DNA from: Medakamo hakoo
Lineage: Eukaryota > Chlorophyta > Trebouxiophyceae > Coccomyxaceae
Assembly (NCBI GenBank): GCA_026636295.1
Contig: CP089463.1
Coordinates: forward strand, 992,001-1,056,000
DNA: 64,000 nt
Reading direction: 5' to 3'
The position numbers were made by a program, and so were the translations under genes. Every line of letters begins with the position of its first letter. The stretch's first letter is position 1. Under the pieces are notes generated by a model, which was not told where the DNA came from, ran no database searches, and was given only the letters and a program-made list of their open reading frames with translations. This document shows, one piece after another, positions 1-64,000 of the stretch.

Positions 1-7
1 GTCACGC

Positions 8-1168
8 ATGCAGCCGCTGCCCACCGCCCGCCCGCCCGCCGCGCCCGCCATCTCTGGCGAGTCCGGCGGCAATCGGACGACGTCCTCGGCGTACGCCTCC
101 CGCCACCAGGCGGCCGAGCAGCGGCGGCGCAACCGGATCAACGAACGGTGAGAAGGGAAGGGAAGAGCTGCGGTGCAGGACCGCGCGGACTCTGCGCGTC
201 GGCAGCGGGACGACGGCAGCCCTGAGTTTGGACGACGGCCCGGTGCGCGGCCCCCGCATCCAGCAATCTCAGTGGCAGGCGGTGATATCTGGCCTCCTGC
301 CCAGATTGGGTGTGGGTTGTCGCGGTGCCCACAAGCCTGTTCGCCGATGCGTTTATTTTTTTGCCGGCGGCGAACAAAAAAACACGGTCAGACCCTCACA
401 CCCCCCCTCCTCCCTCCATCACGCCACCACCACTCTACCCACAGCCTGGACCGCCTGCGCGCCCTGGTCCCGGGCCCGCCGGGCGAACGCCCTAACACGG
501 CCGCATTCCTGGAGAGGTGCGCGGACCACATCCTGGCCCTGCGCGCCCGCGTGCGGGCGCTGGAAGAAGCGGCGGGCGTGCCGCCCTCGCTGCCGCCGCC
601 GCCAGCCCTGCCACCGTTGACGGGCACGCTCATCGGCGCGGGCGCCACGCCGTCGACCGCCGGGACGGTGCAGGCACAACCACGGCCGACCGTGGCGTCC
701 GGCCTGTCGGCACTGGTGGCGGCGGCGGGCGCGGCGGCGAGCAGTGGCGGGCCGCCACCGCCCACGCCACCCGCCGCGCTGCCGGCCATCTCCGCAGACG
801 CGCTGCAGGCCGCCGCCCTTGCGATCATGCAGGCGGCGGCGGCGGCGCAGGCGCAGCAGCATCTGCAGGCGGCGGTGGCGGCGCCGGCGCCACCGCCCCC
901 ACCCGGTGCACCCGCTGCGCCCGCCGCCGCTGCCGCGGGCGTGTCTGTGCCGCTCGCGGTGCGCCCGCCCTCGCCAGCGCCGCCGCCCGTGCTGCTGGGA
1001 GCAGCCGCCGCGCCGCCGCCGCCGCTGCCTCCACCAAAGGCCGCGTCGACCAAGGCTCCCTCTCCAGCCGCACCTGAGACCGGCGACGCGTCCCCAGACA
1101 CGGGGACGCGGGAGGAGGGCGTGCTGCCCGCCAAGCGGCCACGCCGTGCCGCCTCGGGCCACGCGTGA
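8..1168 (+). CDS. bHLH transcription factor, BIM-like (possibly 5' incomplete)
   Basis: Proposed exons are 8-147 and 445-1168, giving about 287 residues. The intron splits the Arg codon inside helix 1 (GTGAG donor at 148, CAG before 445). The joined basic region has the H-E-R pattern of E-box binders (His33, Glu37, Arg41, in RHQAAEQRRRNRINER), followed by LDRLRALVPG, a short loop and helix 2 (AAFLERCADHILALRARV). This resembles plant BIM1/2 bHLH proteins, which bind E-boxes as dimers in the nucleus. After residue 90 the protein is almost pure Ala/Pro/Gly, ending in a basic stretch (KRPRRAASGHA) that may be a nuclear signal. The frame stays open to the left edge, so ATG at 8 may be internal. 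The bHLH call is firm; the BIM assignment is inference. Confidence 0.75.
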
Positions 1169-1626
1169 CACCCCTCTGCCCCTCCCCCCCTTTTTTTTAG
1201 ACCGCTAACCTCCCCTCCCGAAGAATAGAAGCCCGCTGGGGTGGTCCATGGCGCGCACGCGTGCGTGCGGCCGTGAGGTGCCCTAGGCCCCTTCCTCCCC
1301 CCTTCCCCCCTCTCGCTTTTGAAGTCTTTTCATGTCGACGCTTTTTCCCCATCCTTTTTCTTGTGCTCAGCACACCCACGGCTGGCCGGGCCGTCTGCCT
1401 CTCTTTCCTCCCGGTTGCAGCCGGTTGTGTGGCGTCCCCCGTGTGAAGCCTGGTGTGCGTGCGCGCGACTCGAAGCCCCTGTTGTTGTGTTTCCTCTCAC
1501 TTGCACACACCCGCACTCCGTCTCCTCTGGATCCCTCCCTGCTCGCCATGCCACATGCCTCCCTCCCATCTCTCTTTCACTCCAGCCACCCACTCTCTCT
1601 CTCTCTCTCTTTTTGCCCGTCGGTCC
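1169..1626. other. convergent 3' intergenic region
   Basis: This stretch lies between two convergent stop codons. It is pyrimidine-rich on the plus strand, with a T8 run near 1191 and a (CT)9 microsatellite at 1593-1610 just beyond the RPN2 stop. I see no coding bias and no RNA gene. It should hold both 3' UTRs. Confidence 0.5.
1593..1610. repeat. (CT)9 microsatellite
   Basis: Nine CT units lie 16 bp beyond the RPN2 stop codon. In the RPN2 transcript they would read as a GA repeat in the 3' UTR. Confidence 0.9.
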
Positions 1627-4600
1627 TCACTCCGTCGCCATGTCGATGGCCGGCGGCGGCGCCGGCTCCTCCGCCAGCTCACCGCCCGACGCGCCCGGCG
1701 GCGCGTCGCCGGCGGGCGCGTCTCCGGGCAGGGCCCACTCGATCGCCTCGCCCGGCGACCGGTCGCGCAGCACGACCACGCCAGTCACCCGCTCCTTGCG
1801 CCCGGGCACGCCCGACCCGACGGCCGGGACCCAGCGCGAGGCCTTGTCGTACCGGATGAAGCGGGCTTGGCCGGGCGCGACGCGGCACGGGTTGTCCAGC
1901 TTGTACGACGTGGGCTCGGACGGCGGGGGGGCCGCGCCCTCGCCGCCGCCGCCGGCGCCGCCCTGCGCCTCCGCCTCAGTGCCCTTTTTCGCGTCGTCCG
2001 CCTCCATGGCCGTCGCCGCCGCCGCGGCCGCCTTGTCCTCCGCCGCCTTTTTCTTGGCCAGGGCAGCCGCGCGCGCCGTCGTCGACAGCACGGCCGTGGG
2101 CACGACCTTGCCACCGCCCGCGTCGCCGCCCGGCCCGCCGTCGCTCACCGGCGGGGGGTGGGCAAACAGCGACGGCCGGCACTCGCACACCAGGCCGACG
2201 CCGGACGGCGGGCGCAGGGAGTCGGGCTCCACGCCGATCAGGGCGCAGGGCGCCAGCGCCAGCGGCAGGAAGTACGCCAGCGGGTGCCAGTGCCAGTACT
2301 GGCAGAAGAGGGCGAGGCCGGCGACGGCCGGGACGCGCAGCGCGCCGCTGCCCGGCGACCGCAGCGCGCCGACGGCCGCGTTGCGCCCGCCCGCGTCCAG
2401 GATGCCGGCGGCCATGATGGCGCCGACCCGGCCCATGACCTCTTCGTGCTTGTCCGCGCCCGCCTTGGCGAGCGCCGCCCGGAGCGGGGCCGTGACGGCG
2501 GACGGCTGCTGCTGGTTGACGAGGGCGGACGCGAGCACGGCGCCCTGGCGCACAAAGTCGGTCGCGTCGCCGAGCAGGGGGTCCAGCACGTCCATGGCCG
2601 CCCGGGACCCGGTGGCGGCGCAGGCCACGCCAAGCGCCATGGCGGCGCCGTACCGGACGTGCGGGTTGAACGACTCGGCCAGCAGGGCGACCAGGCGGGG
2701 GACGGACTCGGGCGCGTGGCAGAGCGCGAAGCCGAGCGACGTGACGGCGCCGCGCCGCACGTCGTCCGACACGTCGGACACGGCCGCGTGCAGCAGGCGG
2801 GCGACGGCGGACGGGTGGCCCGTGCCCGCGTACGCCAGGCCGGCCGCGTACATGCCGCCGTACCGCAGGATGGGGTCGGCGTCCGCGCACAGGTCTTCGA
2901 TGAGGGCGTCGGCCCCCTGCTCCGCGCCCAGGGCGGTGAGCGCGGCGCCGACTGCGCACCCGCGAATGATCTTTTCGTGCTGCGTGTCCCGGGCGTACGC
3001 GACCAGCTCGGCCGCGTGGGCCGGGCCGGCGCCCGCGCACAGCAGGCCGATGCCCAGGCCGGCGCCCTCGCCCGCGACGGCCGAGTCCGCGTACAGGACG
3101 TCTTTCAGCGCCTCGTACGCGCCCGGGTCGGCGGTCCCCAGCAGCGCCGCGCCCAGGCCGAGCGCCGCGCCGTGCTGGACGGGTTCGGCGGTGGCGGACC
3201 GCAGCGCGTCCAGCAGGAACGCACCGTCCGTCGGGTCGGTCGGGGCCGCCCCCGCCGACGACCGGGACCGGGCCGCGGTGCCCAGCCCCGCGTGGATGAG
3301 GCCGACCGCGAGCAGGGCGCCGCCCTCGGAGTAGGGCGACGTGCCGCCGCCGCCCGCGCCCGGGCGGGGCAGGTACGGCGCCATGAGCGCGCGCGCCTTG
3401 TCCGTGTGGCCCCGGTGGATGCACCCCAGGCCCGCCGTCGCACTGAACTTGGCCCAGTTGGTCGCCCGGCCCAGCCAGTCGAGGTTGGAGCGCAGGAAGG
3501 CGTCGACGGTCGTGCCCGCATGCATGGCCGCATTCGCGAAGACGACGGCGCCGTGGCACAGGGAGTTGCGCGGTTCGACGGCGGCCCGGGCGGCGGCCAG
3601 GACGCCCGGGTCGGACGCGCAGCGGGCGTGCAGGAAGGACAGGGAGAGGGAGGTGGACGACGAGCCGTCCAGCGCGCGGCCGAGCGCGTCGAGCTTGGCC
3701 CGGTAGGCGGCCTCGGCCGGGGAGAGCGGCGGCGCGGCGGCGGCGGCGGGCGGGGGCGGGGCGGGCGCGTCAGGCTTTGCACCATCGACCGCGGGCGCAG
3801 GCTCGGGCGCGGCCGCGGGCGCGGGCGCCTTGGGCGACGCCGCTTCCAGGGCGACGAGGACGCGCCCCGCAAACGGCGCGTCCTCATTCGCCGCGATGTC
3901 GTAGCCGACCTGCAGGGCGAGCAGGCCCGCCTCCTCGCCGCCCGGGCCGCCGGCGACGGCCGCTTTCAGCATGCGGTCCAAGAGGGAGGCGAGGGCGGGC
4001 GCGTCGCCCAGCGCGGCGAGGCACTGCGCGACGGCGGGCCAGTCGGTGCCCGCGGCCGCGGCGGCCGCGACGCCGCCCGCCGCCGCCGCCCCGTCCTCCG
4101 CCAGGCCCACCAGCAGGCGCATGACCTGTTCGCGGAAGGCGCGGTCGGAGACCAGGGTGCGGGCGGCGCGGAGCGCGTACGCCGCGACGGCCGGCCCGCC
4201 GGCCGGGCCCGCGGACACGACCGCCTGCTGCAGCTTGTCCAGGCGGCGGGCTTCCATCGCGACGCCGACGGCCGCCTCGTACTTGCCGGACGCGCAGCAG
4301 CCGTCGAACAGGCGCTCGACGAGGGCCGTCAGGCGCGGGTCGGCGGGCGGCGGGTCGGGCGCGGTGCGCTGGGCGATGTACGAGTCGATGCACTTGGCTG
4401 TTGACGGGGGCGGGTGTGGGCCGAGGCATGGGATGGAGGGGTGAGGGAGTTGATGGGGGTGGGAGCGTGCGGGGCGGTTTCAATGCCGGGCGCGTGGGCG
4501 GGCGGGAGTGACAGGGCCTGCCCCTTAAACTCCCACCAGCTCTGCTGCAGACGCTGTCAGTGGCCTGGCACGCGACACTGGTTCGTTGCACGCGCGGCGC

Positions 4601-5158
4601 CCGCCTGCCGTCGGCGCGCAGGGGCACACCGATCGACCGTTTTCCTCGCTGTCCGCCCTCCCACACAAAAAACACACGCACCTAGCACCGCCTGCGTGTA
4701 GTCGCCGCCGTCGTCCACGTCGAACAGGTCGCCCGCGGCTAAGGCGTACGTCAGGGCGTCGTCCAGCTCGCCCAGGTGGTAGAAGACCTGTTGGATGCGG
4801 AAGGGAAAAGGAGCAACGCGCGGTCGAGCAATGGAAAACATTTTTTTCGATGGCGCGCAACGAAAAAAGAAGGCGCGCGCTCCGCCCTTACCTTGCTCGC
4901 CACCAGCGCCGCCAGCTCCCTGTGCTCAAATCCCGGGTCGTCCGCTTTCGCTTCCACCAGGTTGACGGACTGGGCGACCTCAAACCAGAAGGACGGCACG
5001 CACGCGTCCAGGCCGCGCAGCGCGGCCGCGGACAGGGCCGGGTCCGGTTCGGCGAGCAGGGCGAGCAGGCCGGCCGCCGACGTGGCGACAGGCCCTGTTG
5101 GGCGGGGAGGTAGGCCGCCGCCGCCACTGCCGGCGGGGTGGACGGCGGTGGCCGCCAT
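1627..5158 (-). CDS. RPN2: 26S proteasome regulatory subunit RPN2/PSMD1
   Basis: Exons on the minus strand are 5158-4892, 4787-4682 and 4397-1627, joining to about 1047 residues, close to the family length. RPN2 is the large scaffold of the 19S regulatory particle base in nucleus and cytosol. The N-terminus contains AALVASKVFYHLGELDDAL and the splice-spanning QAVLAKCIDSYIAQR, both close to human PSMD1. The middle holds the repeated PC (proteasome/cyclosome) units such as GLGLGAALLGT, and the C-terminus has TSYKLDNPCRVAPGQARF. Ala/Pro-rich insertions interrupt the region after the N-terminal helices and the acidic linker. The last exon is 2.8 kb without introns. The start is 166 bp from a divergent gene start. 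Only the exact start is less than certain. Confidence 0.93.
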
Positions 5159-5324
5159 GTGTGCTGTGCGGGGGAGGGAGCGGAAACGCGGAGCCTCTCT
5201 CAAAAAAAAAAAGAGGGAGTGGGGTGTGTGAGCGGGCAGAGGGAGAGATGGCAGACCACCCAACCTCCCTCTCATTCTTTCGTGCGTGGCTTCGCGCGTC
5301 TCCCTCCACCCCCACCACCTTGCC

Positions 5325-5756
5325 ATGGTCGAATCGCGCTCCCCGCAAGCCGGCGGCCCGGCCGTGCGCCTGGTACCAGGTCAGCAGGATTGGCAGATGG
5401 GTAGAGGGCGGGGAGTTTTTAGGGGTCCTCAACCCACCCGGCTCTGATCTCCTCTGCTACCCCGCCACCACCACCCACCCGCCACCACAACAGTCTTGGT
5501 GGGAGCCGCCGCCGTCATCTCCCTGTACTACGCCTTCAAGCCAGTCCCGTCGGATGAAGGGTCGCCGCGGCTGCCGCGCATCGGTGGGTTGACTAACGGC
5601 GGCCATTTCTTTTTTTCTTGGCTTCCACCATGTCCATGCAACACACTCACCTCGCACACCCGCACACACGCAGGCGAAATGCCGTCGGAAGCCCGCGGGT
5701 CGACCGTAGGCAAGATCGCGTCCAACAAGGGCAGCATTGGCGGCGAAAAGCGGTGA
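5325..5756 (+). CDS. small single-pass membrane protein (75 aa), unknown
   Basis: Three exons (5325-5379, 5494-5583, 5674-5756) join in frame, each junction splitting a codon after its first base, with GTCAGC and GTGGGT donors and CAG acceptors. The product has a short N-terminus, one hydrophobic helix at about residues 19-30 (VLVGAAAVISLYYAF) and a polar tail rich in Gly, Ser and Lys ending GGEKR. I do not recognise the family. The consistent phases, GC-rich third positions and head-to-head position with RPN2 support a real gene. It could be a small organelle- or ER-membrane subunit, but nothing in the sequence decides this. Confidence 0.55.
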
Positions 5757-5958
5757 AGAGGGGGGCGGGCCTGCGTTGCTGCGTTGTGGCCGAACATACC
5801 AAAAAAAAGATGAAGGATGTTTGTTTTCCCATTTTTTTACAAGAAGCAGAGCGCGCGCACGCCGCACTCTCAACACACAGAACACACGTCGCGCAAATTT
5901 GTCACTCCGACATGGACGGAAACAGTGAGATGCAGGAAAGAAACGAAAAAAAAGAAAG

Positions 5959-6989
5959 CTACCCCGACGCCGCACCCGCTGCCGCTGCTGCCGCCGCTGC
6001 TTTCGCTGACACAGCCTTGGCCCACCCCGCGACCCACTCCACGTTCGACTCCATGTCTTCCACAGTGTTGGACGCCAGGACTTTGACGATGTCCTCCGCG
6101 TACGCGTCCGCGGCCTCGTCAGCGCAGACGCGCATGATCTCGCATTCCACGTTGGCGGAGATCTTGGCGGGCGTGTACCCGCGCGCGGCGAGGCGGTCGT
6201 ACAAGACGGAATTGTCCGTGGTGAGGACGACGACCAAGTCAAACCAGCGTTCAGGGAAGAAATCGCAGGAGTGGTAGTCCAGGACGACGCCTCCCGCGGC
6301 GAGCTGGTCTTCCAGGGCGTCGACGACCTGTGTGCGTGCGTTGTTTAGTGGAGGGAGGAGCCAGGTTGAGAGCTAGGGGCCTGAGGAAAACAGGCGCCCC
6401 ACGGCCGTCCGCACCCGACCGGCCAACCTACCTTGTCTTCGTCGATGATGAGCGAGTCCATGACATCGTCCCGGCCGCAGTGTAGTGACTGGTGAGCGAA
6501 GGGGTGGGGTGGGCCGGCGGGGAGCGTGAGCAAAAGCGAGGCATGGTTTGCAGTGTCTGTGCGCACGGAGAAGAATGCAAAGCCGCGACAGGCCGCCCGG
6601 GCGTCACCACGTCTTCGCCACGCTTGGACACAGAACACCAACGTGTCGTCAGTGTGAGGCGTGGGTGGCAGGGAAGGGAGGCCGCTGATCACCAGGACGG
6701 CGCCTTTCATGCAACGCTGGGCCGCCGCCGCATCGACAAAAAAGCCGGACACGAAAAACCAAAAACGCACTTCCTTCTTGACGAGCGCGGACACATCAAC
6801 GTGCGTCATCCCCGCTTCCTCAGCGATGAGCGAAGCAGTCGTCGTTTTACCCGTCGCGGGCGTGCCGGTCACGAGAATGTTGGGGCGGGCCCGGTCGGAC
6901 GGGCCGGGCAGAGACGCTGCTGCTGCCGCGGCCGCGCCCGTGCCAGACGGGCCGGGCGACCCGTCTCCTGAAGGGGAGGAGACGGTCAT
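5959..6989 (-). CDS. AK6: adenylate kinase isoenzyme 6 (Fap7/hCINAP type)
   Basis: Exons are 6989-6771, 6488-6432 and 6327-5959, giving 214 residues. AK6/Fap7 is a nuclear P-loop NTPase that binds uS11 (Rps14) and is needed for late 18S rRNA maturation. After an added Ser/Ala-rich leader of about 36 residues comes the P-loop NILVTGTPATGKTT, then HVDVSALVKKE, the short 57-bp exon ending IIDEDK, then VVDALEDQLAAGG, DYHSCDFFPERW, and the LID-like DNSVLYDRLAARGY. All match human AK6 closely. The C-terminus ends in a poly-Ala tail. The leader is unusual; family members normally begin almost at the P-loop. Confidence 0.93.
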
Positions 6990-7233
6990 GTTTTTCTTCT
7001 CTTGGGAGGGTGACCAACGGTGTGCAGCCGGCCTGCGAATAGGTGGGCAAACGTGGAAATGCGTGCGTCGGGCTGGTGGAGGCGTCCCGGCTAGAGCCGC
7101 CGCGGTCGTTGCTTCTCTTCGATGAGCTGAGTGATGACGCAGCAGCCTGTGCCCCGCTAGTCGGTCGCACGCGCTCGAAACCAACACTTCTACGGGTCAA
7201 CAACCTTACACAGACACATACACACTCGCTCTC

Positions 7234-7923
7234 TCACGCCGGGGCTTGCACGGCCTTGCGGCGGGCGCGTTTAGTAGTACTGGGCGTGGCGGGAGCAGGT
7301 GGCGGCGGAGGTTGGGACGGCCCGCCATCCTCCTCGGCGCCGCCTGCCGCCGACGGGCCACCCACTCTGCCGGCCGCCGTGATGTGCGGTGGCCCGTCAG
7401 ATGCAGGCTCCGCGTCACCATTGCGGGCGCCGGCCTCGCGGGCGGTCGTCGCCGCCGCCGGCTGCTGTCCACCCGCCCCAGCCCGCGCGGCCGCCACCGC
7501 GTCCGCCGCGGCCGCCGCCGCCAGCAGGGCCGACTCCAGCCGCGTGCCGACAGCGTCGTCAAACGAGTCAACTAGGGAATCCAGCCAGTGGGGTTCATGG
7601 GCGGTGGATGGCGCGGTCGTGGCGTCGGCGTCGCCACCCTGGGGGTCCGTGTGTGAGGGTCGGGGTGGAGCGGGTGAGGCGGCGCTCAAACAAAAGCGTG
7701 TCGGAATGGGGGAAGGACGGGGTGTGCGTCACTCTGTGTTGCTCTGCTCCACATACGCACCTGTTCAGGCACTGACACCGTGCGTGACAGGGGTGGTGGC
7801 CGCGGCCGGGCCGGCGGCGACGGCGAATTCGGCGGTGGCGGCGTGCGGCCAGACGCAGCGGGGGGTGCCCGGCGGGCTGGCACGGGTCGCGCAGAGCGCG
7901 TGCGGTGGAGAGGGGTCGTGCAT
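7234..7923 (-). CDS. unknown Ala/Pro-rich protein, exon structure uncertain
   Basis: Two blocks on the minus strand show coding bias: 7923-7777 (ATG giving MHDPSPPHALCATRASP) and 7638-7234 (stop). Joining GTCAGT at 7776 to CAG before 7638 keeps the frame and gives about 183 residues. Coding-like third positions continue upstream to about 7989 (containing AYVDRSHAAVLSDRRRAC) just after a CAG, so a further 5' exon is possible and the start is unsettled. The C-terminal half has HWLDSLVDSFDDAVG, then an Ala-rich helix, and ends with a basic KRARRKAVQ. The N-terminal block has several Cys and His residues that could bind metal, but no pattern I recognise. Product unknown. Confidence 0.4.
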
Positions 7924-8160
7924 CGGGATGCAGGCACGCCGGCGGTCAGAGAGGACCGCGGCATGGGAGCGGTCGACGTAAGCGAGACCCTGACACCACG
8001 GGGCGAGGACACAAGGAACGCCGCTGTGTCACTCTCGACTTTCTGCTCTCGTCGTCTCTCCACGCGCGCTCGCGTCGTCCGTCTCCGCCGGCCGCGGACG
8101 CTCAGGGCCCGACCCCGCCGTTCACGCTTCCCTAACGCTCGCATAGGCTTAACCCAAGCC

Positions 8161-9555
8161 ATGCTCATGTCGGGCGTCCAGGCCCGTCCGACGCTGCGGG
8201 CGCCCGGCGCTGGCAAACGCATGGCCACCCCACCACGCGAAAAACCCTCGACCAGACGCTCCAACCTCCTGCCACCACTGCAGGCTGGTCCGTGCCACCG
8301 TGTGGGCAACAACCCTGCCGCGCCGCCCCGCCCGCGGGCCGCCGAAGGGCCGGGCGCGTCCATCGCCCGCACCCTCGCCGCTTCCTTAGCCGCCCTGGCC
8401 GTCGCCCTGTCCCCACTGGACGCTGACGCGTCCAGCAAGCCACCGCCGCCCACGTTGGCCGTGCCGGACGGGATGTCGATCACCATCCTCACCCCGCCCG
8501 ACACCAGCACGACGCCGCCGGCGCCGACGACGCTGGAGCTGCCGGTCGTCGCGTCCCGGCCCGCGCCCCTGACGCCCGAGGAGCAGCGGGCCGTCGCCTT
8601 GTACCGGCGCGCGGAGGCGGGCGTCGTCTGGGTGAGCAGCCTGACCCCCCGCCCGGACGCGCTGACGTCCGCCCTGGAAAACGTGCCGGCGGGCGCGGGG
8701 TCGGGCATCGTGTGGGACCGGGCCGGCCACATCGTGACCAACGCGCACGTCGTGCGCGGCGCGGCCGCCGTCCGCGTCCGCTTCCTGGGCGGGGCGGAGT
8801 ACGACGCCCGCGTCATCGGCACGGACCCGGACCGGGACGTGGCCGTCCTGGCCGTCCTGGGCGTGGACCCGGCGGCCGCGGACGCCCTGTTCAAGCCCCT
8901 GCCCCTGGGCACGTCGGCCGGGCTCCAGGTCGGCCAGCGCGTGTACGCGATCGGCAACCCGTTCGGCCTGGAACGGTCGTTCAACACGGGCATCCTGTCC
9001 GGGGTGGGGCGGGAGGTGCCGTCGGGGGTGACGGCCCGGCCCATCAACGGCATGCTCCAGATCGAGGCGCCCATCAACCCCGGCAACTCGGGCGGCGCGG
9101 CCCTGAACTCGGCCGGGCAGCTGATCGGCATGCCGACCGCGATCTACTCGGCGTCCGGCTCGTCCGCGGGCGTCGGCTTCGCCGTCCCCGTCGACACCGT
9201 GGCGTCCTCCGCCAACGCCCTGATCCGCACCGGCAAGGTCGTGCGCCCGCTCCTCGGCATCTCCCTCGCGCCCGAGCCGGCGGCGGAGTCGCTCGGCGTG
9301 AAGGGCGTCCTCATTCTTGGCGTGTCGCCCGAGGGCGCCGCCGCGTCCGCCGGCCTGCGGCCGACGTCCCGCGACGAGTTCGGCCGCCCCGTGTTCGGCG
9401 ACATCATCCGCGGCTTCAACGGCGCGGCCGTCGAGTCGCCGTCCGACCTGTACCGCCAGCTGGACAAGCTCAGTCCCGGCGATGAGGTGCCAGTGAAGGT
9501 CCTGCGGGGCAGCGGCGAGGAGACGGTCACGGTGAAGCTGAAGGCGAGCGCGTAG
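8161..9555 (+). CDS. DEG1: Deg/HtrA-family serine protease, thylakoid-lumen type
   Basis: This is a single-exon gene of 464 residues. A basic, Arg-rich transit region is followed at about residues 62-85 by a hydrophobic thylakoid-transfer segment (SIARTLAASLAALAVALSP) ending in an ADA cleavage-type site, pointing to the lumen. The trypsin-like domain carries the catalytic triad His196 (in TNAHVV), Asp226 (in DRDVAVL) and Ser310 (in NPGNSGGAAL). The usual GGPL after the serine is GGAA here. One PDZ domain follows (RPLLGISLAPEP, GVLILGVSPEGAAASAGL, IIRGFNG). Deg1/Deg8 proteases degrade damaged photosystem II proteins. A second ATG two codons downstream is equally possible. The precise paralogue (Deg1, Deg5 or Deg8) is inferred from the single PDZ domain and targeting. 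Confidence 0.9.
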   Translation: MLMSGVQARPTLRAPGAGKRMATPPREKPSTRRSNLLPPLQAGPCHRVGNNPAAPPRPRAAEGPGASIARTLAASLAALAVALSPLDADASSKPPPPTLAVPDGMSITILTPPDTSTTPPAPTTLELPVVASRPAPLTPEEQRAVALYRRAEAGVVWVSSLTPRPDALTSALENVPAGAGSGIVWDRAGHIVTNAHVVRGAAAVRVRFLGGAEYDARVIGTDPDRDVAVLAVLGVDPAAADALFKPLPLGTSAGLQVGQRVYAIGNPFGLERSFNTGILSGVGREVPSGVTARPINGMLQIEAPINPGNSGGAALNSAGQLIGMPTAIYSASGSSAGVGFAVPVDTVASSANALIRTGKVVRPLLGISLAPEPAAESLGVKGVLILGVSPEGAAASAGLRPTSRDEFGRPVFGDIIRGFNGAAVESPSDLYRQLDKLSPGDEVPVKVLRGSGEETVTVKLKASA

Positions 9556-9764
9556 GGGGTGAGAGGGCAGGGCGTGGGAGGTGTGGGCTGGGCTGTCCAA
9601 AGGCCACGGGTTGTACGGCGAGAGAGTCGCGAGGTAGAGACAATTTTTTTGGGGGAGGGGGGGTGATGGGATGCAATGGAGCAGGACTGATGCGCCCCTC
9701 CACTCGAGCAAAAAAGACAGCGGCGCGCGCTTTCCTCCCGGCACACACACATACACATCGCCCC

Positions 9765-10255
9765 ATGAACGACTACGGCTACCCGGCCAACCGGGGCAAC
9801 AAGTCCAAGAACTACGAGCCCTTCCGGTGAGTGGTGTTTGGGCGGGAAGGAGCCGGCGTTGTAAGCTGACGGCGGGCTTGACGGGGCCATTCGCGGCGCG
9901 CGGCGCGTTTTGTTTGTGACGGGCCGCCGCAGCGCCCTGGCCAGCGCGCGCATGGATGTCCGACTCCTGGAGTGGGCATCCCAGACACCGTACATTGCCT
10001 CGATGTCCGGTGTAAGAGCAGGCGACACGGCCGGCTGTATGCGCACGCCGCGTTGGTGCCACCACCACCCACTCACGTCGTGTTTTTTTCCTCACCACAC
10101 CCCCCACCGCCCTCCCCCACACACCCTCGCCCAGCCTCATCAACGTGTACAAAAAGGCGAAAGCGGGCTGCCAGACCCTGGCCCGGAAGACCAAGTACAC
10201 TTTCAAAGAGCTGGCCGACAAGGTAGAGACGTGGTCCCGCCGGGACCGCAGCTGA
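9765..10255 (+). CDS. small lysine-rich protein of about 90 residues, unknown
   Basis: Exon 1 (9765-9826) reads MNDYGYPANRGNKSKNYEPF. Exon 2 starts at 9933 (ALASARMDVRLLEWASQTPY) and exon 3 spans 10135-10255 (LINVYKKAKAGCQTLARKTK, then FKELADKVETWSRRDRS). Exons 1-2 join cleanly. The exon 2-3 junction is unresolved: the in-frame join needs a GT at 10005 with a poor consensus, while the better-looking GTAAGA at 10012 is out of phase. All three blocks have strongly GC-rich third positions and coherent helical character, so a gene is likely. I do not recognise the family. Approximate end of exon 2 is 10004. Confidence 0.5.
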
Positions 10256-10339
10256 ACGGGTTTGTGTAAAAAAGCGCTTCCAGCAAAGAGGAAAAAAAAA
10301 AACGCCCACGACAGTCTACACACGCCCTCCCTCCCGTCA

Positions 10340-10800
10340 TCACCCTTGCCTGACCAGCTTGTTCAGCGGCAAGTCGCCCGGCTTGGTGTTGTGTTCGGTG
10401 CCCCACTCCTCGCGCTCTTCCGCCAGCTCAATTTTAGTGCGGTTGAGGAAGTTTTCCAGGTCCGCTTTGTTTTGGGTGACGGCCTCGTGCAAGACGGCGC
10501 TGATTTCGGCTTTGAACTGGGCCAGGTCAGCGAGCTTGTCGCCCGTGTAATTGGCAGGCGGGGCCGTGACGTTGAACGGGAAGGAGAGGAGGCGCCTCGT
10601 CGTGGGCGGGGCCTGTTGCGCGTCAGAGGAGGGGGGTGGGCCAGGTTGAGCGCGAGCGGCATGCGGGGCGCCATTGTTTTCTTGGACGCGCGCGCGCCGC
10701 CCCGCGTCCCTGTCGCACCACGCCCCTCCCTCACCGTGGCCGCTGCAGGCGCGATGAACGCAAGCACGACCACGCAGAAAGTACACACGAGGCGGAACAT
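10340..10800 (-). CDS. small secreted protein with signal peptide (112 aa), unknown
   Basis: Two exons, 10800-10735 and 10612-10340, join in phase 0 (GTGAGG donor, AACAG acceptor). Exon 1 is essentially a signal peptide (MFRLVCTFCVVVLAFIAPAA). The mature chain begins near APPTTRR, has two possible N-glycosylation sites (NVT, NYT), then one long amphipathic helix (DLAQFKAEISAVLHEAVTQN, then LENFLNRTKIELAEEREEW) and a short tail ending LNKLVRQG. The length and single helix suggest a secreted or lumenal accessory protein. I do not recognise a family. The intron lies right at the signal cleavage region. Confidence 0.55.
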
Positions 10801-10922
10801 GGATGTGGCTCGCGTGTGTTGTGCGCGGGACGAAAACGAAAGCAGTGTGTGGCAGGTCTCTCGCAACGACAAAAAAAAAAAACTCTCTCCCCCACCTCTT
10901 CCCAGGCCCCTTCACCCTCCGT

Positions 10923-12302
10923 CTACTCACTGTCGTCGTCCATGACCACCCGGGCCTCCCGGCCGGTTTGCCTAGCCGGTGCGCCCCCGCCCTCATCATC
11001 ACTGGCAACAACCGCCCGGCGCGGGCCACCGGGCGACGCGAGAGCCGCGCCGGCCGCCGCCCACTCGGCGTCCAGCGCGCGGGGGCCTTTAAACCCGGCC
11101 GCCCGGCGGTACTCGGGAGCCGCGCCTCCCGCCAGGAGGCGGACGACGTCGGGTACGAGCGTGGCACGGTTGACGACCCGGCCGACGGAGGCGGAGGTGG
11201 CAGAGGGCGTGCGCCGGGCGGACTGCCCGCCGCCGCCAGCGCTCCGCCCTCCACCACTCAAGTCCAGGCGCACGCCCGCCGCCAGCGAGTCGACCGGCAT
11301 GCCCGGCACCAGGGCGTACTCCACGTCGCCGATGTGGACTTTGACGTCGCCCGACGCCATGACCAGCACGCGCCCGATGACGCCGGGCGCCAGGTCCGCC
11401 AGCGACGCGCAGCCTTGCACGCCGCCCGGCTCGCCGCCCGCCGGGGGGGGCGTGCGGTCCGTCGCGGACGCGGGCAGGCGGGCGGGGAGCTGGAGCAGGG
11501 TCAGGCCGCCGTCCGCGCCCGTGCCAAAGGCGGACAGCGGGAAGTGGCGGGGCGAGGGCGGCGCCCCGTCCGCCGACGGCGGCGGCACCAGGTCGAGCGG
11601 CGGCGGCGCCCTGCGCGCCAGGCGGGCCGCGTACGGGAAGTCGGCCGAGACGTCGGCCCGCAAGCGGGCGGACTGGGACAGGATGACTGGGCCGCGCTCG
11701 CCGTCTTCGTTTGAAGACGAGTCGGACGGCGGCGGCGGCCGCCGTGGTTGGGCAGGGGTGCGGCGGGCCGCGGCCGCTGCTGCTGGAGCGTCCACCGCCA
11801 TCGGCTCCGGGTCGGCCTTGACGGCGGTGGCAGTGCCGTTGCCACGGCGGCCGGAGGGCGCGGGCGCGTCGTCGCCACCGCCCCGACCAGACCGGGTGGC
11901 CCGCGTTGCCGGCGGCTCCGGGTCGGCCTTGGGCTGCGGGTGGGGTGGGGTGGGGGTGGGAGTGGGGGAGGTGAGCGGCTAGGTTGTGAATGCGAGGGGA
12001 CGACAGAAAGGGCGGTGCGCCCGGGCGGTGCTGCCTCCTTCCCGCCAACGCGCACTCACCTCCGTGGATGCCCTGCGCGTCGAACGTGGCTGAGGCTTGG
12101 GCTTGAACCGTTCCGCGGGCGTCAGGCGCCGGGCTGGCGGTTGCTGCTGCGCCGACGGCCCGGCGCTCGCATCGCTCGGCTGCACACCGTCGCCCAAGCT
12201 GCCCAGCCGGCCGGAGGCCGGTGCCCCTCGCCCACTGGGCACAGACCCGGGCTCACCACCCGCAAGTCGGCCGAGCGGGCGGGACCGGGAGCCGGTCGTC
12301 AT
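10923..12302 (-). CDS. RPC4: RNA polymerase III subunit RPC4 (RPC53/POLR3D)
   Basis: Exons 12302-12060 and 11933-10923 give 417 residues, in the usual RPC4 range. RPC4 pairs with RPC5 on Pol III and acts in termination and reinitiation. The N-terminal part contains the family's basic FKPK element (ERFKPKPQPRSTRRAS). The conserved C-terminal domain shows FGTGADGGLTLLQLPARLP, then LADLAPGVIGRVLVMASG and VKVHIGDVEYALVPGMPVDS, as in POLR3D. The protein ends in an acidic MDDDSE. Most of the middle is low-complexity Pro/Ala/Gly. The start codon lies 178 bp from the stop of the V-ATPase c'' gene, and that gap holds a 45-G run. The family call rests on the C-terminal domain. Confidence 0.82.
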
Positions 12303-12377
12303 TTCAGTGTTTTGTTCGCCCCACTCGCGCCCGCCGTCGAGCGGGAGGAAACAAACTCTGCCTGTGGCTGTTGGGAA

Positions 12378-12422
<45 letters not shown>
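12378..12422. repeat. poly-G tract, 45 consecutive G
   Basis: Forty-five uninterrupted G on the plus strand sit between the V-ATPase c'' stop (12481) and the RPC4 start (12302), so minus-strand transcripts would contain C45. The plus strand could form G-quadruplexes. Its true length may be uncertain because such runs are prone to slippage in sequencing and assembly. Confidence 0.9.
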
Positions 12423-12424
<2 letters not shown>

Positions 12425-12480
12425 GGCAGAGACACGAGGGAAAAAGAAAAAACACTGCGTGAACACACTCGCCACCCACC

Positions 12481-13385
12481 TCACCCTGTCCCCGTGAAGT
12501 TGGCCGCGCCCGCGAGGATGATGCCAATGATCACGCCAAACAGGCCCAGCGCACTCCCGAAAATCTCCACCACCAAGATCTTCACAAACAGCGCCGGGTT
12601 GGCGGCGTCGGACAGGGCGGCAGACGAGCCGACGATGCCGACGCACAGGCTGTGGAGAGGGGGGGAGGTGTGCGTGCATGAGTCTGGCGTGTGTGCGGAG
12701 GCGCGACACACCTCCCCGCGCCCGTCTCCAAACGCACACACAAAAAAAAAGAAACTCACCCGCACGCGAGGTTGGCCCACCCGGTCGTCAGGCCGGACGC
12801 GAAAATGGCGTAACCCGCTGTGTACGCGGGCGTCGGCCACCCACTCCCGTCAGCCAGGGGCGCGACAGCTTCCACTTTGGTCTGCAGGATGATGGCGACG
12901 ATGACGCCGTAAATGGCGGCAGCTTCACAAAAGATGACGCTGTTTGTGGAGGACAGTGGGGTGGTGGGAGGTGGTCGCGCACGGACGAGGGCCCATCGGT
13001 CGTGCGTGCTCTTTTTCCTTCGTTCCGGCCCCCCACTCCACGCGCGCACCTGATGAGGTTCTTGGATGTGATGCGCGGCGTGCGCACGGCCGCGCCCAGC
13101 AGGGAGGACCCCGTGATGAAGATGCCCCTGTGTTTGAGGGGGTGCGGAGCGGGCGTGAGGGAGAGAGATGGGCGGCCGACGCACACACGCTCGAGAGCGG
13201 GCAGTTTTGTTTGTCTCTTTCGCGTTTTTTTCGTACCATGCCGCGCCCAGAATGGACAGCCCCACGCATAACCCAATCCCCAGACTGCTCCAGTAGTAGG
13301 GCGAGATGTGGCGGAAGAGCAAACCCAGGTGGGCCCAGTCGATGAGCGGCGCAGCGGCCGAAGGCGCCGCGAGCGCGGACGCCAT
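12481..13385 (-). CDS. VHA-c'': V-type ATPase proteolipid subunit c''
   Basis: Four exons (13385-13237, 13127-13050, 12939-12760, 12649-12481) give 191 residues. Subunit c'' (ATP6V0B) is part of the rotating c-ring of the V0 sector in endomembranes. Five hydrophobic helices are visible, starting with [19 protein letters not shown], then [38 protein letters not shown] (with the proton-carrying Glu of this helix), [19 protein letters not shown] and [19 protein letters not shown]. The extra N-terminal helix separates c'' from the 16-kDa c subunit. A Leu-Gly-Pro-type linker is not seen; the mid-loop has a short [13 protein letters not shown]. All junctions split codons in matching phase. The start is 232 bp from the RIC1 start on the other strand. 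Confidence 0.95.
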
Positions 13386-13617
13386 CACGGAAGGAAGAGG
13401 AGAGAGGGATGCCTGGCGTCCGCGGGCGCTTGAGGGGTAAGGGTGCCGATGTGGTGCGCCCCCAGAAGAGAGCAGCAGGCTGGCGGGCGGCCTGCCCCTG
13501 GGGTGTGTGCAGACGGAAATGGAAGGAAAGCAGGTGTGCGCTCTGCACGCAGAGGAACAAAAAAAAATAAACGCGATGGAGTGAAAAAACACGCGACGCG
13601 ACCAGCCCTCCCCAACC

Positions 13618-16600
13618 ATGCACCTCGCCCACGGCTGGCCGCGGTCGCTGGATACCCAGGCACGGGGCTCGCCCATCGCCCTGGCCGTCAGCGGCGGCTT
13701 CGTCGCCCTGGTCACCACACACTCGCTGGAACTCTGGTCGGCCGGGCGCAACCGCGTGCGCCTTGCAGCGCTCGACTGCGGCGATGAAGCGGAAAATGGA
13801 ACCCACATCGCGGCAGCCTGGAGCGGCAGTCGGCGCCGTCTGGCTGTCCTGGTGAGTGGCGGGAGGCAAGGGAGGGGAGAGATGGCGCGGTCCTTTTTTT
13901 TTGGTCGCGCGCCCGGCGACGACCCGACCATCCATCCCATCCCAAACAAAAACAAAACACCGACAGACGTCCGCCGGCTTGCTCCGCATCTACGCCGTCC
14001 ACGTCAATGAGGAGGCCGCTCTCCCCGCCTCGTCTATCCCAGAGGAAGCGGCTTTGCTGGTCGACGACCCGGCGTCCGCGGCAGCTGCCGCAGCCGCTGC
14101 GGCCGCGGGCGCGCCGCCGCCCGGGTCGGGCCCGGCCGCGGCGGCCGGCCTCAAGTCCTGCACGCTCTGGCTGGCCGACGAACTGGACTTGGGCGGCGCG
14201 GTGCCGACACGGTTAGACCCGGACCGGCACAGCGCCAGCCCTGAGAATGAGGGCGTGGGCCCGCCCTCGCCAGACCGCGCGCCGCCAGCGGAGCCGACCC
14301 ACCTCGCACGGGCCCTGTCCTGGCCGCGCGCGCGCTCGCCCGCCGCGCTCGCGTCAGACGGCGGGTGCCGGCTCTTAGTCGGCTTCGCGGACGGAGAACT
14401 GGTCAGTCTGACTTGGGCCGGGTCCGCCAGATCCCGGTCCCGGCCGTTCGACACGCCGGGCGCGTTTCCGGGCGTGCGACCGGCGCCGCCGCCCCTGCCG
14501 CTGCTCCGCACTGCGTCATCCCTTTCCGACGCTGGCGGCGGCGGCGGCGGGGGCGGCGACGGCATGGTCGCCACGCCCCAATCCTCTGGCGCGTGGGACG
14601 GCGCCACCGCCTTTGCCCACCACCTCGCCGCCCGCCTGGTGGAAGAGCAAGCCGACGACGCGGCGGCGGCGGCGGCGGCGGGCGTGGCGACTGTGTCCTC
14701 CCTGCCGCCCCTGCCCCGCCGGCCCTCGTCCGGCCTGGCGTCCTCCGCCGCGCCGCCCTCCCAGCTCGTCGCCCTGCATTTTTGTCCGCGGGCACGCGTG
14801 CTGGCAGCCGCCTTTGCGGATGGGCGCGTCTGCGTGGCGGCGTCTCAAGGCGGCGGCGGGTCTGCCGGACCTGCCGACTCACTGTGCATCCCTCGCTGGG
14901 TGCGCGGCGGGGAGAGCGCCTCGGCGCTCCGCCGCCGCCGGTCATCCCTGGGCTCCGTCCACGAGGACGACGTCGCCCCCAACCCATCCGTCACTGCTCT
15001 AGCCGTCTCGGGTGAAGCGGGCTTGCTCGCCGTTGGCCTGGCCGACGGGCGGACAGAAATCCACCCGCTGGCCGCGCCCGCGCGCTCGGCTGCTTTAGCG
15101 GCCGCGACACGCGCCGCGTCCGCGTCCGCCGCCGCAGCAGCTGCCGCTGCCCGGGCGGGAGCATCCCCTGCAGCCGTCTCAGCGGCCGTCGCGGCGGCGG
15201 CAGCCGCGGCCGCCGCCGACGCGGCCGTCGCGGCTCAAGCCCCGCCGCTGCGCGTGCTTTCACCCTGGGCGGATGAAGAGAGTGGCGCGCCTGCTGCTGC
15301 TTCACACGCCCGCCGCCCGCGGCGTGGGGCCGGGCCCGTCGCGTCCCTGGCCTGGTCGCCCTGTGGTTCCTCCCTCGCCGTGGGTTGGGCCGGCGGCGGC
15401 CTGTGCGCGTGGAGTGCGTCCGGCTGCCGCTTGTTTGCGTCCGCGCCGCCCGAGGCCGCGGCGGCAGCCGCCACCGCTGGAGGCAGCCATGGCGGCCTGG
15501 AAGCGCCCGCGGCGTCGCTGGCCTGGTCAGCCTGCGGGTGCAGGCTGTTGATCGCACAGCCAGGCCCCCGTCCCACGTCCCGCGCCCGCCTCCTGGAGCT
15601 GTCCCTTGCCCGGAGCGTGCCGGCCTTGCGGGCGGGGCCCGCGGCCGCCCTCCTGGCCGACGACCGGCTCTTCTTCGTCCTGGCCGCCGCCGCCAGCCCG
15701 CCCACCCTGCGGGAGACGCGGCCGCCGCCATCGTACATCGACGCCAACTGGCCGCTGCGGACGGCGTCCTGCTCTCCCGACGGACGCCACGTCGCCGTGG
15801 CGGGGCGGCGGGGGCTGGCCCTGCTGGAGTTGACGGGGCTGGGTGGAGGTGGTGGCGGCGGCGGCGGTGAGGTGGGTGGCCGGTGGCGGCTCTTTGGCGA
15901 CGTCGCCCAGGAGCGGGACCTGGCCGTGGCTGGGTTGGCGTGGTTGCCGGGGTGCGTGGTGGTCGTGGCGGCTGGGCCGGACAAGGGTGCGCCCTCCGCG
16001 CCAGGTGCCCCGCCCGCCAGCCCGCACCAGCCTGCCACCTCCGCCGCCTCCACCACCACCACCACCCGCCCGGACTTGCGCGTCTACTCCCGGTCCCGCC
16101 TGGACCGGGATGGACTGCTGGCTTCCAGGAGGCTGGCCCGGCCGCCGCTGGCCCTCGACGCGGGCGGCGGCCACGTCCTGGCGGCGTTCGCCCCGATGGA
16201 CGTCCTGGTCCTGCGCTTTGACGCCCGGCCGCCTATGACGGCGCCCGACGGTTCCACCACCCGCCCAGCGGGCGGAGACCTGGTGGCTGTGCGGGAGCTG
16301 TCGATCCTCAGCTCCGGGCCGCCCGTGCGTGGGGTGGCCCTCGCCTGGATGGGAGGCGGCGGCAGTGGTGGTGGTGGTGGTGGTGGGCATGCGGGCGACG
16401 CCGCGCCCGCGCACGCCGCGGTCCTGCGCTACGGCGGCTCCCTGGGCTTGCTGGACCTGGCGACGGGGTCCGAAGCGCCCGTGGCGTCTGGCGTTGAGTC
16501 GGCCTGGCTGCCGCCCGTGGACGACGGAGGAGGTGGCGCCGCGGCCGCGGCCGCCGCCGCCTCCCCGCCCTGGTGGGTGCACGGACCGGCGGGCGGGCGG

Positions 16601-17956
16601 ATGCTGCTGCCAGACGGCGGGGAGGTCGGCCGCGTGGTGGCCCCGGCGGCCGACGCGCCCACCGCCGGGCTGCCCCCTGACCCCGAGCTCGCATTCGACG
16701 GAGAGGTCGCCCCACTCCTCGTCACGCCTGGGCCCGGCGGCGCCGTTGTCGGCGTGCGGCAGCGGGCGGTGCGGGCGGGCGGCGGCGGCGACCTGCCGTT
16801 CTTCCTGCCCTCGCCCGCCACCCAACCCACGCTCTCCGTCCTGCTGCGCCGGCTGCTCGCGAGCGGGAGGGCGTCTGACGCCGCGGCCGTCGCGTCCGCC
16901 GCCGCGGCCGCCCCGCATTTCGCCAGCTCCATGGAGTGGCTGGTCGCGGCCGCGCTGCTCGACCACCCGCCTGTGAGCGGGGCGCCGCCGTCGCCGCTGC
17001 TCACCGCGGCGACGGCCCTGGCCCGCCGCTTCCCCGCCACGTACGCCGACACCATCGTGGCCGTCGCGCGCAAGACCGACGCGTCGCACTGGCCCACGCT
17101 CTTTGCCGCGGCGGGCCCGCCCTCCGACCTGTTGTGCGACGCGGCCGCCGCGGGCGCCCTGGAAGGCGCGGCCTGCTGCCTGCTGGTGGTCGACCGGGTG
17201 GAAGGCCCCGCCGCCGCGGCGGGGCCGGCGCTGGCCCTGCTCAAAGCCGCGTTGGAGGCGGGGCGGTACGGCCTGGCGGCGGAGCTGCTCCGCTTTGCGT
17301 GCCCGCCCCCGCCCGCCGGGTCTGGCCTGCGCCCGCCGCGCGTGCTCGGCCGGGCGCCCGTTTTGCCGTGGCAACAGGCGGCCGGACCGCCGCCAGCCCC
17401 GCCACCGTCCTCCACCGCCGGCTGGTTGCCATCCCTGTGGCGCACCGTCGCCCCGCCGCCCCGCACCGACGAGCCGGAGGAAGAAGCGAACGAGGCGGCC
17501 GCGCCGGCTTGGTGCCTCATCGCCGCCCACGCCTGGAAGCAGGTGGCGGCGACGGACGTCGTCGGTCTGGCTGCCCTGGGCCGTGCCCTGGCCGACGATG
17601 GCGCGAGCCTGGCCGACGCCCTGTGCTGCGTGCCCCGGCCGGCCGTCGGCGGCGGGGGTGGGACAGAGCCGGCCCCTCGGCGCATGAGCGGCCAAACCCT
17701 GGTGGAGGTGCTGAAAGCGGCCACCGCGCACGCGGGAGAGGATTGTGGCATGCTGGCCGACGCGACAGCCGCGGCTGGAGAGGCCGACTGGGCGATTGCC
17801 CTGTCGCTGGTGCAGGGAGAGGCGGACAGGGTGGGCGCGCTGGCCGGCGACCACCGTTTGCTGTGGGCGGATTTTTTGAGGGTCGTGGGCGATGGGTCGC
17901 AGCTGCCGGCTGGGGTGCGGGCGGTGGTGGACCGGGTGCGGGGCGGTGGGAAGTGA
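13618..17956 (+). CDS. RIC1: RIC1 homologue (RAB6 GEF complex subunit)
   Basis: Exons 13618-13851 and 13967-17956 join in phase 0 to about 1407 residues. RIC1 with RGP1 activates Ypt6/RAB6 at the Golgi for retrograde traffic. The N-terminus MHLAHGWPRSLD, with LVTTHSLELWSAGRNRV and TSAGLLRIYAV, matches the first WD-like blade of RIC1. Further beta-propeller elements (FADGELVSLTW, LLAVGLADGRTEIHPL, SLAWSPCGSSLAVGWAGGGL) are spread through Ala/Gly-rich spacers. The C-terminal helical RIC1 domain is clear: LSVLLRRLLASGRASDAAAV, then TYADTIVAVARKTDASHWP and ALLKAALEAGRYGLAAELLR. Long Ala, Gly and Ser runs enlarge the spacers. Alternative propeller-alpha-solenoid proteins fit less well. Confidence 0.82.
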
Positions 17957-18141
17957 GTGGGCGTGTGTGCGTGTTGTACCGTCGTCGTCGACGGATGATG
18001 AAACACGGAGAGACGGAGAGTTCGGCGGGGAAAGTGCGCAGGTTGGTGCAAAAGGCTACTTCCTCTCACACTCTTGTTCGTGAGCATCCCTCTCACACGC
18101 GCCGCCCTCACCCACCCCGCCACATCAAAACACACACCACG

Positions 18142-20595
18142 ATGCGATCCACGGCCGCCCGGCCGACCGGAGCGCCCGCCCGCGGCCGCGCCCCGGCCCG
18201 GCGCGTCGCGACCGCCGCGGCCGCTCCCGGCGGCGGCGGCGACCGCCGCGCGCCCTCTCCTACCCGCCCGCAGCAGGGCCCGCCCAAGACGGTCGGCGGC
18301 ACGCCCGGCCCGCGCATGGCTAGCGACGCGGTGGCCTCTGTCGCGTCGGCCCGGGCCCGGGCCAAGGCCTCGCCCTCGTCCGTGGAGTGCGTTTGGAGTT
18401 TTGGTTTGCGAATGGAGGAGCCCGTCGCAAGCGGGGAAATACCAAGCGCCGAAAAAAAGTGTCTCGCGCCCAGGCGGCCGCGCCGGCGACGGAACCGGCC
18501 GCTTTGTCTGGCCCAGGCAGGGGCCAGGGACTCTATGTATGCCTGGCTGGGGTTGCCGCGTCCGCCGAGGTGGGCGCGAGGCCGCGCGTGCGGCGGCGGG
18601 CAAAAGAAGGGTCGCTGCCGCGCGCTCCCTCGCGCCAGCGGAAGAGGCGCCCGCCTTGGCCACGCTGCCAACGCCCCGCGACGCGCGCGCGCCCTGACCC
18701 TCCACCCCCCTCCCACCCAACAGCCCCTCTCTGTCGGACACCATTGCGGTTATTCTCGCTGGGGGCGGTCACAACAACCCGCTGGCGGCTTTCCGCGCCA
18801 TGCCGGCCGTCGAAATTGGTGCGCCCGGTGGTTGGTTGGCGCGTGCGGCGGGGGGGACACGGAACGCGCGCGGCCGGCCGAGGGCGCACGCCAGCCCGGC
18901 CGACCGCGCCCGTTCCCCCGCCCTCACGCCGCACTGGGCTGGCGGCGGACGGCCAGGCCGACGCATTGGGCTAGGCAGAACGGTCGCGGACGCCGCGGCC
19001 TGGCCGCGGGGAGGGCGCGGGCGGGCGCGGGCGCCCGTATGCCGCACAGCCGATGGCTCCGCGTCAGGCTGGCGCCGCACCCCCCACCTCACGCCTTGCC
19101 CCTCTCCGCTATGCTGTGTGCGTCGTCTCATGTCACCCCACCCCCACCCCACCACCCCACCCCCGCCACAGCCAACCTCGCCCTCATCGACCTGCCCATC
19201 GCCAACCTGATCAAGTGCGGCATCACCAAAATGTTTGTGCTGACCCAGTTCAACAGCCACGCGCTCAACGCGCACCTGACGCGCACGTACCCGCCCGCCC
19301 TGTTTGGCGGCCCGCCCGGCACGCAGGGCTTTGTGGACGTCCTGGCCTGCCACCAGACCGCCGACGACGCGTCCTGGTACGCGGGCTCCGCCGACGCCGT
19401 CCGCCGCAACCTGGACGCGCTGCTGGAGCCGGTCAACGGCGGCCGCCCGCCGCGCGAGGTGGTCGTCCTGTCGGGGCACGCCCTGGCGGACGTCGACTTT
19501 GCCGGCCTGGTCCGGGCGCACCGGGCGGCCGGCTCGGCCGTCACCCTGGCCACGCGCTCCGTCCCGGCCGACCGCGCCTCCCGCCTGGGCCTCGTCCGCG
19601 TCGACCCGGGGACGGGCGCGGTCACCGACTTTGCTGAAAAGCCGACGGGCGCGGCCATGGAGCGCCTGGCCCACGCGTCCGCGCACGCCACGCCGGACGC
19701 GCCGTACGAAGCCAGCACGGGCGTGTATGGTGCGTTGGTGTGGACGGAGGGGGCGGGCCGGCCGCGTTTCCTTTCCCCGCCCCGCTGCGTTCCCCACACC
19801 CCGTCCCCACCCACCCCACCGACCCCCACCCCCGCCCCATTTTTCACTCACGCCCACCCTCCGTCTCGCCCACTTCCTCACACCCCTCCCCACCCCCCAT
19901 CAACCCCCAAAACAACAGTCTTCGACGCGACCGCCCTGAAATCCCTCCTCGCCACCCCCGCCGCCGCCGCGTCCGTCGACGGCGAGTTTGTCGCGCCGCG
20001 CTCGGGCTTTGACATGCACTTTGGCGCGGACGTCATCCCGCACGCCCTGGTGGCGGGCCTGCCCGTCTCGGCCGTGCACGGCTCCGGCCCCTGGCGCGAC
20101 GTCTCCTCCCTGCCCGACTTTTACGACGCCGTCACGTCGCTCGCCCGGCCCGGGTCGGGCGGCGTCGCGTCGCTCACCGCCGCGGCCGCCGTCTTGGGCG
20201 CCCGCACCGGCCGCGTCCTGCCGCCCTGCCGGGCCGTCGGCCCCTCCACCATCGCCCGCTCGCTCATCTCCGAAGGCTGCACCCTGGACGGCGCGACCGT
20301 CGTCGACTCCGTCGTGGGCAACAACGTCTCGTTCGGCCCGGGCTCCCGCCTCGAAGCGTCCATCCTGCTGGGCAACGACCTCTTTGGCGGCCGGGACGAC
20401 GCGCCGACCGTCGGCGCGGGGTCCGTCCTGTCGCGCGTCATCGTCGACCGCAACGCGGTCATCGGGCCCGACTGCACGCTGACCAACGCGGCGCGCGTCG
20501 TGGAGTCGGACCGCAGCGGGGAAGGCTTCGTCATCCAGGACGGCCTCATTGTCGTGCTGAGGGGCGCGGCCCTGCCGGCCGGCCTGGTGGTGTGA
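18142..20595 (+). CDS. ADP-glucose pyrophosphorylase-like subunit, catalytic motifs lost
   Basis: Exons 18142-18386, 18724-18818, 19172-19729 and 19919-20595 give 524 residues. A basic, Ala-rich N-terminus fits a plastid transit peptide. Family signatures: AVILAGGG, LIDLPIANLIKCGITKMFV, LTQFNSHALNAHLTRTY, DFAEKP, STGVYVFDATAL, GPWRDVSSLPDFYDAV and a C-terminal left-handed beta-helix with hexapeptide-like repeats. AGPase makes ADP-glucose for starch in plastids. The pyrophosphorylase loop GGGAGTRLYPLTK of active subunits is replaced by GGGHNNPLAAF, and the GDH motif that holds the catalytic Asp is replaced by SGHAL. This argues for a regulatory or otherwise non-catalytic subunit. The frame is intact and splice phases agree, so it is not a pseudogene by appearance. 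Confidence 0.8.
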   Translation: MRSTAARPTGAPARGRAPARRVATAAAAPGGGGDRRAPSPTRPQQGPPKTVGGTPGPRMASDAVASVASARARAKASPSSVECVWSFGLRMEEPVASGEIPSAEKKCLAPRRPRRRRNRPLCLAQAGARDSMYAWLGLPRPPRWARGRACGGGQKKGRCRALPRASGRGARLGHAANAPRRARALTLHPPPTQQPLSVGHHCGYSRWGRSQQPAGGFPRHAGRRNWCARWLVGACGGGDTERARPAEGARQPGRPRPFPRPHAALGWRRTARPTHWARQNGRGRRGLAAGRARAGAGARMPHSRWLRVRLAPHPPPHALPLSAMLCASSHVTPPPPHHPTPATANLALIDLPIANLIKCGITKMFVLTQFNSHALNAHLTRTYPPALFGGPPGTQGFVDVLACHQTADDASWYAGSADAVRRNLDALLEPVNGGRPPREVVVLSGHALADVDFAGLVRAHRAAGSAVTLATRSVPADRASRLGLVRVDPGTGAVTDFAEKPTGAAMERLAHASAHATPDAPYEASTGVYGALVWTEGAGRPRFLSPPRCVPHTPSPPTPPTPTPAPFFTHAHPPSRPLPHTPPHPPSTPKTTVFDATALKSLLATPAAAASVDGEFVAPRSGFDMHFGADVIPHALVAGLPVSAVHGSGPWRDVSSLPDFYDAVTSLARPGSGGVASLTAAAAVLGARTGRVLPPCRAVGPSTIARSLISEGCTLDGATVVDSVVGNNVSFGPGSRLEASILLGNDLFGGRDDAPTVGAGSVLSRVIVDRNAVIGPDCTLTNAARVVESDRSGEGFVIQDGLIVVLRGAALPAGLVV

Positions 20596-21311
20596 AGCGG
20601 CGGCGGTGCCGCGTCCCTTTTTGCTTCGATTCTTCCTCCTTTCTTTTCGATCTCGTGCTTTTTTTCCGTAGCTTCAACGAAACCAAACGAAACGAAGAAA
20701 ACAAAAAACCTCAAAACAAGAGCGTGTGTGTGGGCGCGAGGGATGGATGGGTTTTTTTTTCGCGCCTGGGCCGCCCACGTCCCGCCAACACCCATCCCTC
20801 CCTCTCCCTTCGTGCCCCTGCCCGTGCCCGCGCACGATTCCTTTTTTGCTTTGCCCGCTGTGGGTGTGGGAGTGCTGTGTGTTCTTTCATTTTTGCACGC
20901 TGTTTTTTTTTTCTTGGGCGTGGATGGAACTGGAGAGAGACTTGCGCTGAACAAAAAGAGTGAGGTGTGTGTGCGGTGAGTGCGTGTGTGTAGACCCAAC
21001 GGGAATGAACGATGCCGGCCTCTCAATGAATGGATGCGTGCCAACAAATTGGCATGGGCCCGGCCGATGGAAAGGTGACGGCACGGCCACGGATGAAGAA
21101 AAAAACAGCACTGACGCCTTTTGCACAACCCCCTCCCCCCCACGGAAGGACCGCCTCACACAACCCCGTTCTCTCTCTCTCTCCCCGATGGCGCACGCCC
21201 AGGGCAAGGCACATGTGCGGAGAGGCGCAGGGGTGGTGGATAGGGAGTGCGCGTGCACGCACACGACACGCCCAACCACCACGCCCACGCGCCACTCCGC
21301 CACACTTGCGC
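20596..21311. other. convergent 3' intergenic region, no gene seen
   Basis: This stretch lies between the stop codons of the AGPase-like gene and RPL12. Base composition drops in GC, with T8-T10 runs (near 20752 and 20902), GAAA-type A-rich patches near 20680 and a CT repeat near 21171. Open frames here lack third-position bias. I see only 3' UTR-like sequence. Confidence 0.5.
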
Positions 21312-22167
21312 TCACTCTTCGGGCACGTCCACCTCGCCCTCATCGATCTTGGCCTGGATGTCCCGCGGGTCTTCACCGTCCACGGTGCAGCCGACGGACA
21401 CGCACGTGCCCAGGATTTCCTTGACCTGTTTTGGTGAAAAGTGTTGGGACGGAAGGAGGGGGCGTGAGCAAGAGGAGGATGGGGTCAAGTGGCTAGGGAG
21501 GGCCGCGCGCGTGCGCTCTCCACGCCTCCCCCACCCAACTCGTACCGTGCCCGCCAGCTTCTTCGCGCACGACCGGTCGCGCATGACGCGCGCAATTTCG
21601 ACGACCTCGTCCAGGTTCAGGTTGCCGTTGTGCTTGATGTCCTTTTCCTGTGGGGGTGCGTGGGGTGGAGTGTGTTTTGTTTTTTCGCGAGGAGGCGGTC
21701 GAGGTGGGGTGAAGAAAACGCGCGGCCGTTTTTTAGCATTTGTGTCGACGGAACCGCCGATGAAGCGCAAAGCCATCCGCTTTCCTGCCGCAGCGATCCG
21801 CAAGGACTCGAAGCGGCCCTGGGCGCAAGAGGAGCGGGAGTTGCCGCGCCCACGCCCCCCACACGCGCCGCCTCGAACAAACCTTTTTGCGGTCACGGAC
21901 GGGCTCTTTCAAGGCTTTGATCACGAGCGCCGCCGCCGACGGAATGACAGACACTTTCGCGACACGGTTTTGGACGGACAGCTTCACCGTGACGCGCAGG
22001 CCCTTCCACTCCTTGGCCGTCTCCTTGGCGATGTCTTCACCAATCTTCTTGGGCGACAAACCGAGCGGGCCAATCTTCGGCGCCAACGACGACGCAGCGC
22101 CGACTTCGCCGCCCGTAGCGCGGACGAAGACTTCAATGAGTTCGCTCGGGTCGAACTTAGGCGGCAT
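21312..22167 (-). CDS. RPL12: 60S ribosomal protein L12 (uL11)
   Basis: Exons 22167-21883, 21647-21546 and 21425-21312 give 166 residues, the usual length. uL11 forms the base of the ribosomal P-stalk in the cytosol and recruits translational GTPases. Signatures run [20 protein letters not shown], then [59 protein letters not shown] and [16 protein letters not shown], ending in an acidic tail. All introns are phase 0 with GTNNGN donors. The start faces the TBL1-like gene across about 1 kb. Confidence 0.97.
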
Positions 22168-23207
22168 CTGGGGAGTTTGGCGGTGTTTTGTGGGCGGGCA
22201 ACGTGAGCGGCGCGTGAAAGGCGAGGGCGAGAAAGAAGGCGGACACAAGCAACAAGCGAGCACTGGGGCGAGCGATGGCGCCACCGAGCTGGCGCCAAAC
22301 ACATGCCCGCCAGACTACGTCGGGCGGGTCGCCAGGGCGTCACGACCGGGTACGGAAGCAACGGCAGGACGAGGCATCGTCCGACGGCGCCACAAGGGGT
22401 GCGGGCGACGCAGGCCTGTGAGCTTCGGCCGCCGTATAGCAATCGACGGCAACCGGAGCGCCGCAGGCCACGCAGCGCGGCTTCGGACGGCCGTAACCGG
22501 GCATGAGTGCACATCACACATCCTTAAGTCTGCACTGACCCAGCGCGTGAGGTATGGGAGTGGGTGGGCCCATCCCCCAGACCAAGCTGCGCAGCGGCGG
22601 CCCAACTCGAGCGCGCTCGAGACCGGGGCAGGAACGGTGCCGCTGTGCACGGCGGCACGGCGGCAAGCGGTCACAGCTGGGCCCACGACAAGACCATGGA
22701 TCTAGATCACAGTCTTGGCCGGGCGGAGAGTGGAAAGCAGAGGCAGGCTGGCCGTGTCGCGGCCAGGACGGCGGCCTGCCGGTCTCGGCAAAGGCGCGAC
22801 GTTCCTCCCCGCCGCCGCGGCCCACGGCAAAGGCCGCACGCCCTCCGCTCGGCGTCTGTAATCGGATCAAAGGACACAGAAAGGCTGAGGCTAGCCCCGC
22901 AACGCACCTTGCTCCTCTTTTTCTCGGGTGGAACTTGGAAAAAGAGACGTCTCTACCGATCGAGGTTGTGAAAACTTGTTTCCTTTGTGCTCCTCACTCT
23001 CCGCTCTGCGAGTGCGGCAACAGGGCCCAGCAGGGCGCGCGACGGCCGGGCGCTCTCTGACACACGCCCGCACACCCACTCCCTTCCCAGAGGACCCACA
23101 CACCCCTCACCCACCTCTAGCCGGCCGCTGGGCGGCCTGCCACCGTTTTCTTTTCTCTTTCTCTCCCTTCTGCCGGCGCCCGCCTGCTCCGCATTCGCGC
23201 CGCAGCC
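22168..23207. other. 1.0-kb divergent intergenic region, no gene recognised
   Basis: This stretch separates the RPL12 and TBL1-like start codons. Unlike other spacers it is mixed in composition from about 22270 to 22900, with few homopolymers. It contains a 16-nt perfect palindrome at 22606-22621 and a 10-nt one at 22699-22708. No open frame has third-position bias, and I find no tRNA-type T-loop. A structured non-coding RNA is possible but not shown. The part from 22960 to 23207 looks like a 5' UTR for the TBL1-like gene. Confidence 0.4.
22606..22621. repeat. 16-nt perfect palindrome
   Basis: CTCGAGCGCGCTCGAG equals its own reverse complement. It lies in the RPL12/TBL1 divergent spacer, about 440 bp from the RPL12 start and 590 bp from the TBL1-like start. 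Confidence 0.85.
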
Positions 23208-25075
23208 ATGGCCCTCACCTCCGACGAGCTCAACCTGCTCGTCTACCGGTACCTGCAGGAGTCGGGTACGTCGCTGGGATGGACGCGCAGCGCCAGGGAA
23301 GGGTGGCTGCCCGCACTCCGCGTTTTTTTTTTTTCTGGGCTGCATTCCTCCAGTGTCGCATCTCTCCCGCCGCCGAATGGCCCGCCCGTCAGGCGCCTTG
23401 CCACCGCGATGGGAGCGTTCCTACCCCCGTGATGGCACTTCGGACGTGTTGTGTTTCGAATGAGCCGGACGCCAACTTGTGCCAGCGTTTTTTGCGACCC
23501 CCAGCCCGCCGCAAAGCCAACTCCTCACTCTCTCCTTTCGCCACCAACCTCTCCCCCCCATCCACAGGCTTTTCCCACGCCGCCTTTACTTTTGGCTACG
23601 AATCGTTCGTCCACCGAACGGGCGCCGCCGCCGCCGATGTCCCACCGGGAGCTCTAGTCTCGTTCGTCCAAAAGGGTCTCCAATATTTGGAGCTGGAAGC
23701 GAACGTGGGCGAGGACGGCGCCGTGAGCGGCGATTTCGCCGGCCTCACCGCGCACGACTTGCTCACGAAAGACGTCGAGGAATTGAAGCGCGCTGTGGCC
23801 GACCGACGAGAGCGAGGTCTGGCGGGTGGGACTGGTCCAGGGCGGGCGGGCGCGAATGGTGGCGGGTCGGCCGCCGCCGCCGCAGCGGCCGCCGCCGCGG
23901 CCGCGGCCGTCCCTGCCGACGCCGTGACCACGCTCCGCGGCCACGCGTCGGAAGTCTTCATCTGCGCCTGGGCGCCCGGCGGCGGGGCGGGTGGCGCGCG
24001 CCTGGCCACGGGTTCGGGCGACGCCACAGCCCGGGTGTGGGATGTCGCAGCGGCGCAGGCCAGCGCGGACGGGGCCTCGCCCGCCCTCATCTTGCGCCAC
24101 GCGCCCGCCGTTGCGGGCGGCGCGCCGCCCGGCGGCGGCGACAAAGCTCGGGACGTCACCACGCTGGACTGGGCGCCAGACGCCTCCCGCCTCGCCACGG
24201 GCTCGTACGACGGCCTGGCCCGTGTCTGGGCGGTGCCGTCCGACTTGGCCAGCGCGGAAGAAGCGTCCGCCCCACTCCACACGCTGGCCGGCCACGGCGG
24301 GCCCGTCTTCTCACTGAAATGGCACCGCGGCGGCGACCTGCTCCTGACGGGCTCCGTCGACAAAACCGCCATTGTGTGGGATGCTTCGTCCGGCCGGGCC
24401 CTGCACACGTACGCCTGCCACGCCGCGCCCGTCCTGGACGTGGACTGGCGGCCGGTGGACGGCGTGCCGGGCGTCGGGGCCGACGCCGCCTCGCCCGCCC
24501 CGCCCGTGTTTGCGACCTGTTCCACCGACCGCCGCGTCCAGGTCTGCGCCGTCGGCACGCCCACCCCCCTGGCCACGCTGGCAGGCCACGCGGACGAAGT
24601 CAATGCCGTGCGCTGGTCGCCGGACGGCGCCCGCCTGGCGTCCTGTTCCGACGACGGCACGGCCCGCGTGTGGAACCCGGAGCCCGGCGCGGCGGGCGCG
24701 TGCGCCGCGACGCTGGCGGGCCACGCGAAAGAGGTTTACACGCTCCGCTGGTCGCCCTCGTCCTCCCACATCGCGACGGCCTCGTTCGATGCCACCGTCC
24801 GCCTGTGGGACGCGAGCACGGGTGCGTGCACCGCCACCCTGGCGGGACACGCCCAGCCTGTCTACTCGGTCGCGTTTTCGCCGGACGGTGCGTACGTCGC
24901 GTCCGGGTCATTCGACCGGTGTGTGCACGTGTGGCGGGTGGCCGACGGCGCGCTCGTCCGCACATTTAAAGGCAAAGGCGGCATCTTTGAGGTGGCTTGG
25001 GACCCGGCCGGCGCGCCGACCGTGGCGGCGTGCTGTGCCGACAAAACGGTGGCGGTCGTGGACTTGAGACTGTGA
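23208..25075 (+). CDS. LisH-WD40 corepressor subunit, TBL1/HOS15 type
   Basis: Exons 23208-23265 and 23568-25075 give 521 residues. The N-terminal LisH motif is split by the intron: MALTSDELNLLVYRYLQESG, then FSHAAFTFGYESF, as in TBL1XR1 and plant HOS15, followed by an F-box-like region (SFVQKGLQYLELEANVGEDG). An Ala-rich linker leads to eight WD40 units with clear GH...WD pairs, for example LAGHADEVNAVRWSPDG with ARVWN and LAGHAQPVYSVAFSPDG. TBL1 proteins are nuclear and link histone deacetylases or ubiquitin ligases to repressed chromatin; HOS15 acts in plant cold and stress responses. The first exon is only 58 bp. A G-rich purine tract begins directly after the stop codon. Confidence 0.92.
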
Positions 25076-25080
25076 GAAGA

Positions 25081-25138
25081 GGGGGGAGGGGAAGGGAGGG
25101 GAGGGAGGGGTGGGAGGGGTGGGAGGGGGTGGGGGTGA
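25081..25138 (+). repeat. G-rich purine tract with quadruplex potential
   Basis: Many runs of three to six G are separated by single A or T bases over 58 bp, starting just after the TBL1-like stop codon on its sense strand. The spacing fits several possible G-quadruplexes in the 3' UTR RNA. Confidence 0.7.
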
Positions 25139-25288
25139 AGAGAACACGGGGGGAAGCCGGCCGCCGCGCACAGAAGTTAGGCCTCCGCGCCGCCCCTGCG
25201 CGCCGCACGCCTCACGTGGGGAAGGGATGTGTATGGACACACACGCGCACCGTTTGTTTTTCCTTTTTTGTTTTGGCTCTCTCTTTTG

Positions 25289-25307
25289 CACACACACACA
25301 CACACAC
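25289..25307. repeat. (CA)9 microsatellite
   Basis: An uninterrupted CA repeat of 19 bases lies in the convergent spacer between the TBL1-like and desaturase genes. Confidence 0.85.
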
Positions 25308-25554
25308 GCACCACACTCCCCCCACAACCCGCTGCTTCTCTCGTTCCATGCATCCCTCCACGCCCAAGAAAAAGGAAACGCCCACGCTCTCACACTCTCT
25401 CGACCTGTGTATCCCTATGCCGCTCGAAGAAAAACACACTCTCTCCCCACGCAAGCTCAAAAAATGAATGGAAAGAAAAGGAGCGGCGCGGACCGCGCGG
25501 ACGCCCGGGCGCAACGTCGCCGCGCGCGGACGGACGGGGGGGTGCGCGGCCCCC

Positions 25555-27072
25555 TCACTTGACGAGCTGGACCTCGCGGTTGAACAGCCACGAGAACTTG
25601 ACCGGCTGCGGCTTGCGGGACTTGAGGCGCCGGTCCTGGATTTCGCACAGGCGCTCCATCTTCTTGTGCAGGCCGAAGATCTCCTCCTGCGCGCGCGCCG
25701 CGTCGGGCGTCAGGCCCGTGCGCTCCGCCACGCGGAAGTGGCCGATCAGGAACTGCATGATGTCGGTGTAGTCCTTGGCCGTGTACGTCCCCGTGCTCTG
25801 CGCGATGGCGGCAAAGTCCTCGAACAGCGTGTTCTTGGCCTTGCCGTTCAGGGACGCGTGCGTGCCGTCGTTCATCAGGTGGGCGGGCATCGTGATGGAC
25901 CGGCGGAACATCGCCTCCAGCGCGAGCATCGCGCCGCTCGGGTCGCGCTCGAACAGCTCGTCCACGATCTTCTGGTACGCGCGCTCGTGGCGGGCTTCGT
26001 CGCCCGCGATGGCGGCGCACAGCTTGGACAGCGTCTTGTCGCCGTACTCGGCCGCGTGCAGGGCGGTGTTGCCGTGCGACACCTTCGTCGCCCGCTCCTG
26101 GAACGACGTGTAGATGAAGCCGTAGTACGGGTTGTTCTCCGTGCCCGGGTCCATGCCCGACCCGATCAGGTTTTGGATGGTCCACTCGATCGCCTTCATG
26201 TTGACGCGGCCCGACAGGTAGCAGTACTTGTTCATCAGGTCGCCGTGCCGGTTCTCCTCGGCCGTCCACTCGCGCGTCCACTTGGCCCACGGCGTGTCGG
26301 CCGCGCCCGTCTCGTCACGCACGCCGTCCAGCGTGTTGAGCATGGCCATGTACGTCGGCAGCGCTTCCTCCGTGATCATGTCGCCGACCAGGACGACCAG
26401 GTAGTCGTCCGGCAGGCCGGCCGTGCGCTGGCGCAGGTCGTGCACCTGGTCCAGGAAGTCGGGCGACGACGAGTCGGGCAGAAAGTCGGTGGGCTGCCAC
26501 AGCGACTCCGTGGAGCGCAGGATGGGGTAGACGTTCTTCTCGACGTGGTCGGTGATGGAGCGGACGCACTCCAGGCGTTCGGCCGTGATGGAGTGCGCGA
26601 CCTGATGGTGCGTGGGTGGGGATGGTGGATGGGAAGCGTGGAGGGAAAGTGAGAGGTGGAGAGGGCGCGCGCGAGCGGGTGCCGCGAGGTTTTCTTTCGG
26701 TGGGGGCTCTTTAGGACGGGCGTGGAGGCCCTGAAACGGCCCTGCTGGCCCGTCCACCGCACCCAGACTGTGCCTGGATGCCTCACGCTCCGATCTGGGC
26801 CGAAAAAGTCTCACACCCATGGGGGCGGCGGCGACCAGCACGCCGCCCAAACGCTGCCACGCCACCCACACGCCCGCGGCGGAGCCGCGCGTTCTTTTCC
26901 TTCCCCGCTCCTCACCACTCACCTGGCCGTTGATGATGATGGGCCCGTCCTTGGGCTTGGCCGATTCGGGCGCGACGACGGCGCGGGCGACGGTGCGCTT
27001 GGGCGCGGGCGCCGAGCCGCGGGCGGCCGGAGAGCGCTGGGCGAGCGCCCGGGGAGCCATTAAGGGAGCCAT
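25555..27072 (-). CDS. SAD: stearoyl-[acyl-carrier-protein] delta-9 desaturase, plastid
   Basis: Exons 27072-26923 and 26601-25555 give 398 residues, like plant SAD/FAB2. The enzyme introduces the 9,10 double bond into stearoyl-ACP in the plastid stroma, using ferredoxin. The first 50 residues are basic and Ala-rich, fitting a transit peptide. Diiron ligands are all present: Glu128 (in TEEALPTY), Glu166 and His169 (EENRH), Glu219 (SFQERAT), and Glu252 and His255 (DEARH). NMKAIEWTIQNLIGSGMD is also typical. The intron separates the transit peptide from the mature enzyme in phase 0. A second ATG lies four codons in. Confidence 0.96.
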   Translation of the reverse strand: MAPLMAPRALAQRSPAARGSAPAPKRTVARAVVAPESAKPKDGPIIINGQVSGEERGRKRTRGSAAGVWVAWQRLGGVLVAAAPMGVRLFRPRSEREASRHSLGAVDGPAGPFQGLHARPKEPPPKENLAAPARARPLHLSLSLHASHPPSPPTHHQVAHSITAERLECVRSITDHVEKNVYPILRSTESLWQPTDFLPDSSSPDFLDQVHDLRQRTAGLPDDYLVVLVGDMITEEALPTYMAMLNTLDGVRDETGAADTPWAKWTREWTAEENRHGDLMNKYCYLSGRVNMKAIEWTIQNLIGSGMDPGTENNPYYGFIYTSFQERATKVSHGNTALHAAEYGDKTLSKLCAAIAGDEARHERAYQKIVDELFERDPSGAMLALEAMFRRSITMPAHLMNDGTHASLNGKAKNTLFEDFAAIAQSTGTYTAKDYTDIMQFLIGHFRVAERTGLTPDAARAQEEIFGLHKKMERLCEIQDRRLKSRKPQPVKFSWLFNREVQLVK

Positions 27073-28171
27073 TTGTTGTTGAGACGCCGTCAGGGGGGAC
27101 AGAGACGCAAAGGCACACACACGCAGGCTGGAGGCGAGCGAGTGTGTGTTCAGGTGTGGGAGCAGGCGCGCCTGCTGGGCGTGAGGTGTGGGGGGAGGGG
27201 CGTGAGAGAGACGGAAGCACCGGCGCGGCGAGGGTCGCGGCGGCCCGGGGGCAGAACAGAAAGGCGTCTGGCGCGCCGCGCAATGGCGGGGGCGGGGAGG
27301 GGGCTTGAGATCGGTTGCTCAGCCCAGACAGGTCGCAGAGCCGTCTGGCACGTTGGCAAAGCGCGGGACGGGGCGTGGGAGGGGGCGGTGGCGACCCGCG
27401 GCGCCCCCCTACGCGTCGAGCGGCTCTCGCGCAGCGAGAGCGAGCGCGCGCGAGCGAAGGCCCGTCGCGCCGCGACGGTCGTGTCGTCGGGGGCGCGCCC
27501 GAAACGAGCTGCGCGCGCGCGCGCCGCACGTGGCACTCCGCCCGTCGCGCGGGCCGGCCGCCGCCGCACTCCGGTCCTAGAGCCTGTCTCCGATCCAGGC
27601 AGCCCGAGAGCAGGAAGCGGAGGGCGGCCTGTCGGCGGGCTGCAAAGCACCGGGCGGTTGCGCCGGGTGCGCGGAAGAAAAGAAATTGGGGACGGGCCGC
27701 GCCCACTCCAACGCCGGCGCCCTGTGCCCTGTTCAGCCCGTGGCAACGGTCAGCAACCCCAATGTGTCACGCACCTGGGGAGGGTGGCGGGGATGCTCGG
27801 GGGCGGAGGAGGCGGGGGGCGAGGAGGCGCCGAAGGCTTGCTGTGCGCGCGAGAATAGAGACTGTGAAAGGCGAGCGGCGGGAGCGGAGAGCAGCGAGGC
27901 ACGCGACCTGCGGGCGAGTCGCAGGGGGCGACCTCGACTCGCGCGGCGCCCGGCCACCCATCCACGGCGCTCGCCGTCGGCCCACCTTTCCTTCCTAATC
28001 ACACGCAGAGCATTCACACTACCCGCCGCAGAACAAAACTCCACTCCGATCGCGGCGCGAACGGCCGCGGCCGCCTATCTCTCTCAAGGCGAGCACTAGA
28101 GAGAGCGCGCTCGCTCGGCTCACGCCCTTCCACTCTCAAACCCTTCCTGTCTGTCCCGTAGGAAGGATTCT
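27073..28171. other. 1.1-kb spacer with CpG-dense core, no gene recognised
   Basis: This stretch lies upstream of the desaturase start and downstream of the decarboxylase-family stop, both on the minus strand. The core from about 27390 to 27560 is extremely rich in CG and GC steps. It contains a perfect 8-bp hairpin (27423-27441) and an alternating GC run near 27509. No frame shows the strong third-position bias of neighbouring exons. It probably holds the desaturase promoter and the 3' UTR of the upstream gene. Confidence 0.4.
27423..27441. repeat. perfect inverted repeat, 8-bp arms
   Basis: GCTCTCGC and GCGAGAGC flank a 3-nt loop, about 350 bp upstream of the desaturase start codon. It could be a hairpin or a site for a dimeric DNA-binding protein. 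Confidence 0.7.
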
Positions 28172-29959
28172 TCATGTGCGGCGGTCGGGGAGCTCCCCGG
28201 TCGCCGCCACAATCGCCTTCCATGCCGCGTCCACGTGCGCCGCCTGCGTGTGCACGCCACCGATCGCCGCCCGCGCGACCGTCCGCCCCCCCACCTCCGC
28301 GCACACCAGCATGGCGTCGCCCTGGCTGTTGACGGCTTCCACCAGGGCGGCCGTCGCCGCGCTGCCGCCCTCGGCCTCCGTCAGCGCAAAGCAGACCAAG
28401 CCCAGGCGGCGGGGAGACGTCACGACGAACCTCGCGTCCCCGCGCACGTGGCCCTCAAACCTCTCCGCCAGCGCCGCGGCGTGCCGGACAAAGGCCTGCA
28501 ACCCGGCGCGGCCGTAGCTGCGCAGCACAAACCACAGTTTCACGCTGCGCAAGCGCCGGCCCAGCGGGATCTGCCAGTCCCGGAAATCCAGCTCATTGGC
28601 CGTGCCGCGCAGGAAAGACGGGGTGAGGGACAGAGCGGACCGGAGGTGCGTCGCGTCTTGCACCCACAGCGGCGCACAATCAAAGTTTGTGAGCAGCGCT
28701 TTGTGCATGTTGGTCGAAAACGAATCCGCCCGCACGAGCCCGCTCCACGCCGGTTGCGGCCGGTGTTCGGGGCAGATGGCGGCCGTGCCGGCGTACGCGG
28801 CGTCGACGTGCAGCCACGGACGGGCGGTGGGCGGCGTGTGTCCGCCCGCCACCGCAGCATCTCCGCCGCCCTCAGCAGCGGGGAACAGGTCTTCCAGCAC
28901 GCGGCCTATTCCATCCACGTCGTCCACGGCGCACGTCGCCGTCGTCCCGATGGTCGCGACGACAAAGCACGGAATAAACCCCGCCGCTAGATCGCTTTTA
29001 ATCGCCGCGGTCACGTCCGCCGCCTGCACCGCCCACCCATCCCGCTCATGCGTCTTCAGCTCCCGCAAATGCGGCACGCCCGCGACCATGCAGGCTTTGC
29101 GGACACAGGAGTGCGCCTGGTCGGACGTGTAGGCGACGAGGCGGGTGGAGGCGGCCAGCGTGGCCGGGTCGGGTGGAGACGGCTGGCCGGGGCCGGAGGC
29201 GACCCACCCGCCCAGGCAGCGCGCGCGCGCGGCCAGCAGGGCGACCAGCACCGCGTCCGACGCGGTGCACTGGATGACGCCGCCGCCGGGGCCACGGGCG
29301 GCGGCGGCGTCGCCGTCGCCGTCGCCGCCGCCGTGGTGGGTGCGGAACCGGGGAGGGAGGGCGAGGGCGTCGGCCAGCCAGTCCAGGACGACGGACTCGA
29401 GCTCCGTCCCGGCGGGGCAGGACGCCCAGGAAAAGCCAATCGCATTGATGGCGCCCGAAATCATTTCGCCCAGCAAGCCCGGGTAACTCGAGTGCGCGGG
29501 GTACCAGGCCATGAAGGACGGCGCCTGCCAGTGCGTGATGCCGGGGACGAGGTGGGCGTCCACGTCGGCCATCACGTCGGCAAACGGCTCGCCTTGTTCA
29601 GGGAGGGCCGCCGGCAGGCGCGGCCTCAAATACCCCGGTTCCACCGCCGCGCGGACGGGCGCAGTCGCCACAACGCGGGTGTGGTAGTCTATGATCCAGT
29701 CGACCAGGGCGTGGGCGTGGGAGCGGAACTTTTGGGATGGGATGGATGGGAACGGGGGGAGGGGGTGTCGTGTGGGGTGGTTGGGCGACGCGAACAAAAA
29801 AACGCAGGCCAGGCCTCCAATCAAAGAGTCCGCGCATCCTTGCCGTCGGCTCACCTCTTCAGGGCCCATGGGGTGTTTGAAGTCGGGAGGGACGGTCGTG
29901 CCGGTCGTGCCATCCTCATGCGGCGTGTTGGGCGGTCCAGCAGCCGGCGGCGGCGGCAT
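28172..29959 (-). CDS. PLP-dependent aromatic amino acid decarboxylase family, predicted aldehyde synthase
   Basis: Exons 29959-29855 and 29728-28172 give 553 residues. It belongs to group II PLP decarboxylases (DOPA/tyrosine/tryptophan type). Visible features are HWQAPSFMAWYPAHSSYPG, the ring-stacking His241 in SDQAHSCVRKA, HVDAAYAG with the pyridinium-binding Asp, the PLP Lys378 in NMHKALLTNFDCAPLWV, and DWQIPLGRRLRSVKLW. The mobile catalytic loop reads TPSFLRGTAN, placing Phe407 where decarboxylases have the proton-donating Tyr (human DDC Tyr332). In plants this Tyr-to-Phe change converts decarboxylation into decarboxylation-oxidative deamination, forming aromatic acetaldehydes. No transit peptide is obvious, so cytosol is likely. 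An insertion of Gly/Asp/Ala follows ALALPPRF. The start lies 141 bp from the HSP60 start. Confidence 0.9.
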   Translation of the reverse strand: MPPPPAAGPPNTPHEDGTTGTTVPPDFKHPMGPEEVSRRQGCADSLIGGLACVFLFASPNHPTRHPLPPFPSIPSQKFRSHAHALVDWIIDYHTRVVATAPVRAAVEPGYLRPRLPAALPEQGEPFADVMADVDAHLVPGITHWQAPSFMAWYPAHSSYPGLLGEMISGAINAIGFSWASCPAGTELESVVLDWLADALALPPRFRTHHGGGDGDGDAAAARGPGGGVIQCTASDAVLVALLAARARCLGGWVASGPGQPSPPDPATLAASTRLVAYTSDQAHSCVRKACMVAGVPHLRELKTHERDGWAVQAADVTAAIKSDLAAGFIPCFVVATIGTTATCAVDDVDGIGRVLEDLFPAAEGGGDAAVAGGHTPPTARPWLHVDAAYAGTAAICPEHRPQPAWSGLVRADSFSTNMHKALLTNFDCAPLWVQDATHLRSALSLTPSFLRGTANELDFRDWQIPLGRRLRSVKLWFVLRSYGRAGLQAFVRHAAALAERFEGHVRGDARFVVTSPRRLGLVCFALTEAEGGSAATAALVEAVNSQGDAMLVCAEVGGRTVARAAIGGVHTQAAHVDAAWKAIVAATGELPDRRT

Positions 29960-30091
29960 GTTTTGTCGTCGCTTGTCTTTCCTGCCTTCTTCGCAGCAAT
30001 GGCAGCGCGTCTCTGCGCGTCGGTCGGAACACACACCGCAAAAGGAAAGAGAGAAAAAAAAAACTCGTGCCCTGCTTTTTCTTCCACCTGA

Positions 30092-32224
<2,133 letters not shown>

Positions 32225-32385
32225 CGAGGGAGACGGGCCCGTCAGGGATGGAAAAGACAAAAAAAAAAGTCGAGAGGGTGGCGGGTGGATGGAATGGAGG
32301 GAGAGGGGGGGGCGGGACGTGTGTGTGTGCTGTGTGGCGTTTCTCGCGTGTTCTTTTCTTTTCATTCACCACCAGCCTCGCCATT

Positions 32386-33227
32386 CTACGCTGCTGCCGT
32401 GGGTGGGCTGCCCGCGTCCGCGGCACTCACGCCCGGCGTCGCAGGCGGCGCAACCGCAGCGACAGGCGCCGCCGCGGGCGGTCGGAGCGTGACTGTGAAC
32501 TCCACCGCCGGCGCCGCCGCCGCCTCCGCAGACACGCCCGCTTCCAACCCCAGGGCCGCGAGGGCTCCGCGCACCATGGCGGCCGGCAGGCGCAAGTGGT
32601 CCCGGGCGGCGGCGGGCGCGGACGAAGGTGCGGGCGCGGGCGCAGCTCCTGCAGCGGAGGTGCCTGGTGGACCTGAGGGCGAGGGCGGCTGGGCGGGCGA
32701 GGTCGACGGCCCGTCCACGACCGCAAACCGTGTCAAGCGTGTGAAGGCCGCGTCCCTCAGGACGAAGGTGCCCCGGTGGTTGGTGCGCAAGTTGTCGATC
32801 TGTTGTGTTTTTTGGGTGGAGGCCGTGAGGCGACGGGACATCGCTCCTTCCCTCCATCCATCCCCCCATACCATCCACCCTCCCTCTTACCTGCTTGCCA
32901 AACACGGCCGACCACAGATCCTTGCACACGTACTTTACCACGTCCAGCGGGTCGCCCAGGCGTGGGCGGCCCGCAGCGTGGCGTTCGGCCAGCTGGTAAC
33001 CGACGCGGAAGCCTAGACGTGTTTTTGTTGCACGGATGCAGGCGTGAGAGAAGGTTGGTCGAAGGGGCATCGAAAAAAAAACACGCCACGCCGCTCCCGT
33101 TCGCACCTATGGCGTCCAGCGCCGCGCCCGGTGGCACCACGTCCTGCGACGCATAATAGGCCACGACCTCCGCGCCCAGGTAGTCGACCAGGGAGGCGGC
33201 GACGAGGCGTGGTGGCGACGACGCCAT
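32386..33227 (-). CDS. TRAPPC6: TRAPP complex subunit 6 (TRS33)
   Basis: Exons 33227-33107, 33012-32891 and 32799-32386 give 218 residues. TRAPPC6/Trs33 is a core subunit of TRAPP, a tethering and Rab1/Ypt1 exchange complex at ER-Golgi membranes. The second exon reads FRVGYQLAERHA, then DVVKYVCKDLWSAVFGKQ, and the third begins IDNLRTNHRGTFVLRDAAF; both closely match human TRAPPC6. C-terminal MVRGALAALGLEAGVSAE and VEFTVTL also fit. Between RFAVVDGPS and the C-terminal helix there is an insertion of about 35 Pro/Ala/Ser residues, and the tail is extended by Ala/Pro, making it longer than the usual 160-175. The start is 250 bp from the EMC10 start on the other strand. Confidence 0.92.
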
Positions 33228-33477
33228 GTTTTTTTGAAGGCGATGGTCTTTTTCGTCGTTTTGTGAGGGCAAGCGCAGTCGTTTTCACTCTTCTTTTTTC
33301 GCACTGACTGCGTCTCGCACGGCGCCCTGCCCGCACCACACACTCCTGGCGGGCAAGCGCAGGCCCTGCCACACAGCCCCCGCGCGACCACCGACCGCGG
33401 CGCCGCAAGCCAAGCGACCGTCCGCTTTTTTCCCCACAGATCGGCTTCCCCCGTCGCGCCCGGACCAACCTCCCATC

Positions 33478-34332
33478 ATGCGCCCGGCTTCCGCCGCCCT
33501 GGCCGTCGCCCTGGCCGGCCTCCTCACCCCTGCCTCCACAGCCGACCTGGCCTTCACACTCGAACACAACCTGGGCCCAGGCGGCGGCTGGACCCGGGCG
33601 GGCCAGCTGGCCGGCGACTTGGGGGGCGCACTCACGGCCGCCAAGGCCGGGCGGGGCGTCGTCCCCGCCCTCACCCTCACCCGGTCGTCCACCAGCCTCA
33701 GCGCGGCGGAGCAGGAGTCGCTCTCTCGCCTCGTCGCGCGCGGGGGCATGTACACCGTCCGCGCGACGGCTGAGAAGGCTGACCCGGGCGCGACCACGTC
33801 TGTCGCCCGCACGTCTGTGCCGCTCCTTGCGTCCGCGCCTGCCGCGTGCGTGGCGGCCCGCGGCGGGGACGCACCCCTAAAACTGGACGGCGCGCTCACC
33901 CTGTCCACGCCAGGAGACTGGGCGAGTGAGCCGGGCCTGGAAGTGACGGGCCTGACGTTCGACTTCCACTCCCTGCGGTGTGGCGGCGGCGGCGGCGGCG
34001 GACGCGGGGACGGCGAGGGGCGCGCCGCCTGGGCGCCGCCGTCGACGTCGCCCGTCCCGCTGTGGTTGCCCGCTGCCGCGCCGCCTGTCCTGCCGGCGCC
34101 GGAGACGCTGACGCCGGGGAGGGCGGGCGCGGGCGCGGCCGGGAGCGCGGCGCTGGAGGGCGAGGGTGGCGGGGAGGGTGGAGACGAGAAAGGCCGGCCG
34201 GAACCGCCCAAGCGGTCCAACTGGATCTTCATTCTGCCGCTGGTCATGCTGGTTGTTAACATTCTGAATGCGGTGGCGGCGCCGCCGCCGCAGGCGCCGG
34301 GGCGGAGCGGGGCGGCAAGGCGGGCGGAGTGA
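33478..34332 (+). CDS. EMC10: ER membrane protein complex subunit 10
   Basis: This is a single exon of 284 residues. EMC10 is a type I membrane subunit of the EMC, which inserts tail-anchored and multi-pass proteins in the ER. A signal peptide ([20 protein letters not shown]) precedes a beta-rich lumenal domain starting [13 protein letters not shown] and including [14 protein letters not shown] Gly-rich linker leads to the membrane anchor, [20 protein letters not shown], and a short cytosolic tail; the Pro-Lys-x-x-W/F-IxPL-x-N pattern at the anchor resembles other EMC10 proteins. The middle is too divergent to be fully sure. A generic type I protein is the alternative. Confidence 0.68.
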
Positions 34333-34465
34333 AGGAGCAGTGTTGTGTTGCGTTCGCCTGGAGAGCAGAGAGAGGCCTGGGAGTGAACCCCATTGCACTC
34401 GCACCGAACATACACACACTCGGGACAACGTCGGACGCCGGCGCCGCCCACGCACCCGCACAGCC

Positions 34466-36307
34466 ATGCAGGCCGGCGACCACGCGGCTGAACCCGCCCC
34501 ATCGGGTGGCGACACCCTGTCCGCCCCGCCGGGTGGCGTTGCCGCGGGCGGCGCGGGCTTCCCGGCCTACCCCACAAGCCAAACCACGGGCGACACCGCG
34601 TCCACGCCACCCCCACCCGACCCGGCCCACCCGGACCGCTTCTGGCCGCTGCGCTGCTTGCTCGAACGCCCCGGCGTCGCCACCGGCCCCGGCTTTGAAC
34701 CGGCGGCCGAGTTCCTGCCGTTCCTGCGCACGAGCGCGCGCGTGCTCGTCGTCGGCGCGGGCGGCCTCGGCTGCGAGCTGCTCAAGGACTTGGCGCTGAC
34801 GGGCTTCGGCAACCTGGACGTCATCGACATGGACACGATTGACGTGTCCAATCTGAACCGCCAGTTTCTGTTCCGGTGAGGCGGAGGAGGGAGGAGGCGT
34901 GAGACGAAAACCCATGCCCATCGCCGACGACGGAAAAAAAAACGGACCCTCCCCACCCCTCGCCTCCCCCTCCTCTCCCCCACCACAGCATGGAAGACGT
35001 CGGCCGCCCCAAGTCCGTCGTGGCGGCCGCCCGTGTGGCGGAGCGTGTGGCCGGCGTCACCGTCACCCCGCACGTTGGCCGCATCGAGGACAAGCCGCTG
35101 GAATGGTGAGGTGGCGCGGGTGGTGTTTGTTTTTTGTTTTCGAGCGACGCGCCGGTCGACCCGCCTCCCTACCCCTCCATTCCGAGTCATTCAAGCGCAC
35201 CGCCCGCACCCCGGCCCACCCACCCACCCTCTTCACATGAAAGGTACTCCGACTTCCACATCATCGTCCTGGGCTTGGACTCCCTGGAAGCCCGCCGCTT
35301 CATGAACGCCGTCGCGTGTTCGTTCCTGTCGTACACGCCCGACGGCACGCCGGACTTGGCGACGGTCAAGCCCATCATCGACGGCGGGACGGAAGGCTTC
35401 AAGGGCCACGCCCGCGTCATCCTGCCGGGCGTCACGCCCTGCTTTGAGTGCACGCTCTGGCTGTTCCCGCCGCAGGTCACCTTCCCGCTGTGCACGCTGG
35501 CCGAAACGCCGCGGTCGCCCGCCCACTGCGTGGAGTGGGCGCACTTGCTGGAGTGGGGCCGCGCGCGCCCGGGCGAAGAATTCGACGCCGACAACGAAGA
35601 GCACATGGCCTGGGTGCACGACCAGGCGTTGCGCCGTGCTGCCCAGCACGGCATCGAGGGCGTGACGCCCGCCTTCACGGCGGGCGTGGTCAAAAACATC
35701 GTGCCGGCCATCGCGTCGACCAACGCAATCATCGCCGCGGCCTGCGCGCTGGAAGCCTTCAAGATCGCGACGCTCGCCGCGCCGGGGCTGGACAACTACC
35801 TGCTGTACATGGGCGGGGAGGGGACGTACTCCCTGACGTCCAAGTACGAGGCGGACCCGGGCTGCCCGCTGTGCTCGGCGGGCGTGGAGGTCGGGGCGGG
35901 CCCGGGCGACAGCCTGCAAGCGTTTTTGGAGGGCGTCGCGGGCACGCCGGCGCTGACGGAGCGGGCGAAAGGCGGGTCCCTGGCGGGGCCGTCGGTGTCG
36001 CTGGATGGCGTGCCCCTGTACGCGCGCGGTGCGTTTGAAGCTGACACGGCGGCGAATCTGGACAAGGTGAGCGTGGGCCGACGGGAGGAGAGGCAAGGGG
36101 GCGCGCGCGCGCGCACAAAAAAAAAACTAGCCCTAACCCCACGCTCTCGCACCACCAAAAAAACACACGCACACACAGACCCTCACGGAACTGGGCGTGT
36201 CCAACGGCACCATCCTGGTGGTCAACGACCGGTCCTTGCCCGCCCCTCAGCGCGTGCGCGTCAAGTTCCACGCGGGCGGCGACACGCCCATGGCAGGGGC
36301 GGACTGA
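34466..36307 (+). CDS. UBA3: NEDD8-activating enzyme E1 catalytic subunit UBA3 (ECR1)
   Basis: Exons 34466-34875, 34989-35105, 35244-36066 and 36179-36307 give 492 residues. UBA3 with APPBP1/AXR1 adenylates NEDD8/RUB and passes it to UBC12, which drives cullin neddylation. ATP-binding elements are [18 protein letters not shown] and [35 protein letters not shown] precedes the catalytic cysteine, Cys259 in [32 protein letters not shown] and the zinc-type CPLCSAG follow. The C-terminal ubiquitin-fold ends [13 protein letters not shown]. The first 60 residues are an added Pro/Gly-rich leader. Splice junctions fit: the first two split codons after two bases, the third is phase 0. Confidence 0.95.
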
Positions 36308-36454
36308 AGAAGCATGGCATGTGAATGGAGGGAGAGAGAGCGGCAGTGGTGGCGGTTTGCGCGTTATGGTTTTTGTTAGTCCAACGAAATGTGAGGAGAG
36401 CCTTCCGAAACCACACAGCCACGCCCTACCGCCCCCAGCCACAGGCCTCACCAA

Positions 36455-39400
36455 TCACTGCCCACCCCGCTCGACGTCCGGGCCTGGCGATGGCGCGACC
36501 GACCCGCCCCGCCCGGCGACGCGCGCCAGGATTGACGCGCCCAGGCTGGCGCCGCCCGACCCGGACCGGACGGGGCCGCCGCCGCCGCCGCCCGCCGGCC
36601 CAGGCACCACGCTCCCGCCGCGCCCGCCCGCCCGCCCAAACAGCGAGGAAGACGGGCTGGTGGCGGTCGCGTACTCCGACCCGGACCGCTGGCGGGCGCG
36701 GGCTGGGGAAGGCGCCGCCGCCGCGGCAGACCCGCTCGACCGCCGGCGCGGCCCGCCTGGGCTGGGTGGCAGAGAGGCGACGGCAGCAGCCGACGCTTCC
36801 AGTGCCGCCGCCGCCGCCGCCGCGGCTTTCTCGGCCTTGTCAGCCGCGGCTTCCGGCCCCCACTGCGCGTACACCTTTTGGAACGCCGCCAGCCGGCCCG
36901 CCGCTTTTTCGATTTCAGCCGCGCGCGCAGACGGCGCGACCCCGCCGCCGGGCCCGGTCCCGCCCTCGATTTCCGCCACCAACCGCCCGTGCCAGGTCAC
37001 CCGGTTCGCCCACAGGTTGGCCATGAGCGGGGCAAAAGTCCCGGGCACGCAACGGGCGACCTGGTGGAAGAGGGGCGCGACGACAAAGTCGATGAACGAG
37101 GCCTGGGAGCCGGGGAGCGAGGTCGTCGCCGCGTCCATCAAGGGCGAGACGGGCAGGCCCTCCCGCCGTTCGCGGTCGCCCTGCCCGAAAAACTCGGCCA
37201 GGACGCGACGGGCCCAGGCTTCGGCGGCGGGGAAGGGGCGGACGGCGTTGGAGATGTCGGCGCAGTGGAGGATGAGGCCCAGCAGGAATGCGCGCTCGTC
37301 GGGTGTGGTGAAGAGCGGCGGCGGCGGCGGCGGGGGGGGCGGGGGTGGAGGGGGGCCGAGCGGCGCCGCGGCGGCTGCGGCGGCGGCGGCGGCCGGCGGC
37401 GGCGCCTCCGCGGCCAGGGCCGGCACAAGACTGGCCGGCGATGACGACAGCGACGGCCGGCGCACGGCTGGGATGCCCGGGCCGGGCGGCGTCGGCGGCG
37501 GCGGGCCCGCGCCGTCGGGGCCGGGCGGCGGCGGCGGCGGCGGGGGTTTAGCGTCCCGCCCGCCGCCGCCCTCTCCAGCCCCGCCCGCCTTGGCCAGCGC
37601 CGCCGCGTGCAGCTCGTAAAACACCTCCACCCGCGACACCATGGGGAAGTGGTAGGTCATGTCCGTGTGCAGGACGGCGTGGATGAGGAGGAGGCGCACC
37701 TCGCGCCAGGCCGCCGGGTCGAGGCCCGCAAACACGTCGACAGCCGGGTTCGAGGCCGCCAGCGCGTACGCGCACGCGGCGTGGTGGTTTTCCAGGACGG
37801 ACGTGTCATTGTACGTGAGGGCGGCCGGGGCGCGGGTGGCCACCAGGTACGCGTTGTTCAGGCCCGGGTGGTCGACGTCGTGGACGAGCGCGGCCAGCAG
37901 CAGGGCCGCGCGCTCGAGCGGGGCGAGCGGCGCGACGGGGCGCAGGGCGTCGGCCAGGCGCGCGGCCGCGTGCAGGACGTCCGCCGCGTGTGTGAAGGCG
38001 TGGTACGGGTTGGCCCGGTACGCCGCCGCCACGGCGCGGGCGTACCGCCACAGCGGCCGGGCGTCGGGCAGGGGGTAGGCCGGCGGCGGCGGCAGCGAGG
38101 GCGGCGGCGGCGGGCCGTCGGGCGGGTCGGCCGGCGCGTACGCCGGCGCCGCGGCCAGCCCGCACCCGGGCGGCGGCGGGACCACGCCCGCCCGGATGAA
38201 CAGGGCGACAATGGCCGCGCACTGGGCGTCGCTGCCTCCCGCAGCCTCCAGGGCCGACATGTCAAAGGCCCAGTCGTCCAGGGCGGCGAGCGCCTCGGCG
38301 CCCAGCGCGCGCAGCGCGGCCGCGAGCGCCGACCCGTCGTCCCCAAACGCGTCGGGTGCGTACGGTGCGGCGAGCGCGGCGGGCCCGGCCGGGAGGGTGG
38401 GGACGCTCTCAGCGACTGGCGACGATGGAAAGGACGCGTCCGCCAGGAGGAGCGGCGTGACGGACGTGGCGGTCGCGAGCAGCGGTGGGGGTGGAGGCGG
38501 CGGTGGCACGCCCGCCACCCGCCCGCTCCCGTCTCCGCTGCTGGCCGCGACTGCAAAGCTGCCGCCGCGCGACGAGGCGGGCGAGGGCGGGACGCCGGAC
38601 CCGGACGACCCCGGGGGCACGCCTGGTGACGCGGCCGAGACTGACATGCCGCCCGCGGCCGCGGCCCCCGCGCGCGCGCCGACGGCGCCGCGGCGCGCGT
38701 CGGGCGCCATGGTCGCCAGCCACGCGCGCGTCGCTTCGTCCACGCCGTCGATCGCCAGGCGGCGCATGACGGCGACGCCGCCGCCGGCCGAGCCGCCCGG
38801 GCCCAGCAGGCCGCCCGGCCCGCCCACCGCCGACACGATGGCCGCCATCTTGGCGACGGCGGCCTCCATCAGGGCCAGCTCGTCGGCGGCGGACCCGCCC
38901 TGTCGTGTGACGGCGCGCGTCAGGAGCCGGCCCAGGCCTGGTGGGCCGCCGCCGGTCCCGCCGCCTCCGCCGCTGCTCCCGCCGCCGCCGTGGCCGTCGC
39001 CCACCGCGTCCACGACCGCGCGTGCATCCCGGCGCAGCGCGGCCATGACCCGTTCCACGGGCCCGACGACGAGGCGGGCGGCGGCGGAGCCCAGGCCAGC
39101 AGCGGCGAGGGAGACGCCGGCCACGACCGCCGCAGACAGGCCGAGCGACAGCGCGGCCGCCCGGCGGTTGGCGCCCGTCACGTCCAGGACGGCGGTCGCG
39201 CCGCCGCCGCCGCCGCCGCCGCCACCCAGGCCGTACTCGGTCAGGGTGACGACGTCCGCGGGGCGCGGCGGGACGGGGCCCAGGGACGGCGTCAGGTCCC
39301 ACGTCCCGCCGCCGCCGCCGCCGCCGCCGCCGCCCAGGGTCAAGATTTTGGGCGTGATCAGGCGCGGTTCCTGGACGTCCAGGAAGAAGGAGAAAAAGGC

Positions 39401-40927
39401 GGCCGCGGCCGCGTCCAGCGCGGCGGTGTCGTTGGAGGAGGCGGGGCCGGCCAGCGGCGCCAGCAGGGACAGCATCCCCGCCGGGACGGAGTAGGATGCC
39501 GCGTCGCGGTACTGCATGAACGGGCCGGCGACGACGGCCAGGACGACGATGAGGGCGACTATGTGCAGGTTGAAGTCGGTGAGGCGGGCGCCGATGACGC
39601 CCTGGCGGGCGGGCTTGCCCGGCGGCGGGGGAGGCGACGGAGGCGCATGCGTCGGCGGCGGGTGTGGGGGCGTCGGCGTCGGCGCGCGCGCGGGCGGGGG
39701 CGGGGGCCGTGCCCGCAGCCCCCGCCCCACCCACGCCACCACCCCACCCACCGCCGCGCCCGCGCCCAGGTGGCGCAGCAAGGCGGCCAGCCGGGCGGCC
39801 CGGGGCGCGACGACGGCGGCGCGCGGCAGGTGCCAGCCGCCGTCGCCGGTGACGGCCGCGCGCGCGACGCGTGCGCGCAGGAACGACAGGTCGGCGGCGA
39901 CGCACGCGGCGGCCGCCGCCTCCAGGCCGGCCTCTAGCCACGTGCCGCCGTGCGAGCCGCGGCGCCGGGCGGCCACGCCCGCCACACAGCAGGCGGACAG
40001 GAGGGCGAGGGCGGACCAGAGCCCGGCGTCCAGGCGGGCGTCGGCGGCCGGGCCCGCGCCCCAGAGCGTGGCCGCGTCGGGCAGGGTGAGGGACGCCGCC
40101 AGCGCCAGCGCCTGGAGCGCGGCCACGGCGGGCGAGTCAAGCGCCCGCGCGATGGCATCGCGCACGGGCCGGCGCGCGGCGGCGGGCAGGGCCCCGCCGC
40201 CCGCGTCCAGGCCGATGATGCGCGTCCAGGACGGGCGGCGTGGCGCGGCCTGGCGCGAGGCGGGGGTGGTGGTGGACGCCAGGCCCTGCGGCGGCGGCGG
40301 CGTCAGGCGACGCTTGCCGCACACCCACCGGCACGCGCCACCCGGCTCCGGGTGCGGAGCCTGCGGCGGCGGCGGCGGGCCGTCCGGCAGCAAAAGCGGC
40401 GTGGCCCGCGGGCGGAGGGAGGACTTGCGGACGGGCGGGGGCGGCGCACCCGGCGGCCGGGGTGGCGGGCGTGGGGAGGGCGGGACCGGATCCAGGGAGA
40501 TGCGGACGGAGGCGCGCTGTGTGTTGTGTTGTGTGGGTGGGTAGGCGGGTGGGTGTGAAAGAGAGAGCCCCGGATGGATGGACGGGCGGGCGAGGAGGCA
40601 CACACACCAGGCTGGTTGAGACTCCCGGCCTTCCCCCGCCCCCGCCCCCGGCGGTGCCGCCGTGTGCCCCTTCGCGCGCGCGGTCCCCCCTCTCACCTTT
40701 TTCGCCGGCGCAGGAGGCGGCGGCGCCACAGCCGCCGCCGCTGCCGTCCCGGCCTCCGTCGAGCTCAGGAACGCCGCGGGCGCCAGCAGCGGGGCCGGCT
40801 CAGCTGGGGAAGACGCCCAGGCGGGCGGCGACGCCGGCGGCGCGGCGGCGCTGGAAAAAACGCTGCGCCCGCTGCCGCTCGCGCCGCTGCCGCCGTCCGC
40901 GGGCGCGACGCGGGCGGGGCCGGCCAT
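36455..40927 (-). CDS. membrane 3',5'-cyclic nucleotide phosphodiesterase with possible voltage-sensor-like N-terminus
   Basis: Exons 40927-40697 and 40516-36455 give about 1430 residues. The N-terminal third has several hydrophobic segments, including a weakly S4-like helix near residues 315-327 with Arg about every third position (PRAARLAALLRHL). A helix at about 394-410 (IVALIVVLAVVAGPF), an outside loop of about 120 residues and another helix at about 530-557 follow, then a HAMP-like start (VVGPVERVMAALRRDA). The class I PDE catalytic domain has YHAFTHAADVLHAA, the metal-binding HDVDHPGLNNAYLV (His956), LLIHAVLHTDMTYHF and CADISNAVRPF. It should hydrolyse cAMP and/or cGMP at a membrane. 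Gly/Pro runs interrupt the catalytic domain after EVFYELHAAAL. The C-terminal 150 residues are low complexity. Confidence 0.85.
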   Translation of the reverse strand: MAGPARVAPADGGSGASGSGRSVFSSAAAPPASPPAWASSPAEPAPLLAPAAFLSSTEAGTAAAAAVAPPPPAPAKKVRGGTARAKGHTAAPPGAGAGEGRESQPAWCVCLLARPSIHPGLSLSHPPAYPPTQHNTQRASVRISLDPVPPSPRPPPRPPGAPPPPVRKSSLRPRATPLLLPDGPPPPPQAPHPEPGGACRWVCGKRRLTPPPPQGLASTTTPASRQAAPRRPSWTRIIGLDAGGGALPAAARRPVRDAIARALDSPAVAALQALALAASLTLPDAATLWGAGPAADARLDAGLWSALALLSACCVAGVAARRRGSHGGTWLEAGLEAAAAACVAADLSFLRARVARAAVTGDGGWHLPRAAVVAPRAARLAALLRHLGAGAAVGGVVAWVGRGLRARPPPPPARAPTPTPPHPPPTHAPPSPPPPPGKPARQGVIGARLTDFNLHIVALIVVLAVVAGPFMQYRDAASYSVPAGMLSLLAPLAGPASSNDTAALDAAAAAFFSFFLDVQEPRLITPKILTLGGGGGGGGGGTWDLTPSLGPVPPRPADVVTLTEYGLGGGGGGGGGATAVLDVTGANRRAAALSLGLSAAVVAGVSLAAAGLGSAAARLVVGPVERVMAALRRDARAVVDAVGDGHGGGGSSGGGGGTGGGPPGLGRLLTRAVTRQGGSAADELALMEAAVAKMAAIVSAVGGPGGLLGPGGSAGGGVAVMRRLAIDGVDEATRAWLATMAPDARRGAVGARAGAAAAGGMSVSAASPGVPPGSSGSGVPPSPASSRGGSFAVAASSGDGSGRVAGVPPPPPPPPLLATATSVTPLLLADASFPSSPVAESVPTLPAGPAALAAPYAPDAFGDDGSALAAALRALGAEALAALDDWAFDMSALEAAGGSDAQCAAIVALFIRAGVVPPPPGCGLAAAPAYAPADPPDGPPPPPSLPPPPAYPLPDARPLWRYARAVAAAYRANPYHAFTHAADVLHAAARLADALRPVAPLAPLERAALLLAALVHDVDHPGLNNAYLVATRAPAALTYNDTSVLENHHAACAYALAASNPAVDVFAGLDPAAWREVRLLLIHAVLHTDMTYHFPMVSRVEVFYELHAAALAKAGGAGEGGGGRDAKPPPPPPPPGPDGAGPPPPTPPGPGIPAVRRPSLSSSPASLVPALAAEAPPPAAAAAAAAAAPLGPPPPPPPPPPPPPLFTTPDERAFLLGLILHCADISNAVRPFPAAEAWARRVLAEFFGQGDRERREGLPVSPLMDAATTSLPGSQASFIDFVVAPLFHQVARCVPGTFAPLMANLWANRVTWHGRLVAEIEGGTGPGGGVAPSARAAEIEKAAGRLAAFQKVYAQWGPEAAADKAEKAAAAAAAALEASAAAVASLPPSPGGPRRRSSGSAAAAAPSPARARQRSGSEYATATSPSSSLFGRAGGRGGSVVPGPAGGGGGGPVRSGSGGASLGASILARVAGRGGSVAPSPGPDVERGGQ

Positions 40928-41132
40928 GCAGGCAGGGTGCTGAGCGTGGCCCTGTGTGCGCGCACACGGGTGGAGAACAAAGAGTGGAAACGCGGGCGCG
41001 CCGCCCCCCCTGGGCGAGGTTCGGTGTGTGGTGCGTGTGTGTGTGCGCGAGCGCGGGGGTGTCTCTACACACCACGCCACACACACCCTCCCACGCCTGG
41101 GGCCCAGGCACTACTCGTCACACACCCCTCGC

Positions 41133-43993
41133 TCACACGCCGCCGGGGCCAAACAGCCCGGCCACGATCGCGCGCGCGGCCGCCACGCCCACCCGCCGCG
41201 CGCCCGACCTCAGCTGCAGGGCCGCCAGCGCGGAGACCGCGCCTTCGCCGCCGGCGCCGCCGGCGGCTTCCACGAGCGCGACCAGCGCGGCCGGCGTCGG
41301 CGCGGCGCCCGTCACGGCGGCCGCCACGTCCGGCCCCACGCCATCCAGCGCCGTCAGGGCAACTCCCCACGCATCGCGCAGGGCGGGGGCACGGGAGGCG
41401 GACAGTGCAGACGCCAGGGCGGCCATGGAGGGCGGGTGCGGCGCGGCCAAGAGGGCGGCGCCCGGGCCCCGGCCTTCGTCGGGCACGCCCGGGCGGGCCG
41501 CCCCTCCACCGCCGCCGCCCCACTCCACCAGGCGGCCTTCGCACGCCCCGGCGTACAGCCCCACCAGCTCGTCCGTCAGGTCGGCGTACAGGCGGAACGT
41601 CTCGGCGGCGGAGGCCGACCGGAGGACGACCATGCCGTCGCCGACCTCCGCGCCCGCGGCCGCGGTGCAGACGGCCTTGTGCGCGCGGGCGGCGGAGGGC
41701 GCGGCGCCCGTCCCGCCCCCGCCGCCGGGCCCTTCCCCGGCCATGAGGACGCGGGCGTCACCCTCGACGAGCAGGGCGCGCGTCCGCAGCCCACACCGGC
41801 TGAGCGCCCACCGCTGGCGGGCCAGGCGCCCTGACCGGATGGAGTGGACGAGGTCGTCGGCCCGCTTCCGCTCGACGACCAGGTCCAGCGCGAATTCGAC
41901 GGCGGCACCGCCGGTGACGGTGTCGGGCAGGGGAGGCGCCCCGGGTTTGCGGCGGGCGATCCACAGCGCGTCGCCCGCGCCCAGCGCGCGTTTCTCAACG
42001 CGCGTGCCGCGCGCGGCCAGGGCTGCGAGCGCGGCGTCGGCCCGCTCCACGCCGCCGCCATACTGTTCACGGGAGTCGAGGATGAGGACGATGTCATACT
42101 CGGCCGCAAAGGGCGTGTGCGGCGTGGAGAGCGGTGGCAGGCGGGTCGGGGTGAAGGCGGGCGGGAGGGGGCGCAGCGCGCCTGGCTGGCGGTGTGGGGG
42201 ACGCAAGGGAGACGCGGCGAGCGTCCAAGGGTCGCGCCCGCTCCCGCCGCCCGCCGGCCGGGGCGGCATGGCGGGCGAGGGCGGCGGCGCCGGCATGGGC
42301 TGGGACAAGGGTTCGGGAGGCGGCGACGGCGGCGGACGCGGACGCGCCGCCTCCGCCGCGCGCGCCCGCCCCGGCGGCCGCGGCCAGGGGAGGACCACCC
42401 GCTCGATCGGCGGGCGGGGCGGCGCGCCGTCCAGGGCGCGCCCGCCTCCGCCGCCGACAGGGCCGCACAAGCCCAGGCGTTCGGCGAGCGGGCGGTCGAC
42501 GTCGTCGTCGGCCGCGGCCGCCTCGGCGGGCGCCTCGTTCTCGTCGGGCGCGCGGTCGCCGCCGCCGCTGCCTCCCTCCCCTCCGTCTCCGGTGCGGAAG
42601 CATCCCTCCCCTCCGTCTCCTTCCTCCTCGTCGTCGTCCTCGTCGTCCTCGTCGTCGCTGACCAAGACGACCACGCTGTCCGGCGAGCCCGGCGGCGCCT
42701 GCGTCTGCGACGACGGCCGGGGCGGCGACGCCGCCGGCGCCGGAGGTGGAGGAGCGGCGGCGGCGGCGCCAGCAGCTGCGGCAGCGCCAGCCTCCCCGCC
42801 CCGCTCCCCGCCCCCCCCACCACCTCCGACCGCCTCCTCCCACCCGGCCGGCAACGTGCCGCGGGCGGCCGCGTCGGCGCGCAGGCCCGCCGCCACGGCC
42901 GCGCCGGCCGGCGTCAGCGCGCACTGCAGCGGGGACGACCAGGCCGCCGCGTACGGCGGGTCCCGGGCCAGGAGGGCCCGAAACGACGCCCACGCCCCGC
43001 CAAAGTGCGCGCCGCCGCCCCGCCCGCCGCCGCCGCCGCGCCCGCGGCCGCCGGGCACAAACGGCCGGGCCCGGTCGGCGGGCGCAGCCAGGCCCACCCC
43101 CGCCAGCGGCCGGTGCGCCAGGCCGGACGCCTCCGCCCGGGCCAGCAAGTCGGCCTTGGTCAGGGACGGCGCGCCCTCCAGGTGTGCCTGGAGCAGGGTC
43201 ACCATGAACGCGTACGCCGCGGACCCGACGGACGGCGCGTAGGGGCGGGACGCGGCGCGCGTCCGGCCGCGTTTTGGGGGTGGGGTGGGGCCGGGCGTGG
43301 GGCCGGGCGCGGGCGCGGGAGCGGTGCCGCCGCCGTCGGGCTGCGCCGCGTCCGCGGCCGGCGCCGCCCCGGCCGCCGCGGCCGCAGCCAGGCGCCGGCC
43401 CTGCGCCAGCGCCGCGCCCGCCGCCGCCGCGGCCGCCGCGGCCGCCGCCCGGTCCGCTTCAAGTTCCTCTGCCGACGCGGGCGCCGGGGGGTACCGCGCC
43501 CACAGGCCCGTCGCGACGACGCGGACGATGGCGGCGCCGGCGCCGGGCAGGGCGCCCAGCCCGGCCGGGTCGTGGAGGCGGCGCGGGGCGGAGCGCGCGC
43601 CGGCCGCCGCCCGGCGCAGGGCGCGGGCCCAGTGCCCGCCTGGAGCCAGCGGCCCCACGCCGTGGGAGTAGGAGGTGGAGGGCGCGGCCGCGCCGCACTC
43701 CCGGTCAAGGAGTTGCCTGTGTGATGGATGCGCGCGCGTGTGGTGTGTGTGTTGAGGCGGAGCGTGCAGGTCGTGAGGCGCGCGCGCGAGCGCCCGCGCG
43801 GCGGCGGCATGCGCGGCCGTGTGTTTTGTCCCGCGCCGCCCTCCTCCCACAATGCCACAACTTACTCCAGGTACAGGACGAGCAGGGTGTTGGCCTCGTG
43901 TGTAACGCGTGCTGCCTGGGCGGCGTCGGGCTGGGCAGCCGCCGCGGCGGCGGCGTCGGCCGCGGCCGCGCGCCGTTGCTCCGCAGCGGACAT
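41133..43993 (-). CDS. MUS81: crossover junction endonuclease MUS81
   Basis: Exons 43993-43866 and 43716-41133 give about 903 residues, much longer than human MUS81 (551). With EME1 it cuts branched DNA and Holliday-type junctions in the nucleus. The first intron (GTAAGT donor) follows NTLLVLYLE in the N-terminal helix-hairpin-helix region. A winged-helix part follows (SVGSAAYAFMVTLLQAHLEG, LTKADLLARAEASGL). The ERCC4 nuclease domain has DIVLILDSREQ and the metal site VVERKRADDLVHSI; the C-terminal helix-hairpin-helix has ALTALDGVGPDVAAAV. The extra length is an inserted Pro/Gly/acidic linker that contains a SUMO-interaction-like VVVLVSDDEDD. The continuous frame across the linker is assumed intron-free. 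Confidence 0.86.
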
Positions 43994-44422
43994 TGCGCCG
44001 GCGACGTTTGCCGGTGCGCGCAGGGACAGCTGCTCTCCCTTCAGCCGGCTTCGGGTTGCAGACGGATGCTGGTACACTGTCGCCCAGTGGGAAGCGGTGT
44101 GAGGCCGCCTCCTGCGGCGCGCGCGCCCGCGTCGTTGGAGAGTGCGACACACTAATGCAAAGTGGGGTGGAGCGAAAAACACAACTGCTTTTTTGCCGTC
44201 TCTCCATCCACGCCTCCCCTCCCGCCGCCCCTCGCCGTCCCATCCCAGCACGCAACAAAAACCGCCCTCGCGCGCAAATCCCGGCTGGCAGGTGCAAAAG
44301 CGCGAGCGCTACTCGTGGGCGTGCACAGGCGGCAGTGGGAGGGAGTGGGGGCTGGAGGAGAGAGGGGGAGGGGGGGGGCACTGTGTGCTCACCCTCCGTT
44401 TTCCCTCCCCGCTCCCGCCCCC
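43994..44422. other. MUS81 promoter / NOT2 3' region
   Basis: Both neighbours are on the minus strand: the NOT2 stop is at 44423 and MUS81 begins at 43993, so this stretch is upstream of MUS81 and lies on the far side of the NOT2 coding end. It is mixed sequence with a G-rich patch near 44366-44380. I see no coding bias. Confidence 0.35.
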
Positions 44423-46709
44423 TCACTGCGGCCCGGGCGCCGCCCCACCCTGCGGCGGCGGCCCGCCGCCCGGCCCCCCGCCCCCACCACCGCCGCCGGC
44501 CGGGGGCGGCCCCCCCGACCGGGCCAGGCCGGGCGGCCGCTCCAGGGCGTCGTACACCAGGACGAAGTTGTCCTTGCGCACCGTCTCCCACGCGGCCGTG
44601 TCAAAGACGAGGTACGACCCCCGCTCGGACGTCGCGGTCTTGGCGGCCGGCTCGCCGCCCGGCGGCCGGGCGATCCAGGTGCGGTACTCCCGGTGGAAGG
44701 TCCACCCCCGCGCCGCCAGCTCGTCCGCGGCGAAGACCTGGGCCTCGTCGCCCGGCATCGCGTAAAAGATGTAGAACAGGGTCTCCAGCTGGAAGCGGGA
44801 AAAGTAGCCGGGCTGGAGGCGGGGCGGCGCGTGCAGGTAGGAGGCCGGCGAGTTAAAAGCCGGCTCCGGGCGCAGGGGCCCGTCCGCCCACGGGCTGGCG
44901 AACGACGGCCAGACGGGGCCGGGCGCGTTGAGGGCCAGGCCCAGCGTCGTCAGGTCCGTCCCGAGCGCGAGCGTCGTCAGGTCGGCGTCCTGCATGCGGA
45001 TGACGCCCAGCAGGCCGAGCAAGCCGTACCGGTCGGGCGAGGCGGACGGCGTGGGCAGGGGCGGGGACGGGCCGCCAGGCGGCGCGGGACCGGCCGCGCC
45101 CGGCGCGCCGAGGCCGCCGGGGCCGGCGCCGGCGCCAGCGCCGCCCGGCTGGGCGGCCGCCGCGGCGCGCAGCGCATACTGCGCGTGCGCCAGGCGCAGG
45201 GCCTGGGCGTGCGCATCGCCGCCCGCGCCTCCGGCGGCGGCGGCGGCGGCCGCCGCGGACCGGGCGTACGCGTCGCCGCCGTCGGCCGAGGACCGCGGGC
45301 CGCCGCCGCCGCCGCCGCCGCCCAGGGCCGGGAACTCGCGCTCCGACGCAATCAGCAGCTCGCCGCCGCCGCCGTGGCCGCCGCCGCCGCCGCCGGGCCG
45401 GCCCAGCATGCCCGGCCGGCCGGGCCCGCCGCCGGCGCCGCCCGCCCCGCCCAGCGCCGGGAAGTCGGCCGCGTCAAAAGCGACGCCGCCCGACCGGTCG
45501 CCGTGGCCGCGGATGGGCCCGCCGACGCCGCCCGCCCCGCCCAGGCCGGCCGCCGCGGCCGCCGCCGCCGCGGCGGCCGCCGCCGCGGCCTGCTGGGCCT
45601 TGTGCGCCTGGGCGGCCTGGGCGGCCTGGTGGTGGGCGGCCAGCGCGCCCGGGTGCTGCTGCTGCTGCTGCTGGGCCGCCGCCGCGGCCGCGGCCGCGGC
45701 CGCCTGCTGCGCGTGCTGCGCGGCCGCCGCCTGCTGCTGGGCCATGAGCGCCAGCAAGTCGGACGACGGCGGCGGGCCGCCGCCGCCGTAGCCGCCGCCC
45801 GGGCGGCCGGCGGCGCCCAGCCCGCCCAGGCCGCCGCCGCCCGGCCCGGCGCCCAGGCGGCCGCCCAGGCCGCCCAGGCCGGGCGGGGGGCCGCCCGCGG
45901 CCGCGCCGCGCGCGGCGGCCGCAGCCGCGGCCGCGGCCGCCGACGCCGACGCTCCACCGCCGCCGACGCCGCCGACGCCCGCTAGCATGGCGCCAACCCG
46001 GCCGTCAGGGCCCGGGGTGGGAGGGGCAGGCGCGCCCCCGCCGCCCCGCCCTGCGGCCGCGGCAGCCGCAGCAGCGGCCGCGGCCGCGGTCAGCGAGCCC
46101 GGCCCAGCCAGGGCCGCCGCCCCGCCGCCCGGTCGGCCGTTGAGGCCCGGTGGGGGGCCGCCGACAACGCGCGCGCCCGCGCCGTAGCCAGGCGCGGCGC
46201 CGGGCGCGCCGGGCGCAGCGCCTGGCGCGCCGGGCCCGGGCGCTGCACCAAACCGACCCGCGCCGGGCGGCGGTGGCGCTTGGCCGGGCGGCCCGCCGCC
46301 GGGCGCGCCGCCCGCGCCCGGCGGCCCACGCCCGCCCTGGGCGGCCAGGGCCGCGTACGCGGCGCCCGGCATGCCCGCGTGCAAGCCGGCGTTGGCGCCT
46401 GTGTTTTTTTGTGTGTGTCGGGAGGGTGGGGTGGGTGCGTGCGTGCGTGCGTGCGTGTCTGTGTCGCCCCCCGCGGCTTTTGTCCATCCCGTCGTCCGGG
46501 CGTCCGCGCGGCTCCTACCCTTCCCGCATGCCAGCTGCGACCGTGCTGCAGGCCGGTCCAAACCATCAGGCCGCACAAGCAACCCGCCACGCACCTCCCA
46601 ACCCGCCAAAGGGCACGCCACCGCCGCCTGCACCGCCGCCACCGCCCGGTGGGAACTGGCCCTGCTGGCCGGGGAAACGACCGCCGCCGTCGCCCGAGTT
46701 GTTCAGCAT
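44423..46709 (-). CDS. NOT2: CCR4-NOT transcription complex subunit 2
   Basis: Exons 46709-46595 and 46398-44423 give 696 residues. NOT2 scaffolds the CCR4-NOT deadenylase with NOT1 and NOT3/5 and controls mRNA decay. The C-terminal NOT-box is unmistakable: DRYGLLGLLGVIRMQDADLT, TLALGTDLTTLGLALN, YFSRFQLETLFYIFYAMPGD, EAQVFAADELAARGW and WETVRKDNFVLVYDALERPP. The N-terminal 450 residues are Gly/Pro/Ala-rich with short Gln and Ala runs (about six Gln before HPGALAAHH), as in animal and plant NOT2 but more extreme. Exon 1 (MLNNSGDGGGRFPGQQGQF) joins in phase 1 via GTGCGT. Confidence 0.95.
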
Positions 46710-47827
46710 GGGCTACCAACCAAGGTCGTGGGTTTCAGGTGGCGTGGTTGGTTCTGTTGGTCTGCGGGTGTGGGCGGGGCGGCAGAGGACGCGTGAGCGA
46801 GGGAGGGCGTTGCTGGCAGGCATTCGTCCGCAGGGGGGCGCCGCGAGTTGGGGGGCCGCGGTGCGGGCGGGGGGAAGGCCTGCCTTCACACGGCCGTGCG
46901 GTCCGCGGGCACAAGGCACCACACCGTGCCCTGTGACAAGTGTGGTGCCCAGCCGAGGGCTTGAAGACGGCGCGGCGCGGCGCCTTCTCCTCGGTGCGGC
47001 GCCGCGGCATTGGCAGAGATCGTTCCTGCGCCTCGCGAAAAAAAAGGGGCTTGCCCGCTGGGCGCGCACGCCACGACCCGTCTTGCCCGGCAGCAGGAGG
47101 ACTGGCAGGCCGGGAATCGAGCGGCAGCAGGGTCAAGGGCAGGCCAGTCGGCCGCAGTGGTCCGCTTGCGCTGGCCAACGCACCTCGTCTCTTTTTTGTC
47201 GTGCCTCTTGTTTCCTCGTCGGAGGCGCGACCAGGGGGGGGGTGCGCACCCTCTCAGCGCGAGGGTGGCGTGTGATGCAGCCCCTGGGCGTGGCCGTCCG
47301 AACGCGGGGAAATCGGCGCCCCCCCACACACAGGGCGGGGCTTTTTTTGTTTGCAGTGTGAGTGCCCAGGCACCCTCCTTTGCTCACTTCTTCCACGGCG
47401 CGGCGTGCGACAGAGAGTGGTGCGTGCCTTGCATCTTGGTGCGGGCAGCGGGCCGTCCTCCCACCGCGAGCGGTGGAGGACCAACGCCTTCCACCACACG
47501 CACAGAGCGCGGGACGCGGTTGGGAAGGCCTCCCATCCGCCGCGTTCTCGCGTTTTTGCGATTGGTGCGCGCGCCGTCGTCGGTGCGGCACAGACACCGA
47601 CGGCCACACGCCCGCTCTTTGGCCTCTCCACCCTTCGCCGCCGCTCTGAGCGTGTGGTCCGATGCTCGGGACACTCGGTCGACGGTGAACAGCTCGCGCA
47701 CGCGCCCCCCGATTGATTTCGCTCTCACACTGTGACCGTCCAACCCCCGACCCTCCCTGTCTCTCCAGGCCCACGACAAAAAAAGCACACCCCACACGCA
47801 CGCGCGCGCACACGCAGCCAGCCAGCC
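46710..47827. other. 1.1-kb divergent spacer between NOT2 and eIF3j, no gene recognised
   Basis: This stretch contains mixed sequence with several direct GGC/GCC-rich patches, an A9 run near 47037 and a T8 run near 47342. Open frames exist but lack GC bias at third positions. No tRNA-like T-loop or other RNA signature is convincing. The last 130 bp before 47828 look like a 5' UTR for the eIF3j gene. Confidence 0.4.
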
Positions 47828-48532
47828 ATGGCCGACGACTGGGAGGACTGGGAGGACGAGGGCCTGACGCCCGCCCTGCCGACCGTCGCGTCCGTCGCGG
47901 CGCCCGCCAAGGCGGCCAACGCGTTTGAGGGCGAGGACGAGGAGGAGGAGGAGGACGGCGGCGGCCCGCCCGTCCCGGCGCCGCAGCCCAACAAGAAGGC
48001 GGCCGCGGCCGCCGCCGCCGCCGCCAAGTACGCAGGCAAGGGCGGGTCCGCCAAGGCGGCGGCCGTCGACGCCCCGCTGGACGACCCCGCCGCCGAGAAG
48101 GCGCGGCGCCAGCGCCTGGTGGAGGAGGCCGACCTCGCGGCCGCGCGCGAGCTGTTCGGCACGGCGCTGGACCTGGACGGCGCCAAGCCGCCCAAGGGCG
48201 GGCCGGCGTGCGAGGCCTGGGGCAGGACGGTGGCGGCCAAGTACCTGGTCCCGCACGCCGGCAACGCGGGCTACGTGGCCATGCTGAAAGCGCTGCTGAA
48301 GAGCGCGCTGGAGCCGCTGGACGCGGCGGGCGCCAAGGAAGTGGAGGCGGGCGCGGCGGGCGTGCGGTCCGAGAAGCTGAAAGCGGAGGCCGCGGCCAAG
48401 AGCGCGGCCGCGCGTGCCGGCGGCGCGGGCGGCAAGAAGAAGACGCTCAACATGGGGCGCAGCGGCGGCGCGGCGGGCCTGGACGACTTTGTGTACGAGG
48501 CGGCGCCGGACGACGACTACGACTTCATGTGA
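47828..48532 (+). CDS. EIF3J: translation initiation factor eIF3 subunit j
   Basis: This is a single exon of 234 residues. eIF3j sits in the 40S decoding centre and modulates mRNA binding and ribosome recycling. The N-terminus is the typical acidic MADDWEDWEDEGL, followed by an acidic Glu run. The conserved middle reads DDPAAEKARRQRLVEEADLA, then AARELFGTALDLD, YVAMLKALLKSALEPLDAA and SEKLKAEAAAKS. The C-terminus has KKKTLNMGRSG and ends DDDYDFM, as in most eIF3j proteins. The start follows a CA-rich leader. An in-frame upstream ATG would add an unlikely basic leader. Confidence 0.93.
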   Translation: MADDWEDWEDEGLTPALPTVASVAAPAKAANAFEGEDEEEEEDGGGPPVPAPQPNKKAAAAAAAAAKYAGKGGSAKAAAVDAPLDDPAAEKARRQRLVEEADLAAARELFGTALDLDGAKPPKGGPACEAWGRTVAAKYLVPHAGNAGYVAMLKALLKSALEPLDAAGAKEVEAGAAGVRSEKLKAEAAAKSAAARAGGAGGKKKTLNMGRSGGAAGLDDFVYEAAPDDDYDFM

Positions 48533-48694
48533 TGAGGGCAGGGGGCGGCGCGTGCGCACAGGGCCCGGCGTCAGAGAGTCCAGGTGTTGAGGAGTGTGGC
48601 AGAAACGCGTTTTTCCCCTTATTTTTCACACACACAAGGGGGTCGGCCACGCCAGGCGCGGCCCTCCCGCCTCCCTCCCCTCCCCTCCCCTCCC

Positions 48695-50772
48695 TCACTC
48701 CCACTCGATCGTGGCGGGCGGCTTGGACGAGATGTCGTACACCACCCGGTTCACCGCCCGGACCTCGTTGCAGATCTTGGTCGACACCGCGCGCAGGAAC
48801 GCCGGGTCGAACGGGTACCAGTCGGCCGTCATGCCGTCGCCCGACGTGACGGCGCGCAGGGCGACGACGTGCGAGTGCGTGCGCTGGTCGCCCTGGACGC
48901 CCACGGACCGGACGGGCAGGAAGACCGCAAAGGCCTGCCAGATCTTGTCGTACAGCCCGGCCGCTTTGATTTCTTCGATGAAAATCTCGTCGACGGCGCG
49001 CAGCGTGGCCAGCGCGTCGCCCGCCGTGACGTCGCCGATGACGCGCACGGCCAGGCCCGGCCCGGGGAAGGGGTGGCGGGCGATGAAGGCTTCGGGGACG
49101 TTGAGGGCGGGGAGGCGGCCCAGGGCGCGGACTTCGTCCTGTTTTTTTTGCATGGGGTGCGTGGGTTCGGTGAGGGGTGGAGTGGGTGGGCGGGGGCGGG
49201 GGATGCATGGACGGATGGATGGGTGTGAGTGGCGCGTTCGCGGCCCCGCCCCCTCCACCCACCCGCCCTCCCCCTCTGACCTTGAACAGCTCGCGCAACG
49301 GCTCGATCAGCTTGAACTGCAGGTCCGCGGGCAGGCCGCCCACGTTGTGGTGCGACTTGATGGTGTGGGAATGCTTCTGGCCCGACCCGGGCGGCGGGCA
49401 CGACTCGATGACGTCCGGGTAGAGCGTGCCCTGGACCAGGAACCGGGCGGTCGCGCCCGTCCGTTCCTTGAGCCCCTTAGCAAAGGCGTCGAAGCAGGCG
49501 ATGAACTCCGCGCCGATGGCCTTGCGCTTGGCCTCCGGGTCGGTGACGCCCTTCAGGCGGGCCATCATGGAGTCGGTCGCATCGACCTTGGTGACGGGCA
49601 GGTGCAGGTGGCGTGAGAATGTGGCCATCACGCGGTCCGCCTCGTCCAGGCGCAGGAGGCCGTTGTCGACGAAGACGCAGTGCAGGCGGTCGCCCACGAC
49701 CTTGTGGACGAGCGTGGCGGCGACGGTCGAGTCCACGCCGCCGGACAGGGCGCAGATGACGTGGTCGTCCGGCCCGACCGCCGCCTTGATTTTGGCCATC
49801 TCCTCGTCGAGCACGCTCTCGATGCGCCAGTCGGCGGGCACGCCCGCAATGCCGAACAGGAAGCGGTCGATGGTCGCGCCACCCCGCTCCGAGTGCGCGA
49901 CTTCCGGGTGGTACTGCAGGCCGTACAGCTTGCGGCCCGGGTGCTCGACGGCGACGACCGCGCCCGCTTCCGAGGTCGCGACGGCGGCAAAGCCGTCCGG
50001 CAGGGCGACCGCCTCGTCGCCGTGCGACATCCACACCTGCTGGGTGTGGTCGGTCTCGTCCTTGTACAGGTCGGACGCTTGCGTGGTGCGGATGCCCATG
50101 CGGCCGTACTCGCCGCCGCGCGACGCCGCCTCCACCCTGCCGCCCAGCGCGTGGACGAGCAGCTGCATGCCGTAACAGATGCCCAGGACCGGGATGCCCT
50201 GCGCGCCGACCCACTCGAAGAAGCCGGGCGGGACGGCGGGCGCGCCGTCGGCGTGGACGGAGTTGGGGCCGCCCGACAGGATGATGGCCCGCGGGCGGGC
50301 GGCCTGGATGCGGTCCTGTAAGTTTTTGCGGCATGGTTGATGGGGAGTGTGTCGGTTGAGCGGCGCAACAGCTTTCGGTTTCGGGTGGCGCAGGGCGGTG
50401 GGCACGCCGCGCGCGCGCGATTGCAACATCGCGGAGGCAAGCCCACACCCGGCTTGCATCGCCGGCACGGGTGTGCGGATCAGGAGATGCCTGCTTCATC
50501 CGCCGCGATGCCGCAAGCGCGAGGGCAAAGCGCGGCCATCGGCGCACAGACGCGCGCGCCGACGAGGCCCGCCCGTTTTCCCCTTTGGCCGTCCAACTCA
50601 CCAGCGTCGCATCCCCCGGCAGCAGCATTGAGTAGACGCCCTTCTCGCGCACCCGGCGCGCGATGAGCTGGGTGTACTGGGAGCCGTAGTCCAGGACGAG
50701 GACGACGGCGTGGCGGGACGCGGCCGGCGGCGGCGGCGGCGCGGCGGCCGTCGCGCCGTTGTCGGTCGGCAT
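48695..50772 (-). CDS. GUAA: GMP synthase (glutamine-hydrolysing)
   Basis: Exons 50772-50602, 50315-49281 and 49138-48695 give 549 residues. The enzyme converts XMP to GMP with glutamine and ATP. The class I amidotransferase domain has [19 protein letters not shown], the nucleophile Cys104 in GICYGMQLL, and the His-Glu pair in QYHPEVAHS. The ATP pyrophosphatase domain has the PP-loop [12 protein letters not shown] and [10 protein letters not shown]. The dimerisation domain has [15 protein letters not shown] and ends PPATIEWE, the normal GuaA terminus. All introns are phase 0. The stop is followed directly by a G-rich purine tract on the sense strand. Confidence 0.97.
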
Positions 50773-51013
50773 TTCGAAACAGGAGCGGTGTCACGTGCTC
50801 AGTTGGGTGCGGCCGATGGGAGGCGGGATGAGTGCAGCGTCCAGCTGTTTGGGTGTGGGGCGGAGGGTGCGGCGGTGCTGCGGGCCTCCGCGACGGCCAG
50901 GGAACAGGCGAGCCGACGAATTCTTTTTTGTTTGAAGCGCGCGCAGCAGGGCCGCCGCGTGCTCAGTCCCTCACCAACCTGCCCGCCTCCTCCCTCCTCC
51001 CTCCTCCCATCCC

Positions 51014-52551
51014 ATGCCGCGCGCCCGCCGGCCCTCCCGGTCCGGCAACGACACGTCCGGCGCGGCCGCGCGCGCCCTGCTCACAGGCCAGGAACCGCCG
51101 CGTCGGCCCGCAGTCCTGCCGGCGGTGTGGGAGGTGAGGGAGGGAGGGGGGGAGGGCGGTCGAGTCCCTCCCCCTCCCTTCCCCCACCCACCCACCCCCA
51201 CCCGCACCCCCACCCACGGTTTGACCCGTCTCCCCGTCCCCGCCCCGCCCCAACCGCACAGGATGCGGCGCCCGCGTCGCCGGCCCGTCACCCGCACAGC
51301 AGCGCGTCCAGCCACCACGACCCCTCCCTTCCACCCCCGCCGGCCTCGCCGCCTGGCAGCCGCCCCCCACCAGCCCCGACCTCCTCTGCGTCCGCCGCGA
51401 GCCTCGCGTGGACTATTGGCGGCCCCGGCGGGGCCGGCCTCTCCCGGCCGGGCTCGCCGTCCCCGCCCTCCCTGGTCGTCAAGGAAGCGGCGCTGCGCCC
51501 CATTCACCCGCCACCGCCGCTGGAAGCCGAGCGCGCCGCCGCCCGGCGTGCGGCCGCGCTCGCGCACCAGGCAGCGCTCGCCGCCCAGATCGAAGACAAC
51601 GCCCGGCGGCGAGCCGCGGCCAAGGCGGCGGACGACGCGGCCGAGGCGGCGTGGGAGGCCAGAGCCGCGGCGGCGGCGGAAGCGGACGCGGCGCGTGGTG
51701 GTTGGCAGGGGGTGGAGCGTGGCAGTGGCGGCGGCGGGTGGCCGCCCCTGCCTGGTTCGCCTGCGTCGCCGCCGCAGCACCTGCGGCCGGCGGGGGGCGC
51801 CGAGCGGCGGCCCCCGCCGCCGCCACCACCACCCGAGCCGGAGACGGAGTCTGAACCGCCCTCGCCCGCCGTTGACGCGCCCGCTTACCTGGCGGTGCCG
51901 CCCGTGCCACCCCACTTGCACCGCTGCGCCGCGTGCGGGCACTGCCCGGCCCTCCACCCGCCGCCGCCGCTGCCGCCGCCGCCGCCCGCATACCCGCCGC
52001 CCCTGCCCTGGGCCTGGCCGCCGCCCGTCCCCCACGCCGTCGACGCCTCCGCCGTCGCGGCCTTGGCCGCGCACGCCTCCCAGCTGCGCGCCGCGGTGGA
52101 AGACTCCCAGGCCAAACTGGCAGCGCTGAGCGCGGAGGGCGAGGCCGCGGCCGCCGACGCGGCCGCGGCGCGGGCGGCCGCGGAGCAAGCGGCCGCGGCC
52201 GCGGCGTCTGCCGCCGCGGCGGCGGCGGCGACTGCTCTGAGTGGGGAGGGCGCACCAACCCGCCTGCGCACGCGCACCGCCCTGCTGTTCCCGCCCTCCC
52301 GCCCGCCCAGCCGCGTGGGCGGCGGCGGTGGCGCCGGCCCGAGCGTCCAGGCGGGCCCGGCCCCGCGCACGTCCACCAGCGCGGATGGTGGCGGCGGCGG
52401 TGGCGGCGGTGGTGACGGCGGTGGTGGCGGCGGTGGTGGCGGTGGTTATGGTGGGGTGAGCCCGCCTCACTACGGCACGCCCTCGGCTGCGGGCCAGTTG
52501 GAAGCCATGGACGCCCTGCTGAGCGAGCGGACGGCGCTGTGGGGTGGGTGA
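51014..52551 (+). CDS. Ala/Pro/Gly-rich coiled-coil protein, unknown
   Basis: Exons 51014-51133 and 51262-52551 join in phase 0 to 469 residues. The N-terminus is basic (MPRARRPSRSG). Most of the chain is low complexity, with two probable helical segments: AALAHQAALAAQIEDNARRR with its Ala/Glu continuation, and HASQLRAAVEDSQAKLAALS with an Ala-rich extension. The first resembles the short 'QIE..R+' coiled-coil elements of centrosomal and flagellar proteins, but this is a weak similarity. A CAACGHCPALHP patch could bind metal. It ends with a long Gly run and SAAGQLEAMDALLSERTALW, an amphipathic helix. I cannot name a function. It is head to head with GMP synthase across 241 bp. Confidence 0.6.
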
Positions 52552-52603
52552 GGCAGGGTGTGCAACACACAGCCCGCGCGTTTCATTTTTTTTTTGCTGT
52601 GTC

Positions 52604-54424
52604 TCACACGCGTTGTTCCACCCGCATCTCCACGGCCCGCCTCCTGCGCGGCGATTCGGGCGGGGACGGCTGGGGCGTGGGGGGCGCACTGGTGGGGCGC
52701 GGCACCGCGTCCTCGACTGGGGTGCCGCCCCCAGGCCGCCCCCGCCGCCGTGGGCGCAGGCTGCCCCACCCGGCCGCGCCCAACCACCGCAGGCCGGGGG
52801 CCGTCGACCACCGCCCGCCATAGCGGCGGTGCACGACCAGGCCGTGAATCTTCGCGGCCACGTACCCGATTCCCACGCCCGCGGCCGCCCCACCCGCCAG
52901 CGCGCCGAACGCAATGATGGCCCGCGCCGCGCCCGGCGGCACAAAAAAGCCGTCCCACCCCAGGTCGGGCGACGCGGCGGACGCCAGCACCTCGTCGCGC
53001 GCCAGCTGCGCGCCGTTTTTGAAGGGCGCGGGCGGCGGCGGTGGGGCGGGGCCGTCCAGGGACGAGATGGACAGGGGCGGGGGTGGGCGGGCCTGGCCCA
53101 GGACGGCGCCGCTGATGGCGGCGGGAGGCGCGCCGCCGCCGCCCTCGCCGCCGCGCCCCTCGTCCACCATCAGCTCCCACCGCAGCGCGAACCCGCCGCC
53201 GGGGGTCGGGCCTGCGTCAAAGACGATGAAGACGGCGTCGTCGCCGGCCGGCCCACGCGCCGACTCGGGGACCTGGATGACGGGCAGCCGCCCCTCCCGC
53301 TCCCCCGTCAACAGGCGCAGCGGCGCGCGCGTGGAGCCCTGGACGGCCAGGGACGTGCCGACGGGCAGGGCCAGCCGCGTCAGCGTCACGGCCAGGGGCC
53401 CCGGCGGCGGCCGCACCTGCCACTCGCACCGTGTGCCGGCCGCGGCGCCGCCGCTGCCCGGCAGGCTGCCATCGCTCAGCGTGCCCAGCTCCGCCGTCAC
53501 CTCCGCCACGGGCAGGCAGGCGGGGCCCCTGTCCCACGTAAACTCCCAGCCGCCGCCCTCGACGCTGGAGTCGGACAGGAAGCCGACAAACGCGCGGGAG
53601 GCCGGCACGATGACCGTCCGCCCGACGGCCAGGCGGCCGGACAGCTCCGCGACCGGCGTGCGCAGGCCCGCCGACGACAGGGCCGCGACGAACACGGTGT
53701 CGTAGCCCGGCTCCGTCTCGAAGCGGGTGACCGTCAGGCGGATGGGCGCGTACCCCGGGTCGACCACCCAGCCGCACGCCGTCCTGGGGGCGTAGCGCGG
53801 CACGCCCAGCGCGCCCGTGGTCCCGGTGAGCAGGGTCAGCGGGTCGCAGGGCGGCGGCGTCGGCGTGGTCGTGTTTGCTGCGGCGGACGTCGCGACGGGC
53901 GGCGCGGCGCCGGTGCCGTTGCCGCCGCCCGCCGTGGAGGGGCGGAAGATGAGGACGAGGTCGTCGACGGAGGAGGCCGGGTCCGGCGCTGGCGCTGGCG
54001 CGGGCGCGGACGCCAGGCGCTGGTCCGCGGCGGGCGCGGGCGCGGGCGCGGGCGAAATGGAGAGGGCGGAGAGCACGCCGCCCGCGGGCGGCGGCGGGCG
54101 TGGTGGCGCGGGCGGCGGCGACAGCACCGCCCGCCCGGGCCGCGGCCGGGTGCCCAGGGACAGGACGCCGCCGCTCCCGGCCTTCCCCTCCCACACCAGG
54201 CGACTGCCGTTGGACCCGGTCACCCGGCATGCCACGGCTTGGCCGGCCGAGACGGGGCCGAGGCGGGTGGGCGGGTGGGACGGCGAGGGCGGCGGGCGGA
54301 CGGGCAGGAAAGCGATGGACCCGTCCGTCGTGGCGCAGGAGACGAGGGGTGGTGCTGAGGACGGGGTTGAGGAGGCGGCTGTGATGTGCACCGCCAGGGT
54401 GAGGAACACGGGCATGGAACGCAT
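52604..54424 (-). CDS. type I membrane protein with CUB domains
   Basis: This is a single exon of 606 residues. A signal peptide (MRSMPVFLTLAVHITAASS) is followed by a Pro/Ala-rich region and then a CUB domain: CDPLTLLTG, RTACGWVVDPG, IRLTVTRFETEPGYDTVFV and VGFLSDSSVEGGGWEFTW, which follow the C...C-W...F-E-x-x-x-D...SD-x-S...F pattern of CUB folds. A second, more diverged CUB-like unit starts CLPVAEVTAELGTLSDGS with TRCEWQVRPPPGPLAVTL. One membrane helix is near the C-terminus (IIAFGALAGGAAAGVGIGYV), then a basic cytosolic tail. CUB domains bind proteins or sugars at cell surfaces. The function is unknown, and CUB proteins are uncommon in green algae, so this may be a surface receptor or adhesion protein. 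Confidence 0.75.
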   Translation of the reverse strand: MRSMPVFLTLAVHITAASSTPSSAPPLVSCATTDGSIAFLPVRPPPSPSHPPTRLGPVSAGQAVACRVTGSNGSRLVWEGKAGSGGVLSLGTRPRPGRAVLSPPPAPPRPPPPAGGVLSALSISPAPAPAPAADQRLASAPAPAPAPDPASSVDDLVLIFRPSTAGGGNGTGAAPPVATSAAANTTTPTPPPCDPLTLLTGTTGALGVPRYAPRTACGWVVDPGYAPIRLTVTRFETEPGYDTVFVAALSSAGLRTPVAELSGRLAVGRTVIVPASRAFVGFLSDSSVEGGGWEFTWDRGPACLPVAEVTAELGTLSDGSLPGSGGAAAGTRCEWQVRPPPGPLAVTLTRLALPVGTSLAVQGSTRAPLRLLTGEREGRLPVIQVPESARGPAGDDAVFIVFDAGPTPGGGFALRWELMVDEGRGGEGGGGAPPAAISGAVLGQARPPPPLSISSLDGPAPPPPPAPFKNGAQLARDEVLASAASPDLGWDGFFVPPGAARAIIAFGALAGGAAAGVGIGYVAAKIHGLVVHRRYGGRWSTAPGLRWLGAAGWGSLRPRRRGRPGGGTPVEDAVPRPTSAPPTPQPSPPESPRRRRAVEMRVEQRV

Positions 54425-54586
54425 GGCTGGCGCGCGGGCCGTGGCGTGCGATGCTCCGCGCGGGACGGGGGGGCGGGCAGTTAAAGCCGCAGTGGCGGGT
54501 CGGGGCGGGTCCCCCCCCCCGCACCCACCCACTCCCCCCTTTGTTGCTGCGGCGTGCGCGCAACAAAAAAGAGACGAGACACCAAC

Positions 54587-56686
54587 ATGGGCACACATAC
54601 CCAGCCCGGCTGCCTGGCCGGCCTGTTCAGGTGGCGGCGAGCATCCGAGTCGCCTTCCCCCAGCCCGGAGCCGTCTGGTCCGTCAGGACGCCCCGGGCGC
54701 ACGCCGACGCCGTCCGCAATGGAGTGCCCGCCCTCGCCGAGCGCGAGCGGCGCCGAGCCGTCCCTCCCGCCGCCCGCTGCCGCGGCAGGCCACGCCCGGA
54801 TAGGGTCCGGTGTCGACCTGCACACCCTGTTGCAGCATGTGCTGCCCTCCAAGGAGGCCACGCTCAAAGTCCCGCCCGTTGCCGTCGGTGGAGAGGCAAG
54901 GTACGAGGGAGCGAGCGCATGGGCGCGCTTGCTGTCGCGAGACAAACAGGCGCCGCACACCCCTCTGACACCCACCACTCCCCTCCCATGTTCACCAGGT
55001 CGGACGGCCAGATGGCGTACGGCTTCTCCCTCATGCGCGGGCGGCGGGCGACCATGGAAGACTTCCACCACGCGGCGGTGAGTTTGGACCGCGCCGTCGA
55101 GTTTTTTTTTTGTTTCGTGTCCTCGTCCGCCCGCACCAATTGACTCACGCCCGCCCTCACGCCACAGTTCCACAACCACCCGGACTTTGACGAGCCGGTC
55201 GGCCTGTTTGCGGTGTTTGACGGTGAGTGTCGAGGGAAGGGTGTGTGTGGCTATGTGGGGCCCCTGCTCGTCGGCTCTCGCGCTCTCCCCTCTGCCCGCG
55301 CGCCTTCCTCAACCTTGTGCACCCTCCACACCCCCAGGCCATGGCGGCCCGCACGCCGCCGATTTCGTGAAGAAACACCTGGCGTCCAACCTGCTGTCCC
55401 ACCCCAAGTTTGGGACGGACCCTGTCACGGCGTTAGGTGAGTGTTTTCTTTTGCACGGGTTGGGGCGGCGCCGTTGTTTCCATCCGTCTCTCCAGGCGGG
55501 CTCACCCCATCCCACCACAACCACGACACACAAAACACAGAGGAAGCCTTTGCCGCGACGGACGCGGCCTACCTGGAGACGGCGGGCGGCCACCCCGCGG
55601 CCTCCAACGGCAACGGTGGAGGAGTCGGGCCAGGCGGCCGGTGGCGGTCGCCGTCGCCCCAGCGTGGCGGCGGCGCCGCCAGCAACGGCGGCGAGCCGGG
55701 CCCCGGCCCGGCCTCGTCCGGCCTCGCCTCCTCCCCCACCCGCACGCCGCCCCGCCTCATCATCGGCCGGCCCGGCCACACACCACCCCGGGATGACGGG
55801 TGCACAGCTGTTGTTGCTGTCCTGGTGGGGAGCCGGCTCCTGGTCGCGCACGTGGGCGATTCCCGGGCCGTGCTTGTTCGTGGCACGGATGGTGCGAGTT
55901 TCGATGGGGGATGGCGTGGATGGAGAAACGGCGCGCGCGCGCGCGCGCGCGCCGTTTCCTCCCGGCTGGCTCACAAACTCCCTCACCCCCCTCTCCCGCC
56001 CAATGCACACAGCCATCCCACTGTCCGAAGACCACAAGCCCGACCGCCGGGACGAGCGCGCCCGCATCGAGAGGGCCGGCGGCGCCGTCGTCTGGGCGGG
56101 CGCCTGGCGCGTCGGCGGCGTGCTGGCCGTGTCGCGCGCGTTTGGCGACCGCGCGCTGAAGCCGTACGTGTCGGCCGACCCGGACGTCCGGGACGAGGAG
56201 CTGACGCCCGCCGATGCGGCGCTGGTGCTGGCGAGCGACGGGCTGTGGGATGTGATGAGCAACGGGGAAGCGGCGGCGCTGGCGGCGGCGGACGACGACC
56301 CCAAGGCCGCGGCGCGCGCGCTGACGACGGAGGCGCTCGCGCGCGGGTCGGCCGACAACGTGTCGGCGATCGTCGTGCGCCTGCGGCCACGTGGCGCGTC
56401 CCTGGACGGCGCGGCAGCTGCCGCCGCCGCCGTTGCCGCGGCGACGGCCGTGGGCAGGGGGCCGGGCGGGCCGGCGGCCGCGGCGGCGATTGCCGCGGCG
56501 GTGGGCGCGGGCGGCGCGGGCGGCGGGCCTGTGCGCCGCGTCGTGCCATCGTCTGCTGCGCGGACGCCGCCGCCGCCGCCGCCGGCGCCGCCCATCGAGG
56601 CAGCCGCACCGTCGCCCGCACCGTCGCCGCCGCCGGTAACAGTGCAGCAGCCAGAGAATGAAGTGGGTGGCGGGGAGGGCGTTTGA
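54587..56686 (+). CDS. protein phosphatase 2C (PPM family)
   Basis: Six exons (54587-54900, 54999-55077, 55168-55222, 55338-55436, 55541-55891, 56013-56686) give 523 residues with agreeing phases. PP2C enzymes are monomeric Mg/Mn-dependent Ser/Thr phosphatases. Motifs in order: MRGRRATMEDFHH, LFAVFDGHGGPHAADFV, GCTAVVAVLVGSRLLVAHVG with DSRAVLV, SEDHKPDRRDERARIERAGG, VLAVSRAFGDRALKP, VLASDGLWDVMSN and GSADNVSAIVVRLRP. The metal-binding Asp residues are all present. An Arg/Gly/Ser-rich insertion (about 60 residues) separates LETAGG from the core beta-sheet. A membrane or calcium domain is absent. The 5th intron (55892-56012) holds a 34-nt perfect palindrome. Confidence 0.95.
55925..55958. repeat. 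34-nt perfect palindrome, alternating GC core
   Basis: GAAACGG and CCGTTTC flank an uninterrupted alternating CG core, making the whole 34 bases self-complementary. It lies inside the fifth PP2C intron, 33 bases after the donor and 54 before the acceptor. The RNA could fold into a stable hairpin; the DNA could form a cruciform or Z-DNA. Confidence 0.9.
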
Positions 56687-56900
56687 TCTGCTCCGTGGGC
56701 TGATGCAGTGCAACTCGTTTTTTTGGTTTGCGTTTTTCCGGTCCGGCTGTGGCTCAACACCTCCTCCCGCTGCTCTCTCCCTCCCTCCCGCAGGGGGTGG
56801 GGGGCTGCCTCGCATCACCCATCAGTTCACTCCATCTTCGCTGTCCCTCGAAAAAAAGAAATCACGCGCGCGCTCCCCCCCCCCACCTCCACCTCGTCTG

Positions 56901-58368
56901 TCACGCGACAGGCGCGGCTGCGGCCGCGACCGCCACCCGCGGCCCCGCCCCGCCACCAGCGCCAGCAGCACCACCCGCTTTGCCCAGCGCCGCGTCCGTC
57001 GCCGCTTTCTTGGCGCACGCCTCCCGCGCCCGGCGGGACGCGATCCGTTCCAGCATGGCGGCCGTCATCGACGGCACGTCCGGCGCGACGGACGGCGCCC
57101 ACCCCCAATCCCGCCGCGCGGGCGCGTCGTCCAGCGACGCCGGCCACTGGCGGGCGATGCCGTCCCGGAAGTCGGGCGCGTACTTGATCTCAAAGCCCGG
57201 CATGACGGCCTTCAGCGTCTCCGCCACCTCGGCCGGCGTCGTGGAGAAGGAGGAGACCGAGTACGTGCGCCGGGTCAGGGCCGAGGTCGGCGCGGCCAGC
57301 AGCGCCCTGATGCCGTCCAGGACGTCCGGCATGTAGGCGTACGGCAGCGGGGTGTCGGGCGCCAGGGCGCAGGTGTACGGCACGCCGTCCAGCGCGGCTT
57401 CATAGATGGCGCACGCCCAGTCGGTCGTCCCCCCGCCGGGCGGCGCGTCGGCCGACACGACGCCGGGCAGGCGGAGCGACCGGTAGTCGACGCCCCACCG
57501 GTCGGCGTAGTACTCGCCCAGGCACTCTTGAAAGACTTTGGTCACGCCGTACATGGTGGCGGGGCGTTGGGGGGCGTCGTCGGGCGTGTCGTGCGTCGGG
57601 TGGGCGCCCCGGCCGTAGACAGCGATGGTGGATGGAGAAAAGACGGCTGCGCCGTGTTTCGCGGCGGCTGCCAGGACGGCGGCGGCGCCGTCGCAGTTGA
57701 CGGCCAAGGCCGCGGCCGGGTTTTTCTCGCCCGCGGCGGAGAGAATGGCGGCCAGGTGGATGATGTGGGTCGGGCGGACGGCGGCCGCGGCTGTGTGTGA
57801 GTGGGTGGGGTGGGTGGCGTCAGGTCGGGCGGAGAGGTGCTGACGCCGCCGCGGCGCGGACAGCTCCCCTCACGCGCCACCGCGAAAATCGGGCCGCCGG
57901 GGCCCAAAACCCCACGTTCTCAATGCTCCCGCCGCCGTAGCGTGTACTCCAAACACCCCACAACACAGTCGACGCGTCTCCGAAACCCAAACAGCACATC
58001 CTCGCCAACTCACCGTCGTCGACGGCTTGGGCGTCGGTCACGTCGAGCGCCGTGAGCCCCGCGCGCGGCCGCGCGTCCGTCGCGACGACCGCGTCGGGTC
58101 CGTGCTCCGCCACTAGCTCGCGACACAGCTCCACGCCGATCTGGCCTCCCGCTCCCGTGACGAGGAAGCGCGGAGGTTGAGTCGCAGACGAGGCAAAGGA
58201 GCGAGAAGGACGCGTCGGCGCGTCGGGAAGACGCGAGCGCGCACCGCCGCCGACGAGGGTGGTCGCCGCGCCGCCGGCACAGCCTCCTACGGCTGGGCCG
58301 CCTGCCAAACCGCCGCCGAGGACACGCGAAAACGCCGTGAGCGCGGGCGCGCTGCGTCTGAGCGCCAT
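56901..58368 (-). CDS. TDH: L-threonine 3-dehydrogenase, mitochondrial SDR type
   Basis: Exons 58368-58014 and 57790-56901 give 414 residues. It oxidises L-threonine to 2-amino-3-ketobutyrate with NAD. The first 60 residues are basic and Ser/Ala-rich, fitting a mitochondrial presequence. The NAD fold begins PRFLVTGAGGQIGVELCREL; catalytic YGVTK follows RPATM; LRLPGVVSADAPPGGGTTDW, PLPYAYMPDVLDGIRALL and PASLDDAPARRDWGW match animal TDH closely. The intron splits the Gly/Ala codon after AQAVDDG. It is convergent with PP2C across about 210 bp. The C-terminus carries an Ala-rich extension. Confidence 0.92.
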
Positions 58369-58497
58369 GCCGTGCCCTTATGCGAGGGTGTCGTAGAGTT
58401 GTCGTCTCTCCAACGCAAGAATGCGGGCGGCCTGCCCGACCTGACTCTCCCATCCACCTCTCACACGCCCCCCCCCCCCCTTCCCGCCCCTCCTTCC

Positions 58498-60267
58498 CTA
58501 CCCTGTCCGCTGCTTTTTCTTGCTCCCTCCGCCGCCGCCGCCACCCTCCCCTGCACCACTCCCACCCGCACTCTCACCATCACCGCCGCTCTTCCCAGCG
58601 TCGTACGCCGCCTTCATCCGCGCCATGCACGCCTTGGACGCGACGGCGTGGTCAACCACCGGCGCGGGGTAGTCGACGCCCACCACACACCCGGCCTCCT
58701 TCTGCACGCTCAGCGGCGCTTCCCACGGCGCGTAAATGTACTTGTCCGGCATGCGCTTCAGGACGGGCAAGTAGTGGCGGATGTACGACCCCGACTTGTC
58801 GTACTTTTGCGCGAACGAAATCGGTGAGTACACGCGAAAGTACTGGTGGAAGAACGCGGACGCGGACAGCCACATCCAGTTGCCCGCGTTCAGGGCCGGG
58901 TCGGCGTCGACGAGGAGGCGGTCGAAGACGGCCGCGCCCGCCTCCCAGGACTGGAACAGGTCGCCCCGCGTCAGGAAGCAGGCGACGGCGTGGCGGGCCA
59001 GGTGGTGCATCCAGCCCTCCTGCCGCAGCTGCGTCATGGCCGCGTCAATCCAGGGGAAGCCGGTGCGGCCGTCGGCCCAGGCCGACACCAGGGCTGGGTC
59101 TGCGTCCCAGGGGATCTGGCGGCAGATGGAGTTGCCGGCCTGGCGGTGGTAGTGCGGCGTGCCGGCCGCGACGGCGTAGTAAAACTCGCGCCACAGGAGT
59201 TGGCCCTCCAACGACACGGGCGGGGCGGACTTTGCGCCCTTGTGAGCGGCCAAGGCAGCCTCCAACCTGGCGTGCATGGTGCGGGCGGACACGCACCCGA
59301 ACTTCAGGTACGGAGACAGGGCGGTGGTGGAAGGGCCGCCCCGACCCGGAGCGGCCAGCAGCTCGGTCGGCGACGTCTTTGGTTTCTCGAACGCCGCCAG
59401 CCAGGCGGGGCGGGACAGGGCGGCGTCCAAGCGCGCCAGGCCGGCGCTCTCCCCGCCCACAAAGGAGGTCGTCTTGGCGTGGCCCGCGTACGCGGGCAGG
59501 TCGGCGATGGCCGGCAGCGCCGCCTTTGCGCCGACGACGCCCTCGTCCACGGGCGGCAGGCTCGCCGGCGCGTCCGGCGCGGGTGTGCCGGGCGGTCCCA
59601 CCCCCCTCGCCGCTTTGATGAAGCTCTGGTAGGTTGGCGGCCACGCGCCGCCCCCCCGCTTCACCGCGGCCGCCACGGCCTCCGGGTTCCAGAGCGTGTG
59701 CGAGGAGTGACTGGAGACGGACACGCCCGCGGCCTTTGCCGCAGCAGCGACCGCCGCGTCACGGACGAGCGCGTACGGCTCCGTGTCGGCCTCAAAGGCC
59801 AGGCGGCCAACGCCCCACGCACTCCAGGCTTTGGGCAGCTCAACGGCCGGGTCGCCGCGCAGGACGATGAGGCGGGAGCCGCGGGACCGGAGGGACGCGT
59901 CCAGGTCGGCCAGCGCTTCAAACAGGAAGGCCAGCCGGTTGACGCCCACGGCCTCGGGTTTGAGGAAGTGCGGGTCCAGGCAGAAGACGGGGAAGAGGTC
60001 ACGCGATGAGGACGCGGCGTCCAGGAGCGCGGGGTTGTCGTGCAGGCGGAGGCCTTTCCGGAACCACACCATCGCCCGGTCGCTGCTGGGGGCGGCCATG
60101 GTTGACACGGCGCGGGCGGTCCGGCTGCAGCTGCGCCGGCGCAGGCCCGCGCTGCGCAGCGGGAGAGGGACGCCGCCACCTAGTTTTGCCCGAGCTGGCG
60201 AGCGGCAGGACAGAGCTATCGCTTGGCTGACTGAGCGGATGGCGGCCACGCGTGGCGCGGCGAGCAT
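58498..60267 (-). CDS. cryptochrome/(6-4) photolyase family, animal-like
   Basis: This is a single exon of 589 residues from the first ATG. The FAD-binding half reads GGPSTTALSPYLKFGCVSAR, LLWREFYYAV, PWIDAAMTQLRQEGWMHHLA with RHAVACFL, and DADPALNAGNWMWLSASAFF, matching animal cryptochromes and (6-4) photolyases. Both histidines needed for (6-4) repair are present in WMHHLARH. The C-terminal tail is short and Gly-rich, ending KKKQRTG. Starting at 60267 adds about 56 basic, Ser-rich residues before MAAPSSDRAMVWFRKGLRLH, resembling an organelle presequence; the second ATG at 60099 would give a nuclear/cytosolic form. It could be a repair enzyme, a light sensor, or both, as in Chlamydomonas aCRY. 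Confidence 0.92.
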   Translation of the reverse strand: MLAAPRVAAIRSVSQAIALSCRSPARAKLGGGVPLPLRSAGLRRRSCSRTARAVSTMAAPSSDRAMVWFRKGLRLHDNPALLDAASSSRDLFPVFCLDPHFLKPEAVGVNRLAFLFEALADLDASLRSRGSRLIVLRGDPAVELPKAWSAWGVGRLAFEADTEPYALVRDAAVAAAAKAAGVSVSSHSSHTLWNPEAVAAAVKRGGGAWPPTYQSFIKAARGVGPPGTPAPDAPASLPPVDEGVVGAKAALPAIADLPAYAGHAKTTSFVGGESAGLARLDAALSRPAWLAAFEKPKTSPTELLAAPGRGGPSTTALSPYLKFGCVSARTMHARLEAALAAHKGAKSAPPVSLEGQLLWREFYYAVAAGTPHYHRQAGNSICRQIPWDADPALVSAWADGRTGFPWIDAAMTQLRQEGWMHHLARHAVACFLTRGDLFQSWEAGAAVFDRLLVDADPALNAGNWMWLSASAFFHQYFRVYSPISFAQKYDKSGSYIRHYLPVLKRMPDKYIYAPWEAPLSVQKEAGCVVGVDYPAPVVDHAVASKACMARMKAAYDAGKSGGDGESAGGSGAGEGGGGGGGSKKKQRTG

Positions 60268-60427
60268 GGAAGGGCCGGAGCGCGGCCGGCCAGCGGTGAG
60301 AGAGGAATCGGAGTGGCTCGAGCCAACGCCGTGGCGCGCCGACCCCCACTTTCACCTTTCCCTTTCCTCCCGCGCCGGTCGACGACACGCCCCCTCCTCA
60401 GCACCGGCGCCGCCCAATCTCGGCACC

Positions 60428-61377
60428 ATGCCCCGCGACGACGAGGTACGCCAGCACGGTGTCACGCGCAAGCAAAAGACAAACGTGGGCGACAGGTCGC
60501 TCCTCTGGCAAAGTCTCTTGCGCGTGCGAGCCCTGGTCGAGCCCCCCCCCCCCCCCCCCCCTTTTTTTCTTAACCGCCCCCGTCTCCCCTCCCTTTTTCT
60601 CCGTGCACACCCACCCAGCCTCCGCCCAAGCCGTCCTTGCTGGACCGCGTCTTCCGCCGCGCCAAGCCCAACAACCGCGCCCCGCCCTCCCCACGCACCC
60701 CTGCCCCCACGCCCGCCTCCTCCACCCCCGCTTCCTCCACCACGGCCTCGCCCGAGTCCGCCCGCCGTGGAGGCGGGCCGGCCCCGGCCTTGCGCTCCCA
60801 CCCCATCACGCCGGCCGCTCCCGGCGTATTGTCTCAAGTCCAGGAAACAGCTGCTGCCCTGGCCTCGCACCCGGTCGCCCTCGCCCCTCAACCCACGCGC
60901 TTGCCGCGCGCGCCGGCCCAGCCGCCCCCCCTGCCCCGCGTCGCCACGGTGGCCGCCGTCCGCCGGCCCACGCCCGACCCCATCAAAGCCTTGGTTGAAC
61001 GAGCGTTCGACAAAGCCCTGGCAACGGAGGCGGAACACACGGCCCGCGCCGCGCACAGCGCGCCTGAGGACGAAGCGGCGGCCGCGGCCAAGCGCCTCGT
61101 CTCCCGCGCGCTGTCCCGCGCTGCCGCTGCTGAACTGGGTGCCGCGCTGGGCCCGCCTCACCTGTGCCGTGTTGCCCGGGACAAGGCGCGCGCGATGGAA
61201 GCTGCAGGCGGCGCCGGCGCTCGTCGTGGCCACGCGGCCGGTCCTCCAGCGCGTGAAAACCAAGCTGGGCCGTCTTTGGCCGAAGCGTTGGGCGCGCCGC
61301 GCCCACATCGCTTGGTGACGGAGGCGGCGGCGTGGGCGAGTGTGCCGCGGCGCAGCCCAGGGAAGTGGGTGCGGTGA
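60428..61377 (+). CDS. basic Pro/Ala-rich protein, unknown
   Basis: Exon 1 (60428-60445) encodes only MPRDDE; exon 2 spans 60619-61377, giving 258 residues. The N-terminal KPSLLDRVFRRAKPNN is basic and may be amphipathic. A Pro/Ser/Thr-rich linker follows, then a more ordered C-terminal half with helices DPIKALVERAFDKALATEAE and AAAAKRLVSRALSRAAAAEL and a Cys-His patch (HLCRV). The acceptor follows a C-rich polypyrimidine tract. I do not recognise a family. It is head to head with the cryptochrome gene across 160 bp. The six-codon first exon is small and rests on the ATG and GTACG donor alone. Confidence 0.5.
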
Positions 61378-61473
61378 AGAGAGTGCTTTTTCCGGCAGTG
61401 TTGTTTTTTCTCGTCATTGTTTTTGCGGCCAGGTTGGGGGAGGCGACACACCACCAAACTGAGAGGGGGAGCA

Positions 61474-62457
61474 ATGCGCGTCTGCCGGCCGCGCGCGCCC
61501 GGCCGGCTGGCCTGTGCTTCGGCACATCATTCTCCTGGGAGCCCAGACGGCTCAGCCAGTGGCTCGAAGCGACGCACGCTCCTGTTGATGGGTGGCGCCG
61601 CCACCATTTCTTCTTCCTCCTTGGCTGCACGCGCGGCGAGCGCCGCGCCGCCCCCACCCCGCGCCGCGCCACCACCCACCACGCTCCGCGTCGGCCCGGC
61701 GCACCTGCCTTCCCTGGCCGCCGCCCTGGACCAGGCCACGGCGTCAACGTCTCCAGACCCCATCACCATCCTCATCGAGCCCGGCGTCTACAGGGAGCGC
61801 GTCGTCATCCCGGCCACCTCCCCGCCCATCAAGCTGCTGGCACTGACCTCGGCGGCGGATGAAGGCGCCGGCCCGGCCCTCGCGTCCCTGGCGTCCATGG
61901 GCAAGGGCGGGGCGCTCGGCCTGGCGTCCCCGCCGACGGTGACCCTGGCCTGGGCCACGACCAGGCCGTACGAGAGCGTCGTCGACGTGGCCGCGCCGCG
62001 CTGCGCCCTCGCCGGCGTGCGGGTGGACCACGCCTCCCCGTCCATCGCCAACAACGCGGCCGTGCTCGTGCGGGAGGGCGGGTCACTCACGCTGCAAGCG
62101 TGTGGGCTGACCTCGTCCACTGGCAATGGCCTGGCCGTGGAGGGCGCCGCCGCCGCGGACGGCTGCGACCTCAGCGGCTGCAAGCACGGCTTCGGCGCCG
62201 CAGCGTTTGGCGAGAGCCTGGTGCTTACCCGCTGCGCCGTCACCGGCAACGGGCGTGGCGGCGTCCTGGCGCGCGGCGTGGCCTGCCTGTCCGTGTCCGG
62301 CTGTGCAGTGACCAAAAACGGGGGGCCGGGCCTGGACCTCGCGGCGGGTGGCGAAGGCTGCGGCGGCGCGGCCGTGGCCGTCGGGTGCGACCTGGCCGGG
62401 AACGCTGGCGGGCGGGCGAGGATAGGGGACGGCTGGGCGGGCGGGGGCGTGGAATGA
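61474..62457 (+). CDS. right-handed beta-helix protein with Tat lumen-targeting signal
   Basis: This is a single exon of 327 residues. After a transit-like N-terminus comes SKRRTLLLMGGAATISS, a twin-Arg motif and hydrophobic stretch ending AARAASA, as in thylakoid lumen proteins imported by the cpTat pathway. The mature chain begins with a Pro-rich spacer, then repeated short beta-strand turns: GSLTLQACGLTSSTGNGLAV, GCDLSGCKHGFGA, LVLTRCAVTGNGRGGVLARG, LSVSGCAVTKNGGPGLDLA and VAVGCDLAGNAGG. The C-x-V/L-x-x-x-G periodicity is that of PF13229-type right-handed beta-helices (pectin lyase-like fold). The N-terminal part contains PITILIEPGVYRERVVIPAT, a common first-coil pattern. No obvious catalytic residues. 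Sugar binding or lyase activity in the lumen is possible but unproven. Confidence 0.72.
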   Translation: MRVCRPRAPGRLACASAHHSPGSPDGSASGSKRRTLLLMGGAATISSSSLAARAASAAPPPPRAAPPPTTLRVGPAHLPSLAAALDQATASTSPDPITILIEPGVYRERVVIPATSPPIKLLALTSAADEGAGPALASLASMGKGGALGLASPPTVTLAWATTRPYESVVDVAAPRCALAGVRVDHASPSIANNAAVLVREGGSLTLQACGLTSSTGNGLAVEGAAAADGCDLSGCKHGFGAAAFGESLVLTRCAVTGNGRGGVLARGVACLSVSGCAVTKNGGPGLDLAAGGEGCGGAAVAVGCDLAGNAGGRARIGDGWAGGGVE

Positions 62458-62489
62458 AGCCAACAATGCACAATGTGGATATTCACAAT

Positions 62490-64000
62490 TCACTGGGGGC
62501 CCCACGGCCCGGGCGCGCGGCGACTGCCGCCGGCGCCGCCCCGCCCGGGCAGATCGCGGTCCGACCCGCTCTCACTGCCGCCGCCCCCGCCCCGCCCGCG
62601 CCCGCCCGACAGGCGGCGGCCGGCCGCCCCCCTAAACGGCGTCGCCCGGCTTGTGGGTGGCGGGCCAGCATTACTGGCCTTGGACGCGGGCGGCGGCGGG
62701 CCGGGCGCGCCCTGGGCAGGCGCGGCGGCCGGGCCGCGGTGCCAGCCCGGCGGCGGGGCAAACGGCGCGAGCGGGCCGGCCAGCGCGGCCGCCAGCGCCT
62801 CCGCCCGCCCGGCCTCGTCCGCCGCGTCGCCCACCGCGATCAGGGCGGACAGGGCGGGCTCAAACCGCGCGTCCCGGCCCTCATCCACAAAGGGGCGCAG
62901 GTAGGACACCGCGCCGTCCACGTCCCCGCCGGCCGCGAGCGTGCGCGCGACCAGCCCGACGGAGAGCGCGTCCCGCCACCCGTCCTCGGCCGCCCAGGCC
63001 GCGATGGCGCGGGCGTCCTCCACCCGCCCCAGCTCGTGCGCCGCTCCCAGGAGGCGGCGCAGGTTGGGGCGGGAGGCCGGCGGCGGGGCGGCGGCCTGTT
63101 TGTCGCCGGCGGCGCCGGCCTGCTTTGCCATCAGCGCGCCATCAGTGGCCGGGCCGCCGTCGCCGCGGCGGGCCGGGCCGTGCGTCACCGGCGCGCCCGG
63201 CGCCCAGAACAGGGGGCGCAACACCCGCGCCGCGTCCAGGGCAAAGGCAAAGCCGTCCGGGCCGCCCGCCCGCAGCGCGTCGGAGACGAGGCGGCCCGGG
63301 TCGGCGCCGCCGGCCGACGTCGCCGGGTCGCCGGCCGCGAGGTCGGCCAGCCCCGCCCGGGCGCCGGCCCAGTCGCCCAGCCACAGGCACCCCAGCGTCA
63401 GGTGCGTGCCGATGACGTACGGGGGGAGGCCGGACCCGGACGGCTGGGCCGCCGCATGCTCGCGGGCGGCGGCCCGGGCGCCGGCCAGGTCGCCCGACCG
63501 CGCGAGGGACGCCACGATGGGTCGGTGCGTGAACGTCAGCGGCCGGACGCCCGCGTCGCGCATGTCCGCCCACAGGGCCCGCACGCGCTCCACCACGGCG
63601 GCGCCCTCGTCCGTCATCCAGGGCGGGCGCCCCCCCGGCGGCGGCGGGGACGGCATGGGGTCGAAGCCGTCGTAGTAGGGGACGCACTTTTCCAGGCCGG
63701 ACAGCAGCGTCGAGTAGGTGACGTCGGTCAGGCGCACGCCCGACGCGGACGCGGACGCGTACAGCGCGGCCGCCCTGTCCAAGTCCCGGGCTTTGGCATA
63801 AGCGCAGATGGCCTGGTTGTAGGCTTCGTCATCGGGCGGGAAGCCGGCGGCGACCATGCTGGGAATGGGTTGTTGTTGGTGGGGATTGTTGGGGTGGAGG
63901 GGGTTGAGCCGCCTGGGGGAAAAAAAAAAGGGCGGGGGTTGAAAGCACGCCCACCCCGCCCGGCCCCCCAAAAGCACAAAGACGCACTTTTCCCACACGG
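62490..64000 (-). CDS. PPR-repeat protein, partial (5' end beyond the window)
   Basis: The last exon (63858-62490) joins in phase 2 to a short exon piece at 64000-63988; the junction restores a PPR unit as VWENMVAAGFPPDDEAYNQA. Following units include AICAYAKARDLDRAAALYA, DVTYSTLLSGLEKC, TFTHRPIVASLARSGDLAGA and LVARTLAAGGDVDGAVSYL. PPR proteins bind RNA in plastids or mitochondria and act in RNA processing or stability. The C-terminal 90 residues are Pro/Gly-rich with an RG-rich stretch (RGRGGGGGSE). About 460 residues are visible. The number of repeats and the targeting signal lie outside the window. Confidence 0.82.
   Translation of the reverse strand, partial: VWEKCVFVLLGGRAGWACFQPPPFFFSPRRLNPLHPNNPHQQQPIPSMVAAGFPPDDEAYNQAICAYAKARDLDRAAALYASASASGVRLTDVTYSTLLSGLEKCVPYYDGFDPMPSPPPPGGRPPWMTDEGAAVVERVRALWADMRDAGVRPLTFTHRPIVASLARSGDLAGARAAAREHAAAQPSGSGLPPYVIGTHLTLGCLWLGDWAGARAGLADLAAGDPATSAGGADPGRLVSDALRAGGPDGFAFALDAARVLRPLFWAPGAPVTHGPARRGDGGPATDGALMAKQAGAAGDKQAAAPPPASRPNLRRLLGAAHELGRVEDARAIAAWAAEDGWRDALSVGLVARTLAAGGDVDGAVSYLRPFVDEGRDARFEPALSALIAVGDAADEAGRAEALAAALAGPLAPFAPPPGWHRGPAAAPAQGAPGPPPPASKASNAGPPPTSRATPFRGAAGRRLSGGRGRGGGGGSESGSDRDLPGRGGAGGSRRAPGPWGPQ

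Follow-up and report, generated by a model that had tools for sequence, protein, structure and literature searches.

A predicted Phe-type aromatic acetaldehyde synthase in the ultrasmall green alga Medakamo hakoo

In aromatic amino acid decarboxylases (AAADs), a tyrosine of the catalytic loop acts with the histidine stacked on the cofactor to bring a proton to the quinonoid. The gene considered here, located on the minus strand of a 64,000-nucleotide stretch of contig CP089463.1 (the window, with a G+C content of 72.9%), encodes a member of this family with a phenylalanine at the place of that tyrosine, and the question that it raises is whether its product releases amines or aldehydes. The organism, Medakamo hakoo, is an ultrasmall trebouxiophyte green alga with a G+C content of 72.7% and a genome of 15,811,321 bp in 18 contigs, two of them organellar (PMC9871001). 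Judging from its residues and from the chemistry of characterised relatives, the gene product is predicted, with a probability of about 0.72, to be a Phe-type aromatic acetaldehyde synthase (AAS). Enzymes of this kind are already known, among them some of the scent enzymes of plants, and the assignment is a sound prediction for this alga rather than the description of a new kind of enzyme.

The gene is organised in two putative exons:

29959-28172, minus strand: AAAD-family gene, 553 codons plus stop after splicing
29855..29959, minus strand: exon 1, start codon and N-terminal extension (MPPPPAAGPP...MGPEE), 35 codons
29729..29854, minus strand: putative intron of 126 nt, in frame, GTGAGC...CAAAAG, placed by homology
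28172..29728, minus strand: exon 2, AAAD-family catalytic region (P0001), 518 residues plus stop

We infer a GT-AG intron of 126 nt between the two exons, the removal of which joins the end of the extension (GPEE) to FRSHAHALVDW, a segment whose counterpart in the alignment with human DDC is FRRRGKEMVDY. The residue numbers of the first-pass annotation of this DNA agree with the protein spliced in this way; in an unspliced reading the critical phenylalanine would be residue 449. An in-frame ATG is also present upstream at 30094. The ATG of a divergent, head-to-head open reading frame (30101-32224) that we take to encode a cpn60-type protein is, at 30101, only 7 nt away from it, and position 29959 is for this reason the likelier start. 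The 141 bp between the two start codons (29960-30100) are likely a shared promoter region. A further adjoining open reading frame is presumably acyl-ACP-desaturase-like, and no pathway cluster is seen among the open frames overlapping 27000-31000.

Assignment to the group II PLP-dependent decarboxylases is indicated by a match to PF00282 (E 8e-104) that spans positions 1-374 of the 375 of the profile, and the residues typical of the family are present, namely the PLP lysine in an HK motif, the aspartate of HVDAAYAG and the stacking histidine. The protein lies nearer to AAADs than to the decarboxylases of glutamate, cysteine sulfinate or diaminobutyrate, a comparison made by scores only, with E values of 3e-83 or better against 16 AAAD and HDC sequences and of 3e-16 to 4e-14 against GAD, GADL1 and CSAD. 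The top PDB match by sequence is Arabidopsis PAAS (AtPAAS; 6eei, E 9e-112). In a MAFFT alignment of five, identity is 46% to this enzyme and 42, 43 and 45% to the three Tyr-type references (poppy TyDC, 6eem; Catharanthus TDC, 6eew; and human DDC, 3rbf, the last at 45%). An AlphaFold2 model built from 72 rows has a mean pLDDT of 88.8 and a pTM of 0.91, with a weak loop (mean pLDDT of 60 for residues 371-380 and 54 for residues 381-390). AAAD-family structures are at the top of its best 50 Foldseek matches, where tyrosine decarboxylases take the leading places; AtPAAS ranks 11th and Rhodiola rosea 4HPAAS (6eeq) 37th. Because tyrosine decarboxylases precede both synthases in this ranking, the fold cannot tell a decarboxylase from a synthase.

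The residues on which the predicted chemistry turns are the following:

28613..28615, minus strand: Phe407, codon TTC, in the column of the catalytic loop tyrosine (human DDC Tyr332) in the alignments
28700..28702, minus strand: Lys378, codon AAA, PLP Schiff-base lysine, K in 84/84 other aligned sequences
29111..29113, minus strand: His241, codon CAC (human DDC His192), histidine of PLP stacking and protonation, H in 84/84 others

That Phe407 takes the place of the catalytic tyrosine had been proposed in the first-pass annotation and holds in every alignment made, whether by MAFFT or by HMMER pairwise. In the comparison with plant TyDC, PAAS and animal DDC that had been suggested as a check, the Phe column is upheld, with Phe in 6eei and the loop Tyr in 6eem, 6eew and 3rbf. 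The loop TPSFLRGTAN is present, beginning at residue 404 of the spliced protein, and a tyrosine elsewhere in the loop, which would have overturned the reading, is not found (FLRGTANELDFRDW). An alignment artefact is ruled out, as separate MAFFT and HMMER pairwise alignments give the same phenylalanine in a loop that lacks tyrosine. Lys378 and His241, described as intact, are indeed at these positions of the spliced 553-residue protein. Bacterial relatives were obtained by an alignment scan of the genome_contigs collection, which gave at least 595 candidate stretches, 541 of them confirmed, from which the best 80 were kept. In these best 80 of at least 541 the Lys and His columns are invariant and the column of Phe407 holds Tyr in 74 and Phe in six; aligned with them, the algal protein keeps the PLP-site residues Lys, His, Asp, Thr and Asn. 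The loop tyrosine of canonical TyDC, TDC and DDC is thus replaced by phenylalanine, and the Asn at position 192 that marks insect-type DHPAAS is absent, the alga having His241.

In the proposed mechanism, PLP on Lys378 would form an aldimine with an aromatic L-amino acid, from which CO2 would leave. Phe407 instead of Tyr in the loop would abolish the His-Tyr relay of protons to the quinonoid, and O2 would attack the carbanion, so that aromatic acetaldehyde, NH3 and H2O2 would be released instead of the amine. A single Tyr/Phe exchange is reported to interconvert plant AAADs and AASs, and Tyr-to-Phe to make mammalian DDC and human HDC acetaldehyde synthases (PMC11308512; PMC7497351); Phe is likewise found in the loop of a Psilocybe DHPAAS (PMC7497351). 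The earlier statement that this single difference separates the two classes in plants is nevertheless too strong, since poppy PsTyDC6, whose active site resembles that of typical AAADs, has AAS activity and is bifunctional (PMC8927377), and the insect switch consists of Asn192 plus positions 79/80 (PMC6494836). The direct proton donor, Tyr or His, is disputed (PMC7497351; PMC6411801), and a review assigns protonation of the quinonoid in DDC to His192 (PMC6411801). An AAAD that is bifunctional or forms mainly the amine, the proton being supplied by His241, Tyr111 or water, for example, has to be weighed here and appears rather improbable: His241 is intact and mixed products are reported for PsTyDC6 (PMC8927377) and for insect variants (PMC6494836), but Tyr-to-Phe alone moves plant, mammalian and HDC enzymes to the aldehyde (PMC11308512), and Tyr80, which the alga has, accompanies aldehyde and not amine formation in insects (PMC6494836).

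The aldehyde-synthase prediction is also consistent with the length of the loop:

28574..28624, minus strand: catalytic mobile loop T404-W420, Phe-to-Trp span of 14 residues

The algal loop (FLRGTANELDFRDW) has 14 residues, four fewer than those of 6eei, 6eem, 6eew and 3rbf (18 each), a feature that, like Tyr80 and Ala379 described below, had gone unmentioned in the first-pass annotation, which was correct on Phe, Lys and His. The loop has 18 residues in 78 and 17 in two of the best 80 of at least 541 bacterial relatives, and 16 in fruit-fly DDC. Human DDC and human HDC, which resemble the algal protein in fold and PLP site, differ from it in having the loop Tyr and loops of 18 and 16 residues, respectively. 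Among solved enzymes whose loop was read (6jrl, 7xin and 9hri left out), a 14-residue loop recurs in Rhodiola 4HPAAS alone, where it likewise carries Phe (FLKGGSEMVDYKDW). Because the 6eeq loop equals the algal one in length, the combination of a short loop with Phe is known from a named aldehyde synthase; the algal length is found among known Phe-type synthases (6eeq, 14), unlike that of 6eei (18), and the short loop common to the alga and Rhodiola 4HPAAS is a possible structural correlate of the oxidase state. The Rhodiola enzyme differs from the algal one in having HVDGAYGG (HVDAAYAG in the alga) and Trp after the PLP Lys, and is placed among land-plant AAADs in the 120-row tree. An overlooked intron is ruled out as the source of the loop gap, the DNA being contiguous and in frame at the loop.

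Two further sites of the active centre distinguish the algal protein:

29501..29506, minus strand: Trp110-Tyr111, equivalent to positions 79-80; Tyr80 is common to AtPAAS and many insect DHPAAS
28697..28699, minus strand: Ala379, where relatives have Trp (human DDC Trp304) in the 121-row alignment

The residue after the PLP lysine is Trp in 119 rows, Phe in one and Ala in the alga, the 121 rows including one duplicate. Position 79, Trp in the alga, is Tyr in 58 and Phe in 22 of the best 80 of at least 541 bacterial relatives, in none of which Trp at 79 or Ala at 304 occurs. Ala379 in place of Trp and Trp at 79 in place of Tyr or Phe would count as cautions against the aldehyde-synthase reading, as would the weakness of the loop in the AlphaFold2 model. 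Tyr80 is present in three of 16 Phe rows (the alga, AtPAAS and L007) versus one of 105 Tyr rows (L013), with 6eeq outside the count, and the Fisher p of 0.007 for this enrichment is only suggestive, because the rows are related, include one duplicate and count the algal protein itself; Phe80 is present in 13 of the 16 Phe rows of this 121-row alignment. In silkworm DHPAAS, the share of aldehyde is reported to fall, by estimate, from 95 to 67% when Phe79-Tyr80 is changed to Tyr79-Phe80 (PMC6494836). The insect enzymes, for which 6jrl (from Drosophila) is a solved structure, thus resemble the algal protein in Tyr80, found in many of them, and in the oxidative outcome predicted for it, and differ in the Asn192 switch, as the alga keeps His (PMC6494836). 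Likewise, AtPAAS shares with the alga the loop Phe, Tyr80, Gly354 and the PLP residues, and differs in its 18-residue loop, the Trp after the PLP Lys and Tyr instead of Trp at position 79.

As to the substrate, a rule for plant enzymes holds that Ser or Gly at the equivalent of human DDC position 354 tells the phenolic from the indolic substrate class. As this position is Gly in AtPAAS, CrTDC and human DDC as well as in the alga, it does not settle the substrate. W79, Y80 and A379 might reshape the pocket of a synthase or decarboxylase retuned to a natural substrate other than Phe, Tyr or DOPA, to which the absence of Trp79 and Ala304 from the best 80 of at least 541 bacterial relatives would correspond. 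Such retuning is nonetheless unlikely, as the alga carries the commonest bacterial residue (best 80) at eight of 12 tabulated active-site positions, the exceptions being 79, 80, 304 and 332, and the best-matching AAAD-type structures bear names that refer to aromatic amino acids or histidine. Least probable is a weak or decaying enzyme, in which the loop deletion and the loss of Trp would reflect relaxed constraint. The algal end branch is the longest of the 120-row tree (0.92), the loop lacks four residues and Ala379 recurs in no other of the 121 rows, but the 553-codon frame is intact, with a G+C content by codon position of 0.72/0.57/0.86, the PLP site retains its Lys, His, Asp and Thr, and the solved 4HPAAS also has a 14-residue loop.

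The origin of the gene was approached with trees. In a mixture-model tree of 34 rows, the algal protein, four plant enzymes and human DDC group together versus 28 bacteria (support 99/95), and a quick 120-row tree gives the same grouping of the algal protein with a support of 96. The algal branch is long in the 34-row tree as well (1.43), where a clade of the alga with plants alone is neither recovered nor rejected (p-AU 0.175). The highest identity of the algal protein, 51%, is to the Tyr-type bacterial L056, and its path length in the 34-row tree is 2.37 to the Tyr-type L053 and 2.38 to AtPAAS; Tyr-type bacterial proteins are thus as similar to it as any Phe-type one, and closeness to AtPAAS is weak evidence. 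Transfer from bacteria is not favoured, given the grouping with plant and human enzymes at 99/95, despite the 51% identity to L056 and the long branch. A single-sequence scan of genome_contigs and a scan of viral_contigs gave no match, and the plasmid collection gave at least 223 records, each below 60% identity and the first among the matches listed at 41%.

Within the 15,638,232-base, 16-contig assembly, a PF00282 profile search identified five places, including the AAAD-family gene. The others are a glutamate-decarboxylase-like locus (L002; 367 bits versus a cut-off of 380.4), a diaminobutyrate-decarboxylase-like locus far under the cut-off (L003), a locus that we take to be sphingosine-phosphate-lyase-like, with no family over the cut-off (L004), and one that exceeds the cut-off for the histidine decarboxylase model and that we presume to belong to the plant serine-decarboxylase group (L005). 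L003 (G000:C7:781909-782703) lies in an 850-codon open frame with Gly- and Ala-rich stretches, its diaminobutyrate-decarboxylase-like domain scoring below the curated cut-off. PF00282 and P0001 searches of the 15.6-Mb genome found no second AAAD-type gene, Tyr-type included, P0001 matching only itself; as reading was exon by exon and the best candidates alone were scored, an intron-split gene could escape such searches. Copper amine oxidase (PF01179) has no match in the exon-by-exon search of the genome, and the 17 matches to the flavin amine oxidase family are too broad to interpret. In Chlamydomonas and Volvox, group II decarboxylase genes are reported to number only three (PMC4993783). The aldehyde-synthase class proposed in the first-pass annotation is supported by the Phe column, the loop as short as that of 6eeq, Tyr80 and the fact that these searches found no Tyr-type paralogue, while its further statement, that the alga makes phenyl- or hydroxyphenyl-acetaldehyde rather than tyramine or dopamine, exceeds the evidence both in naming the substrate and in excluding the amine.

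If the prediction is correct, a minimal free-living green alga would make aromatic aldehydes and H2O2 with a single gene, and no aromatic amines by this route, and the reported range of Phe-type aldehyde synthases, plants and a mushroom (PMC11308512; PMC7497351), would come to include an alga. No description of an algal aromatic acetaldehyde synthase was recognised in the titles and opening parts of abstracts surveyed, a scope outside which the 2020 PNAS structural paper on plant AAADs falls, and the word decarboxylase is absent from the main text, as available, of the Medakamo genome paper (PMC9871001).

The switching between Tyr and Phe in bacteria is a more promising lead towards something new than the algal gene. 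Phe-type loci make up six of the best 80 (L007, L033, L044, L045, L060 and L078) and resemble the algal gene in the Phe column and, for L007, in Tyr80; unlike it, they have an 18-residue loop and Trp after the Lys, and form part of a separate bacterial group. Further Phe-type loci are L102, L103, L105, L107, L123, L126 and L127. In the family of L044 (Micromonospora), seven of 29 further loci read, from 40 matching genomes among 121, carry Phe; in the order of the cyanobacterium L033, with seven matching genomes among 100, Phe is found in the starting locus alone. The 13 bacterial Phe rows are scattered among close Tyr-type kin in the 120-row tree, on which they and the three eukaryotic ones, 16 in all, require at least 12 Tyr/Phe changes. 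A wider proposal, to which we give slightly less than even odds, is that the amine/aldehyde switch has been flipped repeatedly across life by one codon, that the aldehyde state has become fixed in the alga, whose only AAAD-type enzyme has a short loop convergent with that of Rhodiola 4HPAAS, and that the Phe-type bacterial 'decarboxylases' of Micromonosporaceae, other actinobacteria and a cyanobacterium are unrecognised aromatic acetaldehyde synthases. Automatic 'decarboxylase' names may in this way hide aldehyde producers; a general literature search, not made name by name, found in the sources available no characterised enzyme of the bacterial Phe-type set.

The neighbourhoods of nine Phe-type and nine Tyr-type bacterial genes were also compared, the presumed AAAD cluster being recovered in 17 of the 18 regions (eight Phe, nine Tyr), and no neighbour gene that would explain the Tyr/Phe switch was found in them. 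Of nine shared neighbour clusters scanned, one is without a Pfam match and eight match pyruvate kinase, acyl-CoA thioesterase, glycoside hydrolase 3, LacI, TauE, rhamnogalacturonan lyase, luciferase-like and ROK families. The luciferase-like monooxygenase cluster is present in four Phe regions (L131, L132, L133 and L134) and in none of the nine Tyr regions; nothing is drawn from this, as the four Phe proteins are close kin, which is the probable cause of the sharing. A rhamnogalacturonan lyase gene also lies near the Phe-type gene in these same four regions, and its cluster is represented in one of the nine Tyr regions.
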